DNA of 64,000 nt, taken from assembly GCF_030651185.1 (NCBI RefSeq), contig NZ_JAUSCJ010000029.1:62001-126000 (forward strand). The letters run 5' to 3'. This document shows positions 1 to 64,000 of the stretch, piece after piece (within the stretch, counting starts at the first letter, position 1; each line of letters opens with the position of its first letter). This stretch comes from Phenylobacterium sp. (GTDB lineage: Bacteria; Pseudomonadota; Alphaproteobacteria; Caulobacterales; Caulobacteraceae). The position numbers and the translations under genes were made by a program. The notes under the pieces are model-generated. The model did not search any database. It saw nothing but the letters and a program-made list of their open reading frames with translations, and had not been told where the DNA came from.

Positions 1-209
1 AAGGGCAGCAGCGACAGGGTCAGGTAGCCGTGGGCGATCGGGCCGCCCATCTCGCGGTTGGCGCGCTCGACGTCCACGTGGATCCACTGATGGTCACCGG
101 TGGCCTCGGCGAACTGGTTCACGCGCTCCTGCGTGATCTCCAGCCAGTCCGACACGCCGGTTTCCTGGCCCACCAGGCCGGGCAGATCCTTGAATTCCAC
201 GGGGTTCAT
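1..209 (-). CDS. MaoC-like dehydratase, N-terminal part (cut by window edge)
   Basis: About 69 codons of a gene running off the left edge are readable on the minus strand from an ATG at 209. The peptide has the start of a hot-dog MaoC domain: an entry helix ending in a phenylalanine-alanine-x-x-threonine-glycine-aspartate segment, then the hallmark stretch with W-I-H-x-D and, further on, G-P-I-A-H-G-Y-L-T-L. The H-x-D/H-G motifs carry the catalytic Asp/His pair in (R)-specific enoyl-CoA hydratases, so the likely reaction is hydration of enoyl-CoA or dehydration of 3-hydroxyacyl-CoA in the cytoplasm. Other acyl-CoA genes lie 1.5-4 kb downstream. The substrate cannot be told, and the C-terminal half is outside the window. 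Confidence 0.8.
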   Translation of the reverse strand, partial: MNPVEFKDLPGLVGQETGVSDWLEITQERVNQFAEATGDHQWIHVDVERANREMGGPIAHGYLTLSLLP

Positions 210-265
210 CGTTCAATTCCTCGTCTTTGAAACAGGTGTTCGACGTCTAGCAGCTAAGAGGCGCC

Positions 266-949
266 TCAGGCCACCGCCTCGGCGACGAACTCGGCATAGA
301 CCCCGTCGTGTTCGCGGCTGATCAGCCGGAAGCCGGCCTCGGTGATCAGCCGCTCCAGGATCCAGGCGAAGGTGGAGTGCTCCTCGCGCACATGGGTGGC
401 CACCTCGGCGCGGCTGTAGCCGCTCTCGCGCGTCATGTGGCCGATCCAGCTCTCCACCGTGCGCGGGATGGCGTCGGGACCGCAGTTGAACGCCACGTCG
501 CGGATATAGAGCCGCTTGCCGGGCTTCAGGGCGTCGCGCATGCGCGTGAGCGCCACGGCCTTCCACATGTCCGGCAGGTGGTGCAGGGCGTTCTTGGCGA
601 CGATCAGGTCTAGGTCGCCGCTAGCGGCGAAGGTCAGGAATCCTGCCTGCTCGAAGGCGATATTGCGCAGCGACCCCGCCCGGGCGCGGGCGGCGTCCAG
701 CATGGCGCCCGAGATGTCGATGGCCCGCACGCTGCGCGCCATACCGGCCGCCTCGCAGGCCAGAAGGCCGGTGCCGCAGCCGATATCGGCCATGGCTGTG
801 GAGGGCCCCACCCCGAGCCGCATCAGCAAGCGCCTGGCCTCGGCCACCGTGGCGCCCTGGCGGTCGTCATAGGTGGCCACCTGCGCCTCGTCGGCGAAGT
901 CCAGGCCGACCTGCTTCAGGTCGTCGTACCACCAGTCGGGTTGAGTCAT
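266..949 (-). CDS. Class I SAM-dependent methyltransferase
   Basis: A 227-residue cytoplasmic methyltransferase. The SAM-binding motif I (D-I-G-C-G-T-G, residues about 55-61) is followed by an acidic strand (R-A-I-D-I-S) and a motif II/III region with a D-L-I-V-A-K-N-A-L-H-H-L post-motif, typical of UbiE/Methyltransf_11-like small-molecule methyltransferases. An in-frame ATG lies four codons upstream at 961, but GGAG sits about 8 bases before the ATG at 949, so that start was preferred. It reads away from the DUF4126 gene across a 227-bp gap and towards the MaoC gene. The methyl acceptor cannot be inferred from sequence. Confidence 0.85.
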   Translation of the reverse strand: MTQPDWWYDDLKQVGLDFADEAQVATYDDRQGATVAEARRLLMRLGVGPSTAMADIGCGTGLLACEAAGMARSVRAIDISGAMLDAARARAGSLRNIAFEQAGFLTFAASGDLDLIVAKNALHHLPDMWKAVALTRMRDALKPGKRLYIRDVAFNCGPDAIPRTVESWIGHMTRESGYSRAEVATHVREEHSTFAWILERLITEAGFRLISREHDGVYAEFVAEAVA

Positions 950-1046
950 GGGAAGCTCCATCTTGGCGCGGATGGAGAGGGTCTTCGCCGATCCATCCGC
1001 TGTTGCGGGGATCGGGCGGGCGGTGAGCCTAGTCGCGCACGCCTGT

Positions 1047-1066
1047 CGATCCCCGGTCGGGGATCG
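1047..1066. repeat. 8-bp perfect inverted repeat in the 962-1176 gap
   Basis: CGATCCCC and GGGGATCG flank a four-base GGTC loop in the 227-bp gap between DUF4126 and the methyltransferase, both on the minus strand. There is no T-tract on either side, so it is not a textbook Rho-independent terminator; it may end the DUF4126 transcript or be an operator for the methyltransferase gene. Nothing else is evident in this gap. Confidence 0.45.
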
Positions 1067-1176
1067 CTACGTTCAGGGCGAGGGCGGGCAGATGGCTCAT
1101 GCTGGGCGCAAGACTAGGAGGTTTGTGGGCGTTGGCAAGACGTGCTGATTTCGAGCGTTCGGCGGGAGCCTGAGTT

Positions 1177-1629
1177 CTACCGCCTGAACCCCAACAGCAC
1201 CGCCTCCGTCGCCCCCACCGTCAGCGCGTCCTCGATCACCCCCGTGGGGGTCTGGCCGAAGCGGCGGATGGCGCGCTTGCGCAGGTCGAAGGTGAGGTAG
1301 GCCGCGGCCACGGCGGCGCTCGCGCCCAGCAGGCCGCCCAACACCGCCTGCCTGCGAGGCGCCAGGGCCGCGCCCGCCAGGCCACCGGTGACGAGGCGGG
1401 CCAGGATGCCGGCCGGCACGATGCGGTCGGGGGCTGACTTCATCTTGTCGCCCCAGAGTTCACCGGCCGCCATCAGTTTGGAGCCCGCCGCGACCATCGG
1501 ATGGCCCAGCCAGGCCGGCGCGCCGCTGCCGGCGGGCAGGGCGCCGCGGTGGGCGGCGTCGCTCACCGCCGCCAGGGGCGTCATGGACCGGCTGCCGGCG
1601 GCGAGCCCGATGAGGATGGAGGCGATCAT
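1177..1629 (-). CDS. DUF4126-family small membrane protein
   Basis: 150 residues, starting at an ATG preceded by AAGGGA at good spacing. The protein opens with a hydrophobic I-A-S-I-L-I-G-L-A-A-G-S-R-S-M-T-P segment, then glycine/alanine-rich hydrophobic stretches (about residues 35-52, 72-90 and 95-112), consistent with the DUF4126 family of small integral membrane proteins of unknown function. The G-x-R-S-x-x-P-L element near the N terminus is the most recognisable family feature. It stands alone between the acyl-CoA synthetase and methyltransferase genes, all minus strand, with gaps that argue against tight coupling. No role is proposed. Confidence 0.7.
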   Translation of the reverse strand: MIASILIGLAAGSRSMTPLAAVSDAAHRGALPAGSGAPAWLGHPMVAAGSKLMAAGELWGDKMKSAPDRIVPAGILARLVTGGLAGAALAPRRQAVLGGLLGASAAVAAAYLTFDLRKRAIRRFGQTPTGVIEDALTVGATEAVLLGFRR

Positions 1630-1690
1630 GGCGGTCCCTTGGGGTGGCTGATCCAGCCGTAACCGCTTGGGCCGCCGATCGATCCGCCGT

Positions 1691-3229
1691 CTAGACGATC
1701 TTCGAGCCTTCCTTGCCCCAGTAGGCGTCGCGGATCAGGCGCTTGTAGAGCTTGCCGGTGGGGTGGCGCGGCAGTTCCTGCATGAAGTCGAGGATGCGCG
1801 GCGACTTCACGTGGCTGAGATTGGCCCGGCAGAAGGCCATCAGCTCGTCCTTCAGGGCGTCGCCAGCCTCGTCCCAGTTCATCGGCTGGATCACGGCGGC
1901 AACCTGCTCGCCCATCTCCTCGTGCGGGGCGCCCACCACGGCGGCGTCGGCCACCTTGGGGTGGGTGATCAGCAGGTTCTCGAGCTCCTGCGGATAGATG
2001 TTCACCCCGCCGGAGATGATCATGAAGCTCTTGCGATCGGTGAGGTAGAGGAAGCCCTCCTCGTCCAGCCAGCCCACGTCGCCCAGCGTCGTCCAGCCCT
2101 GCTTGTTGGTGTTCTCGGCGATCTTGTCCGGCGCGTTGTGATAGGTCAGCGGCGCGCCGCCGGCGAAATAGACCGTGCCTTCGCTGCGGGGCGGCAGTTC
2201 TTCGCCCTCCTCGCCGACGATCTTGGCCTCGCCCAGGATCGCCCGGCCGACGGTGCCCTTGTGGGTCAGCCAGTCGTGCGGCCCGACATAGCAGAAGCCG
2301 TTGCCCTCGGAGCCCGCGTAGTACTCGTGGATGACCGGACCCCACCAGGCCAGCATCTGCTCCTTCACCGGGACGGGGCAGGGGGCCGCGGCATGGACCG
2401 CCGAGCGCATCGACGACACGTCGTACCGGGCGCGCACCTCTTCCGGCAGTTTCAGCATGCGGACGAAGTGGGTGGGGACGAACTGGCCGACATCGACCTT
2501 GTACTTTTCGATCAGGCTCAGCATCACCTCGGGATCGAACTTCTCCATCACGATGACCGTGCCGCCCAGCTGATGGACGGCCATGCACCAGCGCAGGGGC
2601 GCGGCGTGATAGAGCGGCGCCGGTGAGATGTAGACGCTGTCGGACTTGAAGCCGAACAGGCCGGCCGCCAGGTTGGCGACGCCGCCGGGCTCGTCAATGG
2701 GGCCGCCGGTCAGGGGCGGCTTGATGCCCTTGGGCCGGCCCGTGGTGCCGGAGGAGTAGAGCATGTCGCGGCCGGCCGCCTCGTCGGCCACTGGGGTCGC
2801 CGGCAGCTTGTCCCGCGCCGCCTCGAAGCTCTCGTAGGGCGCCCGCGCCTCTCCGACCATGTAGAGCTTCACGCTGGGCAGCAGGGCGGGCAATTCGTCG
2901 ATGACCGGGCCGACCCCGGCCGAGGTCACCAGCAGCTTCGCCGCGCAGTCGGTCATGATGTACTCGACCTCGCCCGAGGTCAGCTTGGACGAGATGCAGG
3001 CATAGTAGAGGCCGCAGCGCTGGGCGGCCCAGGCGATCTCGAAGAACCGCGGGCTGTTGTCCATCAGGATGGCGATGACGTCGCCGGTCACCAGGCCCAG
3101 CGAGCGGAAGAGCTGGGCCCCCTGGTTGGAGCGGTCGTCCAACTGTTTGTAGGTCACCGTCTCCCCGGTTCCCGCCATGATGTAGGCGGCGCGGTCGGGG
3201 TGGGTCTTGGCGTGTGTGGCCGGATGCAT
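1691..3229 (-). CDS. AMP-binding acyl-CoA synthetase
   Basis: A 512-residue adenylate-forming enzyme of the ANL superfamily, expected to activate a carboxylic acid to its CoA thioester through an acyl-AMP. The P-loop motif (Y-S-S-G-T-T-G-R-P-K-G, residues 158-168), the E-Y-Y-A-G-S-E-G motif, the G-D-V-G-W-L-D motif with D-R-K hinge, and the C-terminal P-T-G-K lysine are all present, so it looks intact. The open frame extends far upstream, but similarity begins at the ATG at 3229 (M-H-P-A-T-H-A), which has AGGA about 8 bases before it. It is divergent from the enoyl-CoA hydratase gene at 3374, and the two share a regulatory palindrome. The acid substrate is unknown; long-chain or aromatic are both possible. 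Confidence 0.88.
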   Translation of the reverse strand: MHPATHAKTHPDRAAYIMAGTGETVTYKQLDDRSNQGAQLFRSLGLVTGDVIAILMDNSPRFFEIAWAAQRCGLYYACISSKLTSGEVEYIMTDCAAKLLVTSAGVGPVIDELPALLPSVKLYMVGEARAPYESFEAARDKLPATPVADEAAGRDMLYSSGTTGRPKGIKPPLTGGPIDEPGGVANLAAGLFGFKSDSVYISPAPLYHAAPLRWCMAVHQLGGTVIVMEKFDPEVMLSLIEKYKVDVGQFVPTHFVRMLKLPEEVRARYDVSSMRSAVHAAAPCPVPVKEQMLAWWGPVIHEYYAGSEGNGFCYVGPHDWLTHKGTVGRAILGEAKIVGEEGEELPPRSEGTVYFAGGAPLTYHNAPDKIAENTNKQGWTTLGDVGWLDEEGFLYLTDRKSFMIISGGVNIYPQELENLLITHPKVADAAVVGAPHEEMGEQVAAVIQPMNWDEAGDALKDELMAFCRANLSHVKSPRILDFMQELPRHPTGKLYKRLIRDAYWGKEGSKIV

Positions 3230-3315
3230 GACGGGTCCTGAAAACTGGGGCCTGGACGCCTTTGCGACGCTCCGGACCTCCTCCCAAACTATCGTTCTTG
3301 ATCCGACGATGCGGT

Positions 3316-3338
3316 GCTTGACGGACCGTCCGTCAAGC
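3316..3338. promoter_or_regulatory. 23-bp palindrome, probable TetR-family operator
   Basis: Two perfectly complementary 11-base arms (GCTTGACGGAC and GTCCGTCAAGC) surround a single central base at 3327. The site lies in the 144-bp region between the divergent acyl-CoA synthetase and enoyl-CoA hydratase genes, 36 bp before the hydratase ATG. Size, symmetry and context resemble operators of TetR-family repressors of acyl-CoA metabolism. The regulator is not in this window, and its identity is inference. Confidence 0.65.
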
Positions 3339-3373
3339 GGTGCGAACTGAAGAAAATCAGGGAGGAAGACACT

Positions 3374-4258
3374 ATGGCCAAGCCGACTTTCGAGACGCTC
3401 GCCTACGAGGTTGAGGACGGGATCGCGACGATCACGCTGAACCGGCCCGACAAGCTGAACGCCTTCAACACCCAGATGATGAAGGACATGATCGCCGCCT
3501 TCGACGTCACCGACGCCGATGACGCGGTCAAGGTGGTGATCGTCACCGGGGCTGGGCGCGGCTTCTGCGCCGGGGCCGATCTGTCGGGCGGCGCCCAGAC
3601 CTTCGACTACGACGCGCGCGGCGGCGAGGACAAGGCCGCCCGCACCCGCGAGGGGGTGCAGCGCGACGGCGGCGGCCTGCTGACCCTGCGCATCTATGAG
3701 AGCCTCAAGCCGGTGATCGCCGCCGTGAACGGCCCGGCGGTCGGGGTCGGTGTCACCATGCAGCTGCCCATGGATATCCGCCTGGCCTCGACGGAGGCGC
3801 GGTTCGGCCTGGTCTTCGCCCGGCGCGGCCTCAATCCCGAGGCGGCCTCGTCCTGGTTCCTGCCCAAGGTGGTGGGGGTCCAGACGGCGCTGGAGTGGTG
3901 CTATACCGGCCGCATCTTCTCGGCCCAGGAGGCGTTGGACAAGGGTCTGGTCCGTTCGCTGCACGCGCCGGAAGACCTGCTGCCGGCGGCTCGAGCGCTC
4001 GCCCGCGAGATCGCCGACAATACCGCGCCGGTCTCCATCGCCATCACCCGCCAGCTGTTGTGGCGCATGGCCGGCGCCAACCACCCCATGGAGGCCCACC
4101 GCGCCGACAGCCGGGGCATCCAGACCCGCGGCGCCATGGCCGACGCCCGCGAAGGCGTCATGTCGTTCCTGGAGAAGCGCCCGCCGGTCTTCACCGACAA
4201 GGTTTCCAGCGATGTGCCGGACATCTGGGAGACCTGGAGCGCCCCCACGTTCAAGTGA
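3374..4258 (+). CDS. Enoyl-CoA hydratase/isomerase (crotonase family)
   Basis: 294 residues of crotonase fold, a cytoplasmic enzyme likely to hydrate or isomerise enoyl-CoA. The N-terminal I-T-L-N-R-P-D-K-L-N-A-F block, the oxyanion-hole segment G-x-G-R-G-F-C-A-G-A-D-L (about residues 58-69) and the second oxyanion segment A-V-N-G-P-A-V-G-V-G are clear. A glutamate in the N-P-E-A-A-S-S-W segment sits where many hydratases carry a catalytic acid. The frame is open upstream to 3314, but the ATG at 3374 has GGAGGAAG immediately before it and begins the family alignment. It is divergent from the acyl-CoA synthetase, suggesting co-regulated acyl-CoA catabolism. Hydratase versus isomerase or dehydratase cannot be decided. 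Confidence 0.85.
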   Translation: MAKPTFETLAYEVEDGIATITLNRPDKLNAFNTQMMKDMIAAFDVTDADDAVKVVIVTGAGRGFCAGADLSGGAQTFDYDARGGEDKAARTREGVQRDGGGLLTLRIYESLKPVIAAVNGPAVGVGVTMQLPMDIRLASTEARFGLVFARRGLNPEAASSWFLPKVVGVQTALEWCYTGRIFSAQEALDKGLVRSLHAPEDLLPAARALAREIADNTAPVSIAITRQLLWRMAGANHPMEAHRADSRGIQTRGAMADAREGVMSFLEKRPPVFTDKVSSDVPDIWETWSAPTFK

Positions 4259-4303
4259 GGTGAAAACGTCCGGTTAAGGCGGCTATGGTGTGATCAGCCC
4301 GTC

Positions 4304-5515
4304 ATGAATACTGCCGCGACGCCCAACGAACCCGGACAGCCCATCGCCTTCCGGGCGCGCGCGGCCTTGCTCAAGCGCATGGCCGATGTCGTCTGCCTGC
4401 CGTCATCGCGGGTGAACGCCTTCGAACGCTCGATGACCGCCGACCTGCTGGTGGACATGCTGCGCGAGGCCGAGCCGGAGGACCGCCTGAAGGTGGCCCG
4501 CCGGCTGGCCAACCTCTCGGAGATCCCCGCCAGCCTGGTGCGCCTGTTGCTGCGCGATCATGTCGAGATCGCCGAGGCCTTGCTGACCAACTGCGCGTCG
4601 CTGACGGACTCCGACCTGCTGGACTGCGCCCGTTCGGCGGGCCTGGAGCATCGCCGCCTGATCGCCATGCGGCGGGGGGTCAGCGAAGTGGTTTGCGAGG
4701 TGCTGATCGAGTTCGGCGAGGCGCTGGTCATCGAATGCCTGCTGAAGAACGACCTGGCCAAGCTCTCCAACCCCTGTGTCGAGGCCATTGTCGCCTCCAC
4801 CCGTGGGGACGCGCGCACCGCGCCGACCCTGCTGCGCCGACCGGAACTGCGGCCGGCTCACGCCTTTGTGCTGTTCTGGTGGGCCGATGCCGAGGCCAGG
4901 CGCACCATCCTCCAGCGGTTCGCCGTCTCCCGCGAAGTGCTGCAGGACGCAACCGGCGATATCTTTCCCATGGCGGCGGCCGAGAACTGGCAGGACCCGC
5001 TCGCGCGGAAGGCGCTGCAATTCATCGAACGCCGCCAGCGCAACCGGGCCGCGATCGACAAGTCACCTTTCGACAGTCTCGAGGCGGCCGTTGCTGCAGC
5101 GCAAAGTGGGCTGACCCGCGAAACGGCGGAGGAAATCTCCTACCTCTCGGGCCTGAAGCCGATGACCGGCGCGAAGATCTTCACCGATCCCGGGGGCGAG
5201 CCTTTGGCGATCCTGTGCAAGGCCACGGGGCTGCCAAAGCTGGCGGTTCGGGCTCTGTGGCGGGGCTTGCGGCGACCTGAAACAGAGGCGGATGGAAGCC
5301 TGAATCCGAACCTCGAACGGGTGCTCACCACCTATGACATGATCGCGGTCGATCGCGCGCAAACCGTTCTACGCTACTGGAACTGGTCATTGTCGTCGGC
5401 GCTAACGCCTGCGTTGTTGAAGGCCATTCGCGATGGCGATGAAGACGGCGTCGATGAATACTCTGTGCCGCAGCGCGCAGCCATGTTGGCGCTGTCTAAG
5501 GAATTCGGCCGTTAG
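4304..5515 (+). CDS. DUF2336 domain protein (paralogue 1)
   Basis: A 403-residue soluble protein, mostly alpha-helical, with the DUF2336 signature in its first half: an acidic L-L-x-D-M-L-R-E-A-E-P-E-D-R segment, L-S-E-I-P-A-S-L-V-R-x-L-L-R-D-H, then L-L-x-x-C-A-S-L-T-D-S-D-L-L and a following H-R-R-L-I-A-M-R-R-G-V-S-E element. These recur in HEAT-like helical pairs. No signal peptide, membrane segment or catalytic motif is visible. It begins 45 bp after the hydratase gene on the same strand but is probably transcribed separately. A second DUF2336 protein lies at 17883-18980. Such genes are common and multi-copy in Caulobacterales; function is unknown, perhaps a scaffold. Confidence 0.75.
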   Translation: MNTAATPNEPGQPIAFRARAALLKRMADVVCLPSSRVNAFERSMTADLLVDMLREAEPEDRLKVARRLANLSEIPASLVRLLLRDHVEIAEALLTNCASLTDSDLLDCARSAGLEHRRLIAMRRGVSEVVCEVLIEFGEALVIECLLKNDLAKLSNPCVEAIVASTRGDARTAPTLLRRPELRPAHAFVLFWWADAEARRTILQRFAVSREVLQDATGDIFPMAAAENWQDPLARKALQFIERRQRNRAAIDKSPFDSLEAAVAAAQSGLTRETAEEISYLSGLKPMTGAKIFTDPGGEPLAILCKATGLPKLAVRALWRGLRRPETEADGSLNPNLERVLTTYDMIAVDRAQTVLRYWNWSLSSALTPALLKAIRDGDEDGVDEYSVPQRAAMLALSKEFGR

Positions 5516-5704
5516 GCTCGACGCGAGCAAAAGCCTCCTTTGAAGTTGCCGCGACGTGCTGCTGATCATCGCTCGCTTGCCGGACTGTCGTGATCCAGAC
5601 TATCGCGTTCTCGCTACTGCGGTGCGGCGCCACCATTGGGCGAAATTCGTCTATTCGTCTTTGCGCCGAACGCGTTCGGTCAAGATGATGCGGCTTTGCG
5701 CCAC

Positions 5705-5731
5705 TTGTGCTTGCGTTCAGTCGCCTATAAT
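5705..5731 (+). promoter_or_regulatory. Candidate sigma-70-type promoter for mucR
   Basis: TATAAT at 5726-5731 is a perfect -10 hexamer, unusual in this GC-rich window. TTGTGC at 5705-5710 is the best -35 candidate with a 15-bp spacer, which is short. The predicted start would give a 5' leader of roughly 65 nt before the mucR ATG at 5804. Confidence 0.45.
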
Positions 5732-5764
5732 GACGCCATAACTGATGTCGTGAATCAGTCATCC

Positions 5765-5785
5765 CCCCAACTGGGGTAGTTCCCC
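5765..5785 (+). promoter_or_regulatory. Alternative hairpins in the mucR leader
   Basis: CCCC-AACT-GGGG (5765-5776) and GGGG-TAGTT-CCCC (5773-5785) share the same G4 block, so only one can form in an RNA at a time. The element ends 18 bases before the mucR ATG. It could be an attenuator-like switch or a protein-binding dyad; the short stems make this tentative. Confidence 0.3.
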
Positions 5786-5803
5786 AATACGGAATCGAGA
5801 ATT

Positions 5804-6223
5804 ATGGACGAGAAGTCGGAAGTCATTGAGATGACGGCGGATATTGTCTCCGCCTACGTTGGCAACAATTCAGTCGCGGCCTCTGATCTGCCCGCGCTAA
5901 TCCAGAGCATCCACCGCGCGCTGTCGGGTATTTCGCAGGGTTCCGACGTTCAGGAAGCTGCGCCCAAGGAACCCGCGGTCCCCGTGCGTCGCTCGATCAC
6001 CCCGGACCATCTGGTTTGCCTGGAAGACGGCCGCAAGTTCAAGTCTCTCAAGCGGCATCTGCGTACCAAGTACAATATGAGCCCCGAGGAATACCGGGCC
6101 AAGTGGAGCCTGCCGAAGGATTATCCGATGGTTGCGCCGAACTACGCCAAGGCGCGCTCGGATCTCGCCAAGCAGATGGGCCTGGGCCAGGGCGGCCGTC
6201 AGGCCCCGCGCAAGCGCAAGTAA
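5804..6223 (+). CDS. mucR: MucR/Ros family zinc-finger transcriptional regulator
   Basis: 139 residues, the usual MucR size. The C-terminal half holds the conserved core: I-T-P-D-H-L-V-C-L-E-D-G-x-K-F-K-S-L-K-R-H-L, then M-S-P-E-E-Y-R-A-K-W-x-L-P-x-D-Y-P-M-V-A-P-N-Y. In Caulobacter, MucR paralogues act with SciP on CtrA-dependent cell-cycle genes; in other alphaproteobacteria MucR is a global H-NS-like silencer of AT-rich promoters. Cys72 and His85 keep ligand positions, but the second Cys is Asp75 and the last His position reads Lys89/Tyr90, so metal binding may be altered. A basic tail (R-K-R-K) ends the protein. The N-terminal region probably mediates oligomerisation. A strong terminator follows. 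Confidence 0.9.
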   Translation: MDEKSEVIEMTADIVSAYVGNNSVAASDLPALIQSIHRALSGISQGSDVQEAAPKEPAVPVRRSITPDHLVCLEDGRKFKSLKRHLRTKYNMSPEEYRAKWSLPKDYPMVAPNYAKARSDLAKQMGLGQGGRQAPRKRK

Positions 6224-6255
6224 GACCTTCTCGATTCTTTCGCGTTGAAAGACGG

Positions 6256-6283
6256 AACGCCCGCCCACCAGGCGGGCGTTTTG
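6256..6283 (+). terminator. Rho-independent terminator after mucR
   Basis: A perfect 10-bp stem (AACGCCCGCC / GGCGGGCGTT) with a five-base CACCA loop ends in TTTT-rich sequence, 32 bp after the mucR stop. This is the clearest intrinsic terminator in the window. Confidence 0.85.
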
Positions 6284-6421
6284 CTGTCTGAGCACAGCCC
6301 TCTCGCGCTGCGGCAAATTCGGTTTTATTCGCCCTGGTCACGATTTCGCCTTGCCGCAGATTCGCGGCTCAGGCGATAAGTGATTCGTCGTGATTCCAAG
6401 GGGTTGTTAAGGAATCTGAAT

Positions 6422-6916
6422 ATGGCGGCACAGATCGGATCATCAGCAGCGGCCGCCCGCGCCCATGAGGAGCTCTATGCCTATTGGGCTGGACTCCGGA
6501 CCGGGCCCAGGCTGCCTGGGCGGGGCGACATCAAGCCCGAGGACTTCAAGCGCCTCTTGCCGACGGTCAGTCTGATCGACGTGCGTCGCGACCCCCTGGA
6601 CTTCCGCCTGCGCCTCGCCGGCACGGGCCTCTACAGCGTCTATGGCCGTGAGATCACCGGTCGCGGCCTGGACGATGTCTACAACAGCGCCGCCGCCGAC
6701 TATTGGCGCGTCGAGCTGGGCAAGATCGTCGAGGAGCGCCGCCCGGCCGTGGGGGTTCACAGCCTCTCCTGGCGTGGGGCCTCGCACATGTCGATCCTGT
6801 GGCTGCGCCTGCCGCTGGCCACCAATGGCGTGGATGTCGACATGATCCTGGGCTACGACGCCGTGGTCGGCATTCAGGGGCAGACCGGATCCAGCAGCGG
6901 CATCCGCGCGGCTTAG
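6422..6916 (+). CDS. PAS-domain protein (PAS_5-like)
   Basis: A 164-residue soluble protein. After a short alanine-rich N terminus comes E-L-Y-A-Y-W-x-G-L-R, P-G-R-G-D-I-x-P-x-D-F-x-R-L-L-P, then L-I-D-V-x-x-D-P-L-D-F-R-x-R-L-A-G-T. This layout matches the PAS_5 (formerly DUF) family of single-domain alphaproteobacterial PAS proteins, often of unknown signal. No output domain is attached. A GTG start at 6380 would add 14 codons, but the ATG at 6422 has AAGGAA seven bases before it and was chosen. It converges on the sufE gene, the two stops overlapping by four bases. Confidence 0.75.
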   Translation: MAAQIGSSAAAARAHEELYAYWAGLRTGPRLPGRGDIKPEDFKRLLPTVSLIDVRRDPLDFRLRLAGTGLYSVYGREITGRGLDDVYNSAAADYWRVELGKIVEERRPAVGVHSLSWRGASHMSILWLRLPLATNGVDVDMILGYDAVVGIQGQTGSSSGIRAA

Positions 6917-7335
6917 GCGGCCAACGCCTCGGCGTCCCTGCGTATGCGCGCCACCATGGAGGCCAGCCCATTGGACCTCTGCGCCGAAAGGTGCCCGCTC
7001 AGGCCTAGCTGGTCGAAGGCAGACTTGGCGTCGAAGTCGCGGATCGCCGCGGCGGCCTTGCCCGAATAGAGCCGCAGCACGACGGCGATCAGGCCGCTCA
7101 CGATGTGGGCGTCGGAATCCCCCCGGAACGTGACGCTGCCGTCGGCGTGGGGTTCGGTCACCAGCCAGACCTGGCTGGCGCAGCCGCGCACCTTGTTGGC
7201 CTCGCTGCGTTCGGCGTCGGTCAAGGGCGCGAGGTCTTTCCCCAGGTCGATCACGTAGCGATAGCGTTCCTCCCAGTCCTCCAGGAGGTCGAACTCCGAG
7301 ACCAGTTCGGCAAGGTCGTCTTCAATGGTGCGCAT
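6913..7335 (-). CDS. sufE: SufE family cysteine-desulfurase activator
   Basis: 140 residues, typical SufE length. SufE accepts persulfide sulfur from SufS and passes it to the SufBCD scaffold for Fe-S cluster assembly in the cytoplasm. The persulfide-accepting cysteine is Cys52 in the K-V-R-G-C-A-S-Q-V-W motif, and the preceding W-E-E-R-Y-R-Y-V-I-D-L-G-K-D-L-A-P-L and following G-D-S-D-A-H-I-V-S-G-L-I-A-V segments match the family. No suf operon surrounds it, so it may be a stand-alone copy; related CsdE proteins cannot be excluded. Its stop overlaps that of the convergent PAS gene. Confidence 0.9.
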   Translation of the reverse strand: MRTIEDDLAELVSEFDLLEDWEERYRYVIDLGKDLAPLTDAERSEANKVRGCASQVWLVTEPHADGSVTFRGDSDAHIVSGLIAVVLRLYSGKAAAAIRDFDAKSAFDQLGLSGHLSAQRSNGLASMVARIRRDAEALAA

Positions 7336-7381
7336 GCTGTCGGCGACTTAAGGGGCCGAGGGGCCGGGCGCAACCGTCCGC

Positions 7382-8167
7382 TCAGCCCGCGGGCAGGCGG
7401 ACATTGGCCAGCAGGCCGCCCTGCGGACCGGGCAGCAGCTTCAGCCGCCCGCCCATGGCCTGGCACAGCAGATTGACGATCGGCAGGCCCAGGCCCGCCC
7501 CCTCGCTGCGGCGGGTGAGCGCGCTGTCGCCCTGTTCGAAGGGCCGCAGCAGGCGGGCGATGTCGGCGGGATCGATGCCGGGGCCCTGGTCGAGGATGTG
7601 GATATCGATCTCCTCACCGTCGCGGACGGCGGTGATCTCGATGCGCGAACCTTCCGGCGAGAAGACCACAGCGTTGTGTGTCAGGTTGGTGAGCACGGTG
7701 CGCAGGCCGCGCGGGTCGGCCTTCACCGAGGGCAGGGCGCCTTCGTCGCGGACCACCACCACCGTGCGACGATGCGTGATCTCGTCGCGCAGGCCGTCCA
7801 GGGCGTCGTCCATGGCGTGGTCCAGGGCCTCGACCCGCAGGTCCAGGTCCATGGCCCGGCCCTCCAGCCGCGCGATCTCCAGGATCTGGTTCACCAGGTT
7901 CAGCAACCGCTGGCCGCTGGCGCGGATGATACCAGCATACTCCTTGTACTGCGGGGCGCCGAGCGGGCCGTAGAGTTCCTGGGAGATGATCTCGGAAAAG
8001 CCGAGGATGGAGTTCAGCGGGGTCCGCAGCTCGTGGCTGACCATCCGCAGGAACGAGCGCTGCTGCTCGTCGAGGGCGGCCAGACGGCGCGCGCGGGCGC
8101 TCGACCGGGGCGCTACGGCCGTCGGGGAGATATCGTCATTGTCGGGAAGGGCCGCCGGCTGGGCCAT
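7382..8167 (-). CDS. Soluble sensor histidine kinase (HisKA-HATPase)
   Basis: A 261-residue kinase core without membrane segments. HisKA begins near residue 35 with the H-box M-V-S-H-E-L-R-T-P-L-N, followed by the G-F-S-E-I-I-x-x-E-L-Y-G-P-L-G insert common in the Caulobacter PleC/DivJ-like kinases. HATPase_c has an N box (L-T-N-L-T-H-N-A), G1 (D-Q-G-P-G-I) and G2 (G-A-G-L-G-L). The N box reads T-H-N rather than the commoner x-x-N-A layout but keeps its asparagine. There is no sensor domain beyond about 30 residues of arginine/alanine-rich N terminus, so activity may depend on a partner. No cognate regulator is adjacent. It is divergent from the DivJ-like kinase. Confidence 0.85.
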   Translation of the reverse strand: MAQPAALPDNDDISPTAVAPRSSARARRLAALDEQQRSFLRMVSHELRTPLNSILGFSEIISQELYGPLGAPQYKEYAGIIRASGQRLLNLVNQILEIARLEGRAMDLDLRVEALDHAMDDALDGLRDEITHRRTVVVVRDEGALPSVKADPRGLRTVLTNLTHNAVVFSPEGSRIEITAVRDGEEIDIHILDQGPGIDPADIARLLRPFEQGDSALTRRSEGAGLGLPIVNLLCQAMGGRLKLLPGPQGGLLANVRLPAG

Positions 8168-8363
8168 GAAGGACGTACGCGCCTCTGAATGTTGATGCTC
8201 AATGTGGCGCGCGGGCGCTTACGATTTCGTTTCTTCCTGAAAGATCATGGGCTTGGACTTCATCCCCCAGGACGCGAGGAGCCTCGCAGGGACTCACCTG
8301 CGAAGGTAAGGTTCCGGGCTGGCGCCGTGTGCGCGCCGACGGTCGGAGGTCCTGAGGCTAGAC

Positions 8364-10037
8364 GTGGTCGAGAACGTGTCCACCCGACCCATGGGGACCC
8401 CCGGCGGCCAGCCGCCGCGGGAGCTCATATGGTGGCACGCGACCTGGCTCGCGGTGCTGGGTCTTGGCGTGGGCGTCCTGCTGTTCGCCCCGATCCGGCA
8501 GACCACCTCGGCCATGAGCGCGCTGGCCCTGGGCGCCGCCCCGGCCCTGGCGGGCCTGCTGCTGGCCCGGTCGCGTCACGTGGCGGCCCACAGCCTGATC
8601 CTGTTCAACTGGGGCGCGGGCGGTGTGCTCGCCGCCCTGCTTACCGGCGGCATCGCCGGCCCCATGGCCGTCTGGCACCTGGCGCCTCTCGCCGCCGCCG
8701 CCGCCATGGGCCGCATCGACCGCCTGGCCATGGGCGCGGCCATCAGTCTGGCGGCGATCTGCGTTTCCCTGCTGGCGGGCGTGACTCTCAGCCTGCCGCC
8801 GCCGCCGCCCTACGACCTGGCTTCGGGCCTGGGGGCGGTGGCGATCATCACCACCTCCGTGGGCCTGGGCCTGGCGCTCATCGTCCTGCAGCGCCGGGTG
8901 ATCCTGGACACCCGCCGCCGCGCGCTGATGGAGGCTCGCCTGCGCGAGGCCCTCGGCGACCAGCCGCACCTGCTCATCGTGGCGCAGCCCGGCGGCAAGC
9001 TGGTCACCGCCTGGGGCAACGCCCCGCGCGGCCTGAAAGGCCAGGTCCTGGCCGGTCGGCGCCTGTCGCAGCTGGCCACCCCCGCCGACCGTCCCCGGCT
9101 GGAGGCGGCTCTGCACGAGGCCATCGTCGAGGGCCGTTCCGAAGTCGGATTCGCCCCGGCCGGGGCGCCGGCCCTCTGGCACGAGCTCTCCCTGCGCCGG
9201 GTGAGCCCCCAGCGGCTGACCGGTTCGATTCGCGACGCCGGCGTTCAGCGGGCCCGCGAGGCGGCGCTCGATCAGGCGCGCATCGACGCCGAGACCGCCA
9301 ACGCCGGCAAGTCCCGTTTCCTGGCTAATATGAGCCACGAACTGCGCACGCCACTGAACGCCATCATGGGCTTCTCCGACATCATGCGGCAGTCGCTGTT
9401 CGGCCCCATGCCGGAGAAGTACGGCGAGTACTCCGCCCTGATCCACGAGTCTGGCGAGCATCTGCTGGAGCTGATCAACGACGTCCTGGACATGTCGAAG
9501 ATCGAGGCCGAGCGGTTCGAGCTCTATCGCGAGGAGTTCGACGCCCGCGACGCCATCTCAGCCGTCATGCGCCTGATGCGCGGCCAGGCCGACCGGGCGG
9601 GGGTCAGCCTGCGAGGCCTGATGCCCAAGGAGCCTCTGGAGGTCACCGCCGACCGCCGGGCCATGAAGCAGATCGCCCTGAACTTGATCTCCAACGCGCT
9701 GAAGTTCACCCCCAAGGGCGGCACGGTGACGGTGACGGCTCATGCCGAGGGTCCGGTTCTGGAACTGATCGTCGCCGACAGCGGCGTCGGCATCAGCGCC
9801 GCCGACCTGCAGCGGCTGGGCAAACCCTTCGAGCAGGCCGGCGGCGCCGATCAGCGGGCGGCCGGCACGGGTCTGGGGCTGTCTCTGGTGCGCGCCTTCG
9901 CCGAACTGCACGGTGGCGAGATGGCGATCGAGAGCCAACTGGGCGAAGGGGCCACGGTCACCGTGCGCCTGCCGGTGATGGACTTGACGCCTGTCGAACC
10001 GGCCGCGGCGGCGGAGGAGACCGCGCCTAGCGGCTAG
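8364..10037 (+). CDS. divJ: DivJ-like membrane sensor histidine kinase
   Basis: 557 residues: an N-terminal block of about six hydrophobic helices (residues about 25-175), a PAS-like linker (about 185-300), HisKA with phospho-acceptor His325 in M-S-H-E-L-R-T-P-L-N-A-I-M-G-F-S-D-I-M, and HATPase_c with clear N, G1, G2 boxes. The layout and the kinase-core wording (H-E-S-G-E-H-L-L-E-L-I-N-D-V-L-D-M-S-K-I-E-A-E-R) resemble Caulobacter DivJ (597 aa, His338), the polar kinase that phosphorylates DivK and, with PleC, sets cell fate. GTG at 8364 has GAGG six bases upstream. Its stop overlaps the convergent secreted-protein gene by 11 bases. A PdhS-type paralogue is the main alternative; the DivJ name is inferred from memory of the family. 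Confidence 0.6.
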   Translation: MVENVSTRPMGTPGGQPPRELIWWHATWLAVLGLGVGVLLFAPIRQTTSAMSALALGAAPALAGLLLARSRHVAAHSLILFNWGAGGVLAALLTGGIAGPMAVWHLAPLAAAAAMGRIDRLAMGAAISLAAICVSLLAGVTLSLPPPPPYDLASGLGAVAIITTSVGLGLALIVLQRRVILDTRRRALMEARLREALGDQPHLLIVAQPGGKLVTAWGNAPRGLKGQVLAGRRLSQLATPADRPRLEAALHEAIVEGRSEVGFAPAGAPALWHELSLRRVSPQRLTGSIRDAGVQRAREAALDQARIDAETANAGKSRFLANMSHELRTPLNAIMGFSDIMRQSLFGPMPEKYGEYSALIHESGEHLLELINDVLDMSKIEAERFELYREEFDARDAISAVMRLMRGQADRAGVSLRGLMPKEPLEVTADRRAMKQIALNLISNALKFTPKGGTVTVTAHAEGPVLELIVADSGVGISAADLQRLGKPFEQAGGADQRAAGTGLGLSLVRAFAELHGGEMAIESQLGEGATVTVRLPVMDLTPVEPAAAAEETAPSG

Positions 10038-10941
10038 CCGTCTGCAGGAAGGCCCGGCCCGCGGCGAAGTCGCCGACCTCGACATAGGCTCGGCGGGTGG
10101 CGTCGCCCGCGAACAGGAACTCCACCATCACCGCCTCGCGCGGATCCAGCGCCGAGAGCGTGCGGGCCGCCTCCGCCGGGAAGCGGAACGCCCAGCCGCT
10201 CTTCACATCCTTGGGCAGGAGGTCCAGGCCCGCCCGGCTGCGCGCCTCGGCGGAATAGGCGGTCTGGGCGCTCACCGGCGGCAGACGCCGGGTGAGGGGC
10301 AGTCGATCCAGGCTCTCGCCCCGGGCGTCCAGATAGGGACCCAGCGTCAGGTCCACATTGCGCAGCACCAGCCGCGCGGCATAGGGCTCGGCCCCGTCGG
10401 TGAAGGTGGCCACCGCCATCAGCCGGTTGGCGCCGGCGCGGCCGGCCAGGCCAAAGGCCATGCGGCCGCCCTCGAAGCTGCCGTCCTGAATCAAGCGCCA
10501 ACGCGCGCCGGTGGACGATGAGCTGCGGTCGGCGCGCCACGCCGAGACGTCGCCGGGATAGTCCATCTTGATGAGCTTGGCATAGCCCTCGAAGGCCGTC
10601 CGCACCCGGCTGGCGGCGGCGTCGATATCGCTGGAGTCGCAGGCCACGGCGCCAGCCTTCTGGGCGGCGCGGCGCGCCACGGCGTTCAGGGTCGCACGGT
10701 CGGCGCCGGCGCGCAGGGCCGCGCCTCGGGCCTGGGCCTGGGCGGCGGCCAGGGCCGAGCCGACGGGACCTGTGAACAGGCCACATCGCGCGTCGGCCGC
10801 GGTCATCACCGTGCGTTCGTAGAAGAGATCGACGCTGCTCGCGCACGCCAGCCCCGGCGCGGCGGCAAGCGCCACGGCCAGACCAGTCCCCATCCACCAA
10901 CACGCCGGGCGCCGCACTTTGTTGTGCGTTGTGCTCGTCAT
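10027..10941 (-). CDS. Secreted protein of unknown function
   Basis: 304 residues with an N-terminal signal peptide: basic start, hydrophobic core G-L-A-V-A-L-A-A-A-P-G-L-A, and probable cleavage after A-C-A near residue 34. The mature part begins with a helical region bearing two cysteines (near residues 53 and 100) that could form a disulfide, then a beta-rich half. No known domain was recognised. Placement tail-to-tail with the DivJ-like gene is suggestive only of position, since the overlap is 11 bases and transcription opposed. The 90-bp gap upstream is shared with the divergent DUF1491 gene and should hold both promoters. Confidence 0.7.
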   Translation of the reverse strand: MTSTTHNKVRRPACWWMGTGLAVALAAAPGLACASSVDLFYERTVMTAADARCGLFTGPVGSALAAAQAQARGAALRAGADRATLNAVARRAAQKAGAVACDSSDIDAAASRVRTAFEGYAKLIKMDYPGDVSAWRADRSSSSTGARWRLIQDGSFEGGRMAFGLAGRAGANRLMAVATFTDGAEPYAARLVLRNVDLTLGPYLDARGESLDRLPLTRRLPPVSAQTAYSAEARSRAGLDLLPKDVKSGWAFRFPAEAARTLSALDPREAVMVEFLFAGDATRRAYVEVGDFAAGRAFLQTASR

Positions 10942-11030
10942 GCTCTCTCATTGTCCCGTATGTTCGGGACCTTGATCCAAACCTAGACCGGGCGCCCTTT
11001 CCGGTCCGTTACGAGAGACCCTGCTGCGAC

Positions 11031-11363
11031 ATGATGCTGTCCACGGACATCTGGGTGGCCGCCCTGATCCGCCGCGCCGAGCTGGCCGGCGGCTTCGGCA
11101 TCGTGGCCCGCAAGGGTGACGCCCGGGCGGGCAGCGTGCTGGTCAAGGTGCTGAACCTCGACGACAAGACGACGCGGCTCTATTCCGAGGCCACCCGCGG
11201 CGACGGCGAGCGCATCTGGATGCGGCCGTCCCTGTTCGACAACGAGGCCGACCTGGATCGCTACATCCAGCGGGCCCTGCGCATCGATCCCGATCTCTGG
11301 GTGGTGGATATCGAGGACAAGCAGGGCCGACACTTCCTCACCGAGCCGGTGGAAGACGCCTGA
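11031..11363 (+). CDS. DUF1491 family protein
   Basis: 110 residues from the ATG at 11031; the next codon (11034) is also ATG. It starts L-S-T-D-I-W-V-A-A-L-I-R-R-A-E-L-A-G-G-F and continues with a mixed beta region and R-I-D-P-D-L-W-V-V-D-I-E-D at the C terminus, the features of DUF1491, a small alphaproteobacterial family of unknown function. The frame is open upstream to 10929, but family similarity starts here. No signal peptide or membrane helix. Divergent from the secreted-protein gene at 10941. Confidence 0.75.
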   Translation: MMLSTDIWVAALIRRAELAGGFGIVARKGDARAGSVLVKVLNLDDKTTRLYSEATRGDGERIWMRPSLFDNEADLDRYIQRALRIDPDLWVVDIEDKQGRHFLTEPVEDA

Positions 11364-11471
11364 CCCGACAGGGTTAGCGGTCAATTCACCGCCCTTGTGC
11401 ACCGGCCTGAAAGTCAGCCATGCGACCTTGGCGCTGTGCTCCCCCAAGCCCAGCCTTTCGTGTAGTCGCCC

Positions 11472-11852
11472 ATGCTTTTCCTGATGAACGACGTGGTTCT
11501 GAACCTCGACGGCATGACGATGACGCCCAAGCTCACGAACCGCCGGTTCCGAGAGCTGCCCTTCAACGCGGTCAGCCGCCTGGGGCAGGAGCTCTATGCC
11601 GAGAGCCCCCTGCTGCATCACCGCCGTCCTGAACGCGCCAAGCGCCTGGGCCTGCTGATCATGGCCAAGGCTCCGGCCATCAACGCCGCTCTGTTCGTCG
11701 CGCCCCATTTCGGCTGCGATCCCGATGAGGTGACGATGCGGTACTTGAATGTCGACTTCGAGATCATGGCCCGCCTGGCCAAGCGTCAGCACGACGGGGA
11801 GATGGACAAGATCTGGACCGATCGTCAGGTCTGGAAACGCCTGGCCGCCTAG
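11472..11852 (+). CDS. Conserved-looking hypothetical protein
   Basis: 126 residues, soluble, with no family recognised. It has a short beta-like start (F-L-M-N-D-V-V-L-N-L-D-G), a basic middle (H-H-R-R-P-E-R-A-K-R-L-G), and a C-terminal amphipathic helix rich in charged residues. Amino-acid composition and codon third-position GC are like true genes here, and no competing frame is better. An internal ATG at 11484 is an alternative start. It lies 108 bp after the DUF1491 gene and 44 bp before prfC on the same strand, so co-transcription with either is possible. Function unknown. Confidence 0.55.
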   Translation: MLFLMNDVVLNLDGMTMTPKLTNRRFRELPFNAVSRLGQELYAESPLLHHRRPERAKRLGLLIMAKAPAINAALFVAPHFGCDPDEVTMRYLNVDFEIMARLAKRQHDGEMDKIWTDRQVWKRLAA

Positions 11853-11896
11853 CCCGACCGCTAGCGTCGAGGCTCCGCCTGCGCTAGTCCCCGCCC

Positions 11897-13498
11897 ATGA
11901 GCAATTCTCCCGCCGCCGAGGCCGCGCGCCGGCGCACCTTCGCGATCATCTCGCACCCCGACGCCGGCAAGACGACCCTGACCGAGAACCTGCTGCTGGC
12001 GGGCGGCGCCATCCGCGCGGCCGGCGCGGTGCGGGCCCGCGGCGAGAACCGCCGGACACGGTCCGACTGGATGAAGATCGAGCGTGAGCGGGGCATCTCG
12101 GTCTCGGCCAGCGTCATGACCTTCGACCACGATGGGCTGATGTTCAACCTGCTGGACACCCCGGGCCACGAGGACTTCTCGGAGGACACCTACCGGACGC
12201 TCACGGCCGCTGACGCCGCGGTCATGGTGCTGGACGCCGCCAAGGGGATCGAGCCCCAGACCCTGAAGCTATTCGAGGTCTGCCGCCTGCGCGACATCCC
12301 CATCGTCACCTTCATCAACAAGATGGACCGCGAGGCCCAGGACCCCATCGAGCTGCTGGACGAGATCGCCTCAAAGCTCGCGCTTGATCCCGCGCCGCTC
12401 TATTGGCCGGCCGGTTCGGGCGGGCGGTTCAAGGGGATGCTGGACCTGCGCAAGCAGCAGTTCCTGCCCTTCGCCAAGAAGACCGCCGACAACAAGGACG
12501 AGGGCCACCCCGCCGCCATCGGCTTCGCGGGCAATGCGGTGTCGAGCTATCTAGACCCCGAGGAGCGCGCCGAACTGGAGGAGACCGCCATGCTGGTGGG
12601 GGAGGCCTCCAAGCCCTTCGACCCGCAGGCCTTCCTCGAGGGTCACATGACGCCGGTGTTCTTCGGTTCGGCCCTTCGCCACTTCGGCATCGACCAGCTG
12701 CTGGCGGGCCTCGGCGCCTACGCCCCGCCGCCCAAGGCGGTGGCCGCTTCCAAGGGCGGCGACGCCACCCACATCGCGCCGGGCGATCCGGAGGTCACCG
12801 GCTTCGTCTTCAAGGTCCAGGCGAACATGGACCCCAACCACCGCGACCGCATCGCCTTCCTGCGCCTGTGCTCGGGCAAGTTCGCCCGCGGCATGAAGCT
12901 CAAGGTGCAGAACACCGGACGCCAGTTGTCGGTCAACGCGCCGATCATGTTCTTCGCGTCGGACCGCGAACTGGCCGAGGAGGCCTTCGCCGGCGACGTC
13001 ATCGGCATTCCCAACCACGGGGTCCTGCGGGTGGGCGACAGCCTGTCGGAGACCGGGACCATCCGCTTCGCCGGCCTGCCCAACTTCGCTCCGGAAATCC
13101 TTCAGCGCGTCCGGGTGAAGGACCCGCTGAAGGCCAAGCACCTGAAGAAGGCCCTGGAAGGCCTGGCGGAGGAGGGGGTGACCCAGCTCTTCCGGCCCCA
13201 GTTCGGCGCGGACTTCATCGTCGGCGCGGTCGGCCAGCTCCAGTTCGAGGTCATGGCCGACCGCCTGGCCAACGAATACCAGCTGGAGGTCCAGTTCGAG
13301 GCCAGCCCCTTCGCCGAGGCCCGCTGGATCACCGGGACCAAGGCCGAGATCGAGGACTTCAATACCAAGCACAAGACCGCCATGGCCACCGACATCGACG
13401 AGCAGCCGGTGTTCCTGGCCAAGTCGGCCTGGGAGCTGGGCTATGTGACCGAGCGCTATCCGACGGTGGCCTTCCACCGCACCCGGGAGCGGGGTTAG
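11897..13498 (+). CDS. prfC: Peptide chain release factor 3
   Basis: 533 residues, close to E. coli RF3 (529). This translational GTPase recycles RF1/RF2 from the ribosome after termination. G1 (S-H-P-D-A-G-K-T, residues 19-26), switch motif E-R-G-I-S-V-S, G3 (D-T-P-G-H-E-D-F) and G4 (N-K-M-D) are all intact, followed by EF-Tu-like domain II and the RF3 C-terminal domain with Q-L-F-R-P and G-A-V-G-Q-L-Q-F-E-V. The R-R-T-R-S-D-W-M insert in switch I is characteristic of RF3 rather than EF-G. It is followed after 4 bp by rsmC and then rsuA, forming a compact ribosome-function operon. Confidence 0.95.
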   Translation: MSNSPAAEAARRRTFAIISHPDAGKTTLTENLLLAGGAIRAAGAVRARGENRRTRSDWMKIERERGISVSASVMTFDHDGLMFNLLDTPGHEDFSEDTYRTLTAADAAVMVLDAAKGIEPQTLKLFEVCRLRDIPIVTFINKMDREAQDPIELLDEIASKLALDPAPLYWPAGSGGRFKGMLDLRKQQFLPFAKKTADNKDEGHPAAIGFAGNAVSSYLDPEERAELEETAMLVGEASKPFDPQAFLEGHMTPVFFGSALRHFGIDQLLAGLGAYAPPPKAVAASKGGDATHIAPGDPEVTGFVFKVQANMDPNHRDRIAFLRLCSGKFARGMKLKVQNTGRQLSVNAPIMFFASDRELAEEAFAGDVIGIPNHGVLRVGDSLSETGTIRFAGLPNFAPEILQRVRVKDPLKAKHLKKALEGLAEEGVTQLFRPQFGADFIVGAVGQLQFEVMADRLANEYQLEVQFEASPFAEARWITGTKAEIEDFNTKHKTAMATDIDEQPVFLAKSAWELGYVTERYPTVAFHRTRERG

Positions 13499-13502
13499 GC
13501 CT

Positions 13503-14399
13503 GTGGCGGCCGCGATCGTCTACGGGACCCCGCCCTACAACCTGGTCGACGTGCCGTCAGGCGCGGTCCAGGTCTCGCCGATCCTGCCGGGGTCCACGGC
13601 CCTGGAGAGCTTGGCCGCCGCCAGCCTGGATGAGGCGGTGATCGCCGCCCCGCCGGGTACAGCCGAGCGGGACTACGCCCTGGCTCAGGGGCTGCGCGTC
13701 CTGAAGCCGGGCGGACGGCTCACCGCCTTCGCGCCGAAGGACAAGGGCGGCTCGCGCCTCAAGAAGTCCCTGGAGGCCTTTGGCTGCGAGGTCTTCGAAG
13801 AGTCCCGCAAGCACAACCGCATCTGCACGGTCGCACGGCCTGACACCGTCGTCGGCCTGGACGCCGCCGTGGCCAAGGGCGCGCCGCAGCAGATGGGCGA
13901 ACTCTGGAGCCAGCCGGGCGTCTTCAGCTGGGACCGGGTCGATCCGGGCAGCGCCCTGCTGATCGCCAGTCTCGACCCCCTGAAGGGCAAGGGCGCGGAC
14001 TTCGGCGCCGGCATCGGCATCCTGGCCCTGACGGTCCTGGCCAACCCGGATGTAAAGAGCCTCACCCTGGTGGACGTCGACCGCCGCGCCGTCGAGGCGG
14101 CCGCCAGGAACGTCACCGACCCGCGGGCCACCGTCATCTGGGGCGATGTGCGCCAGGCGGGACTGACCGATCTGGACTTCGTGGTGATGAACCCGCCGTT
14201 CCACGACGGTGGGGCCGAGGACCGGGCGCTGGGCGTCGCCTTCATCGAGACCGCCGCCAAGGCCCTGCGCAAGGGCGGAACCTGCTGGCTCACCGCCAAT
14301 CGCCATCTGCCCTATGAGCGGCCCCTGGCCGCGGCCTTCTCCAAGGTCGAGCTGCGGGCCGAGGCCGGCGGCTACAAGATCTACGAGGCCCGCAAGTGA
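13503..14399 (+). CDS. rsmC: RsmC-like 16S rRNA guanine methyltransferase
   Basis: 298 residues with a GTG start 4 bp after prfC. RsmC methylates N2 of G1207 in 16S rRNA. As in RsmC, there are two related methyltransferase lobes: a degenerate N-terminal one (L-K-P-G-G-R-L-T-A-F-A near residue 70) and a catalytic C-terminal one with motif I D-F-G-A-G-I-G-I-L-A-L (about 162-172) and the N-P-P-F motif IV (about 230-233) that marks N2-guanine/adenine methyltransferases. It is a little shorter than E. coli RsmC (343). RlmG is the chief alternative. Stop overlaps the start of rsuA, implying translational coupling. Confidence 0.85.
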   Translation: MAAAIVYGTPPYNLVDVPSGAVQVSPILPGSTALESLAAASLDEAVIAAPPGTAERDYALAQGLRVLKPGGRLTAFAPKDKGGSRLKKSLEAFGCEVFEESRKHNRICTVARPDTVVGLDAAVAKGAPQQMGELWSQPGVFSWDRVDPGSALLIASLDPLKGKGADFGAGIGILALTVLANPDVKSLTLVDVDRRAVEAAARNVTDPRATVIWGDVRQAGLTDLDFVVMNPPFHDGGAEDRALGVAFIETAAKALRKGGTCWLTANRHLPYERPLAAAFSKVELRAEAGGYKIYEARK

Positions 14400-15130
14400 G
14401 CCGGCCGCCGATGGCGCGGCTGGACCGCCTGTTGGCCAATCTGGGCTACGGCTCGCGGCGGGAGGTCAACGCCCTGGTCCGCGCCGGCGGTGTGGTGCTG
14501 GACGGCGTGACCCTGAAGGACGCCGGCGCCAAGGTGCCCATCGTCCGTGAGCTGCCCCGGCGGATGACCATATCCGGCCAGCCCGTCGATCCGCCGGCGC
14601 CGCTCACCCTGATCATGCACAAGCCGCTCGGGGTGGTCTGTTCCCACCGCGAGGCCGGCCGCAGCGTCTACGAGCTGCTGCCCACCCGCTGGCGCGCCCG
14701 GATGCCGGGCCTCTCCACCATCGGCCGTCTGGACAAGGAAACCTCGGGCCTGCTGCTGATCACCGACGACGGCGACCTGCTGCACCGGGTGATCTCGCCC
14801 CGCGCCCACGTCGCCAAACGCTACCTGGCCACCCTCGACCGGCCGATGAGCGGGGAGGAGGGGGTGATCTTCGCCGCCGGCGACCTGGTGCTCGACAGCG
14901 AGGACACGCCGCTGGCGCCGGCGCAGCTCGAGGTGATCTCGCCGACCGATGCCGCGCTGACCATCATCGAGGGCCGCTACCACCAGGTCCGCCGCATGTT
15001 CGCCGCGGTCGGCAACCACGTGAACGCCCTGCACCGTGACCGCATCGGCGGCCTGGAGCTACCGGCGGACCTTGCGGTCGGCGAGTGGCGGGTGCTGGAT
15101 GAAGCCGGCGAGGCCGCCATCTTCGGATAG
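14396..15130 (+). CDS. rsuA: RsuA-family 16S rRNA pseudouridine synthase
   Basis: 244 residues: an S4-like RNA-binding region (R-L-D-R-L-L-A-N-L-G-Y-G-S-R-R-E-V, about 8-24) and a RsuA/RluB/E/F catalytic domain containing G-R-L-D-K-E-T-S-G-L-L-L with the catalytic aspartate near residue 112. The C-terminal R-Y-H-Q-V-R-R-M-F motif also fits. Members isomerise U516 of 16S rRNA or positions in 23S rRNA; the small-subunit assignment follows from similarity and from pairing with rsmC. The GTG at 14396 overlaps the rsmC stop and has GAGG seven bases before it; the ATG at 14411 is an equally credible start that would remove five codons. Confidence 0.85.
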   Translation: MSRPPMARLDRLLANLGYGSRREVNALVRAGGVVLDGVTLKDAGAKVPIVRELPRRMTISGQPVDPPAPLTLIMHKPLGVVCSHREAGRSVYELLPTRWRARMPGLSTIGRLDKETSGLLLITDDGDLLHRVISPRAHVAKRYLATLDRPMSGEEGVIFAAGDLVLDSEDTPLAPAQLEVISPTDAALTIIEGRYHQVRRMFAAVGNHVNALHRDRIGGLELPADLAVGEWRVLDEAGEAAIFG

Positions 15131-15137
15131 GGCCTGG

Positions 15138-15226
15138 CCCCCTCCGTCTCCTCGCTACGCTCGGATACACCTCCCCCAGGCCGCAGGCCGTCTCGGGGGA
15201 GCGGGACCGCGAAGCGGTGGAGGGGG
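15138..15226. repeat. Intergenic nested palindromic repeat (REP-like)
   Basis: An outer pair CCCCCTCC (15138-15145) / GGAGGGGG (15219-15226) encloses an inner pair CTCCCCC (15171-15177) / GGGGGAG (15195-15201). This type of C5TCC...GGAG5 unit is, as I recall, dispersed in intergenic spaces of Caulobacterales and related genera. It lies just after rsuA and could also act as an mRNA-end hairpin. Confidence 0.6.
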
Positions 15227-15267
15227 TTAGGGCCAAAATCGCCTCACAGGCGAAAATTCGTACTCCG

Positions 15268-15293
15268 TTAACCATAACGCACTGATTAACCAC
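15268..15293. promoter_or_regulatory. Two direct CtrA-type half-sites
   Basis: TTAACCAT at 15268-15275 and TTAACCAC at 15286-15293 are direct repeats with an 18-bp period, 94 bp upstream of the helical-repeat protein start. TTAACCAT is the classical CtrA half-site in alphaproteobacteria. A full TTAA-N7-TTAA box is not formed (the gap is 14 bases), so binding is a prediction. Confidence 0.5.
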
Positions 15294-15386
15294 TTGTTTA
15301 CGATCTCGGACCCGGCTTTGCTCCTTCCGGTCTGAACCCAAGACAGGCGTCCCGTGTTGAGACGCCAGGGTGATCGGAGCCGCGTC

Positions 15387-16760
15387 ATGTTCGAGTTCGG
15401 TCGTGAACTTAAGCGTCTGTTCGGCGCCGAGGGGCTGAACACCCCGCGGGACGGCCTGACCGGCGGCGACTCCTCGCTGCTGGAATTGCTGGACCTGGAA
15501 CTCCTGAAGACCGAGGCCAAGGCCGCCGACGTCGCAGCGGGCCGCGTCGGCGCCGCCGACCGCGCCCAGCGCCGGCTGGAGGCCGCCATTGTCTGGCGCG
15601 AGGTCGCCCGCCGCTCCGGCGACGCCGTGGCTCTGCGCAAGGCGGCCGCCACCGCCGAGGCCGCCGCCGATCTCTTTGACCGCAATCGCCGCCCCGACGG
15701 CTGGGCCCGCGCCCGCTGCGAACAGGCCTTCTGCGCCATGCTGGGCGCCGAGTTGTTCGGCGACGAGGGCCTGAACGCCGCCGCCGATCTAGCCTTCCGC
15801 GAAGCCCGCGCCGCCGCCCGCGGAGGTCTGGCCCTGCCGCTGGCCGACGTCGGCATCGCCGCCCTGGAGGGCCGGTCCCGCATGGCCGCGGGCGACGCCC
15901 AGGCCGCGCGGGTCGTGGCCGCCCGCTTCACCGTCCCGATCCAGGGGCTGATGGTTCTCACCAAACGCTGCCGCGCCGCCCGCCTGCTGGCTGTCGAGGC
16001 TCGTCTGGTCCGGGCCGACCTGCTGCTGGGCTGGGGCGCGCGCCTGAAGGACCGCGACCTGCTGCAACAGGCCCTCGACGACGCCGAGGCCGCTGTCGAT
16101 GGTCTGGACGCCGCCTACGAACCCCTGACCTGGGCGCGCGCCGCCGCCCTGCGCGGCCAGGCCATGGCCCTGCTGGGGGACGCCGCCGGCCAGATCGAAA
16201 GCGTGGCTGAGGCGGTCAACGCCCTGGCCGACGTGCTGGGCGAACTCAACCGCGAGCACAGCCCCATGGACTGGGCCCGCGTCCAGACCGCGCTCGCCGA
16301 AAGCCTCCAGGCCCTGGGCGAGGCCGGCGCCAGCGAGCGGGCCTACGAACAGGCCGTCACCTGCTACGACCGCGCCGCCATGGTGCTGAAGGAAATCCCG
16401 GCTCTGGCCCTGCGCGCCGTCGCGGCCTCCAACCGCGCCCTGTGCCTGGCCCGTTGCGCCGAGCTCTCCGGCGACCTCAATGTGCTCGACGCCGCCGAGA
16501 CCGCCTTCCGCATCGAGCTCACCGCCATGTCGCCGGGCCGTGATCCCACCGCCTGGGCCCTGCTGCAGGTGAACTTGGCGCGGCTCTATGAGGCCCGCCT
16601 GGACATCACCGGCCGCGACCGCGGCGAACGCGCCGCCGCCGCCCACGCCCTGAACGCCGCCCTCGACGTCTTCGCCGAGCAAGGCCTGCGCTCGCTGAGC
16701 ATAGTCGCCGCCGACGCCCTGGGCCGCCTGAACCACAGCGCCCCACGCCCGGCCTACTGA
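15387..16760 (+). CDS. Helical-repeat (TPR-like) protein of unknown function
   Basis: 457 residues, strongly alanine/arginine/leucine-rich and almost wholly alpha-helical, with repeating ~35-45-residue units ending in A-R-x-x-x-A-L-A or W-A-R-A-x-x-A-L-R patterns (for example around residues 235-280 and 300-330), suggesting degenerate TPR solenoids. There is no signal peptide or membrane segment. It begins M-F-E-F-G-R-E-L-K-R-L-F-G; GGAG lies seven bases before the ATG at 15387, which was preferred over the GTG at 15354. Two CtrA-type half-sites upstream hint at cell-cycle control. No partner can be named; a scaffold or assembly factor is a guess. Confidence 0.65.
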   Translation: MFEFGRELKRLFGAEGLNTPRDGLTGGDSSLLELLDLELLKTEAKAADVAAGRVGAADRAQRRLEAAIVWREVARRSGDAVALRKAAATAEAAADLFDRNRRPDGWARARCEQAFCAMLGAELFGDEGLNAAADLAFREARAAARGGLALPLADVGIAALEGRSRMAAGDAQAARVVAARFTVPIQGLMVLTKRCRAARLLAVEARLVRADLLLGWGARLKDRDLLQQALDDAEAAVDGLDAAYEPLTWARAAALRGQAMALLGDAAGQIESVAEAVNALADVLGELNREHSPMDWARVQTALAESLQALGEAGASERAYEQAVTCYDRAAMVLKEIPALALRAVAASNRALCLARCAELSGDLNVLDAAETAFRIELTAMSPGRDPTAWALLQVNLARLYEARLDITGRDRGERAAAAHALNAALDVFAEQGLRSLSIVAADALGRLNHSAPRPAY

Positions 16761-16827
16761 CGGGTACGATTTCGACTCCTCAACCCTGCGTCGCGCGTGG
16801 CATCCTCGCGCGAGTGGGGGGGAGTCC

Positions 16828-17886
16828 ATGGGTCTACGAAGTGTCCTGGCGGGGCTGGCCCTCGCTGGCGTCTGTGCCGCCACCCCGGCGGGCGCTGAGG
16901 ATGTGCGAGCCAATCCGGATTGGCTAAGGAAGCCGCGGCCGGAGGACCTGCTGGCCGTCTGGCCCATCGAGGCGCTCAAACGCGGGCAGGGTGGCAAGGC
17001 GGTCATCCAGTGCCGGCTCAGCACCGCAGGCGTCCTGTTCGACTGCAAGGCGATCTCGGAGAGCCCGGCGGGCGCCGGTTTCGGCAACGCCGCCATCGCC
17101 CTGACGCCGCAGTTACTGATGAAGCCGGCGACCCTCAACGGCGTGCCGGTCATCGCCGAGGGCATTCGCATTCCGATCAACTTCCAGTCCCCGGGCGTGG
17201 CGACCGGATCACATCTCGCGGGCGCCGGGTCCACCGCGCCGATCATGAAGAAGGTGATCTCCTACGTGATCTGGCTGGAGGCGCCGACCTACGCTCAGGT
17301 CCTCACCGCCTACCCCGAGAAGGCCCGGGCCGCCGGAATTGGCGGCCGGGCGGTCCTGAATTGCACGTTCAAGGGCGACGGCCGTCTGTCAGGCTGCGCG
17401 ACCATTACCGAGGAGCCGAAAGGTTACGGCGTCGGCGCGGCGGCCCGCAGCCTCGCCCCTCTGTTCCTGGGGCCGGCCAACCTGCCGAGCGGCGAAAGCC
17501 TGAAGGGGGTCGGCGTCCAGGTTCCCGTCACCTTCGAAGCCCGCGCCCTGCAGGCGGCCCAGCCCGTCATCGGCAAGCCCAACTGGACCGCCCTGCCGCA
17601 GCCGGCGGACCTCAAGGCTGTCTTCCCGAAGGCCGCCGTGGCCGCGGGGGTGACGACGGCGCGGTCGGTGGTCAATTGCGAGGTCGTCGCCGGGGGCGGT
17701 CTGACCGATTGCAAGGTGGTCAGCGAGGACCCGGCGGGCCTCGGATTCGGCGCCTCGACCGTGGCGCTCACGGCGTCCTTCCGTGTCGGGATATGGACGG
17801 CCGAAGGCCTGCCGGCGGTCGGCGGCCGGGTCAGGATTCCAGTCCGGTATGAGAATCCGAGCCAGCCCGCGCCCGCCAAGCCTTAG
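16828..17886 (+). CDS. Secreted protein with three TonB-C-like repeats
   Basis: 352 residues with a signal peptide (cleavage near residue 23, A-G-A/E-D). The mature protein is three copies of a ~100-residue unit (about 30-125, 145-235, 250-345). Each has a conserved pattern: proline-x-x-x-D-L or Y-A-Q near its start, a Cys-x10-Cys pair, then acidic-x-P-x-G-x-G-F/V-G and a final I/V-P-I/V. That resembles the C-terminal domain of TonB (TonB_C), but there is no N-terminal membrane anchor or Pro-rich spacer, so it is unlikely to be an energy transducer. Each Cys pair probably forms a disulfide. A strong SD (GGGGGAG) precedes the ATG. It converges on the DUF2336 gene, stops overlapping by four bases. 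Confidence 0.7.
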   Translation: MGLRSVLAGLALAGVCAATPAGAEDVRANPDWLRKPRPEDLLAVWPIEALKRGQGGKAVIQCRLSTAGVLFDCKAISESPAGAGFGNAAIALTPQLLMKPATLNGVPVIAEGIRIPINFQSPGVATGSHLAGAGSTAPIMKKVISYVIWLEAPTYAQVLTAYPEKARAAGIGGRAVLNCTFKGDGRLSGCATITEEPKGYGVGAAARSLAPLFLGPANLPSGESLKGVGVQVPVTFEARALQAAQPVIGKPNWTALPQPADLKAVFPKAAVAAGVTTARSVVNCEVVAGGGLTDCKVVSEDPAGLGFGASTVALTASFRVGIWTAEGLPAVGGRVRIPVRYENPSQPAPAKP

Positions 17887-18980
17887 GCGGCGGCGACGTC
17901 GCCGGTCTGGCGGCGCATGCGCCAGAAGCGGATGGTGCGCTGGGCCGCTTCGCGGGGCAGGTTCTCATAGAGCTCGCCATATTCCCGGGCCCGGCCCATG
18001 GCGTTGGAATCGCGGTCCAGGATCAGGACCGCGAAGGTCAGGTACAGCGACCGGTCGAAGCCCGCCGCCTTGCAGACGATGGACAGGGCGTCCAACTCGC
18101 GGCGCTCCAGGATCCGCCGCGCGGTGTGGAAATCGATGTCGGCTAGTTCGCACAGGGCCACCAGGAACTTGGTGGTCTCGCGGTTGCGCAGGAAGCCCGC
18201 CAGCACCGGCGGGGTGATGGCCCCGCGCAGGCGCAGGATGCGGACGGCCTTTTCGGCCTCCACATAGTCGCCGGGCAGGGCGCCGTCGCGGGCGGCCAGG
18301 GTCTTGCGGCCGGCGGCCAGGGCCTCGTCCAGTTCGTCGGGATCGATGTCGCGATTGCGCTCCAGAATCTGGTCGCGAAGCCGAGCCTCCACCACGAAGT
18401 ACATCTCGTTCAACAGATCGGCGGGCATCGACTTGCGGGCGACCACCGCGGCGTGCAGGGCCGGGTTCTCGGCGGCGCGGTCGACGACCATCTCGTGGGT
18501 CTCGCGCGACATCTCCGCGCCCTGGTTGGCCAGCAGGGTCCCCAGCGTCTCGTCGTCGCCCCGTTCCACGATGGCCTCGGAGACCGCTTCGGAGACGACA
18601 GGCCGCTGGCTGATGGCCCGCAGATGATCCTGGCCCCGGGTGCGGGCCACTGACAGCAGGTCGTCCTCGGTGAGCGCAGTGGAGCCTTCCAGCAGCGGAC
18701 GCGCCACCTCGATGGAGGCGTCGCGAGCCAGGTTGCGGATCAGGCCGGCGGGCGCCTGATCGACGCCGGACATCCGCTGAGCCAGCTCCACGCGGACGGC
18801 TTCCTCCATCTCGCCGGCCAGCTGGGTGAGGACGTCGTCGAACAGGGAAAGCTCGCCCGGCGCGCGGGCTTCGTCGGTGGTGAAGAACAGGTCGGTCACG
18901 CCCCGCAGCAGTTCACGCCGCCGGGAGCTGGAGGGTTCCTGGGCCAGATCGATCAGGTCGTGAAGCTTGGTGCGCGTCAT
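17883..18980 (-). CDS. DUF2336 domain protein (paralogue 2)
   Basis: 365 residues, soluble and helical. Like the protein at 4304 it carries the DUF2336 pattern: L-x-D-V-L-x-Q-L-A-G-E-M-E-x-x-x-R-x-E-L-A-Q-R-M, then P-A-G-L-I-R-N-L-A-R-D-A-S-I-E-V-A-R-P-L-L, S-x-A-L-T-E-D-D-L-L and H-L-R-A-I-S-Q-R. The C-terminal third ends with L-D-A-L-S-I-V-C-K-A-A-G-F-D-R, closely echoing the L-A-I-L-C-K-A-T-G-L segment of the first paralogue. It lies 7 bp after the proline-rich gene, so the two likely form an operon. Function unknown. Confidence 0.8.
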   Translation of the reverse strand: MTRTKLHDLIDLAQEPSSSRRRELLRGVTDLFFTTDEARAPGELSLFDDVLTQLAGEMEEAVRVELAQRMSGVDQAPAGLIRNLARDASIEVARPLLEGSTALTEDDLLSVARTRGQDHLRAISQRPVVSEAVSEAIVERGDDETLGTLLANQGAEMSRETHEMVVDRAAENPALHAAVVARKSMPADLLNEMYFVVEARLRDQILERNRDIDPDELDEALAAGRKTLAARDGALPGDYVEAEKAVRILRLRGAITPPVLAGFLRNRETTKFLVALCELADIDFHTARRILERRELDALSIVCKAAGFDRSLYLTFAVLILDRDSNAMGRAREYGELYENLPREAAQRTIRFWRMRRQTGDVAAA

Positions 18981-18987
18981 CGGGGTC

Positions 18988-19683
18988 TCAGAACGGGCGA
19001 CCGTCGTCGGCCGGGTCGGAACCGCCGTCGTCGCTGTCGGCGGTCGTCTTGGGTGCGGGCGGATCGGGCGGGCCGATGAAGACGTAGCGGTCGCCGCCTT
19101 CGACCTCGGGGATCACATCCGGCTCCAGGCCGTAGGCCCGGTGCATCGAATAGAGTTTGGACGAGCCGCCCACATGGCGAGCTGTCGCCGAGGCGTCGGC
19201 GACCTTCTGGCTGGCGGCCACGGCGGCCTGTTCCGGCAGGGGGGGCGGACCGCCATAGAGGCTGGAGGGCGGGGGCGCGTAGATCGGCGGCGAGGATGAG
19301 GTCTCCAGGGACGGGGCCGGCGCGCTCGGGCGCGGCGCCTGATACGGAGCCTGGGGGACGAAGGGCGTATAGGCGGGCGGCTGGTAGGTCACCCGGCTGC
19401 CTTCACCGGGGGGCGGCGGCAGGTCGCGGTCCGGGGCGGCTTCCTGGCGGCCCCGCGTGAACTGGCCGGCGAGCGCCATCGGCTCGGGACGCGGGAACGC
19501 GTTGGTCTGGCCGCCGGTGGTGGTGTCGGGGCGCTTGTTGGACCAGCCCAGCATCGGGCCGGTGTGCGCGGGCGCGGCTTGCTGGATCGCCGGGCGCTCA
19601 TAGGAGCGGTCCCGGTCATCCTCCTGGGAGCCGGGAGTGACCGCACGGACGACGGCGGCGATGGCAAGGCCTAGGCGCATCAT
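18988..19683 (-). CDS. Proline-rich hypothetical protein
   Basis: 231 residues. A short hydrophobic start (L-G-L-A-I-A-A-V-V-R-A-V) could be a weak signal or anchor. The middle (about 40-150) is low-complexity proline/alanine/serine with P-P-P-P clusters. The C-terminal 70 residues are more conserved-looking: S-S-K-L-Y-S-M-H-R-A-Y-G-L-E-P-D-V-I-P-E and Y-V-F-I-G-P-P-D-P-P, ending in an acidic tail. No catalytic motif. A TTAA-N7-CTAA near-CtrA box lies 24 bp upstream of the start, and DUF2336 paralogue 2 follows after 7 bp. No function is assigned. Confidence 0.6.
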   Translation of the reverse strand: MMRLGLAIAAVVRAVTPGSQEDDRDRSYERPAIQQAAPAHTGPMLGWSNKRPDTTTGGQTNAFPRPEPMALAGQFTRGRQEAAPDRDLPPPPGEGSRVTYQPPAYTPFVPQAPYQAPRPSAPAPSLETSSSPPIYAPPPSSLYGGPPPLPEQAAVAASQKVADASATARHVGGSSKLYSMHRAYGLEPDVIPEVEGGDRYVFIGPPDPPAPKTTADSDDGGSDPADDGRPF

Positions 19684-19706
19684 CCCCTGACGCTACCCGC
19701 GGTCGC

Positions 19707-19721
19707 TTAACCCTGAGCTAA
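19707..19721. promoter_or_regulatory. Near-consensus CtrA box
   Basis: TTAA, seven bases, then CTAA: one mismatch from the CtrA consensus TTAA-N7-TTAA. It lies 24-38 bp upstream of the proline-rich gene start on the minus strand, a typical place for CtrA control. Confidence 0.4.
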
Positions 19722-19730
19722 CGGGTGTCT

Positions 19731-20498
19731 TTAACGCCCGCGCCACCAGGCCAGGCCGGCGCGCTCGGCGCGCTCAAGCAGGGCGTGCAGCACGACTCCC
19801 ATCAGACCCAGCACCACCAGCGCTGCGATCATCCGCGCGGTCTGAAGTTTGTTGCCCGCGTCGAGAATGCGCCAGGCCAGGCCGCGCACCCCGCCGGACC
19901 CCGCGCCGAACTCGGCCACCACCGCCCCGATCACCGCCAGGCCGGCCGCAACCTTATGACCTTCCAAGAGAAACGGGACAGCCGAGGGCAGGCGCAGTCG
20001 CAGTACCCGCTGCAACCGGCTGGCGCCATAGAGATCAAACAGCCGCTCCAGATCGGGGTCGGCGGCTTTCAGGCCGGTCACCGCGCCGGAGAAGATCGGG
20101 AAGAAGGCCACCAGCACGGCCAGGGCCACGATGGCCCGTTCGGGGTGGTCGATGCCGGCCCAGATCAGCACCAGGGGGGCGATCGCCACCACCGGCGTCA
20201 CCTGAAGAACCGAGGCCAATGGCCGCACCGCCCGGTCCATCAGCGGGCTCAGCCCCACCAGCAAAGCGATTCCCTGGGCCACCACGCTGGCGATGATCAG
20301 CGAGATCAGGGCCACCGACAGGGTGTTCCAGGCCGCCTGCATCAGGCTGGCCGTGTCGGTGGCCAGGGCCACGGCGACATCGGACGGGGCGGGCAGGAAA
20401 TAGGCGGGCACGCCGGTGACCCGGCAGGCGATCTCCCAGCCGGCAAGCAGCAGGGCGATGAGGGCGAAGGGCGCCAGGATGTCGAGGACCCGGTTCAC
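19731..20498 (-). CDS. ABC transporter permease (NitT/TauT type)
   Basis: 255 residues with about six membrane helices, BPD_transp_1 family, the inner-membrane channel of the ABC importer encoded here. The cytoplasmic coupling loop (A-S-R-L-Q-R-V-L-R-L-R-L-P-S-A-V-P-F-L) fits the EAA-type region of SsuC/TauC/ThiX permeases. The GTG at 20498 overlaps the ATPase stop (GTGA), giving translational coupling; sequence upstream in the same frame is the ATPase read out of frame. Order on the minus strand is binding lipoprotein, ATPase, permease. Substrate unknown; see the binding protein. Confidence 0.85.
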   Translation of the reverse strand: MNRVLDILAPFALIALLLAGWEIACRVTGVPAYFLPAPSDVAVALATDTASLMQAAWNTLSVALISLIIASVVAQGIALLVGLSPLMDRAVRPLASVLQVTPVVAIAPLVLIWAGIDHPERAIVALAVLVAFFPIFSGAVTGLKAADPDLERLFDLYGASRLQRVLRLRLPSAVPFLLEGHKVAAGLAVIGAVVAEFGAGSGGVRGLAWRILDAGNKLQTARMIAALVVLGLMGVVLHALLERAERAGLAWWRGR

Positions 20499-21247
20499 GC
20501 CGCCATCTCCGAGCCCTTGAGCAACAGGTCCGACACCGCCTCGGCCGCCTCGCGGAACTCCGGCGTGGCGCGGAAACCGATCAGGCGGGGCAGATGGCCG
20601 GGCACGACAACCTCTCCGGCGATCCGGCCCGGGCCGCGGGTCATCACCGCCACGCGGGACGCCATATAGGCCGCCTCCTCGACATTGTGGGTGACGAAGA
20701 TGATGGCCGGCCTGGTCTCGCGCCACAGCTTCAGCACGTCGTCGGCCAGGGACCGGCGGGTGATCTCGTCCAGCGCCGCGAAGGGTTCGTCCAGCAGCAG
20801 CAGGCGCGGCTCGGTCACCAGGGCGCGGGCGAGCGACGCCCGCATCGCCATGCCGCCGGAAAGCTGGGCGGGGCGGGCCTCCTCGGCGCCGGCCAGGCCG
20901 ACCCGGGCCAGCGCCGCGGCGGCCCGCGCACGGGCGATGATCTTCGGCACGCCGGACAACTCAAGGGGCAGGGCGACATTGGCCTGGGCTGTCATCCAGG
21001 GCGCGAGGGTCGGGGCCTGGAAAACCACCGAGGTCTCGCCGCGTCCGGCGGTGCGGGTCACCGTCCCCCGCGTCGGCTGCTCCAGCCCGGCCAGCAGCCG
21101 CAAGGCCGTGGATTTGCCGCAGCCGGACGGCCCCACCAGCGCGACGATCTCGCCGGGCGCGATGCTCAGGCTGAAGGGCCCCAGCGCGCGGCCGCGCCGG
21201 GCATAGTCGACCTCCACAGCCTCAAGGGCGACGACGGGTGCGGTCAC
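20495..21247 (-). CDS. ABC transporter ATP-binding protein (NitT/TauT type)
   Basis: 250 residues, one complete ABC domain: Walker A G-P-S-G-C-G-K-S-T (about 39-47), Q-loop, signature L-S-G-G-M (about 129-133), Walker B L-L-L-L-D-E-P-F-A-A-L-D, and the H-loop V-T-H-N-V-E-E-A. The F-A-A-L-D and T-H-N-V-E-E-A-x-Y-M-A-S-R wording is that of nitrate/sulfonate/taurine/thiamine-precursor importers. It energises uptake from the cytoplasmic face. The gene starts 1 bp after the binding-protein stop and overlaps the permease start, making a three-gene operon. Confidence 0.9.
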   Translation of the reverse strand: MTAPVVALEAVEVDYARRGRALGPFSLSIAPGEIVALVGPSGCGKSTALRLLAGLEQPTRGTVTRTAGRGETSVVFQAPTLAPWMTAQANVALPLELSGVPKIIARARAAAALARVGLAGAEEARPAQLSGGMAMRASLARALVTEPRLLLLDEPFAALDEITRRSLADDVLKLWRETRPAIIFVTHNVEEAAYMASRVAVMTRGPGRIAGEVVVPGHLPRLIGFRATPEFREAAEAVSDLLLKGSEMAA

Positions 21248-21248
21248 G

Positions 21249-22256
21249 CTACTTCGCGGCCAAGGATACGAACTGCAGGGTGTAGGCCTTCTTGTAGTCC
21301 AGGGTCTTGGGATAGACGCCCTGTTCCGAGGCGATCTTGAAGAACTCGGCCCAACGGGCGTCGCTCATCGTGCCGATGCCGGCGGTCTTGGCCTCGCCGC
21401 CGTCGACGATGCCGTAGGATCTCATCTTCTCGCGGGCCTGGTCGAGGACGTCCTGCGACATCTCCGGATTGTCCTTGCGGATCAGGGCGTCGGCGGGCTT
21501 GGGGTCGCCGTAGAGATAGTCGTGCCAGCCCTTGGCCGAGGCCTCCACAAAGCTCTTCACCGCCGCCGGGTTCTCATCGATCAGGCTTTGGGGGACCATG
21601 ATCATGGTGGCGTAGGAGGGATAGCCGTTGTCGGCCAGCAGGAAGACCTTGGGCTTCAGCTTGGCTTCCTTTTCCAGGGTGTAGGGCTCGCTGGTGACAT
21701 AGCCCTGTTGGGCGACGCGCTTGTCGGCCAGGAACGGCGCGGAGTTGAAGGTGTACTTGCGGATCTGGTCGTCGCTGAACCCATACTTTGACTTCAGCCA
21801 CACCCAGAAGGCGGTGACCGAGGCGTCCGACAGCAGGATCGGGTGGCCCCTCAGGTCGCTGATGCTCTCGATGCCCTGGTCGGGGTGGGCGATCAGCACC
21901 TGCGGGTCCTTCTGCATCATGGCGGCGACCGCCTTCACCGGCACGCCCTCCTGGGCCATGTTGAGCGCGATGAAGCTGTTGGAGCCCATGCCGGCCTGGA
22001 CCGCGCCCGAGGCCAGCAGTTGCGGCACGTTCACGCCGGGACCGCCCTGGACGATCCGCACGTCCAGGCCACGCTTGGCGTACTCGCCGTTGGCCACGGC
22101 TTCATAGAAGCCGCCATGCTCGGCCTGGGCGCGCCAGTCGGTGGCGAACTTGATGACCGTGGGCGCGCCGGCCGCGGGCTCGGCCTTCCTGGCCGGCGAG
22201 CAGGCGACGGCGAGAACCGCCAGGGCGGCGAGCGCGAGGGTGCGAAGGGCGTGCAT
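21249..22256 (-). CDS. ABC transporter substrate-binding lipoprotein (NMT1/ThiY-like)
   Basis: 335 residues. A lipoprotein signal peptide ends in a L-A-V-A-C lipobox with Cys19 as the lipidated residue, so the protein should be inner-membrane anchored in the periplasm. The mature part begins I-K-F-A-T-D-W-x-x-x-x-E-H-G-G-F-Y-E-A, like the NMT1/THI5 proteins (ThiY: D-W-x-P-x-x-x-H-x-G-F-Y), followed by G-G-P-G-V-N-V-P-Q-L-L-A-S-G-A-V-Q-A-G. A pyrimidine thiamine precursor is therefore a possible ligand, but sulfonates or riboflavin-like compounds are also seen in this fold. No TPP riboswitch was found in the ~95 bp upstream. First gene of the operon. Confidence 0.8.
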   Translation of the reverse strand: MHALRTLALAALAVLAVACSPARKAEPAAGAPTVIKFATDWRAQAEHGGFYEAVANGEYAKRGLDVRIVQGGPGVNVPQLLASGAVQAGMGSNSFIALNMAQEGVPVKAVAAMMQKDPQVLIAHPDQGIESISDLRGHPILLSDASVTAFWVWLKSKYGFSDDQIRKYTFNSAPFLADKRVAQQGYVTSEPYTLEKEAKLKPKVFLLADNGYPSYATMIMVPQSLIDENPAAVKSFVEASAKGWHDYLYGDPKPADALIRKDNPEMSQDVLDQAREKMRSYGIVDGGEAKTAGIGTMSDARWAEFFKIASEQGVYPKTLDYKKAYTLQFVSLAAK

Positions 22257-22352
22257 GATCTCTCCCCAACTTGGATCGGCGCGAGCCTAGGCTGTGACGG
22301 CCCCGCTTCCAAGATGGGTCGGTGAAGTTAGGCCTCGGAACAAATCCCCACA

Positions 22353-22389
22353 GACCGTCATCCTCGGGCTTGTCCCGAGGATGACGGTC
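22353..22389. repeat. 16-bp-stem palindromic intergenic repeat
   Basis: Perfect 16-base arms (beginning GACCGTCATCCTCGGG) flank a CTTGT loop. The unit 'tcatcctcggg-cttgt-cccgaggatga' is, from memory, a very common dispersed repeat in alphaproteobacterial intergenic DNA. It lies 21 bp beyond the stop of the hybrid kinase, so it may also end that transcript. Confidence 0.7.
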
Positions 22390-22409
22390 AAGGGCAGGTG
22401 AGCCCGAGC

Positions 22410-24476
<2,067 letters not shown>

Positions 24477-24584
24477 CGAGGGTCCTTACGAAGCCGCGCG
24501 ATGATGCCCTAGTCGAATGGCGAAATACTTAAGCTGTGCCAAGTCGGGACAGAATGCCGCACCAAATTGGGTAGCGCCATAGCA

Positions 24585-24839
24585 AGAGGGCGGCGCGGCG
24601 GTTTCCCGCTGCGTCGCCCTCTCATCCAGATCCGTTGGGGGATCTGTGCCCAAAGGTCGGCTTGCGACTTCGAACGCGGGGTTACCCGCAGGTTTCCGTC
24701 GCCGACCGGTGTCCCGCGGAGATGAAGGTCCCGGCTTGCGCCGCTTCCAGTCCTCCGAGAACCTCCTGCTCGCTTCGCCGAACCCGTTCCCGTGTCCGTC
24801 AGCGCCGCAGTCCCTCTCGACCCCTTGACCTTCCCTCCG
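24585..24839. ncRNA. Candidate structured RNA, strand undecided
   Basis: Four sets of complementary segments occupy 255 bp. (1) AGAGGGCG 24585-24592 with CGCCCTCT 24615-24622. (2) CAGATCC 24627-24633 with GGATCTG 24640-24646. (3) GGTCGGC 24655-24661 with GCCGACC 24701-24707, enclosing GAC/GTC and a GCGGG-GTTA-CCCGC hairpin (24676-24689). (4) a 12-bp helix interrupted by a small internal loop: CGGAG-AT-GAAGGTC 24717-24730 with GACCTTC-C-CTCCG 24827-24839. No convincing T-tract terminator lies on either side. It matches none of tmRNA, RNase P RNA, SRP RNA or a known riboswitch as I remember them. The minus strand would place element 1 as the 3' hairpin. Confidence 0.4.
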
Positions 24840-24908
24840 AACCCTCTATGAAGCAAGCGCCGCGACTCGTCCCGATGTGGGCGGAGCGCTCGATCTCCGG
24901 GTATATCC

Positions 24909-24970
24909 TGTGGATGGGTTGTGGATTTCGCGGCGTTTCCCCTAAGAATCAGCGTGCAGACTTATCCACA
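24909..24970. promoter_or_regulatory. Cluster of DnaA-box-like sites with GANTC sites
   Basis: TTATCCACA at 24962-24970 is a perfect DnaA box; TGTGGATGG (24909-24917) and TGTGGATTT (24920-24928) match the reverse consensus TGTGGATAA at seven of nine positions. GAATC (CcrM) sites lie between and beside them. It could be a DnaA-regulated promoter. No hemE, parAB, dnaA or CtrA full boxes are nearby, so an origin is not supported. Confidence 0.45.
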
Positions 24971-24999
24971 ACAAAGCTGTGGCCGTCGCGAATCAGGCC

Positions 25000-26811
25000 C
25001 TAGAGGCCGGTTTCCAGCGCCTCGCGCATCTCTTCCAGCTTCATCCAGTCCTCCTCGGCCTTAACAAGCTCGGCCTGGGCGTGCGCATGGGACTTGGTCA
25101 GCTTGTCGAAGCCTGCGGGATCGCGGGTGTAGAGCGCCGGATCGGCCATGTCGGCCTCAAGCTTGGCGATCTTGGCCGGCAGACTGAGCATCAGGCCCTC
25201 GGCCTCCTTCAGCCGGTGCTGATCCTTGAAGGAGAGCTTCGTCTTCTTCGACTCGGGCGCTTGCGGCGCGGCCTTGGCCGCCACCTTTGGCGCAGGCGGC
25301 GTTGAGGCGGGTGCGGAGATCGCACCGAAATAGCCGGGGTTCTGGCGCAGGAAGTCCTGCCAACCGCCGGGCGTCTCCACTACGTCGCCGCGGCCGTTCA
25401 GGGCGATGGTCGAGGTGGCCAACCGGTCGATGAAGTCACGGTCGTGGCTCACCAGGATCAGGGTTCCCTCGAAGTCGGCCAGCAGGTCCTCGAGCAGGTC
25501 GAGGGTATCCATGTCCAGGTCGTTGGTGGGTTCGTCGAGGATCAGCAGGTTGGCCGGGGTGGCGAGCGCGCGGGCCAGCAGCAGGCGGTTGCGCTCGCCG
25601 CCGGACAGGCTGCGCACCGGCTGGCGGATCTGGGCGTCGGTGAACAGGAAGTCCTTGGCGTAGGCGTTCACGTGTTTGGGCAGGCCGCGCACCATCACCT
25701 GGTCGCCGCCGAGCGGGGTCAGCACATCGCGCAGCATCATGTCGGGCTTCAGGTCGGCCCGGGCCTGGTCGATATAGGCGATCTCCAGGTTGGCCCCCAG
25801 CTTCACCGAGCCCTCGTCCGGCGCGATCTGCCCCAGCAGCATCTTGACCAGGGTGGTCTTGCCCGCACCGTTGGGACCGACGATGGCCACGCGGTCGCCG
25901 CGCAGGATGCGGGTGGAAAAGCTCTTCAGCAGGGTGCGCTCGCCGAAGCCCTTGGCGATGCCCTTGGCCTCGATCACCCGCTGGCCGGACAGGCCCGAGG
26001 ACGCGATGCCCATGTTCATGTCGCCGCGCACCTCGCGCAGCCGTTCGACCTTCACCTGGCGCAGGTCCATCAGGGCGCGCCGACGCCCTTCGTTGCGGGC
26101 CCGGCGGCCGGTGACCCCGCGCTGCAGCCAGTGCTCTTCCTGCTCCAGCTTCTTGTCGATCTTCCGGCCTTCCTCGGCCTCGGCGGCCAGGACCTGCTCG
26201 ACCCAAGCGTCAAAGGCGGCGAACCCCTTGTCCAGGCGGCGCACCTTGCGGTGCTCCAGCCAGAAGCTGCGCTGGGTGGTGCGCTCCAAGAAAGCGCGGT
26301 CGTGGCTGACGATGACCATGGCGGCGCGGCTGGAGGCAAGCTCGGCCTCCAGGCTCTCAATGGCCAGGATGTCCAGGTGGTTGGTGGGCTCGTCCAGCAG
26401 CAGCAGGTCCGGGTCCTCGGCGAAGGCGCGGGCCAGGGCGACGCGGCGGATCTCGCCGCCGGACAGGCCCGCGGTCGACTTCTCCGGATCGATGCCGAAG
26501 ATGTCCAAGGCCGCCTGGGCCTGGTACTCGGCCGCGCCGCCGGCGATGCAATGGTCCAGCAGGGTGGCGCCGACGATCTCCGGCTCCTGCGGAACATAGG
26601 CGATACGGGTGGCGGGCTGCACGGCGCGCTCGCCGTCGTCGGGCTGGATCTGCCCGGCCAGCATCTTGAGCAAGGTGGTCTTGCCCGCCCCGTTGCGTCC
26701 CACCAGGCAGGCGCGCGACCGCGGCTCCACCGCCAGGTTGACCCCGTCGAACAGCATTTTCGGTCCGTCGGCGAGACGAACATTCTTCAAGGCGAGGATG
26801 GGTGGCTTCAT
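25000..26811 (-). CDS. uup: ABC-F ATPase, Uup-like
   Basis: 603 residues with two ABC domains and no membrane segments, the ABC-F arrangement of ribosome-associated ATPases. Walker A copies are G-R-N-G-A-G-K-T (about 38-45) and G-P-N-G-A-G-K-T (about 315-322), signatures L-S-G-G-E appear in both halves, and Walker B reads L-L-L-L-D-E-P-T-N-H-L-D and L-I-L-D-E-P-T-N-D-L-D. After a proline/alanine linker, the C-terminal 90 residues form the charged coiled-coil that marks Uup rather than EttA. Uup proteins act on stalled or misfolded ribosome complexes and affect transposon excision. The ATG at 26811 (M-K-P-P-I-L-A-L) starts the alignment; the longer frame upstream is not conserved-looking. Confidence 0.85.
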   Translation of the reverse strand: MKPPILALKNVRLADGPKMLFDGVNLAVEPRSRACLVGRNGAGKTTLLKMLAGQIQPDDGERAVQPATRIAYVPQEPEIVGATLLDHCIAGGAAEYQAQAALDIFGIDPEKSTAGLSGGEIRRVALARAFAEDPDLLLLDEPTNHLDILAIESLEAELASSRAAMVIVSHDRAFLERTTQRSFWLEHRKVRRLDKGFAAFDAWVEQVLAAEAEEGRKIDKKLEQEEHWLQRGVTGRRARNEGRRRALMDLRQVKVERLREVRGDMNMGIASSGLSGQRVIEAKGIAKGFGERTLLKSFSTRILRGDRVAIVGPNGAGKTTLVKMLLGQIAPDEGSVKLGANLEIAYIDQARADLKPDMMLRDVLTPLGGDQVMVRGLPKHVNAYAKDFLFTDAQIRQPVRSLSGGERNRLLLARALATPANLLILDEPTNDLDMDTLDLLEDLLADFEGTLILVSHDRDFIDRLATSTIALNGRGDVVETPGGWQDFLRQNPGYFGAISAPASTPPAPKVAAKAAPQAPESKKTKLSFKDQHRLKEAEGLMLSLPAKIAKLEADMADPALYTRDPAGFDKLTKSHAHAQAELVKAEEDWMKLEEMREALETGL

Positions 26812-26851
26812 GCGGCGTCCGACATAGCGACGCGCAGGCGGGAAGCAAGCT

Positions 26852-29047
26852 CTAGAACGGAATCTCCTCGACCGACGGCTGGATCGGCGGCGGCGCCGGC
26901 TGAACCGGCTCCGGCGGGATCGCGGCCTCGGCGTCGCGGGCGGCGGCGGAAAACTCGTCGGCCAGGCCCTCATAGAACTCGTTGCGCGGATCGGCCTCCA
27001 GCTCGGGCTCCGGATCGGGCAGCAGCCAGTCGAAGTCGCGGATCGGCAGCTTCTCGTGCGCCACCACCATGAACTGCCGCCAGATGGCCGCCGACATGAC
27101 GCCGCCGGTGATGCGGTTCATCGGCTTGTCGTCGTCGTTGCCGACCCAGATGCCCGCCACATAGTCGGGTGTGAAGCCCACGAACCAGGCGTCACGCCAG
27201 TTCTGGCTGGTGCCGGTCTTGCCCGCGGCGGGACGGCCGAAGTTGGCTCGGGCGCCGGTGCCGCCGCTGATCACCTTCTTCATCATCTTCACCATCATGC
27301 TGGCGCGGGCGATGTCGTAGGCGGGCACGGGTGAAGAGGTCTGGTGCAGGAACACCGGCTGGCCGCTGATCGTCTTGATCTCGTCGACCATGTACGGCGT
27401 GATCCGGTTGCCGCCGGTCTGGAAGACCTGGAAGCCGGAGACCATCTCGATCAGCGGCACCTCGTACGAGCCGAGCGCCACCGAAAGATTGGGGCTGGGC
27501 GGAATGGTGGTGATGCCGAAGCGCCGGGTCAGTTCGCTGATCGCCGGACCGCCGACCTCCTGGGCGAGCTTCACCGCCACGGTGTTGATGGACTGGGCCA
27601 GGGCGTTTTCCACCGTCACCGCGCCGCGATAGCCGCCGCCGTAGTTCTCGGGTTTCCAGTCGCCGAACTTCACCGGGCCGTCGATGCGCACATCAGTGGG
27701 CATGACCCCCTTCTCCAGGGCGGCGGCATAGACGAAGGGCTTGAAGGAGGAGCCGGGCTGCCGTCTGGCCTGGACCGCGCGATTGAAGACGCTGGCGTTG
27801 TAGTCGAGACCGCCCACCATGGTGCGGATCGCGCCCTCGGCGGAGATGGCCACCATGCTGGCCTGGGAGGCGCCGGCCGCCTTGCCCTCGGCGGCGATCA
27901 CCTGGCGCAGGATGCCCGCGCCGGTGGCCTGCAGCTTGGGATCGATGGTCAGCCGGACCATCAGGTCGGGCGAGTTGGGACCGACGAGCTTCAGCACCTC
28001 GTTGGTGGCGTAGTCCAGGGCGTAGCCCATGTCCCCGTCATTGGCCAAGGCGCTGGGGCTGATCAGCGGCGGCCGGGCCGCGGCGGTGGCGGCGGCGTCG
28101 GCGGTGATCCAGCCCTCGCCCTGCATCCGCTCCAGCACCAGGCGCTGGCGCTCCAGGGCGCCGGCCATGTTGCGGTTCAGCGCCATGCGCGAGGGCGCCT
28201 TGGGCAGGCTGGCCAGCAGGGCGGCTTCCGACAGGGTCAGCTGGCTGGCGGGTTTGCCGAAATAGGTGCGGCTTGCGCCGTCGATGCCGAAGGTATTGGC
28301 TCCGAAATAGATGCGGTTGAGGTAGAGCTCGAGGACTTCGTCCTTGCTCAGCATCTTCTCCAGGCGCTGGGCCATGACGGCCTCCTGGATCTTCCGCGTC
28401 ATGGTCTGGTCGGGCGTCAGGAACAGGCCCTTGGCCAACTGCTGCGACAGGGTCGAGCCGCCCTCAACCACCTTGCCGGCGGCATAGTTGGCCCGCGCGG
28501 CGCGCAGGATGGCCCAGGGGTCGACCGCGCCGTGCTGATAGAATCGCCGGTCCTCGGCGGCCAGGAAGGCGCGCGGCACATAGTCAGGGAGCTGGGTGAG
28601 GGTGACGCGATCGCCGTACTTCGGCCCGCGCGACGCGATCAGCACGCCGGTCTTGTCGAAGAACTTGATGGCTGGCGCCCGGTTGATCGCATAGAGCGCC
28701 TCGCGCTCCGGCAGGGCCGGGATATCCTTCAGATAAACCTGCTGGATATAGACCGCGCCGCCCAGGATCAGCAGGGCCGTCACCGCCGCCATCACCACCA
28801 GGGTGGTCCACAGCCACTTCAGGTTCTTGGGCTTTCGCGGTCCGCCACCGCCCGATCCGCCGCCGCCGGTCCTGGTCTTCGCGGGCTTCTCGGTCTTCAG
28901 CTTGGCCTTTTTCGGCTTGGGCAGATCGGCCCGGAAGTGTTCGTCGGGCGCCGCGTCAGGCTCGGGCGCGCGCGCCGGCGCCCCGGGCGCCTGGGGGCTC
29001 GGCTTGGAGTCCGGGAACTTGTAGGGGTCGAGATTCCAGTCGGGCAC
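26852..29047 (-). CDS. Class A penicillin-binding protein (PBP1A type)
   Basis: 731 residues, bifunctional peptidoglycan synthase. A cytoplasmic Pro/Lys/Gly-rich tail (1-75) precedes one membrane anchor (about 77-100). The GT51 glycosyltransferase domain has E-D-R-R-F-Y-x-H-G and G-G-S-T-L-S-Q-Q-L-A-K; the transpeptidase domain has the S-S-F-K serine/lysine motif (G-S-S-F-K-P-F), S-I-N and K-T-G-T. All catalytic motifs are intact. The start is GTG at 29047 with no clear SD. It is divergent from the YcgN gene with only 55 bp between starts. Which Caulobacter class A PBP (PbpX/Y/Z, PbpC, Pbp1A) it matches cannot be told. Confidence 0.92.
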   Translation of the reverse strand: MPDWNLDPYKFPDSKPSPQAPGAPARAPEPDAAPDEHFRADLPKPKKAKLKTEKPAKTRTGGGGSGGGGPRKPKNLKWLWTTLVVMAAVTALLILGGAVYIQQVYLKDIPALPEREALYAINRAPAIKFFDKTGVLIASRGPKYGDRVTLTQLPDYVPRAFLAAEDRRFYQHGAVDPWAILRAARANYAAGKVVEGGSTLSQQLAKGLFLTPDQTMTRKIQEAVMAQRLEKMLSKDEVLELYLNRIYFGANTFGIDGASRTYFGKPASQLTLSEAALLASLPKAPSRMALNRNMAGALERQRLVLERMQGEGWITADAAATAAARPPLISPSALANDGDMGYALDYATNEVLKLVGPNSPDLMVRLTIDPKLQATGAGILRQVIAAEGKAAGASQASMVAISAEGAIRTMVGGLDYNASVFNRAVQARRQPGSSFKPFVYAAALEKGVMPTDVRIDGPVKFGDWKPENYGGGYRGAVTVENALAQSINTVAVKLAQEVGGPAISELTRRFGITTIPPSPNLSVALGSYEVPLIEMVSGFQVFQTGGNRITPYMVDEIKTISGQPVFLHQTSSPVPAYDIARASMMVKMMKKVISGGTGARANFGRPAAGKTGTSQNWRDAWFVGFTPDYVAGIWVGNDDDKPMNRITGGVMSAAIWRQFMVVAHEKLPIRDFDWLLPDPEPELEADPRNEFYEGLADEFSAAARDAEAAIPPEPVQPAPPPIQPSVEEIPF

Positions 29048-29102
29048 TTGGTCAAACGAATAAGGGGCGGCAGGGACGCTTTTGGTTTAGGACGCCTCTA
29101 AC

Positions 29103-29567
29103 ATGGCGACGAGACCTTACTGGGAAACGAAATCACTCCGCCAGATGACGGTGCAGGAGTGGGAGAGCCTATGCGACGGTTGCGGGCTCTGCTGTCTTGT
29201 TCGCTTCGAGGATGAGGATTCCGGCGAGATCATCCCCACCCGCGTGCATTGCCGCCTGCTCGACGCCCAGACCTGCGCCTGCAGCGACTATCCCGGCCGC
29301 AAGAAGCACGTCCCCGACTGCATCAAGCTGACCCCGCAGAATGTCGACCGGCTGCAGTGGATGCCGCTCTCCTGCGCCTATCGCCGGATCAATGAGGGCC
29401 GGGGCCTGGCCGACTGGCACCCGCTGATCTCCGGCGATCCCGAGAGCGTCCACCGCGCCGGGGTCTCCGTGCGTGGCGAGACCATCAGCGAGGACGAACT
29501 CGAAGACCCCGAGGACGCCATGGCCTATGTCGCCTACGACCTGATGGAAGAGCGCGGCGACGACTAG
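29103..29567 (+). CDS. YcgN/UPF0260 cysteine-cluster protein
   Basis: 154 residues of the YcgN (UPF0260) family. The N-terminal [12 protein letters not shown] cluster and later cysteines ([23 protein letters not shown]) make about nine conserved cysteines, suggesting metal or Fe-S binding. Length is right for the family and no signal peptide is present, so it is cytoplasmic. The biochemical role is unknown. It is divergent from the PBP gene and converges with the DUF805 gene, with a four-base stop overlap. Confidence 0.9.
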
Positions 29568-29974
29568 CCCCGGCTCTTCGCCAGCCCGATCCACAGGGTG
29601 GCGGCCAGAAACACCACGATCCCCGCCAGCGGCCCGAAGAAGCCGAGCATGGTCCACGGCGCGGGGCCCCGCCCATCCAGCGCGCCCACCAGGAAGCCGA
29701 CGCTGGCCAGGCCCACGATCAGCACCGCCGCCGGGATCGCCGCCAGGAACCGCGAGCGCCCGGCGTCCTCCAGTCGCTTGGCCGACAGGCACAGCCAGCA
29801 GAACAGGCAGAAGAGCGCCAGCCCGAACCGCATCTGCAACGGGTGGATCCATCCCGCCATGTAGTTCGCGAGGTCCGCCGCGAACGCCGCCAGCAGCAAC
29901 ACCAGCAGGGCGCGCCAGAAGCTCAGCCGACCGATACGGCCCCGCGGCCAGAGGAAGAGTTTGACAATGCGCAT
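29564..29974 (-). CDS. DUF805 family membrane protein
   Basis: 136 residues. The N terminus [16 protein letters not shown] is the DUF805 entry motif (x-G-R-x-x-R-x-x-F-W), followed by four hydrophobic helices and, between the second and third, [10 protein letters not shown], the family's R-L-x-D-x-G-x-S element. These are small inner-membrane proteins of unknown role. The frame runs open upstream to 30067, but GAGG just before the ATG at 29974 and the domain start support the shorter form. Divergent from the dnaJ-like gene. Confidence 0.8.
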
Positions 29975-30025
29975 GGCGCCTCGAGGCTGAAGGGCGGAGG
30001 CTAGCGGTTCGGCGCAAGTCTCTGT

Positions 30026-30045
30026 ATGTGGCATTTTTACCACAT
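30026..30045. promoter_or_regulatory. ATGTGG-N8-CCACAT inverted repeat in the divergent DUF805/dnaJ region
   Basis: A perfect 6-bp inverted repeat with an AT-rich eight-base spacer (CATTTTTA), in the 147-bp gap between the two divergent starts. It could be an operator. The T5 run is inside the loop, not after the stem, so it is not an intrinsic terminator. Confidence 0.3.
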
Positions 30046-30121
30046 TGGCTCTTGCGCCTGGGGTCAAACAGCCTAATTGAAGGCCACGCGGTTTTCCCGT
30101 GAACAGGAAGGTTCTTCACTC

Positions 30122-31060
30122 TTGGCTGGCGATCCCTATCAGGAACTTGGCGTTTCCCGCGGCGCGAGCGCCGATGAGGTCCGCAAGGCGTTCCGCAAGC
30201 TCGCCAAGAAGCACCACCCCGACACCAATCCGGGCGACAAGGCCTCGGAAGAGAAGTTCAAGCGCGTCAGCGCGGCCTTCGACATCGTCGGCGACCCTGA
30301 CAAGCGCAAGAAGTTCGACGCTGGCGAAATCGACGCCGACGGTCGCGAGACCTCCCGCGGCTTCGGCGGCGGGGGCGGCAGCGGCGGTCCCTGGGGCCAA
30401 CCCGGCGGCGGCGGCTGGAGCCCGCGCGGCCAGGCCGAAGGCCCCGACATCGACCTCTCCGACATCCTGGGCGAGATGCTCGGTCGTGGCCGTGCGGCAC
30501 AGGGCGGGCAGGGCGGGCAGGGCGGCGGCTTCGGCGGCTTCTCCCAGCGCGGCGGTGACGTGCGCGCCAAGCTTGAGATCGACCTGGAAGACACCATCGA
30601 GGGTCCGAAGAAGCGCATCGCCTTCTCCGATGGCCGCACCATCGACGTCTCTATCCCCAAGGGGGCCGAGGAAGGCCAGACCCTGCGCCTCAAGGGGCAG
30701 GGCTCTCCTGGCCGCTCTGGCCCCGGCGACGCTTTCATCGAGCTGACCATCCGTCCGCATCCGATCTACCGGCGCGAGGGCGACAATCTGGTCATGGACC
30801 TGCCGGTCTCGATCCCCGACGCGATCCTGGGTGGCAAGGTCCAGGCGCCGACCCCCGACGGCCCGGTCAATGTCTCGGTCCCCAAGGGCGGCGGTTCGTC
30901 CCTGCGCCTCAAGGGCCGCGGCCTGTCGGACTCCAAGGGCAAGCGCGGCGACCTGCTGGCCCGTATCGTCCTGATGCTGCCAGAGACCATCGATCCGGAG
31001 TTGGAAGCCTTCGCCGAAAAGTGGCGCGCCGAGCGACCCTATACGCCGCGGCGGCGGTAG
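30122..31060 (+). CDS. DnaJ/CbpA-type co-chaperone
   Basis: 312 residues: a J domain (about 1-68) with intact H-P-D motif (K-K-H-H-P-D-T), a long glycine-rich linker (about 85-145), and two C-terminal substrate-binding beta domains (about 150-300) with the [16 protein letters not shown] and [14 protein letters not shown] repeats. The cysteine-rich zinc domain of DnaJ is absent, so it is a CbpA-like protein that would stimulate DnaK ATPase. TTG at 30122 has AGGAAGG about nine bases before it and gives a canonical [10 protein letters not shown] start; a TTG at 30077 would add 15 codons. Confidence 0.88.
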
Positions 31061-31089
31061 CCTCAGGGCCAGATAGGTGCGCCGCGACC

Positions 31090-32166
31090 TCAGGCCGCGT
31101 TGGCGGCGTCGAAGGTGATCTCGACCTGCATCCCTTGGCCAGGCGACGAGGTGACGTCCATGTGCGCCCTGGCGTTCTGCAGCAGCGAGCGAACGATCAG
31201 GGCGGAAAGCTTGCCGGGCTTGGGCCAAACATAGCCGTCGGGCAGGCCCACCCCGTCATCGGCCACCAGCACCCGACAGCCGCCTTCAGCCTCGGTGGTG
31301 CTGTGCAGGGTGATTGTCCCGCCCTCCCGGCCCTGGAAGGCGTGCTTCAGGGCATTGGTCAGCAGTTCATTGACCACCAGGCCGGTGGGCATGGCGACAT
31401 CAAGGGAGACCAGCCAGGTGTCCACCTGCAGGTTGAGATGAATGCCCTCCACCGCGTGGGCGCGCATGACGGCGGACGCGATTTCACTCAGATAGATTCC
31501 AAGATCGACGACGCCCTCACCGGGTGAATCCCCCAGGGCGCGGTACAGCAGGCCCAGAGCCTCGACCCGCCCGGCCAGCCGGTCGAACCCCTCTCCGGTC
31601 GACAGATCGGAGACGCCGCGCGCTTCGACGCGGATCAGGGCGGTGATCATCTGTAGATTGTTCTTCACCCGGTGCTGCAGTTCCAGCAACTGGGTATCCT
31701 TCTCCCGGACCTGTTCCTCCAGGCTGTCGAGCACCGAGGCGTCCCGCTTGGCCGCCGCGATCAGCGCCACGAGCCGGAAGGCGGGCTTGCCCTCGTCGTC
31801 ATCGATCACATTGGACCAGGCGTCCACCATCAGCCCGACATCGCCATGCGGCATGTTGAAGGACCCGAGATAGTCGCGCCCCTTGGCGATCGCCTCTCCC
31901 ATGGTCCGAGGGGCCTGAGGCGGCGCGGCCTCGCCTGGCAGGCTTTGCCAGCCGTTGCCCAGCACCGTGGTGTTCAACTGGCCCGAGAGCCGCTCGAACT
32001 CCAGGTTGGCGTAGATCACCTTCTCCACCGGATTGAGTTCGGCGACGGCGACGGCGATGGGAACCTGGTCGAGGAACTGCTTGAACCGATCGCTTTCGAG
32101 AGCCACAGCCAGGTCTGGGCTCTCCAGAAGCTGTTCAATGTTGGTCTGCGGCTCGTCTGGGGGCAT
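31090..32166 (-). CDS. HWE/HisKA_2-family sensor kinase with PAS domain
   Basis: 358 residues, soluble. After a short N terminus a PAS domain spans about 20-150 (F-L-D-Q-V-P-I-A-V-A-V-A-E-L ... V-I-Y-A-N-L-E-F-E-R-L-S-G). It resembles a LOV fold in outline but lacks the flavin-binding N-C-R-F-L-Q cysteine motif. The kinase part has the H-R-V-K-N-N-L-Q H-box (about residue 182) typical of HisKA_2, then an HATPase region (V-V-N-E-L-L-T-N-A-L-K-H-A-F). Such kinases in alphaproteobacteria often feed the PhyR general stress response or single-domain regulators. ATG 32166 has AAGGTG before it; the upstream extension of the frame lacks domain signal. Confidence 0.8.
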   Translation of the reverse strand: MPPDEPQTNIEQLLESPDLAVALESDRFKQFLDQVPIAVAVAELNPVEKVIYANLEFERLSGQLNTTVLGNGWQSLPGEAAPPQAPRTMGEAIAKGRDYLGSFNMPHGDVGLMVDAWSNVIDDDEGKPAFRLVALIAAAKRDASVLDSLEEQVREKDTQLLELQHRVKNNLQMITALIRVEARGVSDLSTGEGFDRLAGRVEALGLLYRALGDSPGEGVVDLGIYLSEIASAVMRAHAVEGIHLNLQVDTWLVSLDVAMPTGLVVNELLTNALKHAFQGREGGTITLHSTTEAEGGCRVLVADDGVGLPDGYVWPKPGKLSALIVRSLLQNARAHMDVTSSPGQGMQVEITFDAANAA

Positions 32167-32317
32167 CTGCACCTTGGGCCTGCCGTGATGGCGGGCTTCT
32201 TCCCGGCAGTTTAGAAGGTCTGGCTTCCTTAGGCCATCGAAGCCTGTGACGTCACCCGATCGCCTCCCACACGTCTCACGCGTGACAGACCGCCGCACCG
32301 CCTGCATAAACCCCTTA

Positions 32318-32333
32318 TTCAGGCTGGGTTCAG
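32318..32333. promoter_or_regulatory. TTCAG-N6-TTCAG direct repeat upstream of the PepSY operon
   Basis: Two TTCAG copies (32318-32322 and 32329-32333) with an 11-bp period, 25 bp before the PepSY gene start. Direct repeats with one-turn spacing are typical of OmpR/PhoP-family regulators, so this may be the binding site of the downstream response regulator. Confidence 0.4.
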
Positions 32334-32357
32334 TCGCGGGGCTCTAAACCTCTGGGC

Positions 32358-32690
32358 ATGAAGCGTTCAATCGCCATAGCCGCCCTTCTCCTGGCGCTCA
32401 CTCCGGTGGCGTCCCAGGCGCAGGGCTATCCCGACTACGGGCGGCCGTCCTACGGCGCCCGTGGGGACCAGGACCGCGCCCGCGCCGCCGTGCGGGGCGG
32501 CCGTCAGGTCTCGCTGTCCCAGGTGATCAGCATGATCGCCTCGCGCACCCCCGGCCGCCAGCTCAACACCACCATGGGCGACTATTCCGGTCGCCCGGCC
32601 TATTTCGTTCAGTGGCAGACCCCCGACGGCCGGGTGATGATCTTCATCGTCGACGCCGAGAGCGGTCAGATCCTGTCGCGCCAAGGCTAA
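32358..32690 (+). CDS. Secreted PepSY-domain protein
   Basis: 110 residues: signal peptide (cleavage after A-S-Q-A near residue 20), a short Tyr/Gly/Arg-rich stretch, then one PepSY-like unit (Q-V-S-L-S-Q-V-I-S-M-I-A ... G-R-P-A-Y-F-V-Q-W-Q-T-P-D-G-R-V-M-I-F-I-V-D-A-E-S-G-Q-I-L). The V-D-A-x-S-G-x-I-L ending is the PepSY hallmark. These small periplasmic proteins commonly precede PhoPQ-like two-component genes and may modulate the sensor. It ends 10 bp before the response-regulator start, so the three genes form an operon. Confidence 0.8.
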   Translation: MKRSIAIAALLLALTPVASQAQGYPDYGRPSYGARGDQDRARAAVRGGRQVSLSQVISMIASRTPGRQLNTTMGDYSGRPAYFVQWQTPDGRVMIFIVDAESGQILSRQG

Positions 32691-32700
32691 AGAGGCTCCT

Positions 32701-33393
32701 ATGCGTATCCTGCTGGTCGAAGACGATCCGGACCTGTCGCGGCAACTGAAGGCCGCCCTGGGCGACGCCGGCTACGCCGTCGACCATGCCCCCGACGGCG
32801 AGGAAGCCCAGTTCCTGGGCGAGACCGAGCCCTATGACGCGGTGATCCTCGACCTGGGCCTGCCCAAGGTGGACGGAGTCTCGGTGCTGGAGCGCTGGCG
32901 CCGGGGCGCCATGGCGGTTCCCGTGCTGATCCTCACCGCCCGCGGGGCGTGGAGCGAGAAGGTGGCCGGCTTCGACGCCGGCGCCGACGACTATCTCACC
33001 AAGCCCTTCCACACCGAGGAACTGCTGGCCCGCCTGCGCGCCCTGCTGCGCCGCTCGGCCGGCCATGCGGCGCCCAGCCTGTCGGTGGGCGGCCTGCGCC
33101 TGGATCCCCGCGCCGCGCGGGCCACGGTCAATGGCGAGCCCTTGCGGCTCACCTCCCTGGAATACCGCCTGCTGCACTATCTGATGATGCACCAGGGCCG
33201 GGTGATCAGCCGCACCGAGCTGGTGGAGCACCTGTACGACCAGGACTTCGACCGCGACTCCAACACCATCGAGGTGTTCATCGGCCGGGTGCGCAAGAAG
33301 ATCGGCGCCGACCGCATCGATACGGTGCGTGGCCTTGGCTACCGCCTGACTGCGCCCCCGGAAGAGCTGGAGGGCCAGGCGGCCGGCTCGTGA
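32701..33393 (+). CDS. OmpR/PhoP-family response regulator
   Basis: 230 residues: receiver domain (1-115) with phospho-acceptor Asp51 in V-I-L-D-L-G-L-P-K-V-D-G, acidic pair E-D-D at 7-9 and K-P-F at the end of the fold, plus a winged-helix DNA-binding domain (about 128-222; L-T-S-L-E-Y-R-L-L and N-T-I-E-V-F-I-G-R-V-R-K-K). Alphaproteobacterial PhoP/FeuP-like proteins with this operon order respond to envelope or cation conditions. The stop TGA overlaps the GTG start of the sensor kinase. A TTCAG direct repeat upstream of the operon could be its target. Confidence 0.9.
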   Translation: MRILLVEDDPDLSRQLKAALGDAGYAVDHAPDGEEAQFLGETEPYDAVILDLGLPKVDGVSVLERWRRGAMAVPVLILTARGAWSEKVAGFDAGADDYLTKPFHTEELLARLRALLRRSAGHAAPSLSVGGLRLDPRAARATVNGEPLRLTSLEYRLLHYLMMHQGRVISRTELVEHLYDQDFDRDSNTIEVFIGRVRKKIGADRIDTVRGLGYRLTAPPEELEGQAAGS

Positions 33394-34796
33394 AGCTCGA
33401 CGCCCTTCGCCGACAGTTCGAGGCCCTTCGCCGGCCCTCCCTCGTCCGACGTCTGGTGATCCTGGCCGCCGGCTGGTCCCTGGCGGTCCTGCTGGTGACG
33501 GCGCTCGTCCTCTCCATGCTGTTCCAGCAGGCGGCGATCCGCCGGTTTGACCAGGGTCTGGCCGAGCTGATCGACAACCTGACGGCCGGAACCACCATCG
33601 ACGAGAAGGCCGAGATCCTCGCCCCGGCCCTGACCGACCTGCGAGCCCTGCGCGCCTATTCCGGCAAGTACTGGCAGATCAGCGAGCCGGTGAACGGGGT
33701 GCTGAAGTCCCGTGTCCGCTCCCGCTCCCTTTGGGACAGCGAGCTGAGGACCCCACCGGACCTGGCCCTGCGCCTGGCCGCCGATCCGGGCAAGCCGATC
33801 TTCTACGACACCCGCGGCCCCCTGAACGAACCCCTGCGGGCCATGGCGACTCGGGCCGAGCTGCCGGGTGGCAAGGCGCCGGTGGTGTTTATGGCCGCCG
33901 AGGACCGCAGTCCCGTCGACCGCGACATCCGCAACTTCGTCACCGCGACGGCCGTCGCCTTCCTGCTGCTGGGGGTCGGCATGGTGGCCGCCGTGGTGAT
34001 CCAGGTGCGCGTGGGCCTGAACCCGCTCTTCGCCCTGCGTCACGAGGTGGCCTATGTCCGGCGCGGCAAGCGCGAGCGGATCCATGGCGCCTATCCCACC
34101 GAACTGATGCCGCTGGCCGACGAACTCAACGCCCTGATGGCCCATAACCAGGAGGTCGTGGAGCGCCAGCGCACCCACGTCGGCAACCTGGCCCACGCGC
34201 TGAAGACCCCGCTCTCCGTCATGCTGGCCGAGTCCCAGGCCCAGCCCGGACCCCTCGCTGAGGTTGTGACACGCCAGTCGGAAGCCATGCGCCAGCAGGT
34301 CGACCACCACCTGCGCCGCGCCCGCGCGGCCGCCCGCACCCAAGGGTCTGGCGAACGAACTTCGGTCGCCGACGTGCTGGACGAATTGTCGCGGACCCTG
34401 GAGCGGATCTTCCAGGACAAGGGCGTCACCATCGATTGGGACGCCGAGGACGACCTCTATTTCCTGGGCGAGCGGCAGGACCTGCTGGAGCTGGCCGGCA
34501 ACGCCATGGAAAATGCCGCCAAGTGGTGCAAGGCCCGCGTCCGCGTCCGCACCGAGATCATTTCCCCCGAGCGGCTAAGGCTTTCCGTCGAGGATGACGG
34601 GCCGGGCCTGTCGCCCGCGCAGCGTGAGGCGGCAATCCAGCGTGGCGCCCGCCTGGACGAAAGCGCGCCCGGCTCGGGCCTTGGCCTCAACATCATCGAC
34701 GAGCTGGCCCGCGCCTATGGCGGCTCTCTCAAGCTTGATGAGGCAAGACTTGGTGGCCTTTCGGTGGTTCTGGAGCTCCCGCGAGCCGAGGCGTGA
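33390..34796 (+). CDS. PhoQ/FeuQ-like sensor histidine kinase
   Basis: 468 residues. Two membrane helices (about 24-46 and 185-208) bracket a periplasmic domain of about 140 residues; a HAMP-like segment follows, then a HisKA with N-L-A-H-A-L-K-T-P-L, the PhoQ-type H-box (H-A-L-K-T rather than H-E-L-R-T), and HATPase_c with N box (E-L-A-G-N-A-M-E-N-A-A-K-W), G1 and G2. It should phosphorylate the regulator encoded immediately before it. The true start is the GTG at 33390 overlapping the regulator stop; the longer frame upstream runs through the regulator gene. Confidence 0.88.
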   Translation: MKLDALRRQFEALRRPSLVRRLVILAAGWSLAVLLVTALVLSMLFQQAAIRRFDQGLAELIDNLTAGTTIDEKAEILAPALTDLRALRAYSGKYWQISEPVNGVLKSRVRSRSLWDSELRTPPDLALRLAADPGKPIFYDTRGPLNEPLRAMATRAELPGGKAPVVFMAAEDRSPVDRDIRNFVTATAVAFLLLGVGMVAAVVIQVRVGLNPLFALRHEVAYVRRGKRERIHGAYPTELMPLADELNALMAHNQEVVERQRTHVGNLAHALKTPLSVMLAESQAQPGPLAEVVTRQSEAMRQQVDHHLRRARAAARTQGSGERTSVADVLDELSRTLERIFQDKGVTIDWDAEDDLYFLGERQDLLELAGNAMENAAKWCKARVRVRTEIISPERLRLSVEDDGPGLSPAQREAAIQRGARLDESAPGSGLGLNIIDELARAYGGSLKLDEARLGGLSVVLELPRAEA

Positions 34797-34880
34797 TTCC
34801 TCAGTCTTTGGAAAACCTTAACTCGGTCGGAACCATGTTCTCCAACGACGCGTGCCCCGTATCGCGCCAGGAGCGTACCA

Positions 34881-36260
34881 ATGTCCGGTCTGTCCGACCG
34901 AAAGATCGAAATCGTCCGCCATCTGGTCGAGTCGGCGCCCGACAAGATCGTGGGCGGCTTGCAGAATGCGCTGGCCGCCGCCTCCGGTGACTCGGTTCTG
35001 GCCGGCGTTCGCCGTCTGGTGGAGAGCGAGGTCGCCGACCGCCGCCTGCGCAACGCGGTCCTTTCCCCCATCGCGCCCCTTTGCGTCGCCGGGGCGGCCG
35101 AACAGGACCACATCCGTTTCCCGCCCCGCGTCCTGGCCCTTATCTGGCGCGGCCTGAAGGACACCTGCCCGACCGAGGTCCTGAAGGCCGAGCGGACGCT
35201 GGTGGACTACCGGGCTGACGAAACCTCCACCGAGCCTTTCGATATTCTGGTGATCGCCGCCGCCGACGGCCTGCGCGAGCGGGAGCAGCGCGACTTCGCC
35301 GCCGCCGCCGACCTGGCCGACGCCAGCCGCGAGGGCGGCGCTGAACTGCTGCTGTCCTGTCTGGCGCTGTCACCCATCATCCGCGACGCCACTCTGCGCC
35401 TGCCGGAGTGGATCAGCCGCACCACCGACGAGCGCGCCGCCGCCGCGCGTCTGGCCTATAAGGACGCCGTCGCCATCTCGGACGACGCCGGACCTCGGTT
35501 CTTCGAGATGCTGGCCGCCCAGCTGGCCGAGCCCTGGACCATCCTGCGGATCGTCTCGGCGGTGATGGACCGCCCGACCGAACACTATCTGGCCGCCTCG
35601 GAGTTCTCGGTCTTCGCCGAGCAGCTCATGGACGAGATCGACAAGAATCTCACCAAGGTGGCTCAGCTCGACCTGGGGGGTGGTCCCCAGGCCGGCCGCG
35701 ACGCTGCCGCCACCGTCGAACTGATCACCCACCAGATCGCCGAGATCGAGAACTCCGTCGAACTCGGCAAGGAAGGCGGCTGGGGCGGCCGCGTCCAGAA
35801 GCAGAAGAAGGCCCTGGCGGGTGTGGTCGAGGGCCGCCTGCGCGAGGCCGACAAGGTCATGGGCCAGGCCCTGCCGTCGCACAGCGTCCGCGTCGCCCGC
35901 ACGATGAAGAGCCTGCCTCGGTTCACGGGTGAGCCGGAGGAGAAGGCCGTCACCCGCGCCGTCACCCTGCTGACCTTCATCGAGTCGATCCGCTCCAGCG
36001 CCAACTACGGCGGCTTCGCCTCCACCCGCACCAAGGTGGTGGAAAAGATCGGCGAGACCATCGACGACTATGTCGAGGAGGCGCTCTCCCTGCTGCGCGA
36101 GGGCGAGGTCGCCGATCCCGAGTTGGCCCGCGTCTTCCTCAACATCGCCGCCGACTGCTCGACCCTGCTGCGCGACCCGCGTTCCGGTGACGTGATCCGC
36201 CGCCGGGCCACCGCCGCCCTCGGCGCGATCAAGCCGGCCGAAGGCAGCGCGGCGGCCTAA
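34881..36260 (+). CDS. Unknown helical protein, 459 aa
   Basis: A soluble, mostly helical protein with no recognised domain. It starts with S-D-R-K-I-E-I-V-R-H-L-V-E-S-A-P-D and includes an alanine-rich middle (R-D-F-A-A-A-A-D-L-A-D-A), a charged region (about 255-300), a basic patch R-V-Q-K-Q-K-K, and R-V-A-R-T-M-K-S-L-P-R-F near residue 340. The helical-pair texture is broadly reminiscent of the DUF2336 paralogues, but the diagnostic motifs are lacking. It lies 84 bp after the PhoQ-like gene on the same strand, with its own ATG; no strong SD was seen. Alphaproteobacteria-restricted conservation is probable but untested. Confidence 0.6.
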   Translation: MSGLSDRKIEIVRHLVESAPDKIVGGLQNALAAASGDSVLAGVRRLVESEVADRRLRNAVLSPIAPLCVAGAAEQDHIRFPPRVLALIWRGLKDTCPTEVLKAERTLVDYRADETSTEPFDILVIAAADGLREREQRDFAAAADLADASREGGAELLLSCLALSPIIRDATLRLPEWISRTTDERAAAARLAYKDAVAISDDAGPRFFEMLAAQLAEPWTILRIVSAVMDRPTEHYLAASEFSVFAEQLMDEIDKNLTKVAQLDLGGGPQAGRDAAATVELITHQIAEIENSVELGKEGGWGGRVQKQKKALAGVVEGRLREADKVMGQALPSHSVRVARTMKSLPRFTGEPEEKAVTRAVTLLTFIESIRSSANYGGFASTRTKVVEKIGETIDDYVEEALSLLREGEVADPELARVFLNIAADCSTLLRDPRSGDVIRRRATAALGAIKPAEGSAAA

Positions 36261-36334
36261 GTTTACGGGTCTAGGTTCCTCCATTCCACCCGCTTTCGCC
36301 ACCTCGGCCAGAGTGGCCCCGCCGGAGAACGCGG

Positions 36335-37360
36335 TCAGCTTTGCGCCTGTACGCGCCAGTCTGACGGCGTAACGCCGCTTGTGGCCTTGAAGGCGCGGTT
36401 GAACGGCCCGAGCGAGGCGAAACCGACCTCGTAGGCGATGCTGGAAACCGGGCTGAGGGCGCGGTCGGGGTCGGCGAGCGCGGTCTTGGCGGCGAGGATG
36501 CGGCGCTCGTTCAGATAGGCGCTGAAGTTGCGGTAGCCGAGTTCGGTGTTGATGAGGCGCCGCAGGCGATGCTCCGGCGCGCCGACCTGTGTGGCGAGAT
36601 CGAACATCGTCAGGGCCTCGGTGCGCCAGATTTCCTCCTCGTCCATCGCCCGGCTAAGGCGTGACAGGAGGGCCTGGTCTATGGCGTTCCCGGGCGGGGG
36701 GGAGACGCGCGGCGCGGACTGGAGGAGGTCGCTGTTGAGATGGAGGAAGACCGCCATGCCCGACAGGCTCAGGATCAGCAGCGCAATCGCGCCGACGGGC
36801 GCGAGTTCCGGCATCGGCCGCCAGAGCATCTGGGCGACCTCGAGCACCACCACCAGCAAGGCGTATCCCGCCGCGCTGGCCAGCACCGGGCCGCGAAGCT
36901 TTCGCCGGCTTTCCACCAGGTCGTCCCGCCAGCCGCGGGCGATGACATGCAGGGCGTGGCCGATCATGCCGATTGCGACGATGGAGTAGATCACCCATAC
37001 GGCTTGCGCGAAGGTTGGCCGGACCAGGAGGCCCGCCAACGCCAGCAGGAGGTTTGCGGCGGCGGGCGCGAACCGGCGCCAGAGCGGCCGCGCCTCGTCG
37101 GAAAACAGGTCGGTGGCGAAGGTCCAGAAAAAGCCGGCCCCCGTGATCGAGAGCAGCCAGATGACCGGGAACGCCGCACCGGCCACCAGCCGCGCGGACG
37201 GCGACTGGCTCAGGACGTGACCGGCGGCGGTGAGGCAGAATAAGACCCCGCTCAGGCGCAACCGCGCCGGGTTTGCCCGCCCAAAGCAAAGCGCCAGGCC
37301 AAGGAAGCCGCCCATGGCGGCGCCGCGCACCAGAAGCTCGATCAACACCAGTTCGCCCAT
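36335..37360 (-). CDS. AraC-family regulator with membrane-embedded N terminus (paralogue 1)
   Basis: 341 residues. The first about 210 residues contain six or seven hydrophobic helices with short loops; the last 100 form an AraC double helix-turn-helix (G-A-P-E-H-R-L-R-R-L-I-N-T-E-L-G-Y-R-N-F-S-A-Y-L-N and S-I-A-Y-E-V-G-F-A-S-L-G-P-F-N-R-A-F). A membrane-anchored regulator with cytoplasmic DNA-binding domain is implied. AAGGGA lies five bases before the ATG at 37360; the frame upstream is not domain-like. It is divergent from the desaturase/DUF2147 fusion, the likely target. A paralogue lies at 52367-53473. Confidence 0.85.
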   Translation of the reverse strand: MGELVLIELLVRGAAMGGFLGLALCFGRANPARLRLSGVLFCLTAAGHVLSQSPSARLVAGAAFPVIWLLSITGAGFFWTFATDLFSDEARPLWRRFAPAAANLLLALAGLLVRPTFAQAVWVIYSIVAIGMIGHALHVIARGWRDDLVESRRKLRGPVLASAAGYALLVVVLEVAQMLWRPMPELAPVGAIALLILSLSGMAVFLHLNSDLLQSAPRVSPPPGNAIDQALLSRLSRAMDEEEIWRTEALTMFDLATQVGAPEHRLRRLINTELGYRNFSAYLNERRILAAKTALADPDRALSPVSSIAYEVGFASLGPFNRAFKATSGVTPSDWRVQAQS

Positions 37361-37407
37361 GGTTCCCTTAAAGGTCCGCCAAGTGCGTCCGTCGACGCCG
37401 AGGGCTC

Positions 37408-37460
37408 GCCGATTTGTCCGAAGCTTCGCCTGAAATGAAATCTCTAGCCGATTTTCGTCC
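37408..37460. promoter_or_regulatory. Direct repeats in the AraC/desaturase divergent region
   Basis: GCCGATTTgTCC (37408-37419) and GCCGATTTtcgTCC (37447-37460) are direct repeats, with the palindrome CGAAGCTTCG between them at about 37420-37429. AraC proteins often bind direct repeats, so this may be the operator for the adjacent regulator. Confidence 0.35.
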
Positions 37461-37519
37461 ACGGCGAGCGGCGGCGCGGCGGCGAGTTCAGGGACGGGTC
37501 CTCAAAGGAGGCCTATCCC

Positions 37520-38701
37520 ATGTCCCATATCGAAGAACTGGCCAGCGAATGGCTGCGCCTACTGAACGGTGACCTGATCCGCTACGCTGTCTTCGCGATC
37601 GCGACCTGGTTTTCGCTCTGGATCGTCCTCGCGCGGCCGCTGGCCGGGCGAAAGCTCAGGGCCGAACGGCCGCCTGTGCGGCGTATGATCGTCGAATTTC
37701 TCATCTCCCTCCGATCCGTGGCGATCTTCTCCACGGTTGGCCTCTCGCTGGCCGTGCTGGATCGGGTCGGCCTGGTCTGGGGTCCGGCGGTGGCGGAACG
37801 CCTGGGACCGGTGTGGTTCTGGGCGTCGCTCGGGTTGATGATCGTGGCGCACGACGCCTGGTTCTACTGGGCGCACCGGCTGATGCACCAGCCGGCCCTG
37901 TTCCGCACCTTCCATCGCCGGCATCACCGATCGAACAACCCGTCACCGTTCACGGCCTACAGTTTCGATCTGGCTGAAGCCGCTGTGCAGGCCGCCTTCG
38001 TCCCGCTGTGGATGCTGGCCACGCCGACGCCTTGGGGCGTGATCGGTCTGTTCATGATCCACCAGATCTTCCGCAACACCATCGGCCATTGCGGCTACGA
38101 GCTGTTTCCGGCGCGCCGGGACGGACGGCCGTTGATGCCGTTCCTGACCACCGTCACCCACCATGACCTGCACCATGCGCAGGCGGGCTGGAACTACGGC
38201 CTGTACTTCACCTGGTGGGATCGGTGGATGGGCACCGAGCATCCCGAGTATCTGGCGCGGTTCGCCAGGGCGGCCGGTCGCGCACCGTCAATGAAGCCCG
38301 CTTTGGCGGCGATCCTCGGATTGTCACTGCTGATCACCGCGCCTTCACCGTCCCAGGCCCAGACGATGACGGCGTTCACGCGGGATTGGGCGGCCGAAGG
38401 GCTCGGCGGGGTCGTCAGGCTTGGTCCCTGCGCGGAAGACGGGTCGAAGCTGTGCGGGCGGCTGCTCTGGGTTTGGGATGAGAGCCGCGTGAAGCAGGGG
38501 ATGGTCGGCGCCGAGATCCTCGAGGGCTTCGTCTGGCGCGGCGGCGCCTGGCGGGACGGGACGATGCTGAACCCTGTGGACGGCAAGACCTATAGGGGCT
38601 CGATCCGGGTCGGCGGTGGATCGGCGCGCGTCTCGGGATGCGTCGCGCGATGGTGCGGCAAGCAGGTCTGGCGGCCGCTGGCGTCCACCCCCAGCCCCTA
38701 G
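37520..38701 (+). CDS. Fusion: sterol desaturase-family hydroxylase + DUF2147
   Basis: 393 residues, preceded by AAAGGAGG. Residues about 1-240 are a membrane fatty-acid hydroxylase/sterol desaturase: several helices and a full set of di-iron His motifs (H-R-L-M-H, H-R-R-H-H, T-H-H-D-L-H-H). Residues from about 285 to the end match DUF2147 (L-C-G-R-L-L-W-V-W-D, N-P-V-D-G-K-T-Y-R-G, S-G-C-V-A-R-W-C-G-K-Q-V-W). Between them at 258-281 lies a complete signal peptide beginning with Met (ATG 38291) and ending P-S-Q-A-Q. Either one polypeptide in which that segment is a membrane helix, or two proteins fused by loss of a stop. Likely lipid or carotenoid modification at the membrane; substrate unknown. 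Confidence 0.75.
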   Translation: MSHIEELASEWLRLLNGDLIRYAVFAIATWFSLWIVLARPLAGRKLRAERPPVRRMIVEFLISLRSVAIFSTVGLSLAVLDRVGLVWGPAVAERLGPVWFWASLGLMIVAHDAWFYWAHRLMHQPALFRTFHRRHHRSNNPSPFTAYSFDLAEAAVQAAFVPLWMLATPTPWGVIGLFMIHQIFRNTIGHCGYELFPARRDGRPLMPFLTTVTHHDLHHAQAGWNYGLYFTWWDRWMGTEHPEYLARFARAAGRAPSMKPALAAILGLSLLITAPSPSQAQTMTAFTRDWAAEGLGGVVRLGPCAEDGSKLCGRLLWVWDESRVKQGMVGAEILEGFVWRGGAWRDGTMLNPVDGKTYRGSIRVGGGSARVSGCVARWCGKQVWRPLASTPSP

Positions 38702-38836
38702 GCAAAGGCGTCTGTGGGTGGGTGGCGAGGTTGACCGGCATAGGGTCCGCCTCCCACCCTCGCCAGGCCTGAGATACGTCTGCTTTCCGCCATGCGGACC
38801 CTCGCGCTCCCTCGCGGTTTCCGCTAAACGCCCCTC
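38702..38836. other. Gap upstream of ccmI
   Basis: 135 bp separating the desaturase fusion from ccmI. No SD is apparent before the ccmI ATG, and no palindrome or terminator stands out. The ccm promoter is presumably here but cannot be defined. Confidence 0.35.
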
Positions 38837-39913
38837 ATGATCGCCTTTTGGGTGGCCGCTGGTCTCATCTCCGCCGCTGCGGCCGGCCTCGTCCTGAACG
38901 CCGCCGCGCAAGCCGCGCTGAACGCCGGGTCCCAGGATCCGACGCTGGCCCTCTATCGCCGTCAGCTCACCGAGATCGACGACCTCGCTGAGCGTGGCCT
39001 GATCGCCCCGGGCGAGCGCAAGGGCGCCCATGCCGAGGCCGCCCGTCGCCTGCTCCATGCCGCCGACGCGCAGGCCCGCCCGTGGACCGCCGACGCCGCT
39101 CTTCGCAAGCCGGTGCTGGCCGTGGCCGGCCTGGTCCCGCTCATCGCGCTTGGCCTCTACTTCTGGGTCGGCTCGCCCGCCTATCCCGACCAGACCTTCA
39201 AATCGCGGTTGGCCGCCTGGCGCGCCACCGACCCCGCGACCCTGTCGGCGCCTGAAATGGCCGCCGTCCTCCAGGCCATGACGGTGGAGCGGCCCAGGGA
39301 CCCCGAGGGCTTCCACTACCTGGCCATGGCCCATGCCGCCTCCGACAACCCGTCGGGCGCGGCCCGCGCCCTGCGTCGCGCCATCGAACTGGCCCCCAAA
39401 CGTCCCGACCTCTGGGAGCTGCTGGGCGAAGCCCAGGTGGCCCAGGGGGGCGGCGAGGTCACGCCCCAGGCCCGGCGCGCCTTCGAGCAGGCCTTGAAGC
39501 TCGATCCCAAGGCCGTCACCTCGCGCTTCCACCTGGCGCGCGCGCGCATCGCCGCCGGCGACAAGGCGGGCGGGCTCGCGGCCTGGCGCGCCCTGCAGGC
39601 CGACCTGCCCATGACCGATCCCCGCCGTGGCGCGCTCGCCTCGGCCATTTCCCAGGCCGAGGCCGGCCCGGCTTCCGCGCCCCCCGCGCCGCAGATGGAC
39701 GCCATCCGCGGCATGGTCGCAGGCCTCGCGGCCAAGCTTGAGTCCGATCCCTCCGACGGCGAAGGCTGGGTGCGGCTGGTGAAGTCCTACGCCGTGCTCG
39801 GCGACACCGAAAAGCGCGACACGGCCCTGGCCACCGCCCGCAAGCGGTTCGCCGCCGACCCCGAACTGCTCCAGGCCCTCGACGCGGCCGCCAAGACGGA
39901 ACCCATGCGATGA
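38837..39913 (+). CDS. ccmI: Cytochrome c biogenesis protein CcmI (CycH)
   Basis: 358 residues: one N-terminal membrane helix (A-F-W-V-A-A-G-L-I-S-A-A-A-A-G-L), a second helix near 96-114 ending in the W-V-G-S-P motif, then a periplasmic TPR domain with classic units (H-Y-L-A-M-A-H-A-A-S-D, W-E-L-L-G-E-A, and S-R-F-H-L-A-R-A-R-I-A-A-G-D-K-A). CcmI binds the C terminus of apocytochrome c and hands it to CcmFH for haem ligation. L-A-L-Y-R-R-Q-L-T-E-I-D-D-L and E-R-G-L-I near residues 37-57 are family-typical. Stop overlaps the ccmE ATG (ATGA), tightly coupling the genes. First gene of ccmI-E-F-H. Confidence 0.9.
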   Translation: MIAFWVAAGLISAAAAGLVLNAAAQAALNAGSQDPTLALYRRQLTEIDDLAERGLIAPGERKGAHAEAARRLLHAADAQARPWTADAALRKPVLAVAGLVPLIALGLYFWVGSPAYPDQTFKSRLAAWRATDPATLSAPEMAAVLQAMTVERPRDPEGFHYLAMAHAASDNPSGAARALRRAIELAPKRPDLWELLGEAQVAQGGGEVTPQARRAFEQALKLDPKAVTSRFHLARARIAAGDKAGGLAAWRALQADLPMTDPRRGALASAISQAEAGPASAPPAPQMDAIRGMVAGLAAKLESDPSDGEGWVRLVKSYAVLGDTEKRDTALATARKRFAADPELLQALDAAAKTEPMR

Positions 39914-40410
39914 GCGGTTGGCTGCCCAAGTCCCCCAAGGCGCGCCGCCGCCTGACCCTGCTGGCGGCCATCGCCCCGGTGTTGGCCCTGGCCGTTGGCC
40001 TGACGCTCTGGGGCCTCTCGGACTCCATCTCCTTCTTCTACACCCCCAGCCAGGCCGACGCCGCCAAGCCGGCGGTTGGCCGCACCGTCCAACTGGGCGG
40101 TCTGGTGGAGGAGGGCAGCGTGGTGAAGCATCCCGACGGCCGCGTGGAATTCACCGTCCGCGACCAGGTCGCCGCCGACCGCATCGTCTTCCAGGGCGAC
40201 CTGCCCGACCTGTTCCGCGAGGGGCAGGGGATCGTCGCCACCGGCGCCTACCGCCAGGACGGGGTCTTCCAGGCCAAGCAGGTCCTGGCCAAGCACGACG
40301 AGCGCTACATGCCGCGTGAGGTCTCCAAGGCCCTGAAGGAACAGGGCGAATGGCGCGGCGACGGCGCGGCCCCAACCTACGGCTCTCCCAAGAAGTCCCC
40401 CGTCACATGA
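39910..40410 (+). CDS. ccmE: Cytochrome c haem chaperone CcmE
   Basis: 166 residues with one N-terminal membrane anchor (about 15-36) and a periplasmic OB-fold. CcmE carries haem covalently to the CcmFH ligase. The haem-binding histidine is His129 in the diagnostic L-A-K-H-D-E-R-Y-M-P motif, with the conserved Tyr four residues on. An E-F-T-V-R-D core and G-A-Y-R-Q-D-G-V-F-Q-A-K-Q strand also fit. The C-terminal tail is long and flexible. Its stop overlaps the ccmF start (ATGA at 40407). Confidence 0.95.
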   Translation: MSGWLPKSPKARRRLTLLAAIAPVLALAVGLTLWGLSDSISFFYTPSQADAAKPAVGRTVQLGGLVEEGSVVKHPDGRVEFTVRDQVAADRIVFQGDLPDLFREGQGIVATGAYRQDGVFQAKQVLAKHDERYMPREVSKALKEQGEWRGDGAAPTYGSPKKSPVT

Positions 40411-42368
40411 TCGCCGAGACCGGCGCCTTCGCCCTGATCCTCGCCCTGGTGCTGTCCCTGACCCAGGTGGTGCTGTCCGTGCTCGGCCGCTGGCGGCGCG
40501 CCAGCGTGCTGGCCGGCGCCGGCGCCGGCGCGGGTCTCGCGGCCTTCGCCTGCGTCGCCGTGGCCTTCGCCGCCCTGATGCACGCCTTCGTCACCTCCGA
40601 CTTCTCGCTGGCCAATGTCGCGGCCAACTCCCACACCGAGAAGCCGATGCTCTACAAGGTGGCCGGGACCTGGGGCAGCCACGAGGGCTCCATGCTGCTC
40701 TGGTGCCTGGCCCTGACCGGCTTCGGCGCCGCCGTCGCCGGCTTCAAGCGTGGCCTGCCGGCGGGCCTGAAGGCCGTCACCGTGGCCACCCAGGGCGCGC
40801 TGGGCACGGTCTTTCTCGCCTACACCGTCTTCGCATCGAACCCCTTCCAGCGGCTGGTCCAGATTCCCATCGAAGGCCGTTCGCTGAACCCCCTGCTGCA
40901 GGACCCGGCGCTCGCCTTCCATCCGCCCTTCCTCTATGCGGGCTATGTCGGCATGTCGGTGGTGTTCTCGCTGGCCGTCGCCGCCCTGGTGGAGGGCCGC
41001 GCCGACGCCGCCTGGGCCCGCTGGGTCCGGCCCTGGACCCTGATGGCCTGGAGCCTGCTCACCGTCGGCATCACGCTGGGCGCCTTCTGGGCCTATTACG
41101 AACTGGGCTGGGGCGGTTGGTGGTTCTGGGATCCGGTGGAGAACGCCAGCTTCATGCCCTGGCTGATCGCCACGGCCCTGCTGCACTCGGCCATCGTCAC
41201 CGAGAAGCGCGGCGCCCTGGCCGGCTGGACGGTGTTCCTGGCGCTCGGCGCCTTCACCTTCTCCATGCTGGGCGCCTTCCTGGTGCGCTCGGGCGTGCTC
41301 ACCAGCGTCCACGCCTTCGCCGTCGATCCGACGCGGGGCGTCCTGCTGCTGATGATCCTGGGAGTCACCGCCGGCGCCGGCTTCGCCCTCTTCGCCTGGC
41401 GCGCCCCGGCGCTCAGCCCCGGCGGTGTCTTCGCCCCGGTCAGCCGCGAGAGCGCCCTGGTGCTCAACAACATCCTGCTGGCGGCGGCCACCGTCACCGT
41501 GCTCCTGGGCACCCTCTATCCCCTGATCCGCGAGGCCGCGACGGGGGAGGCGATCTCCGTGGGCCCGCCCTTCTTCAACCTGACCTTCACCCCGCTGATG
41601 GCCGCCCTGCTGATCCTGCTGCCGGCCGGGCCGCTGCTGGCCTGGAAACGCGGCGACGCGCTCGGCGTGGCCCAGCGGCTCTGGGTCGCGGCCCTGATCG
41701 CGGTCGGCGCAGGCCTGCTGGCCTTCGCCGCTGTCAGCCCGCGCAAGGCGCTCGCCAGCGCCGGTCTGGCCATGGGGGTCTGGCTGATCGTCGGCGCCCT
41801 GGTGGAGCTGGCCGAGCGGACGCGGGCCTTCCGCGGCTCCGGGGCCGAAACGTGGCGTCGTCTCACCGGCCTGCCGCGCGGCGCCTGGGGTATGACCTTC
41901 GCCCACCTGGGCCTGGGCGTGTTCGTTCTGGGCGCCTGTTTCGAAACCAGCTGGAAGTCGGAGGCCGCCGAGACCCTCTCCCTTGGCCAAACCCTTAATG
42001 TCGGCGCCTATGAGCTGACCCTGGAGCGCATCGAGGGGGGCGATGGCCCCAACTACGACGCCGAGCGCGCCACCATCATCGCCCGCAAGGACGGCGCCCT
42101 GGTCTGCACGCCCAAGCCGGAGCGCCGCTTCTACCCCACCGGCGGCCAGACCACCTCGGAGGTCGCCATCTGCACAAAGGGCTTCAACCATCTGTACGTC
42201 GTGCTGGGCGAGCGCCGCCCCGGCGACGTCTGGCTGGTGCGCGCCTATTGGAACCCCTGGGCTCTGCTGATCTTCCTGGGTCCCGCCATCATGGCGCTGG
42301 GCGGCCTGATCTCGCTCTCCGACCGTCGCCTGCGGCTGGCCGTCGGACGCCGGGCTCTGCCCGCATGA
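40407..42368 (+). CDS. ccmF: Haem lyase subunit CcmF
   Basis: 653 residues, a typical CcmF length, with about 14 membrane helices. The tryptophan-rich haem-handling motif (G-G-W-W-F-W-D-P-V-E-N-A-S-F-M-P-W-L) is intact, and the H-P-P-F-L-Y-A-G-Y and E-K-x-x-L-A-G-W segments match. CcmF reduces and ligates haem to apocytochrome in the inner membrane. ATG 40407 overlaps the ccmE stop; earlier in-frame codons lie within ccmE. Its own stop overlaps ccmH (ATGA at 42365). The operon therefore translates as one unit. Confidence 0.95.
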   Translation: MIAETGAFALILALVLSLTQVVLSVLGRWRRASVLAGAGAGAGLAAFACVAVAFAALMHAFVTSDFSLANVAANSHTEKPMLYKVAGTWGSHEGSMLLWCLALTGFGAAVAGFKRGLPAGLKAVTVATQGALGTVFLAYTVFASNPFQRLVQIPIEGRSLNPLLQDPALAFHPPFLYAGYVGMSVVFSLAVAALVEGRADAAWARWVRPWTLMAWSLLTVGITLGAFWAYYELGWGGWWFWDPVENASFMPWLIATALLHSAIVTEKRGALAGWTVFLALGAFTFSMLGAFLVRSGVLTSVHAFAVDPTRGVLLLMILGVTAGAGFALFAWRAPALSPGGVFAPVSRESALVLNNILLAAATVTVLLGTLYPLIREAATGEAISVGPPFFNLTFTPLMAALLILLPAGPLLAWKRGDALGVAQRLWVAALIAVGAGLLAFAAVSPRKALASAGLAMGVWLIVGALVELAERTRAFRGSGAETWRRLTGLPRGAWGMTFAHLGLGVFVLGACFETSWKSEAAETLSLGQTLNVGAYELTLERIEGGDGPNYDAERATIIARKDGALVCTPKPERRFYPTGGQTTSEVAICTKGFNHLYVVLGERRPGDVWLVRAYWNPWALLIFLGPAIMALGGLISLSDRRLRLAVGRRALPA

Positions 42369-42811
42369 GGAAGCTGCTGGCCATCTGCGCGGCGATCTTC
42401 TGCATCGCCGCGGCCTCTGATCCGGCAGAACGCCTGCCCGATCCCGGCCAGGAGGCCCGCGCGCGGGCCATCTTCGCGGAGGTCCGGTGTCTCGTTTGCC
42501 AGAACGAGTCCATCGACGACTCTTCGGCCGAGCTGGCCGGCGACCTGCGCCGCCTGGTCCGCGACCAGATCAAGTCGGGCAGGTCCGATGACCAGGTCCG
42601 CACCTATCTCACCGACCGCTACGGCGAGTTCGTGCTGCTCAAGCCCGCCTTCTCCTGGGGCAACGCGGCCCTGTGGGGCGCGCCCTTCGTCGTGGTGATC
42701 CTGGGGCTTTTCCTGCTGTTGCGGAACCTTGGCGCCCCGCGCCCGTACGCCGAACTGTCGCAGGACGAGGCGGCCCGCCTCGCCGCCCTCGCCGACAAGG
42801 AACAGACGTGA
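42365..42811 (+). CDS. ccmH: Cytochrome c biogenesis thioredoxin-like CcmH (CycL)
   Basis: 148 residues: signal peptide (about 1-17), periplasmic domain with the redox-active motif R-C-L-V-C-Q-N-E-S-I (Cys-x-x-Cys near 40-43), one C-terminal membrane helix (about 104-124), and an acidic cytoplasmic tail. CcmH keeps the apocytochrome CXXCH cysteines reduced for CcmF. The E-V-R-C-L-V-C-Q and Y-G-E-F-V-L-L-K-P segments are family hallmarks. This is the short alphaproteobacterial form without TPRs, since those are in CcmI. No ccmG/dsbE gene is present here. Confidence 0.93.
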   Translation: MRKLLAICAAIFCIAAASDPAERLPDPGQEARARAIFAEVRCLVCQNESIDDSSAELAGDLRRLVRDQIKSGRSDDQVRTYLTDRYGEFVLLKPAFSWGNAALWGAPFVVVILGLFLLLRNLGAPRPYAELSQDEAARLAALADKEQT

Positions 42812-42948
42812 CACGATTGCGCCCAATATCGGTCGCCTTGCTGCTGGCAGCGTGACCTAAACGTAACTTGCGCGTGGGTTGCGCTCTAAGGCATCGAACC
42901 TAGGTTTGTTGGAGCCCGGTACGGGTCCACAGGAAAATTGAAGGCATT

Positions 42949-44502
42949 ATGACCTCGAAGAAGAACGGCTACCTCTGGGGCGCCATCGCCGGCGTCAGCA
43001 TCGCCACCGCCGCTGTCGCCGGCGCCGGTGTCGGCAAGCCCGACGCCACCCTCGACCGCTCGATGCTGCTGAAGGCCTCCACCGCCCCGATCTTCGCCCC
43101 GCCCCCCGGCGCGCCGTTGTCCTTCGCCGACATCTTCGAGAAAGTGTCTCCGGCGGTGGTCTCCATCAACGTCACCTCCAAGGTCGACGCCGCGTCCCTG
43201 CGCCGCCAGATCCCCGGCCTGCCCTTCGACATCGTGCCGCGTGGCGTCCCGGACGGCGATGACGAGGACGAGGGCGGCAAGACCGAGAAGGGCCAGCCCC
43301 GACTGCCGACCCAACAGTCCTCCGGCTCGGGCTTCTTCATCTCGGCGGACGGCTACATCGTCACCAACAACCACGTCGTGGAGAACGCCGACGAGATCAA
43401 GGTCGTGCTCAAGGACGAGCGCGAGCTGGACGCCGTCGTGGTGGGCCGCGACGAGGGCACCGACCTGGCGGTCCTCAAGGTCAAGGGCGGAAACTTCCCG
43501 TTCGTGAACTTTGAGAATTCCGCCAAGCCCCGCGTCGGCGACTGGGTGATCACCGTCGGCAACCCCTTCGGCCTGGGCGGCACCGCCACGGCCGGGATCA
43601 TCTCGGCCTATGGCCGCGACATTGGCGAGACCTTCGTCGACTACATCCAGATCGACGCCCCCATCAACCGGGGCAATTCCGGTGGCCCGACCTTCGACGT
43701 CTATGGCCGGGTGATCGGGGTCAACACCGCGATCTTCTCCCCCTCGGGCGGTTCGGTGGGCATCGGCTTCGCCATCCCCGCCGACGTGGCCGACGCCACC
43801 ACCAAGCAGCTGATCTCCGGCGGCAAGATCACCCGGGGCTATATCGGCGCCTCGATCCAGAACTTCACCACCGAGATGGCCGACGCCCTCGACATGCCCG
43901 GCCAGAAGGGCGCCATCGTCGCCGACCTGGTCCCCGGCGGCCCCTCCGCCAAGGCCGGCCTGATGCCGGGCGACGTGGTGGTTGCCGTCAACGGCGTCAC
44001 CGTGAAGACCTCCTCGGAACTGACCCGCGAAGTCGCCAAGGCCCGCGCCGGCGACACCCTGCGCGTCGAGGTTCTCCGCGACGGCAAGCGCAGGACCGTC
44101 GACATCCGCTCGGGCGTCCGTCCGACCGAAAAGGAGCTGGCCGCCAACGACAATTCCGGCAGCCCGCGCAGCGGCGGCGGGACCACCGGCCCGTCGGTGC
44201 AGCTTCCCGCCGTGCTCGGCCTGAAGCTGACCCCGCTGGATGAGGCGGCCCGCACCCGCCTGAATATCGACACCCCTCTGCGCGGCGTCGTGGTGGACAG
44301 CGTCGACCAGTCGTCGGACGCCGCCCAGCGCGGTCTGCGCAAGAACGACGTCATCACGGTGGCCGGTGGCCGTCCGGTGACCTCCGCGTCGGAGTTCTCC
44401 AGCGCTGTCGACGCCGCGAAAAAGAGCGGCCGGCCCAGCATCCTGATCGGCGTCTACCGCGCCGGCCGGACCACCTTCCTGCCGCTCAAGGTTTCCGGCT
44501 AG
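42949..44502 (+). CDS. degP: Periplasmic serine endoprotease DegP/HtrA (Do family)
   Basis: 517 residues: N-terminal signal/anchor (about 10-28), trypsin-like protease domain with triad His (T-N-N-H-V-V), Asp (G-T-D-L-A-V-L) and Ser244 (G-N-S-G-G-P), then two PDZ domains (about 300-375 and 430-510). It degrades or refolds misfolded envelope proteins. An acidic insert (G-D-D-E-D-E-G-G-K) lies in the protease LA-loop region near residue 100. The gene follows ccmH after 137 bp and precedes a two-component pair, an order shared with rhizobia, where degP follows cycHJKL. Confidence 0.95.
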   Translation: MTSKKNGYLWGAIAGVSIATAAVAGAGVGKPDATLDRSMLLKASTAPIFAPPPGAPLSFADIFEKVSPAVVSINVTSKVDAASLRRQIPGLPFDIVPRGVPDGDDEDEGGKTEKGQPRLPTQQSSGSGFFISADGYIVTNNHVVENADEIKVVLKDERELDAVVVGRDEGTDLAVLKVKGGNFPFVNFENSAKPRVGDWVITVGNPFGLGGTATAGIISAYGRDIGETFVDYIQIDAPINRGNSGGPTFDVYGRVIGVNTAIFSPSGGSVGIGFAIPADVADATTKQLISGGKITRGYIGASIQNFTTEMADALDMPGQKGAIVADLVPGGPSAKAGLMPGDVVVAVNGVTVKTSSELTREVAKARAGDTLRVEVLRDGKRRTVDIRSGVRPTEKELAANDNSGSPRSGGGTTGPSVQLPAVLGLKLTPLDEAARTRLNIDTPLRGVVVDSVDQSSDAAQRGLRKNDVITVAGGRPVTSASEFSSAVDAAKKSGRPSILIGVYRAGRTTFLPLKVSG

Positions 44503-44529
44503 TCTGCGGAAACTGATTTGGGGGTTGCG

Positions 44530-45201
44530 ATGCGGATTCTGATCGTCGAGGACGACCTTGAAGCGGCCGAGGCCATGGATCGCGGCCTCACCGAGGGCGG
44601 CCACGCCTGTGTCCGCGCCGCCGACGGGGAGGCGGGCCTTACCGCGGCCCGCGGCGGCGAGTTCGACGTGATGATCGTCGACCGCATGATGCCCAAGATG
44701 GACGGGGTCACCCTGGTGGAGACTATCCGCCGCGAGGGTGACCAGACCCCGGTGCTGTTCCTTTCGGCCCTGGGCGAGATCAACGACCGCGTCGCGGGCC
44801 TCCAGGCCGGCGGCGACGACTACCTGGTCAAGCCCTACGCCTTCGCGGAGCTCAGCGCCCGGGTCCAGGCCCTGTCGCGCCGCCGCGAGACCGGCTCGGT
44901 CCAGACCCTGCTGCGGGTCGGCGAGCTGGAGATGGACCTCATCGGCCGCTCCGTGCACCGCCAGGGCAAGGAGATCGACCTCCAGCCCCGCGAATTCCAG
45001 CTGCTGGAATTCCTGATGCGCCACGCCGGCCAGTCGGTGACCCGCACCATGCTGTTGGAGAAGGTCTGGGAATACCACTTCGACCCCCAGACCAACGTCA
45101 TCGACGTCCACGTCTCGCGCCTGCGCTCCAAGATCGACAAGGGCTTCGACCGGGCCATGCTGCAGACCGTCCGCGGGGCGGGCTACCGCCTGGAGCCGTA
45201 G
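44530..45201 (+). CDS. OmpR-family response regulator (degP-linked)
   Basis: 223 residues: receiver (1-115) with Asp51 in V-M-I-V-D-R-M-M-P-K-M-D-G, and a winged-helix domain (about 125-220; L-Q-P-R-E-F-Q-L-L-E-F-L-M-R and T-N-V-I-D-V-H-V-S-R-L-R-S-K). The acidic pocket E-D-D and the K-P-Y motif are present. The ATG at 44530 follows a G-rich SD; a TTG at 44518 would add four codons. It is 27 bp after degP and probably part of its transcript. The kinase partner follows after a repeat-filled gap of 288 bp. Confidence 0.9.
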   Translation: MRILIVEDDLEAAEAMDRGLTEGGHACVRAADGEAGLTAARGGEFDVMIVDRMMPKMDGVTLVETIRREGDQTPVLFLSALGEINDRVAGLQAGGDDYLVKPYAFAELSARVQALSRRRETGSVQTLLRVGELEMDLIGRSVHRQGKEIDLQPREFQLLEFLMRHAGQSVTRTMLLEKVWEYHFDPQTNVIDVHVSRLRSKIDKGFDRAMLQTVRGAGYRLEP

Positions 45202-45489
45202 GGTCGGACTTCTGCAATGACCTGCGCCGCCCCTCCAACCGCTCATCCCGGCGAAGGCCGGGACCCAGATTCACTCTCCGAAGTTCGGTCTGATCCTCCG
45301 TTCGTGTGGTTCGTGTGGTTCGTGGTCCCAATTCGTCAGGCGTTAGGGCCGCGAGGCCCATCAAGATTGTCCACGAACCACACGAACAGCCTGGCGCCTC
45401 TCAATCGGACACAGCGCGACCCCTCATCAGACGCGCCTTCGCGCGCCACCTTCTCCCGCAAGGGGAGAGTCACGGAACTGGCCACCTAG
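45202..45489. repeat. 288-bp gap with three palindromic repeats
   Basis: Between the regulator and its kinase lie three units: TCCCGGC-GAAG-GCCGGGA (45246-45263), a 17-bp inverted repeat TTCGTGTGGTTCGTGG plus one flanking pair with a 45-bp loop (arms 45309-45325 and 45371-45387), and TCTCCC-GCAAG-GGGAGA (45452-45468). All three are of kinds I recall as dispersed elements in Caulobacterales genomes. They add no gene, and the kinase ATG/GTG lies right after them. Confidence 0.65.
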
Positions 45490-46905
45490 ATGTCCCCCGG
45501 CATGCGCCTTCCGCGGCTGTTCCGGACGACGCCCTTCCGGCTGACCCTGTTGTTCCTGGCCCTGTTCGGGGCCGCGGCCAGCGCCTTCCTGGCCTATATC
45601 TACGTCGCCACCGCCGGCGAGGCGACGCGGCGCACCGACCAGGACATCACCCGTGAGATGAGTTCGCTGATCGCCGCCTATGACCGGGCCGGGGTCGACG
45701 CCGTCAACCAGTCGCTGATCGAGCGCGCCGCCAGCGAGCGGCCCTTCCTCTATCTGCTGATGAAGCCGGACGGCACCCGCATCTCCGGCTCCATCGCCGA
45801 GTCGCCGCTGGAGGACATCAACGCCGTTCCGGCCCGCGCCAGCTTCTCGGTCACCGATCTCGATGCCCAGGGCCGCCCCATCAAGCACCCGGCCCGCGGC
45901 TTCCAGGAGCATCTGAAGGGCGGCGAGATCCTGTTCGTCGGGGCCGACGTCTCCGAGGACCAGGCCTATGTGGGCAAGATCGTCAACGCCCTGCGCGGCG
46001 CGGGCACCCTTGTGGTCGTCCTGGGCCTGCTGGGCGGGGTGCTGGTCAGCCGCAATGTCAGCCGCTCCATGGCCGGTCTCACCGACGTGGTCGCCGCGGT
46101 GCGCAACGGTGACCTCGGCGCGCGGGCCAAGGTGCGCGGAACCCGCGACGAGTTCGACGAACTGGCCGAGGGCCTCAACGAGATGCTCGACCGGCTGGAG
46201 CGCTCCATGGCCGGCCACCGCCATGCCGGCGACGCCATCGCCCACGACCTGCGCTCACCGCTCACCCGTCTGCGAGCCCGGCTGGAGGTGGCCTATCTCG
46301 ACGTCGAGGCCGGCAAGGGTGATCCGGAACAGGCGCTGGGCCAGGCGCTGGAAGACACCGACGGGGTGCTGAAGACCTTCGGCGCGGTCCTGGCCATCGC
46401 CCGGCTGCAGGCCGCCGGCTCCGCGCCCGATCAGATCCTCTTCGACCCCGCCCAGCTCGCCGCCGACATCGCCGAGCTCTACGAACCCCTGTGCGAGGAC
46501 GCCGGCCTCGACTTCAAGGCCGAGATGGCCGAGGGGCTGCAGGCCCGCGGCAACCAGGAGTTCCTGGCCCAGGCGCTCGCCAACCTGCTCGACAACGCCG
46601 TGAAATATACCCCCTCCGGCGGCGCCATCATGCTGCGCGTGCGCCGCCGCTCGTCGGGCGAGATCGAGTTCTCCATCACCGACACCGGCCCCGGCGTGCC
46701 CGAGGAAGACCGCCCCCGCGTCGTCGAACGCTTCGTCCGCCTGGAAAACAGCCGCAGCCAACCCGGCGCCGGCCTCGGCCTCTCCCTGGTGGGCGCCGTC
46801 GCCGAGGCCCACGGCGGGCGGCTGGAGCTGGCGGAGGGGCCGGGCAAGGTCGGCGAGATCGGCCCGGGGCTCAGGGTGGCGCTGATCCTGCCAAGGGCGG
46901 GGTAG
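45490..46905 (+). CDS. Sensor histidine kinase with HAMP domain (degP-linked)
   Basis: 471 residues: membrane helix near 15-38, periplasmic segment of about 130 residues, second helix near 168-188, HAMP domain (about 190-242), HisKA with H-D-L-R-S-P-L-T-R-L (histidine near residue 255) and HATPase_c with N box (A-N-L-L-D-N-A-V-K-Y-T), G1 (D-T-G-P-G-V) and G2 (G-A-G-L-G-L). QseC/CpxA-like organisation. It is the probable partner of the regulator upstream, from which it is separated by palindromic repeats, so its expression may rely on readthrough. Ligand unknown. Confidence 0.88.
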   Translation: MSPGMRLPRLFRTTPFRLTLLFLALFGAAASAFLAYIYVATAGEATRRTDQDITREMSSLIAAYDRAGVDAVNQSLIERAASERPFLYLLMKPDGTRISGSIAESPLEDINAVPARASFSVTDLDAQGRPIKHPARGFQEHLKGGEILFVGADVSEDQAYVGKIVNALRGAGTLVVVLGLLGGVLVSRNVSRSMAGLTDVVAAVRNGDLGARAKVRGTRDEFDELAEGLNEMLDRLERSMAGHRHAGDAIAHDLRSPLTRLRARLEVAYLDVEAGKGDPEQALGQALEDTDGVLKTFGAVLAIARLQAAGSAPDQILFDPAQLAADIAELYEPLCEDAGLDFKAEMAEGLQARGNQEFLAQALANLLDNAVKYTPSGGAIMLRVRRRSSGEIEFSITDTGPGVPEEDRPRVVERFVRLENSRSQPGAGLGLSLVGAVAEAHGGRLELAEGPGKVGEIGPGLRVALILPRAG

Positions 46906-46911
46906 GGCGCC

Positions 46912-47310
46912 CTACCGCGACCGCTCATCGAAATAGCGGACATCGGGTTCGTCCCGGTCCCAGTCGGCCCGGGAGGCGCAGAACAGGTGGGTGCGAACGC
47001 CCCGGCCGAGCGGCGTGTCGAGGCTGCCCGCCGTGACATAGATGTTCGTCTCGTCGGTCTCGGCCGGGAGCGGGGCGCCGCAGGTCCGGCAGCGGGTGAT
47101 CGAATAGCCGGACGGCAGGGCGAAGGTGACCTCGTGATCCTCCCCCCGCACCCAGCGAAACCGGTCCCGCGGGACGATGAGGATCGAATTGCCGCTCGAG
47201 CCCGAGGCCTTGCGGCATCGCGAGCAATGGCAGACCCAGACGGCGTCGATCTCGCCCTCGATCTCGTAGGCCCTCGCGCCACAAAGGCAGCTGCCTGCTC
47301 GTACGGTCAT
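46912..47310 (-). CDS. GFA-family (glutathione-dependent formaldehyde-activating-like) protein
   Basis: 132 residues with the GFA zinc fold: G-S-C-L-C-G near the N terminus, then C-H-C-S-R-C-R-K, a later I-T-R-C-R-T-C-G, so about seven cysteines bind two zinc ions. The founding enzyme condenses formaldehyde and glutathione, but most family members have no proven activity. The frame extends upstream to 47373, but the ATG at 47310 begins the domain and has an AGGGG SD. Divergent from the P450 gene by 211 bp. Confidence 0.85.
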   Translation of the reverse strand: MTVRAGSCLCGARAYEIEGEIDAVWVCHCSRCRKASGSSGNSILIVPRDRFRWVRGEDHEVTFALPSGYSITRCRTCGAPLPAETDETNIYVTAGSLDTPLGRGVRTHLFCASRADWDRDEPDVRYFDERSR

Positions 47311-47521
47311 TCGCCCCTGCCGCTCTCGCCAATCCTCAGGAGAGACAGAAGCGCCAACGCCGCCGTGATGCAACGCCGCTGACCGCCCCGCTCACCGTGA
47401 ACCCCGCGGGCCAGCAGAAAATGACGCCCCCGTCAGGATAGCGCTTGCCGAACGCTGTTCAAGCAGGGAGACCTGGCGCCAACGGGTCTTCAGAGACCTG
47501 GCCCAAGCGAGGAACACCGCC
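47311..47521. other. Divergent promoter region between GFA and P450 genes
   Basis: 211 bp between the divergent starts. GGAAC precedes the P450 ATG region, and GGGAG lies earlier, but no palindrome of note was found. Promoters for both genes are expected here. Confidence 0.35.
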
Positions 47522-48841
47522 ATGAGCGAGAGCGCCACCCGGGACGCCGCCACCGTCAAGACCGCCCGTGACGAGGTCTATTCCCTGCCGATCGAGAGCC
47601 TCAACGTGGCGAACGCGGCCCTCTTCAAATCCGACGCCATCTGGCCCTACTTCGAGCGCCTGCGCGCCGAGGACCCCGTCCACTGGCAGCCGGCCAGCGA
47701 CTTCGAGCCCCACTGGGCGGTCACCCGCTACAACGACATCATGGCGGTCGACACCAACCACGCGGTGTTCTCCTCCGAAGGGGGCATCAGCCTCGGTCCG
47801 AGCGAAGAGATGATCGCCAAGCTGGTGGCCAGCGGCGCCCAGATGACCGGCGGCGCCTTCGGCGGCGGCGCGGGGCCGACCATGTTCATCGCCATGGACC
47901 CGCCCAAGCACGACGAGCAGCGCAAGACCGTCAGCCCGGCGGTCTCGCCGCACAACCTGAAGATCATGGAGCCCCTGATCCGCGAGCGGGCCGGGATGAT
48001 CCTCGACAGCCTGCCGATCGGCGAGCCCTTCGACTGGGTCGACAAGGTCTCGATGGAACTGACGGCCATGACGCTGGCCACCCTGTTCGGCATGCCGCAG
48101 GAGGACCGTCGCAAGCTGACCCGCTGGTCGGACACGGTGATGTCGCGGCCCGGCGACGGCGTCGTCGATAGCTGGGAGGAAAAGCGCGCCGAAATGGGCG
48201 CCTATGCCGGCTACTTCCTGAACCTGTGGAACGAGCGCAAGGCCAACCCCATCGAGGGCGACATGGTCTCCATGCTGGCCCATGGCGAGGCCACCAAGGA
48301 CATGAACCAGTTCGAGTACCTGGGGAACATCATCCTGCTGACCATTGGCGGCAACGACACCACCCGCAACACGATCTCCGGTTCGGTCTACGCCCTGAAT
48401 AAGTATCCCGATCAGTACGCCAAGCTGCGCGCCAATCCCGACCTCATCCCCTCGATGGTCTCGGAGACCATCCGCTGGCAGACCCCGCTGGCCCACATGA
48501 AGCGGGTGGCCACCCAGGACTACGAACTGGGCGGCAAGACCATCAAGAAGGGCGACAATGTCGTCATGTGGTACGTCTCCGGCAACCGCGACGACACGGT
48601 GATCGACCGGCCCAACGACTACCTCATCGACCGCGAGCGCCCGCGCCAGCACCTGTCCTTCGGTTTCGGCGTCCACCGCTGCGTCGGCAACCGCCTGGCC
48701 GAGCTCCAGCTGAAGATCATCTGGGAAGAGATCCTGGCGCGCTTCCCCGAGATCAAGGTCCTGGAAGAGCCCCAGCGGGTCCCGTCGACCTTCGTCAAGG
48801 GCTACAAGTCCATGCAGGTGATGATCCCGCGCAAGCTGTAG
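47522..48841 (+). CDS. Cytochrome P450, CYP153-like
   Basis: 439 residues, soluble class I bacterial P450. The haem-ligating cysteine is Cys387 in F-G-F-G-V-H-R-C-V-G-N-R-L-A-E-L; the I-helix is L-T-I-G-G-N-D-T-T-R-N and the K-helix E-x-x-R is E-T-I-R. The G-G-N-D-T-T-R-N and R-C-V-G-N-R-L-A-E wording is that of CYP153, terminal alkane/fatty-acid hydroxylases known from Caulobacter and other alphaproteobacteria. No ferredoxin or ferredoxin reductase gene is adjacent, so electrons would come from elsewhere. Omega-hydroxylation of alkyl chains is the best guess. Confidence 0.85.
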   Translation: MSESATRDAATVKTARDEVYSLPIESLNVANAALFKSDAIWPYFERLRAEDPVHWQPASDFEPHWAVTRYNDIMAVDTNHAVFSSEGGISLGPSEEMIAKLVASGAQMTGGAFGGGAGPTMFIAMDPPKHDEQRKTVSPAVSPHNLKIMEPLIRERAGMILDSLPIGEPFDWVDKVSMELTAMTLATLFGMPQEDRRKLTRWSDTVMSRPGDGVVDSWEEKRAEMGAYAGYFLNLWNERKANPIEGDMVSMLAHGEATKDMNQFEYLGNIILLTIGGNDTTRNTISGSVYALNKYPDQYAKLRANPDLIPSMVSETIRWQTPLAHMKRVATQDYELGGKTIKKGDNVVMWYVSGNRDDTVIDRPNDYLIDRERPRQHLSFGFGVHRCVGNRLAELQLKIIWEEILARFPEIKVLEEPQRVPSTFVKGYKSMQVMIPRKL

Positions 48842-48889
48842 AGCGACCGAGCCGTCGGGCTGGGCCGCCCGACATCGGCCTGCCGTTTC

Positions 48890-50746
48890 TCAAAACGGTC
48901 GGGCCTCGCGTACGGAAGGTGGGCCCTGATCCGTCCTGCCCAGGAACACGAAGGCGCCCTCTGACTTTCCGTTCCGGCGATAGGCCACCGCCACCTTGGC
49001 GCCGGGCTGCTCGCGCGCCAGCCAGGCGTCGAGGGAGGCCTGGTTGTCGGGCATCCAGCTGCTGATGCCGAGCATCCTCGCCACGGCCAGATTGCCGAGT
49101 TGGTCGCCCGGCTTCAGCCCGGCCAGGGCGGCCGGGCCGGCAGGATCGACCGTCCGGATCAACGCCACGCCCTTGCTGAAGGTGACGGTCAGGCCGAGAT
49201 AGGCGCCCCCGGCGCCCGGTTGGGCCGCGGCGGGCGGCGCGGGCCGTCCGGCCAGTCCGCCCAGGAGTCCGCCCAGGCGTCCGCCCGTCGCCGCGCCCGG
49301 GGCGGGCGACTTGAGTTGGGCGGCGGCAGCGGCGGGGGCTGGAGCGGGGGCCGGGGCCGGCGCCGCGGTCATCATCCGGCCGGCCGCGTCCAGGGCGTCG
49401 GCGCGCAACTCAAAGGAGTTATTGAAACCCGCATTGTGGACCCGGACGATATAGGCGCCGGCGGGCAGATCGACCGTCTTGCTGGCGGTTCTCTGTATCG
49501 GCGCCCATTCGTCCCAACTGATCCGCATGAATTCCTGATTTTGCATGTTCTGGATCAGGAGGAAAAACTTGGCCAGGCTCAGGGGGCGGGTGTTGGTCAG
49601 GGTGAAGCGAACCCGCGTCTTTTCCCGTAAATCGAGCCGGAACGCCTTGTAGCGGTCGTCAACATTGTCGCCGCAGTCCGCCGTGCTGATCGCCGACCTG
49701 AGCGGCGCGCCCAGCCGCAGGTCACCGTCCTTCGGCGCCTGAGCCCCATTGGCCAGCTTGCAGCGATTGCCCAGCCGCGCCTGGCCCTCCTCAAAGCGCC
49801 GCTGCATGAAATTGTCGCTCATCGCCTGCAGCGACCCGCCGAGTTCCATGATCTGCGGCGCGGCGGCGGCGAGGGCTTCGTTCTGCCTTTGGCGCGCGGC
49901 TTCGGCATTGGCCATTTGCTGGCGAAGGCGTTCCTGGTCCTGGGCTCGCCGCTGCTGTTCCAGCACCTTGTCGGCGGCGATCGCCCGGTCGCCCCGCTCG
50001 GCGGCGCTCAGGGGCCGTTGCGCGGGTGCGCCAGGGGCGCGGGGACCGGGGGCCTGGGCCTGCGGCGCGGCCCCGCCGGGGGCGCGCGTGGGCGGAGGCG
50101 CAGCGGATTTCGCCGCTTGGGCCTGCTTGGCGTCAGCCAGACGCTTGGCCTCGGCCGCCTGCCGCCCGCGGTCTTCCGACCGCAGCCGGGCCTCCAGCGC
50201 GAAGTCGCGCACCGGGCCCCCGGGAGCGACGTCGAGGGTCAGGGTGTTGAGGAAATTGGTCACCTGCTGGGGTGTCGGCTTGGGACCCAGCCAATGCGTC
50301 AGCACCCCCAGCTGGATCAACTGCCCCGTGTAGCAGCCGAGGCCGAGCGCGGGCCCGGCGGCGTTGTCCGCCACCGGGCCGATGACCTCCGACCCTAGTC
50401 GCTTCGCCGTGCCGCTGAGTTTGATGCTGGAGGGCTGGGGCGTGCCCCCACGCGCCTCATAGGTCTTGCCGCCCATCAGATAGACGTCGCTGGCCTGGGC
50501 GCTGCCGGCGACCAGGCCGTAGGCGATGTGCAACTCGCCGAAACAGTTGAGGAAGGCATACTGGAGCGCCACCGACCCGCCGGTATAGCCATCGCCCCCG
50601 ACCGGCGGCCCGAACGGCACGCGGGCTTGGCGCGGGGTGGACGACTGGGCGTTCGCCGCCTCGGCGCCGCCCAGCAAAAGCGCCAGTCCCGCCGTCAGTG
50701 CAACCACCACGGCGGCGAGCCGGTGGCCCCCCTCTGATACAGCCAT
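48890..50746 (-). CDS. Secreted multi-domain protein with C-terminal PDZ
   Basis: 618 residues. Signal peptide (cleavage after A-N-A near residue 34), a globular N-terminal domain (about 40-190) with two cysteines, a charged Arg/Ala/Gln coiled coil (about 195-320), a beta-rich domain with C-x-x-x-x-D-x-x-Y-x-x-F (about 350-460) that resembles bacterial pre-peptidase-like sandwiches, an alanine/proline spacer (about 465-520) and a PDZ-like end (G-L-T-V-T-F-S-K-G-V-A-L-I-R-T-V-D-P-A-G-P-A-A-L-A-G-L-K-P-G-D-Q). No protease domain accompanies the PDZ. The function is unknown; periplasmic or surface scaffolding is a guess. Confidence 0.65.
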   Translation of the reverse strand: MAVSEGGHRLAAVVVALTAGLALLLGGAEAANAQSSTPRQARVPFGPPVGGDGYTGGSVALQYAFLNCFGELHIAYGLVAGSAQASDVYLMGGKTYEARGGTPQPSSIKLSGTAKRLGSEVIGPVADNAAGPALGLGCYTGQLIQLGVLTHWLGPKPTPQQVTNFLNTLTLDVAPGGPVRDFALEARLRSEDRGRQAAEAKRLADAKQAQAAKSAAPPPTRAPGGAAPQAQAPGPRAPGAPAQRPLSAAERGDRAIAADKVLEQQRRAQDQERLRQQMANAEAARQRQNEALAAAAPQIMELGGSLQAMSDNFMQRRFEEGQARLGNRCKLANGAQAPKDGDLRLGAPLRSAISTADCGDNVDDRYKAFRLDLREKTRVRFTLTNTRPLSLAKFFLLIQNMQNQEFMRISWDEWAPIQRTASKTVDLPAGAYIVRVHNAGFNNSFELRADALDAAGRMMTAAPAPAPAPAPAAAAAQLKSPAPGAATGGRLGGLLGGLAGRPAPPAAAQPGAGGAYLGLTVTFSKGVALIRTVDPAGPAALAGLKPGDQLGNLAVARMLGISSWMPDNQASLDAWLAREQPGAKVAVAYRRNGKSEGAFVFLGRTDQGPPSVREARPF

Positions 50747-50912
50747 CCAGGGGCCCCCACGCCTCGTACAGACCTCGACCTTAACACGGACCGAAGGGCT
50801 GTCGATCCGCCGGCGCCCTCACCGGGAGCGGCCGTGGGTGTCGCCTTCGCCCAGGCGCCAGGCCACATTCCCTAGGCGATAGCCCTGCCGTCGCGGGGCC
50901 GAGCGGCCTCGG

Positions 50913-52307
50913 TCACCGGGTCGCCATCCGGACGTCGGCGACCAGTCGGTTCATCTGGCCGATGTACTCCGTGGGGGTGTGGGAGATCCCCAGGCGGACC
51001 ACCACCAGGCGGGCCTGGGGCACGACGACGATGAATTGCCCGAGGCTGCCGCGCGCCATGAACGAGTCGGCGCCCATGCCGGCGCGCCGCTGGGCCGGCA
51101 GGCCGGTGATCCCGCGGTTGGTCCAGAAGCCCGCGCCGTATCCGAACCCCTCGCTGCCAGGGGTCAGCCGGGCGGAATAGTCGACCCAGCCCTCCGGCAG
51201 GATGCGCTCGCCGCCCACCAGCCCGTCGTCGGCATAGAGCGCGCCGAACCGGGCCCAGTCCCGCGCCGTGGCCCACATGTGGCTAGCGCCGATCGGGGTT
51301 CCCACCGCGTCGAGTTCCAGGACCGGCCGGGTCATGCCCAGCTTGTCGAACAGCTGGGCGTGGGCGAAGCGTGTCACCGACGCGCCGTCGCCGCCGGCTG
51401 CGTCGCGGATGATGGCCGACAGCAGCAGGGTGTTGCCGTTGCTGTACTGGAACTTGGCCCCGGGGGCGGCCTCCACGGGCGCCGCCCGCGCCATCGCCGC
51501 CATGTCGTCGCGGGCGAACACCATCTGGGCGGTGGGGTCGAAGGCGGTCGTCCAGTTCTGGCTGAGCGAGCTGCCGAACTTCAGGCCGCTGGCCATACGC
51601 AGCAGGCTGTCGGGGGTGATCGCGTGGCGCGGGTCGGCGACGCCGCTCCAGGCCGGGACCGGCGCGGGCTGATCCATCTTCAGGCGACCCTGCTGGACCA
51701 GGACCCCCAGCAGGGCGTTTGTCACCGACTTGGTCATGGACCAGCCGTGCAGGGGCGTGTCGGGGCCGATCCCCGGGGCGTAGCGTTCGGCGATCACCTT
51801 GCCGTCCTTGAGGATGACCACGGCCTTGGTGAAGTCTCGGGGCCCTTCGTCAGGCTCGGCGAAGGCGCGGTCGAGGGCGGCCGCCAGCGCGGGGTCGGTG
51901 GGGGTCACCACGCCATCGCCGGCGATGGGCGGCGCCAGGGCCGGGGCGGGAGCCGGCAACACCACCGGGGCCGCGACCTTGCCCTTGGCGATCAGGCAGC
52001 CCTCCACGCCGCGATGGACGGCGACGGCCTTGAAGGGGCCGAGGCTGGCGGTGACCTCACCCCTGGCGTGGTCGATGCTGTGGCGCTCCAGCGACTTCAG
52101 GAACGACAGGTCAGGAACCAGCGCCTCGCGGAAGTAGCGCTCGGGCTCAAGGCCGGCGACGAACACCGCCGAGCAGAGCTGATGGCTGACCAGGGCCGGA
52201 GCGACCGCCAGGGCGCGGTCGGGACGCAGGCTTCCGCAGCCCCCGAGACTGGGGGCGAGCGCCACGGCGAGGGCAAGCGGGGTGAGCCGGGGGGATAGGA
52301 AAGGCAT
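50913..52307 (-). CDS. Beta-lactamase/DD-peptidase-fold serine hydrolase lipoprotein
   Basis: 464 residues. A lipoprotein signal ends in L-G-G-C with Cys24. A domain of about 100 residues of unknown fold precedes the class C beta-lactamase domain, with S-M-T-K (Ser-x-x-Lys), Y-S-N-G-N (Tyr-x-Asn) and a downstream R-A-G-M-G-A-D-S-F region at the third-motif position. Members include esterases, D-aminopeptidases and nylon hydrolases; true beta-lactamase activity is not implied. GGAG lies six bases before the ATG at 52307. Divergent neighbours are absent; the membrane AraC gene lies just upstream on the same strand. Confidence 0.85.
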   Translation of the reverse strand: MPFLSPRLTPLALAVALAPSLGGCGSLRPDRALAVAPALVSHQLCSAVFVAGLEPERYFREALVPDLSFLKSLERHSIDHARGEVTASLGPFKAVAVHRGVEGCLIAKGKVAAPVVLPAPAPALAPPIAGDGVVTPTDPALAAALDRAFAEPDEGPRDFTKAVVILKDGKVIAERYAPGIGPDTPLHGWSMTKSVTNALLGVLVQQGRLKMDQPAPVPAWSGVADPRHAITPDSLLRMASGLKFGSSLSQNWTTAFDPTAQMVFARDDMAAMARAAPVEAAPGAKFQYSNGNTLLLSAIIRDAAGGDGASVTRFAHAQLFDKLGMTRPVLELDAVGTPIGASHMWATARDWARFGALYADDGLVGGERILPEGWVDYSARLTPGSEGFGYGAGFWTNRGITGLPAQRRAGMGADSFMARGSLGQFIVVVPQARLVVVRLGISHTPTEYIGQMNRLVADVRMATR

Positions 52308-52366
52308 GGGAGCTCCAGGTCTGCGGGCCATCCGCCCACCGGGTCTGGAGCGTCGCGATCAGCCGC

Positions 52367-53473
52367 TCACGCCGAGTTTGGAATTCGGCCAGCCGATCCT
52401 GAAATCGATGGCGCGTCCCCGGCGCCGAGCGCCTGGCGCCGGTAGGCGGTGGGGGTCGTGTCGGTGGCGGCGCGGAAGGCGCGGTTGAACGGGCCCAGGG
52501 AATTGAACCCGGCGTCGAGGGCGATGGTGAGGATCGGGACCTCCGCCTGGGCCGGGTCGGCCAGGGCGGCCAGGGTCTCAGCGATGCGGAAGCTGTTGAG
52601 ATAGGCGTTGAAGTTGCGGAAGCCGAGCCCCTGGTTGATGGCCTTACGCAGCCGGTGCTCCGGCGCGCCCAGACTGTGGGCCAAGGCCCCGATGGTCAGC
52701 GCCTCCTGCCGATAGGCGCGATCGGTCTTCATCGCCCGGTCCAGGGCGGCGATCAGCCGGGGATCGACGGGCTCGGGCTCGGCCGCCGGGCGCGCGGGCG
52801 CCGTCCCGGGGAACAGGGCACGCCCCCCCGCCACCCCCAGCAGGGCCCAGGCGACTCCGAGCGCGATGGCGGCAAGGCCTGCGGCGCCCACCAGGCTCGC
52901 CAGGGCCGGGGAGGCTTCCTGGGCGCCCATCAGGTTGGAGACGGCGGTGAGCGCGATGAAGCCGGCCGAGGCGGCGACGATCATCACCCGCACCCGGCGG
53001 CGCGGCTCCACCAGGTCGTCCCGGTACGAGCCGATCGTCTGGGCCGTGGCCAGCACCGCGAAGCCCAGGGCGGCCAGGGTCAGGACATCGTCGATGCCGT
53101 TCTGCGTGGGCCACCGGGCGGGATGCAGCACCAGGGCGCACAGCACCGGCAGACCCACCATGGTCGCCCACAGCGCGCCGTGCCGGGGCTTCAACCGGAA
53201 GCCGTCGTCGAACAGGGCGCGGGCGAACAGCCAGAACACCACGTTGTTGCCGGTGGCCAGCGCCATCAGCGGTATGTCCCATCCCACCGGGGGCCGGTGG
53301 AACCCGGCGGAGGAGGTGATGGCGAAGATCGCCCCGCCCATGGCGAAGGCCGCCCCCAGTCTGGCGCCCGTCGTTCGGCCATGGTCGCGCAGCATCAGCC
53401 CGCCGATCAGCAGCAGCAACAGGCCCGCGCCGCTTCGGAGCGCGATATCGAGGCTGTGGACGGCGGCGGTCAT
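52367..53473 (-). CDS. AraC-family regulator with membrane-embedded N terminus (paralogue 2)
   Basis: 368 residues with six or seven hydrophobic helices (about 8-215), a linker rich in proline, and a C-terminal AraC double helix-turn-helix (G-A-P-E-H-R-L-R-K-A-I-N-Q-G-L-G-F-R-N-F-N-A-Y-L-N and I-A-L-D-A-G-F-N-S-L-G-P-F-N-R-A-F). The same arrangement and nearly the same motifs occur at 36335, so they are paralogues. The ATG at 53473 begins the membrane domain; the longer open frame is non-homologous. It lies 59 bp upstream of the serine-hydrolase lipoprotein gene on the same strand, a plausible target or operon partner. Confidence 0.85.
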   Translation of the reverse strand: MTAAVHSLDIALRSGAGLLLLLIGGLMLRDHGRTTGARLGAAFAMGGAIFAITSSAGFHRPPVGWDIPLMALATGNNVVFWLFARALFDDGFRLKPRHGALWATMVGLPVLCALVLHPARWPTQNGIDDVLTLAALGFAVLATAQTIGSYRDDLVEPRRRVRVMIVAASAGFIALTAVSNLMGAQEASPALASLVGAAGLAAIALGVAWALLGVAGGRALFPGTAPARPAAEPEPVDPRLIAALDRAMKTDRAYRQEALTIGALAHSLGAPEHRLRKAINQGLGFRNFNAYLNSFRIAETLAALADPAQAEVPILTIALDAGFNSLGPFNRAFRAATDTTPTAYRRQALGAGDAPSISGSAGRIPNSA

Positions 53474-53587
53474 GGCGCTTGGGTAATGCAGGTTCGGCGC
53501 CGACCCAAGAGGCTTTGGATGCCGGGCGGACCGCCTTAGATGTGGGGCAGGGGGCGCCGAACCCGATGACAAAGGAGTTTGCCGGAC

Positions 53588-53965
53588 ATGATCGCCTACA
53601 CGACGCTCGGCGTGAACGACATGGCCAGGGCCACGGCCTTCTACGACGCGGTGTTCGCGCCGCTCGGGGCGGTGCGCGACACCACCAGCGAGACCTGGAC
53701 CGGCTACGTCCGGGCCGGGGACCGGGGGCGGTTCTTCCTCACCCGCCCCTTTGACGGCCAGCCCGCCACCGCCGGCAACGGGGTGATGCTCTCGTTCCTG
53801 GCGGTCGACCGCGCCGCCATCGACGCCTTCCACGCCGCCGCCTTGGCGGCGGGCGGCTCGGACGAAGGCCCGCCCGGCGTTCGCGAAGGCATGAACCCGG
53901 TCTTCTACGCCGCCTATGTCCGCGACCCCGACGGCAACAAGCTCTGCGCCTTCGTCCGGAAGTGA
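53588..53965 (+). CDS. VOC-family (glyoxalase/bleomycin-resistance-like) protein
   Basis: 125 residues, one beta-alpha-beta-beta-beta pair of the vicinal oxygen chelate fold. It starts I-A-Y-T-T-L-G-V-N-D-M-A-R-A-T-A-F-Y-D-A-V, the VOC N-terminal pattern, and ends F-Y-A-A-Y-V-R-D-P-D-G-N-K-L-C-A-F, the usual C-terminal strand with D-P-D-G-N. AAAGGAG lies 10 bases before the ATG. Metal ligands are not obvious beyond Glu/His-poor strands, so enzyme or binding role is open. Divergent from AraC paralogue 2. Confidence 0.85.
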   Translation: MIAYTTLGVNDMARATAFYDAVFAPLGAVRDTTSETWTGYVRAGDRGRFFLTRPFDGQPATAGNGVMLSFLAVDRAAIDAFHAAALAAGGSDEGPPGVREGMNPVFYAAYVRDPDGNKLCAFVRK

Positions 53966-54109
53966 CACTTGGCGGGACCCTGACGGTCACCTGTCGGCCT
54001 TCGTGGGCCGCTCTCGCCCGCCGCAATCCCTTGTCCCTCAAGACTCCGCGGCCATGTGCGGGCCGTTAAACAGCCTTGTCTTCCATCCGTGGCCACCGAC
54101 AATGCGCCG

Positions 54110-57007
54110 ATGACTCGCCTGATCGATGGCCTGACCCCCTGCGGCCCCGTCGCCGACCCCAAGGCCGCCGAGCGCGCCCTCACCGTCGTCCGCGCCGCCG
54201 CCGAGGAGGGCGGCTGGGCCGAGCTGCTGGCGCGGGCCTGGCCGGCCCTGGCCCCGGTCTTCGGCGCGTCGGCCTACCTCACCAGCCTGGCGCGGCGCGA
54301 CCTACCCCGCCTGCGCGACCTGCTGCAGGCCGACCCCGACGCCCGGTTCACCGACCTGCTGGCCCGCACCGCCGCCCTCTCCGACCTCAGCTACGAGGCC
54401 GCCAAGGTCGGCCTGCGCAAGCTCAAGGCAGAGGCCCATCTGCTCATCGCCCTGGCCGATCTGGGCGGGGTCTGGGACCTGGACGCGGTCACCGGCGCCC
54501 TGGCCCGCTTCGCCGACGCGGCCCTGATCACCGCCCTCACCGTCGCCGCCCGCAGCGAGGTCGAGGCCGGCCGCCAGACCGCGGTGGGGCAGGGCGCCGC
54601 CGGGCCTGTCCCCGGCTATTTCTGCATCGCCATGGGCAAGCACGGCGCCTATGAACTCAACTATTCCAGCGACATAGACATCAACGTCTTCTACGAGCCC
54701 GACGCCCTGCCGCTGGTCGAAGGCGTTGAGTCCCAAGGCTTCGCGGTCCGCCTGACCAACAAGCTATCGGAGTTGATGCAGGACAAGACCGGCGACGGCT
54801 ACGTGTTCCGCACCGACCTGCGCCTGCGCCCCGACCCCTCCTCGACGCCGCTCGCCGTGCCCGTCGCCGCGGCCATGGACTACTACGAGAGCGTCGGCCA
54901 GAACTGGGAGCGGGCGGCCTTCATCAAGGCCCGCGCCTGCGCCGGCGACATCCCTCGAGGCGACGCCTTCCTGGCGGAGCTGATCCCCTTCATCTGGCGC
55001 AAGAACCTCGACTTCGCGGCCATCGCCGACATCCACTCCATCAAGCGCCAGATCCACGTCCACAAGGTCGACGACCGCCTGCAGGCCAAGGGCATGGACC
55101 TGAAGCTGGGGCGGGGCGGCATCCGCGAGATCGAGTTCTACGTCCAGACCCAGCAACTGATCCTGGGCGGCCGCCACCCAGACCTGCGCTCCCCCCGCAC
55201 CCTGGACGCCCTGGCCGCCCTCTTCGCCGCCGGCCATGTCGCGCCCAAGGCCGCCGAGGAGATGACGGAGGCCTATGGCGTGCTGCGCGCCATCGAGCAC
55301 CGCATCCAGATGCTGGCCGATGAGCAGACCCACAAGCTCCCGGAGTCCGACATTGAGCGCGGCCGGGTCGCGGCGCTGGCCGGCTATCCCCGGCTCAAGG
55401 CCTTCGACACCGCCATCGAGAAGACGCTGAAGAGCGTCAACCGCCGCTATGGCGAGCTGTTCCCCGACGAGGAGCAACTCTCGTCGCGTTTCGGCAGCCT
55501 GATCTTCACCGGCGTCGACGACGACCCCGAGACCCTGGCGACCCTAGCCCGCATGGGGTTCTCGCAGCCCGCCAAGGTCTCCCAGACGATCCGCGGCTGG
55601 CACCACGGCCACATCTCGGCCACCCGCACCGAACGGGGCCGCGAGCTCTTCACCCGTCTGGCCCCGCGCCTGCTGGAGGCCGCCAACGCCACCGGCGCGC
55701 CCGACATGGCCTTCCACCGCTTCAGCGACTTCTTCGGCAAGCTGTCGTCGGGGGTGCAGCTCCAGTCCCTGTTCCTGGCCCAACCGCAGCTGTTCGAGTT
55801 GATCGTCCAGGTGATGGCCTATGCGCCGCGCCTGGCCAACACCCTGGCCCGGCGCCCCGCGGCGCTCGACGCCATGCTCGACGGCGACTTCTTCTCCGAT
55901 ATCGCCATCGAGGAGGACCGCCGGATGATGGCCGCCGCCGTGGCCCGCGCCGAGGGCTTCGAGGGCGCGATGGACGCCGTGCGCCGGGTGCATCGCGAGC
56001 AGGCCTTCCGCATCGGGGTCCAGGTGATGAGCGGCTCGGCCACCGCCGAGATTGCCGGCCGCGCCTTCGCCGACCTGGCGGACCTCTGCATCGACACCCT
56101 GGCCCCGGTGTCGCTGACCGAGGCCGAGCGCCTGGGCGGGACCTTCCCCGGTCAGGTCGCTGTCGTGGCGCTGGGCAAGTGCGGGTCTCGCGAGATGAGC
56201 GCCGGCTCCGACCTCGACCTGATGACCGTCTACCGCGCCGATGATCCCGCCGCCGCCTCGTCGGTGAAGGAGTGGAGCGCCGACGTCTTCTACGGCCGCT
56301 TCACCCAACGTCTGATCGCGGCGCTCTCGACGCCGACCGGCGAGGGGGAACTCTACGAGGTGGACATGCAACTCCGGCCCTCCGGCACCAAGGGCCCGGT
56401 GGCGGTGAGCTTCCCGGCCTTCGAGGACTATTACGACCGCGAGGCGGAGACCTGGGAACTGCTGGCCCTGACCCGCGCCCGGGTCGTCTGGGCCAGCTCG
56501 CCCGTCTTCGCCAAGGCTGTGAGCGAGGCCATCGACGGCGCCCTTCGCCGGCCGCGGGAGGCGGCCAGGACGGTGGCCGAGGTGCGCGAGATGCGCCAGC
56601 TGCTGGAACAGGAGCGGCCGCCCAAGGGCGACTGGGACCTGAAGCTCTCCCCCGGCGGGTTGGTGGACATCGAGTTCGCCGCCCAGTTCCTGCAGCTGGT
56701 CCACGCGCCGGACGGCGGTCCGCTCTCGCCCAACACCGCCGAAGCGCTCGACGCGGTCCTTGCGGCGGGTCTGGCTGACAAGCAGCCCCTGGCCGATCTC
56801 CAGGAAGCCTGGCGGCTGCAGCAGAACCTGACCCAGTTGCTCAAGGTGGCCCTGCCCGACGGCGAGGATCCCGGCGAGGAACCCAAGGCCTTCAAGGCCC
56901 TGCTGGCTCGGGCCGGCGGCGTGAAGGACTTCAAGGGCCTGCGCGCCAAGCTGGCCCGCGCGCGGGCCGCGGCACGGCGGGCCTATGACATCATTGTGCA
57001 AACTTGA
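54110..57007 (+). CDS. glnE: Glutamine synthetase adenylyltransferase/deadenylase
   Basis: 965 residues, matching GlnE. It adenylylates and deadenylylates glutamine synthetase in response to PII. Two nucleotidyltransferase halves are seen: the first with G-K-H-G-A-Y-E-L-N-Y-S-S-D-I-D and the second with A-L-G-K-C-G-S-R-E-M-S-A-G-S-D-L-D, each carrying the G-S/x-D-x-D metal motif, and the G-R-G-G-I-R-E-I-E-F block between. The ATG at 54110 was chosen; an in-frame GTG at 54056 adds 18 unlike-looking residues. It is separate from the VOC gene by 144 bp. In rhizobia, too, glnE lies after cyc-degP-two-component genes. Confidence 0.95.
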   Translation: MTRLIDGLTPCGPVADPKAAERALTVVRAAAEEGGWAELLARAWPALAPVFGASAYLTSLARRDLPRLRDLLQADPDARFTDLLARTAALSDLSYEAAKVGLRKLKAEAHLLIALADLGGVWDLDAVTGALARFADAALITALTVAARSEVEAGRQTAVGQGAAGPVPGYFCIAMGKHGAYELNYSSDIDINVFYEPDALPLVEGVESQGFAVRLTNKLSELMQDKTGDGYVFRTDLRLRPDPSSTPLAVPVAAAMDYYESVGQNWERAAFIKARACAGDIPRGDAFLAELIPFIWRKNLDFAAIADIHSIKRQIHVHKVDDRLQAKGMDLKLGRGGIREIEFYVQTQQLILGGRHPDLRSPRTLDALAALFAAGHVAPKAAEEMTEAYGVLRAIEHRIQMLADEQTHKLPESDIERGRVAALAGYPRLKAFDTAIEKTLKSVNRRYGELFPDEEQLSSRFGSLIFTGVDDDPETLATLARMGFSQPAKVSQTIRGWHHGHISATRTERGRELFTRLAPRLLEAANATGAPDMAFHRFSDFFGKLSSGVQLQSLFLAQPQLFELIVQVMAYAPRLANTLARRPAALDAMLDGDFFSDIAIEEDRRMMAAAVARAEGFEGAMDAVRRVHREQAFRIGVQVMSGSATAEIAGRAFADLADLCIDTLAPVSLTEAERLGGTFPGQVAVVALGKCGSREMSAGSDLDLMTVYRADDPAAASSVKEWSADVFYGRFTQRLIAALSTPTGEGELYEVDMQLRPSGTKGPVAVSFPAFEDYYDREAETWELLALTRARVVWASSPVFAKAVSEAIDGALRRPREAARTVAEVREMRQLLEQERPPKGDWDLKLSPGGLVDIEFAAQFLQLVHAPDGGPLSPNTAEALDAVLAAGLADKQPLADLQEAWRLQQNLTQLLKVALPDGEDPGEEPKAFKALLARAGGVKDFKGLRAKLARARAAARRAYDIIVQT

Positions 57008-57025
57008 GCGACGGAGATAGGCGCC

Positions 57026-57051
57026 CGGACCGTTGAATTGATGACGGTCCG
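57026..57051. repeat. 8-bp inverted repeat between glnE and the EF-hand gene
   Basis: CGGACCGT (57026-57033) and ACGGTCCG (57044-57051) with a 10-base spacer, 22 bp before the EF-hand ATG. It has no T-tract and could be an operator or the end of glnE mRNA. Confidence 0.4.
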
Positions 57052-57073
57052 CAAGCTCGTCGAAAGGACCCCT

Positions 57074-57493
57074 ATGAAGCGTCTTCTGATCACCGTCGGC
57101 TTTCTGGCCGCGGCCGGCTCCGCCCAGGCGCAGATGGGCCGCGGTCCCAATCCGGACCTCGACGGCGATGGCAAGGTGACCTTCGCGGAGTTCAAGAAGG
57201 TCCAGGCCGACACCATGTTGGGCAGGCTCGACTCCGACAAGGACGGCAGGATCACCAAGGCCGAGAGCAAGCCGATGGAGGACATGGTCGCCCGGTTCGG
57301 CGGCGCCAAGGCGAGCGCCCGTATCACCGAGATGTGGAGCAAGGGCGACGCCAACAAGGATGGCGCCCTGTCGCGCGCCGAACTGGACACGGGGTCCAAG
57401 CGCCGCTTCGACGTCGGCGACACCAATCGGGACGGCTGGCTCAGCAAGGATGAACTTGCCACCATGCGCAAGAACCGGGGCCGTGACGGTTAG
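57074..57493 (+). CDS. Secreted EF-hand protein
   Basis: 139 residues with a signal peptide (cleavage after A-Q-A near residue 20). The mature protein has four EF-hand-like loops: D-L-D-G-D-G-K-V-T-F-A-E, D-S-D-K-D-G-R-I-T-K-A-E, G-D-A-N-K-D-G-A-L-S-R-A-E and D-T-N-R-D-G-W-L-S-K-D-E. Each has the D-x-D/N-x-D-G calcium-loop pattern, so it should bind Ca2+ in the periplasm or outside. AAAGGA precedes the ATG. It lies 32 bp before the ECF sigma gene and may be co-transcribed; a link to sensing is an inference. Confidence 0.85.
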   Translation: MKRLLITVGFLAAAGSAQAQMGRGPNPDLDGDGKVTFAEFKKVQADTMLGRLDSDKDGRITKAESKPMEDMVARFGGAKASARITEMWSKGDANKDGALSRAELDTGSKRRFDVGDTNRDGWLSKDELATMRKNRGRDG

Positions 57494-57525
57494 CCAACTC
57501 AACGTCGCCCCGGGTGAGGTCAGGT

Positions 57526-58071
57526 TTGGACTCAGATCCGGACGAGGAACTGCTGGCGCGGGTGGCGCAGGGCGATCCTGCCGCGGTGCGGGCGCTCACC
57601 GGGCGCAAGCTGCCGCGCGTGCTGGCCCTGGCCGGCCGAATGCTGGGGGAGGCGTCCGAGGCCGAGGACGTGGCCCAGGAGGCGATGATCCGGGTCTGGC
57701 GCCAGGCGCCCACCTGGACGCCTGGCGTGGCGCGCTTCGACACCTGGCTGCACCGGGTGACTTTAAACCTCTGCTACGACCGGCTGCGCCGCCGCCGCGA
57801 GATACCAACGGAGACACCGCCGGAACAGGTCGACGTCGGACCGGCCCCCGACCGCGGCCTGGAGGCCGCCGATGTGGGCCGCAGGGTCGGCTCGGCGATG
57901 CAGGCCCTGCCGGACCGTCAGCGCGAGGCGGTCGCGCTCTGCCACTATCAGGATCTCACCAATATCGAAGCCGCGGCGATCATGGGGGTCAGTGTCGAGG
58001 CCCTGGAAAGCCTGCTGTCGCGGGGGCGCCGCGCCCTGCGCGTGGCGCTTTCGGATATGGTGGCGCCATGA
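57526..58071 (+). CDS. ECF-type RNA polymerase sigma factor
   Basis: 181 residues (TTG start, SD GAGGT five bases before; a GTG at 57514 would add four residues). Region 2 has A-E-D-V-A-Q-E-A-M-I-R-V-W-R-Q and F-D-T-W-L-H-R-V-T-L-N-L-C-Y-D; region 4 reads L-P-D-R-Q-R-E-A-V-A-L-C-H-Y-Q-D-L-T-N-I-E-A-A-A-I-M-G-V-S-V-E-A-L-E-S-L-L. Only regions 2 and 4 are present, so it is a group 4 (ECF) factor. It is followed by a one-helix membrane protein and a ZraP-like sensor, the layout of sigma/anti-sigma units. Confidence 0.9.
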   Translation: MDSDPDEELLARVAQGDPAAVRALTGRKLPRVLALAGRMLGEASEAEDVAQEAMIRVWRQAPTWTPGVARFDTWLHRVTLNLCYDRLRRRREIPTETPPEQVDVGPAPDRGLEAADVGRRVGSAMQALPDRQREAVALCHYQDLTNIEAAAIMGVSVEALESLLSRGRRALRVALSDMVAP

Positions 58072-58081
58072 GGGGACGCCC

Positions 58082-58504
58082 ATGACCCGAGACCGTTTCC
58101 TGGAACTGGCCGACGCCCACGGCAGCGCCGTGGCCCGCTGGCCCGCCGCCGAGCGGGAGGCCGCCGCGATCCTGATGGCGGCCGAGCCGGAGTTCGCCCG
58201 CCAAAGCCTTGCCGCCGCCGACAGGTTGGACGCGGCGCTGGACCTCTGGGCGCCGCTCAGCGTGCCGCAGGGGCTGCGCGAAGTGGTGATCGCGGCCGCT
58301 CCCTTGGCCCGCCCGCGTGGCGGATTGCGCGCATGGCTGCTGGGCGCCGGGGTGGGCGCGGGCTTGGCGGCGGCGAGCGCGGCGGGCCTGGTGTTTGGCG
58401 TCGTCCTGTCTGGAAATCTCGCCGCTCCGACCGATGCTCCGGAGGCGGTAAGGGCGGCCATGGCCGGCTATGACGATCTCTCTGAGACCACCGAAGGCGC
58501 CTGA
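58082..58504 (+). CDS. Putative anti-sigma factor, one membrane helix
   Basis: 140 residues. The N-terminal half is soluble and helical (R-F-L-E-L-A-D-A-H-G-S-A-V-A-R-W-P), then one membrane helix (about 88-112; G-A-G-V-G-A-G-L-A-A-A-S-A-A-G-L-V-F-G-V) and a short periplasmic tail. No zinc-binding H-x3-C-x2-C of ZAS proteins is present. Size, topology and position 10 bp after the ECF gene make an anti-sigma role likely but unproven. The stop overlaps the next ATG by one base, so all three genes are coupled. Confidence 0.65.
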   Translation: MTRDRFLELADAHGSAVARWPAAEREAAAILMAAEPEFARQSLAAADRLDAALDLWAPLSVPQGLREVVIAAAPLARPRGGLRAWLLGAGVGAGLAAASAAGLVFGVVLSGNLAAPTDAPEAVRAAMAGYDDLSETTEGA

Positions 58505-58986
58505 TGCCCAGCCAACGCACATTGACCCTGGCCCTGGTGGCGTCGGTCGCCCTCAACCTCTTCGTCATCGGGGCGGTGGTGGGCGTCGTGGTCCTGGGCC
58601 ACCGGATGCGGGAGGCGGTCGGCGGCGCCAACCGTCCGCGCCAGCCGCTATGGAGCGCCGCCGATACCCTGCCGCCGGAACACCAACGCGCCTATCGCCA
58701 GCTCCTGCGCGGGCAAGCAGGTCCCGTCGGCGGCCAGATGCGGCAGGCGCGGCAGGCGCGGCGGGACGCCTGGGGCGACCTCGGCGCCGAGCCCCTGAAC
58801 GGGCCGGCCGTTTCCCGGCGCCTGGCCGAGGCTCGGGCGCTCGAGATGACCGCCCGCGGGGGGGTGGAGGATCGGATCGTCGCCTTCGCCGCCACCCTGC
58901 CGCCGGCTGAACGCGCGGACCTGGCCAAGGGGTTGGCCCTCAGCGGGCCGGGGGGCCGGGGCCCGCGCGAACGCCGGCAGCCCTAG
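58504..58986 (+). CDS. Periplasmic heavy-metal-sensor-like (ZraP/CnrX-type) protein
   Basis: 160 residues: N-terminal membrane anchor (about 9-31) and a periplasmic helical domain rich in Arg, Gln and Ala (L-P-P-E-H-Q-R-A-Y-R-Q-L-L-R), like the LTXXQ/heavy-metal resistance family that includes CnrX and RsnR. It lacks a clear Cys/His metal cluster. It would sit beside the anti-sigma protein at the membrane. The stop overlaps the convergent pleC stop (shared CTAG). Confidence 0.65.
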   Translation: MPSQRTLTLALVASVALNLFVIGAVVGVVVLGHRMREAVGGANRPRQPLWSAADTLPPEHQRAYRQLLRGQAGPVGGQMRQARQARRDAWGDLGAEPLNGPAVSRRLAEARALEMTARGGVEDRIVAFAATLPPAERADLAKGLALSGPGGRGPRERRQP

Positions 58987-61514
58987 GCTGCGGCGATCCC
59001 CGCCAAGGCCGCGCCGGTCTGGCGGATCGGCAGGGAGAAGCTGACCATGGTGCCTTCGCCGGGAGCGCTTTGCATGTCTAGCGCGCCGCCGTGCATCTCC
59101 ACCAGGGACTTGGTGAGCGCCAGGCCCAGGCCCGTCCCCTGCGTGGTCTTGGAGTGCTGGTTCTCAACCTGCTCGAAGGGGCGGGCCAGGCGGGCCAGGT
59201 CGTCCTCGGCGATGCCGATGCCGGTGTCCTGCACACTGATGCGGATGCGCTCGCCCAGGGGGTCGTGCCGGCCCTCGGCGCGGATGGTCACCCGGCCGCC
59301 ACGCGGCGTGAACTTGATGGCGTTGGAGAGCAGGTTGAGCAGGATCTGTTTGACCGCCCGGTAGTCGGCCTCGATCTCCGGCAGGTGCTGCGGGAAGTCG
59401 ATGGCCAGAGCCAGGCCGGTCGCCTCGGCGCGGTTGCGCACCAGCCGCACGGCGTCCTCGGCCACCTCCTCGAGGGCGATGGGCTCGAACTTCAGGCTCA
59501 TCTTGCCGGCCTCGATCTTCGACATGTCGAGGATGTCGTTGATGAGGGCCAGCAGGTGCTGACCCGACGACAGGATGTCCTGGGAATAGCCCTTGTAGCG
59601 CGCGTCCCCCAGGGGACCGAACATCTCCTGCGTCATGATCTCGGAGAAGCCGTTGATGGCGTTGAGTGGGGTGCGCAGTTCGTGGCTCATATTGGCCAGG
59701 AACTCGGACTTGGCCTTGTTGGCCCCCTCGGCGCGAACCTTTTCCATCTCGTACTTGCGGGCCAGTTCGGAGAGCTGTTCCTGGCTGCGCTCCAGGCCCA
59801 CCACGGCCTTCTGCAGGGCCTCCTCGTTCAGGCGGCGCGCCTCTTCCTGGGTCTTGATGGCGGTGATGTCGGCGGCGCTCATCACCAGGCCGCCCTCGGC
59901 GGTGCGGCGCTCAGAGATCTGGATCCAGCGGCCGTCGTTGAGTTCGGCCTCGCGGACGCCCTTGCGGCCGTCCGATGCGTCCATCTCCTGCTTGATGGCC
60001 AGCTGGGCGAACCGGTTAACCTGCTCGCGCGACGCACCGGGCTTCAGCAGCCGGGGCTCCAGCGAGAAGAAGGTCCGGTAGTTCTTGTTGCACATCAGCA
60101 GGCGGCCGTTGCGGTCCCACAGGACGAAGGCCTCCGACACGCTCTCGATGGCGTCGCGCAGGCGGTTCTCTGCGGCCTGGGCGCGGGCCTGGGCCATGCG
60201 CTCCTCGGTGACGTCGAGGGCGACGCCGATGATCCGCGAATAGCCGTCGCGATCCTTGTCGCCGAAGGCCTGGCCGCGGGCGTCGATCCAGGTGGGGCGA
60301 CCGCCCTGCAGGGACGGCACCCGGAACGAGACATCGAAGCCGCCATAGACGGCGGCGGTCGAGAGCGCCTGGCGCAGCCGGTCGCGATGGTCGGCGGAAA
60401 CTCTTTCCAGCACCGCCTGGCCATCGACAATGCCGCCGCCGCCCCAGCCGAAGATGGCCCCGGTGACGTCGGACATGAACATCTTGTCCGCGGAGAGGTC
60501 CCACTCCCAGATGCCGCAGCGCGCGGCCTCCACCGCCAGGCGGAACCGCTGCTCGGAGTCGACAAAGGCCTTCTGGGCGTTCTCCACTCGGTTGCTCTGG
60601 TTCAGCAGCAGCAGGCCCAACAGGAAGGCCGCCGCCAGCGGGGTCAGCAGCCAGGCGAGTTGCTCGGCGGAGGTTTGGATCTCCATCGGTGCGGAGCTGG
60701 CGCCCGCCAGAACGTAGAGCCCCCCACCGAGCGCCGGCCGCGCGGCGAGGTCCAGCGAGGCGCCGTCCGGCCCTTGGGCGCGGCTCAGGCCGCCGTCCAG
60801 TTTCAGCTCCTGCGGCGTGGTGGCGAAGGCGGCGTTGACGGTGTCGGCGGCGCCGACGCCATTGGCCGGGCTGGCGGCCAGGATGCGGCCTTCTGGGGTG
60901 GCGATCGCCTCGGGCTTGGTCTTGGAAAGCCAGGCGCCGAGGTGGGTCGGATCGCCGGCCACCACGATCCAGCGTTGGCCCTTGCTGGTGGCGGCGGCGG
61001 TCGCTGCGGCCAGGGCGGGGGCGGACTGGCTGGTGACGCCCTGCCAGACTTCGCGCTTGGAGCCGGCCGCGCTCTTGGCCAGTTCCTGCCAGTCGAGGCC
61101 GCCAGGGAGCCCGGCCACGGCCACCACCTCTTCGTCGGAGATCACGGCCACGGCCACGGCGGCGCCGACGCTGGCGCGCAGGCCGCTCTCGGCTGCGGCC
61201 ATCGGCTGGTCGCCATCCCGTTGCAGGGCCTCGCGCGCCGCCAGCAGCCCGCCGCGCAGGGCTGCGGCCTCGGTGTCGAGGTGGGCGGCCACCGCTTCGG
61301 CGCGGCTGGGCAGGGCGGCGTTGGCGGCGGTGGTGATCTGCGGCTCGCGTTGGATGCGGGCCACGGCGAAGGCCGTGTAGACCGCCAGCATCAGCAGGGT
61401 GGAGAGGATGGCGATACGCGCGAAGGTCTGGGTCGGCAGCGCTCGAACGCCGGGCGCGTTGTCGCGCCCCTGAGGCCGACTGGCCTCGGCGTCCTCACCC
61501 CCGCGTCTGGCCAA
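58983..61514 (-). CDS. pleC: Polar histidine kinase/phosphatase PleC
   Basis: 843 residues (Caulobacter PleC is 842). A cytoplasmic start, membrane helices near 33-53 and 288-306 around a periplasmic domain of about 230 residues, two PAS domains (about 320-440 and 455-565), a coiled coil, HisKA with phospho-acceptor His611 (Caulobacter His610) in M-S-H-E-L-R-T-P-L-N-A-I-N-G-F-S-E-I-M, and HATPase_c (N-L-L-S-N-A-I-K-F-T, D-T-G-I-G-I, G-T-G-L-G-L-A-L-T-K). PleC is the swarmer-pole DivK/PleD phosphatase-kinase. Three GANTC sites lie within 60 bp upstream. Convergent with the ZraP-like gene. Confidence 0.9.
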   Translation of the reverse strand: MARRGGEDAEASRPQGRDNAPGVRALPTQTFARIAILSTLLMLAVYTAFAVARIQREPQITTAANAALPSRAEAVAAHLDTEAAALRGGLLAAREALQRDGDQPMAAAESGLRASVGAAVAVAVISDEEVVAVAGLPGGLDWQELAKSAAGSKREVWQGVTSQSAPALAAATAAATSKGQRWIVVAGDPTHLGAWLSKTKPEAIATPEGRILAASPANGVGAADTVNAAFATTPQELKLDGGLSRAQGPDGASLDLAARPALGGGLYVLAGASSAPMEIQTSAEQLAWLLTPLAAAFLLGLLLLNQSNRVENAQKAFVDSEQRFRLAVEAARCGIWEWDLSADKMFMSDVTGAIFGWGGGGIVDGQAVLERVSADHRDRLRQALSTAAVYGGFDVSFRVPSLQGGRPTWIDARGQAFGDKDRDGYSRIIGVALDVTEERMAQARAQAAENRLRDAIESVSEAFVLWDRNGRLLMCNKNYRTFFSLEPRLLKPGASREQVNRFAQLAIKQEMDASDGRKGVREAELNDGRWIQISERRTAEGGLVMSAADITAIKTQEEARRLNEEALQKAVVGLERSQEQLSELARKYEMEKVRAEGANKAKSEFLANMSHELRTPLNAINGFSEIMTQEMFGPLGDARYKGYSQDILSSGQHLLALINDILDMSKIEAGKMSLKFEPIALEEVAEDAVRLVRNRAEATGLALAIDFPQHLPEIEADYRAVKQILLNLLSNAIKFTPRGGRVTIRAEGRHDPLGERIRISVQDTGIGIAEDDLARLARPFEQVENQHSKTTQGTGLGLALTKSLVEMHGGALDMQSAPGEGTMVSFSLPIRQTGAALAGIAAA

Positions 61515-61534
61515 CGCCCGTCGCTCCTAAACCC

Positions 61535-61587
61535 GAGTCACCCAAGGTGCGAGTCTAGGCGAGCGGCCCCCCCGCGTCACGAGAGTC
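61535..61587. promoter_or_regulatory. Three GANTC (CcrM) sites upstream of pleC
   Basis: GAGTC occurs at 61535-61539, 61551-61555 and 61583-61587, in the 100-bp gap above the pleC start. Such clusters mark CcrM/GcrA-regulated promoters in Caulobacter, where pleC is reported as GcrA-dependent. Random expectation in 53 bp of such GC-rich DNA is below one. Confidence 0.5.
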
Positions 61588-61614
61588 ATAGGGTCACAGA
61601 GACCCTAAGCGCCG

Positions 61615-62133
61615 CTATTTGCGCTTGCGGTCCTTGCGGCGCTCCGGGCCCTTGTACTTTGGGTCGTCCACACGCCGCCGGTCGGGACCGAAATAGCCGG
61701 AGCTGGAGCGCACATAGGCGCGCGGATGGTCGATCACCGCCATGATCCGCTTCATCAGGTCGGCCGGCGTGAAGGGCTTCACGCAAAACTCGTTCACCCC
61801 GGAGTCGCGGGCGGCATAGACCCGCTGCCGGTCGGCGTGGCCGGTGAGCATGATGATCGGCACGTAGGGGGTTGGGCTGGTGTCTTCCTTGCGTAGCCAG
61901 CGAGCCAAGGCGACTCCCTCCTCCTCGCCCATCATGTAGTCGAGGATGATGATGTCGATCATCGCCGCGCCGGGCAGAGTGCTGGCTTTGATCTTGGCCT
62001 TGGCTTCGGTGATGGTCTTGGCTTCCACCACGGAGTCCACGCCGAAACCGCGCAACATCGTCTTGACCAAGTCGATGGCGTGGATGTTGTCGTCCACGAC
62101 CATGAAATTGATGCGGGCGAGCGAAATCGACAT
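61615..62133 (-). CDS. Single-domain response regulator with basic tail
   Basis: 172 residues. Receiver domain (about 8-128) with acidic pair D-D at 14-15, phospho-acceptor Asp65 in I-I-I-L-D-Y-M-M-G, Thr in I-I-M-L-T-G-H-A-D, and K-P-F. The tail (R-S-S-S-G-Y-F-G-P-D-R-R-R-V-D-D and ending G-P-E-R-R-K-D-R-K-R-K) is a widespread alphaproteobacterial extension with no known domain. It lies 100 bp upstream of pleC on the same strand, so it may be co-transcribed with or controlled beside it. A cognate kinase is unknown. Confidence 0.85.
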   Translation of the reverse strand: MSISLARINFMVVDDNIHAIDLVKTMLRGFGVDSVVEAKTITEAKAKIKASTLPGAAMIDIIILDYMMGEEEGVALARWLRKEDTSPTPYVPIIMLTGHADRQRVYAARDSGVNEFCVKPFTPADLMKRIMAVIDHPRAYVRSSSGYFGPDRRRVDDPKYKGPERRKDRKRK

Positions 62134-62240
62134 GTACGGCGGTTTCCCTAGGTCAGCCTGTGGGCGCCAGTCTCCGCCAACGTCGTCACAGGTCTGATTT
62201 TCAACAAGATTCGGCTCGGCGGCAATCGCCGTAAAACGCC

Positions 62241-64000
62241 CTAGTCCGCCAAGGCCTTCGTCGCCAGCTCGTAGACGTTCTTGGAAAGCCCCTCCGTCGC
62301 CGCGATACGCTGGAGCTCAGCCTTCATCAAGGCGCTTAATTTGGGGGCATAGCGCCGCCAGCCGCCGAGGGGCTCCACGAACCGGGCGGCCGTCATCGGA
62401 TTGAACCCGTCGACCGCCAAGATAGTGTCGGCCAGGAAGCGGTAGCCTGAGCCGCTGGGGTCGTGGAACTGGGCCTGATTGGCCGCGAAGTTGGAGATCA
62501 GGGCGCGCAGTCGGTTCGGGTTCGTCTGGTCGAAGGCGGGGTGAGCCGTCAGACCCATGACCCGGCCCAGCGCCCCGTCTGAGGGATCTCTGGCTTGCAG
62601 GGCGAACCATTTGTCGATCACCAGGGGCTCGTTCTTCCAGCGCTCGTAGAAGTCCACGAGTGCGGCGTCGAAGGCCTCGCCGCCCAGCAGCATCAGGGCG
62701 TTCAGACCGCCCATGGCGTCGGTCATGTTGATCGCCGCCCGATAGTGGCCATCGGCCAGGGTGGTGACCTCGGCGCGCGGATTGGCGGCCAGCAAATCCA
62801 GGGTGGCGTTGCGCAGGGCGCGGCGTCCGGCGCTGGCGGCGTCCGGAGAGAACTCGCCCAGTTCCTGCAGCCCGATGTGCAGGCGCTTCAGGTCGTCCTC
62901 CAGGTGCAGGGCAAGCCGGGTGCGCAGGGCCTCGCGGGCCTCGTGGATCGCGCCCGGGTCGGCGGGCTTCATGCCCAGGGCCAGATCGGCCTCCGAGGGC
63001 AGGGAGAGCAGAAGGGTCTTGAAGGCGGGGTCCGCGGCCTGGTCGGCCAGGCCGCGGCCCAGGGCCTCGGCATAGCGTTCCTCGCCGACCTCGTCGGGCT
63101 TGCCCAGGGCGCGGCTGGTGATCAGGGCGCGGGCGAGATCCTGGCCGGCCTCCCAGCGATTGAACAGGTCCGGGTCGCCGGCCAGCTGGACGTAGCGGTC
63201 CTTGGGCTGGGCGTCGGTCTCCAGGGTCACCGGCGCCGAGAATCCGCGCAGGGCGGAGATCACCGGCGCGGAGTCCACCCCCGTGAAGGTGACGCTGGTG
63301 GTGGCGCCATTCAGCACCACGACGGTCTCGTCCAGGGCGGCTCCGTCGCGCAGGAAGGCCTGGGTGCGGCCCTCGCCGTCCAGCAGCCCGATGCGGACCG
63401 GGAGCGGCAGGGCGCGCTTGGTGGGCTGGCCCGGCGTCGGCGCCGTGGCCTGGGTCAGGTCCAGCTTCAGGCTGCGCGTGTCGGGGTCATAGCTGTGCTT
63501 GAGGGTGACGTTGGGTGTGCCAGCCTGCTCGTACCAGGCGAAGAACTCGGTGAGGTCATCGCCGGTGACGTCGGCGAAGCAGCGGATGAATTCCTCCACC
63601 GTGGTGGCGTGACCGTCCCAGCGGTCGAAATAGAGGTCCATGCCCTCCCGGAACTTCTCATCCCCGATCAGGGTCTTGAGCATCCGGATCACCTCCGCGC
63701 CCTTCTCGTAGATGGTCGCGGTGTAGAAGTTGTCGATCTTCAGATAACTGGCGGGCCGCACCGGGTGGGACAGCGGACCCTGGTCCTCGGAGAACTGCCG
63801 CGCCCGCAGGGTCTTCACGTCCTTGATCCGCTGGACGGCCTCGCCGCGCATGTCGGCCGAGAAGCTCTGGTCGCGGAAGACCGTCAGGCCCTCCTTCATG
63901 CACAGCTGGAACCAGTCGCGGCAGGTGATGCGATCGCCGGTCCAGTTGTGGAAGTACTCGTGGGCCACCACGCTCTCGATCCGCTCATAGTCCAGATCGG
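62241..64000 (-). CDS. pepN: Aminopeptidase N, 3' part (cut by window edge)
   Basis: The frame runs to the right edge with no start; about 586 codons are visible, roughly two thirds of an 870-880-residue PepN. The zinc site is present: V-A-H-E-Y-F-H-N-W (H-E-x-x-H) with the conserved glutamate 20 residues on, in K-E-G-L-T-V-F-R. The rest is the E. coli PepN-type C-terminal helical domain. It removes N-terminal residues from cytoplasmic peptides. The stop is 107 bp before the receiver gene. Confidence 0.92.
   Translation of the reverse strand, partial: DLDYERIESVVAHEYFHNWTGDRITCRDWFQLCMKEGLTVFRDQSFSADMRGEAVQRIKDVKTLRARQFSEDQGPLSHPVRPASYLKIDNFYTATIYEKGAEVIRMLKTLIGDEKFREGMDLYFDRWDGHATTVEEFIRCFADVTGDDLTEFFAWYEQAGTPNVTLKHSYDPDTRSLKLDLTQATAPTPGQPTKRALPLPVRIGLLDGEGRTQAFLRDGAALDETVVVLNGATTSVTFTGVDSAPVISALRGFSAPVTLETDAQPKDRYVQLAGDPDLFNRWEAGQDLARALITSRALGKPDEVGEERYAEALGRGLADQAADPAFKTLLLSLPSEADLALGMKPADPGAIHEAREALRTRLALHLEDDLKRLHIGLQELGEFSPDAASAGRRALRNATLDLLAANPRAEVTTLADGHYRAAINMTDAMGGLNALMLLGGEAFDAALVDFYERWKNEPLVIDKWFALQARDPSDGALGRVMGLTAHPAFDQTNPNRLRALISNFAANQAQFHDPSGSGYRFLADTILAVDGFNPMTAARFVEPLGGWRRYAPKLSALMKAELQRIAATEGLSKNVYELATKALAD

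Follow-up and report, generated by a model that had tools for sequence, protein, structure and literature searches.

A Probable Unclassified Folded RNA in an Intergenic Gap of Phenylobacterium, Conserved in the Genus and in Some Relatives

Does a gap of 523 bp between two bacterial genes hold the gene of a structured RNA and, if so, does that RNA lead the gene behind it or act on its own? The question was raised by a stretch of 64,000 nt from Phenylobacterium sp. (NZ_JAUSCJ010000029.1, positions 62,001-126,000; assembly GCF_030651185.1), referred to here as the window. In it, the gap runs from the start of a kinase gene (24476) to the stop of uup (25000). An initial annotation had proposed for positions 24585-24839 a strongly folding, possibly new RNA, either a small RNA or the leader of the kinase gene. 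Caulobacter and related bacteria serve as references in the study of cell-cycle control, and to our knowledge few noncoding RNAs have been characterized in the Caulobacter cell-cycle circuit. The comparisons below indicate that the gap probably holds a previously unclassified folded RNA of approximately 250 nt, conserved in Phenylobacterium and some relatives. The neighboring genes are as follows.

21249..22256, minus strand: NMT1-type ABC substrate-binding protein (Pfam NMT1 and synteny); 48 of 59 locus-A copies have a relative of this gene downstream
22410..24476, minus strand: MASE1 hybrid histidine kinase (Pfam MASE1, HisKA, HATPase_c, and Response_reg); first gene downstream of the RNA here
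25000..26973, minus strand: uup/ABC-F ATPase (Pfam ABC_tran and ABC_tran_CTD, and synteny); upstream neighbor of the RNA at locus A

Materials and Methods

Copies of the RNA were drawn from 110 distinct pattern matches, of which 17 failed the profile score; removal of near-duplicates reduced the remaining 93 to 91. L129, L052, and a shifted duplicate in L060 were removed by hand, leaving 88 copies, and exclusion of L072, in which the cutting motif was missing, left 87 cores. Alignment A1 comprises 60 of these 87 cores, hand-picked to thin close relatives, and alignment A3 comprises 42 of 50 loci, kept at fewer than 400 columns. Model R1 has 247 positions; R2 is a later covariance model. When rescored with R2, L072 proved to be a full copy and L052 a partial one (29.2 bits, 109 bases). 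L129:673-742, on a contig labeled Pyxidicoccus fallax (a myxobacterium), gave a partial R2 match (43.5 bits, 70 bases) that may reflect chance, transfer, or contamination.

The structure adopted was obtained from averaged single-sequence pair probabilities. Covariation was compared with shuffled and with slid alignments; slid controls keep the relatedness of the sequences, whereas shuffles do not. Genomic loci were split by clustering the flanking reading frames, which placed 56 of 88 copies at locus A and 29 at locus B, with 3 unassigned. A later flank search used 59 locus-A copies (the 3 unassigned copies counted in) and 28 locus-B copies, and some of the stretches searched end at contig ends.

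Results

Fold of the RNA

The strong folding first reported for 24585-24839 was found on both strands: compared with 200 shuffles per strand, the z score was -3.10 on the plus strand (1 of 200 shuffles equally good) and -4.11 on the minus strand (0 of 200). The absence of a known family was likewise confirmed, because Rfam 15 at the gathering score gave no match in the whole window. In a permissive search of the gap (up to E 5), the sole sub-threshold match was sraL (15.6 bits vs. 39 needed). The following elements were defined, all read on the minus strand.

24578..24825: structured RNA core, from P1 to the tail after P7 (248 nt here; model R2, 161.1 bits, E 2.5e-42; alignment A1)
24821-24813 with 24656-24648: P1, the closing helix (alignment A1)
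24819..24821, partner 24648-24650: P1a 5′ arm (96.1% of cells paired; C-G to U-A changes)
24813..24816, partner 24653-24656: P1b 5′ arm (89.1% of cells paired)
24766..24810: P2-P3 arm (P2, 24810-24802 with 24773-24766; apical P3, 24794-24791 with 24786-24783)
24711..24762: P4 arm with an apical GNRA loop (GNRA in 58 of 60 copies)
24658..24708: P5 arm (basal helix with double changes at 10 of 10 pairs; 69.8% of cells paired)
24626..24647: P6 hairpin (93.2% of cells paired)
24584..24623: P7, a long, GC-rich 3′-terminal hairpin with a GNRA loop, followed by UUGCUAU; terminator-like without a U-tract

P1 closes a junction of the P2-P3, P4, and P5 arms, after which P6 and P7 follow. The window copy forms 68 of the 86 consensus pairs, and the length of the RNA varies from approximately 240 to 275 nt across copies. 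The interval proposed at the outset nearly equals this core, with P6 and P7 conserved within it, and the hairpin in a clamp described at 24655-24707 is the conserved P5 arm (24708-24658). The 12-bp helix proposed between 24717-24730 and 24827-24839 fared less well: it exists in this copy, with its inner arm mostly in the conserved P4, but is not itself conserved. Its outer arm lies outside the core, and approximately four of its pairs are left, by eye, in the closest relative (L002).

When copies were folded one by one on the minus strand, many shared this architecture; the deviants among the 16 copies displayed included L008, L047, and L106. By a strict column count of single-sequence folds of 60 copies, P6 formed in 57, P7 in 56, the P4 tip in 53, and P3 and the P5 tip in 37 each. 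P1 formed in 35 of the same copies and P2 in 30, and P1, P2, P6, and P7 formed jointly in 18. Because P1 and P2 form in few single-sequence folds, the closing part of the structure leans on covariation more than on energy. The junction was also lost in single folds of G022, G145, G205, and G225, and RNAalifold on the mixed alignment gave a smaller fold of 33 pairs that lacked P1 to P3.

The P6 loop reads CCCAAC in 51 of 60 copies, and GNRA loops replace it in some (for example, L007, L008, and L012), which suggests that it is probably not an antisense seed. In one Phenylobacterium-type copy (L060:3424-3825), the P7 pattern occurs twice, 59 bases apart, a repetition that would suit a self-contained unit, for example a terminator.

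Distribution among relatives

When the gap was used as a BLASTN query, 32 of 36 congeneric genomes, its own included, gave a match, and there were two marginal matches (E 0.007-0.009) among 24 genomes of the same order. Of 73 Phenylobacterium genomes, 66 contained a strict pattern for the terminal hairpin, which was present in none of 226 genomes from the family's other genera; the reversed control pattern did not occur in the same genomes. A pattern scan of named genomes (at least 80 loci) reached other phyla as well; the scattered matches there were without the second hairpin or failed the profile.

Model searches gave a broader distribution. In a draw of 159 genomes of the family, R1 found full-length copies in all 26 Phenylobacterium genomes, with two full-length copies at E < 1e-20 in 10 of them, and in 5 genomes of a second genus (g32), which is probably Caulobacter. 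In the remaining genera of this draw, matches were weak and mostly short, reaching 36.9 bits at most among the matches listed. The window's own genome has a single copy. Within the second genus, R1 matched 28 of 75 genomes at E ≤ 1e-6, 25 of these over 230 bases or more; R1 did not find the RNA in the other 47, and a laxer R2 search of 19 of these gave no long match. R2 added one genome in each of two further Caulobacteraceae genera (g16, 73.5 bits; g28, 43.8 bits). In a class-wide draw of 289 genomes searched with strict filters at E 1e-7, the own genome was the only one matched among the matches listed, and at least two of the nonmatching genomes belong to the same family. Overall, full-length model matches at E values of approximately 1e-9 to 1e-52 were obtained in dozens of genomes.

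Covariation and strand

Across the aligned copies, a common fold has been kept by compensatory changes. In the set of 60 copies (87 pairs), 78.0% of cells pair (71.6% when shuffled), double changes occur at 56 pairs (44.2 when shuffled, SD 2.2), and the covariation score is 0.220 (0.131 when shuffled, SD 0.004; 0.087 or less when slid). With the second genus added, 81.3% of cells pair (shuffled, 69.1%), double changes occur at 70 pairs (shuffled, 48.1), and the score is 0.329 (shuffled, 0.149; slid, 0.079 or less); structure and alignment derive partly from the same sequences, and alignment A3, being fitted to the model, leans towards it. The early suggestion of a new structured RNA thus gains support from conservation in relatives and from compensatory changes far above shuffled and slid controls.

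GNRA loops, found in 55 of 60 copies at P7, 42 at P3, and, by a looser pattern, 46 at P5, in addition to the 58 at P4, and an excess of G-U over A-C in well-paired columns (201 vs. 99) point to the same strand. The RNA is most likely read from the minus strand. A small protein was dropped as a candidate product because no frame is common to all copies: no frame stays open in over 49 of 87 copies, whichever end is used for counting, and all three classes modulo 3 occur among the lengths. This test is weak, since GC-rich DNA tends to contain open frames and 81 of the 87 copies do contain one.

Genomic loci

Of the 59 locus-A copies, 55 have a co-directional uup upstream. Downstream, within 3 kb, an NMT1-type transporter gene was found in 48 of 59 copies and a MASE1 kinase gene in 14 of 59, and the median first aligned base after P7 was at 69 nt for the transporter and at 73 nt for the kinase. 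In the second genus, the transporter was downstream in 16 of 20 copies (152 nt) and the kinase in 3 of 20 (134 nt); all these distances are rough, because the query frames have extended N-terminal ends. The kinase ATG of the window lies 102 nt past the RNA core. The order uup-RNA-transporter is kept in four genera, and the g16 and g28 copies also lie between uup and a transporter gene. At locus B, rnd is upstream in 25 of 28 copies and ppx converges on the RNA in 21 of 28. In a FastTree phylogeny of the RNAs, 27 of 28 locus-B copies fell in one clade (support 0.90), a grouping that fits an old duplication.

The surroundings of L205 were inspected individually: its kinase gene is at 3527-5614, no uup was found within 3.1 kb upstream, and an M56/BlaR1 peptidase gene lies approximately 1.2 kb upstream in the opposite direction. 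In loci of the second genus, sub-threshold matches to human or plant microRNA families were obtained outside the RNA at L205:5640-5757, L191:3051-3190, and L199:2929-3096; these are probably long inverted repeats.

The main rival explanation is set by this gene order. The RNA could be a cis leader that regulates the NMT1-transporter operon or the MASE1 kinase from the 5′ UTR, as a riboswitch or attenuator; P7 would then be the terminator, and the locus-B copy a displaced or trans-acting derivative. A co-directional gene close behind the RNA, as expected of a leader, is indeed the rule at locus A and recurs in the second genus, and the order kept in four genera speaks for this reading; so do L204, L205, L206, and L207, which have the kinase downstream and no uup found in the stretch searched. 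However, the downstream place at locus A is taken by two unrelated genes, and locus-B copies retain the fold and the upstream boxes described below yet face ppx head-on, whereas a leader would always sit in the 5′ UTR of its target gene. This convergence indicates that the RNA is probably its own gene and not a leader. By eye, no conserved alternative helix was seen to compete with P7. The sole, weak candidate for an antiterminator pairing in A1 (5′ CGAGAGG with 3′ CCUCUUG) has, by eye, a variable base that is not compensated. We consider a leader unlikely, although it deserves to be kept in mind, and the version with the kinase as the led gene, raised in the initial annotation, is weakened by the greater frequency of the transporter downstream and by the meeting with ppx at locus B.

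DnaA-box-like sites and promoter elements

The following elements were identified between the RNA core and uup.

24962..24970, plus strand: perfect DnaA box TTATCCACA (on the RNA strand, TGTGGATAA); position class about -146
24920..24928, minus strand: DnaA-box-like site AAATCCACA, two mismatches; 11 bp from the CCATCCACA site; position class about -90
24909..24917, minus strand: DnaA-box-like site CCATCCACA, two mismatches to TTATCCACA; position class about -79 to -90
24843..24859, minus strand: conserved CGCTTGC...ATA element, possibly a promoter core

The exact TTATCCACA occurs in the 64-kb window at 24962-24970 alone, and window-wide there is no excess of the motif with one mismatch (2 vs. 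2.08 by chance). Upstream of the RNA the motif is enriched. With one mismatch or less, the 220 nt upstream hold 47 sites in 59 locus-A copies (shuffles, 0.95; 43 copies with a site), 36 sites in 28 locus-B copies (shuffles, 0.1; 26 copies), and 30 sites in 20 copies of the second genus (shuffles, 0.35; 18 copies), which is approximately 50-fold to 360-fold above shuffles; by the same measure, none was found inside the RNA bodies. Throughout the upstream sequences, the DnaA-box-like sites lie at near-constant distances: six-letter words placed them, relative to the core, near -146 (reversed), -90, and -79, with approximately 11 bp between the latter two, and some copies are one turn off. At locus B, the -146 site is mostly TGAGGATAA. 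Judged by motif and position, DnaA would bind at these predicted boxes.

Similar sites are described in Caulobacter. Zhou et al. (PMC4287350) give for podJ P2 a DnaA motif CTCCACA at -82 and for mipZ P2 the motifs ATCCACA at -52 and GTCCACA at -83. These share the form of the sites found here, and their distances are comparable only roughly, as they are given there from transcription starts and here from the RNA core.

At -33 from the core, 41 of 59 locus-A copies have GCTTGC, and 12 of 20 second-genus copies have GGTTGC; none of the 28 locus-B copies has the TTGC...ATA form. The start of the RNA would lie approximately 15 nt upstream of the core if a GCTACATA-like site is the -10 element, and inside P1 if TTGC is the -35 element. 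Consensus scans detected no sigma-70 promoter and no U-tract terminator, and P7 was not called. A sigma-54 promoter, with TTGC at -33 as the -12 element, was rejected because the -24 GG is, by eye, unconserved in the second genus. Full CtrA sites were found upstream in 0 of 107 copies over three groups.

The boxes also bear on a second alternative, namely that the locus is a DNA element resembling datA or DARS, which are sites of DnaA titration or reactivation, and that the fold is incidental. The sites are clustered, with one reversed and two direct at a spacing of approximately 11 bp, as such an element might have them, but they lie outside the folded part, and the compensatory changes and GNRA loops in the adjoining 250 bp need a single-stranded product. 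This makes a DNA element very improbable.

Remaining alternatives

A CsrA/RsmA-type sponge related to CsrB and CsrC was suggested by one relative, in which L184:1499-1712 matched CsrC (39.4 bits, E 1.4e-8; gathering score, 61). This was the only family that Rfam searches at gathering and permissive thresholds returned on the RNA itself, and of 24 related loci just this one gave it. A search for CsrA (PF02599) detected the protein in 3 of 14 control genomes but in none of 99 Caulobacteraceae genomes, and GGA was scarcely more frequent than in shuffles (11.4 vs. 10.5 per copy; mostly unpaired GGA, 4.4 vs. 3.9). With CsrA missing and so scant a GGA excess, we excluded the sponge, barring an unrelated GGA-binding protein, and give it a minimal probability. 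Chance folding of GC-rich intergenic DNA, which would fit the ready folding of such sequence and z scores of merely -3 to -4, is refuted by full-length model matches in dozens of genomes and by strong covariation, and has practically no probability left.

Discussion

The reading that we favor, with rather more confidence than doubt, is that the gap would be the gene of an independent minus-strand noncoding RNA, coupled to DnaA and acting by its fold. The RNA would be transcribed from its own promoter, placed just downstream of the DnaA-box-like sites; DnaA would time its synthesis, as at podJ and mipZ of Caulobacter; and the transcript would end at P7. The likely DnaA sites ahead of the RNA are a hint of a link with the cell cycle, and synthesis of the RNA would be coupled to replication or to the cell cycle. 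Constraint is strongest on helices, junctions, and GNRA loops and not on one exposed seed, so that the RNA most likely works through its three-dimensional fold, binding a protein or ribonucleoprotein as a scaffold or sponge, and not mainly as an antisense RNA.

More speculatively, and with real doubt, the RNA may represent a class specific to Caulobacteraceae, switched by DnaA and acting by its fold on a protein of replication or translation. Such a class would give the alphaproteobacterial cell-cycle circuit an RNA arm that is not antisense; it would have been duplicated in Phenylobacterium and might be present unnoticed in C. crescentus under the label of a short noncoding RNA. If so, replication initiation would control an RNA that works through its shape. 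An RNA present in several genera, outside Rfam, and preceded by positioned DnaA-box-like sites makes the proposal directly testable. Our literature search found no paper describing the RNA as a structured family.

Several known RNAs invite comparison. Like 6S RNA (RF00013), the RNA described here appears as an independent structured RNA in the same genomes. It was rejected as a replacement of 6S RNA: 18 of 20 Phenylobacterium genomes gave a 6S match elsewhere, 17 of them above the cut-off, and none was obtained at this locus. CsrB and CsrC (RF00084 clan) are similar in having multiple hairpins and a strong final one, and in the one sub-threshold match in a relative; they differ in that no CsrA was found in the family (0 of 99) and the RNA has no marked GGA excess. 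The large structured bacterial RNAs raiA, OLE, ROOL, and GOLLD are lineage-bound, with an elaborate conserved fold and no known partner. The RNA described here is similarly lineage-bound and elaborately folded, but it has no Rfam match to any of them and has DnaA-box-like sites upstream.

The closest comparisons are with C. crescentus. CcnA, which we take to be CCNA_R0094, differs from the RNA described here in its locus. The likeness lies in its being a noncoding RNA of the CtrA/GcrA cell-cycle circuit (PMC8959179); CCNA_R0094 is given in PMC4287350 as a 182-nt RNA transcribed from within the replication origin. CCNA_R0016 is a weak lead as the orthologue of the G225 copy, on coordinates taken from the papers. 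It is annotated at 844332-844401 on the plus strand (70 nt), with one predicted DnaA site between -100 and +50 (PMC5988900), was 5.0-fold Hfq-enriched (PMC11005374), and co-purified with GsrN (PMC5869019). It resembles the RNA described here in its plus strand, its DnaA site, and a map position near the G225 copy at 804151 (+), and differs in its annotated length (70 nt vs. approximately 260). The motif UCGGGGG, listed for CCNA_R0016 in PMC5869019, is absent from the G225 RNA copy. If the link is true, the RNA has already been seen in C. crescentus and has simply gone unrecognized as a structured family.
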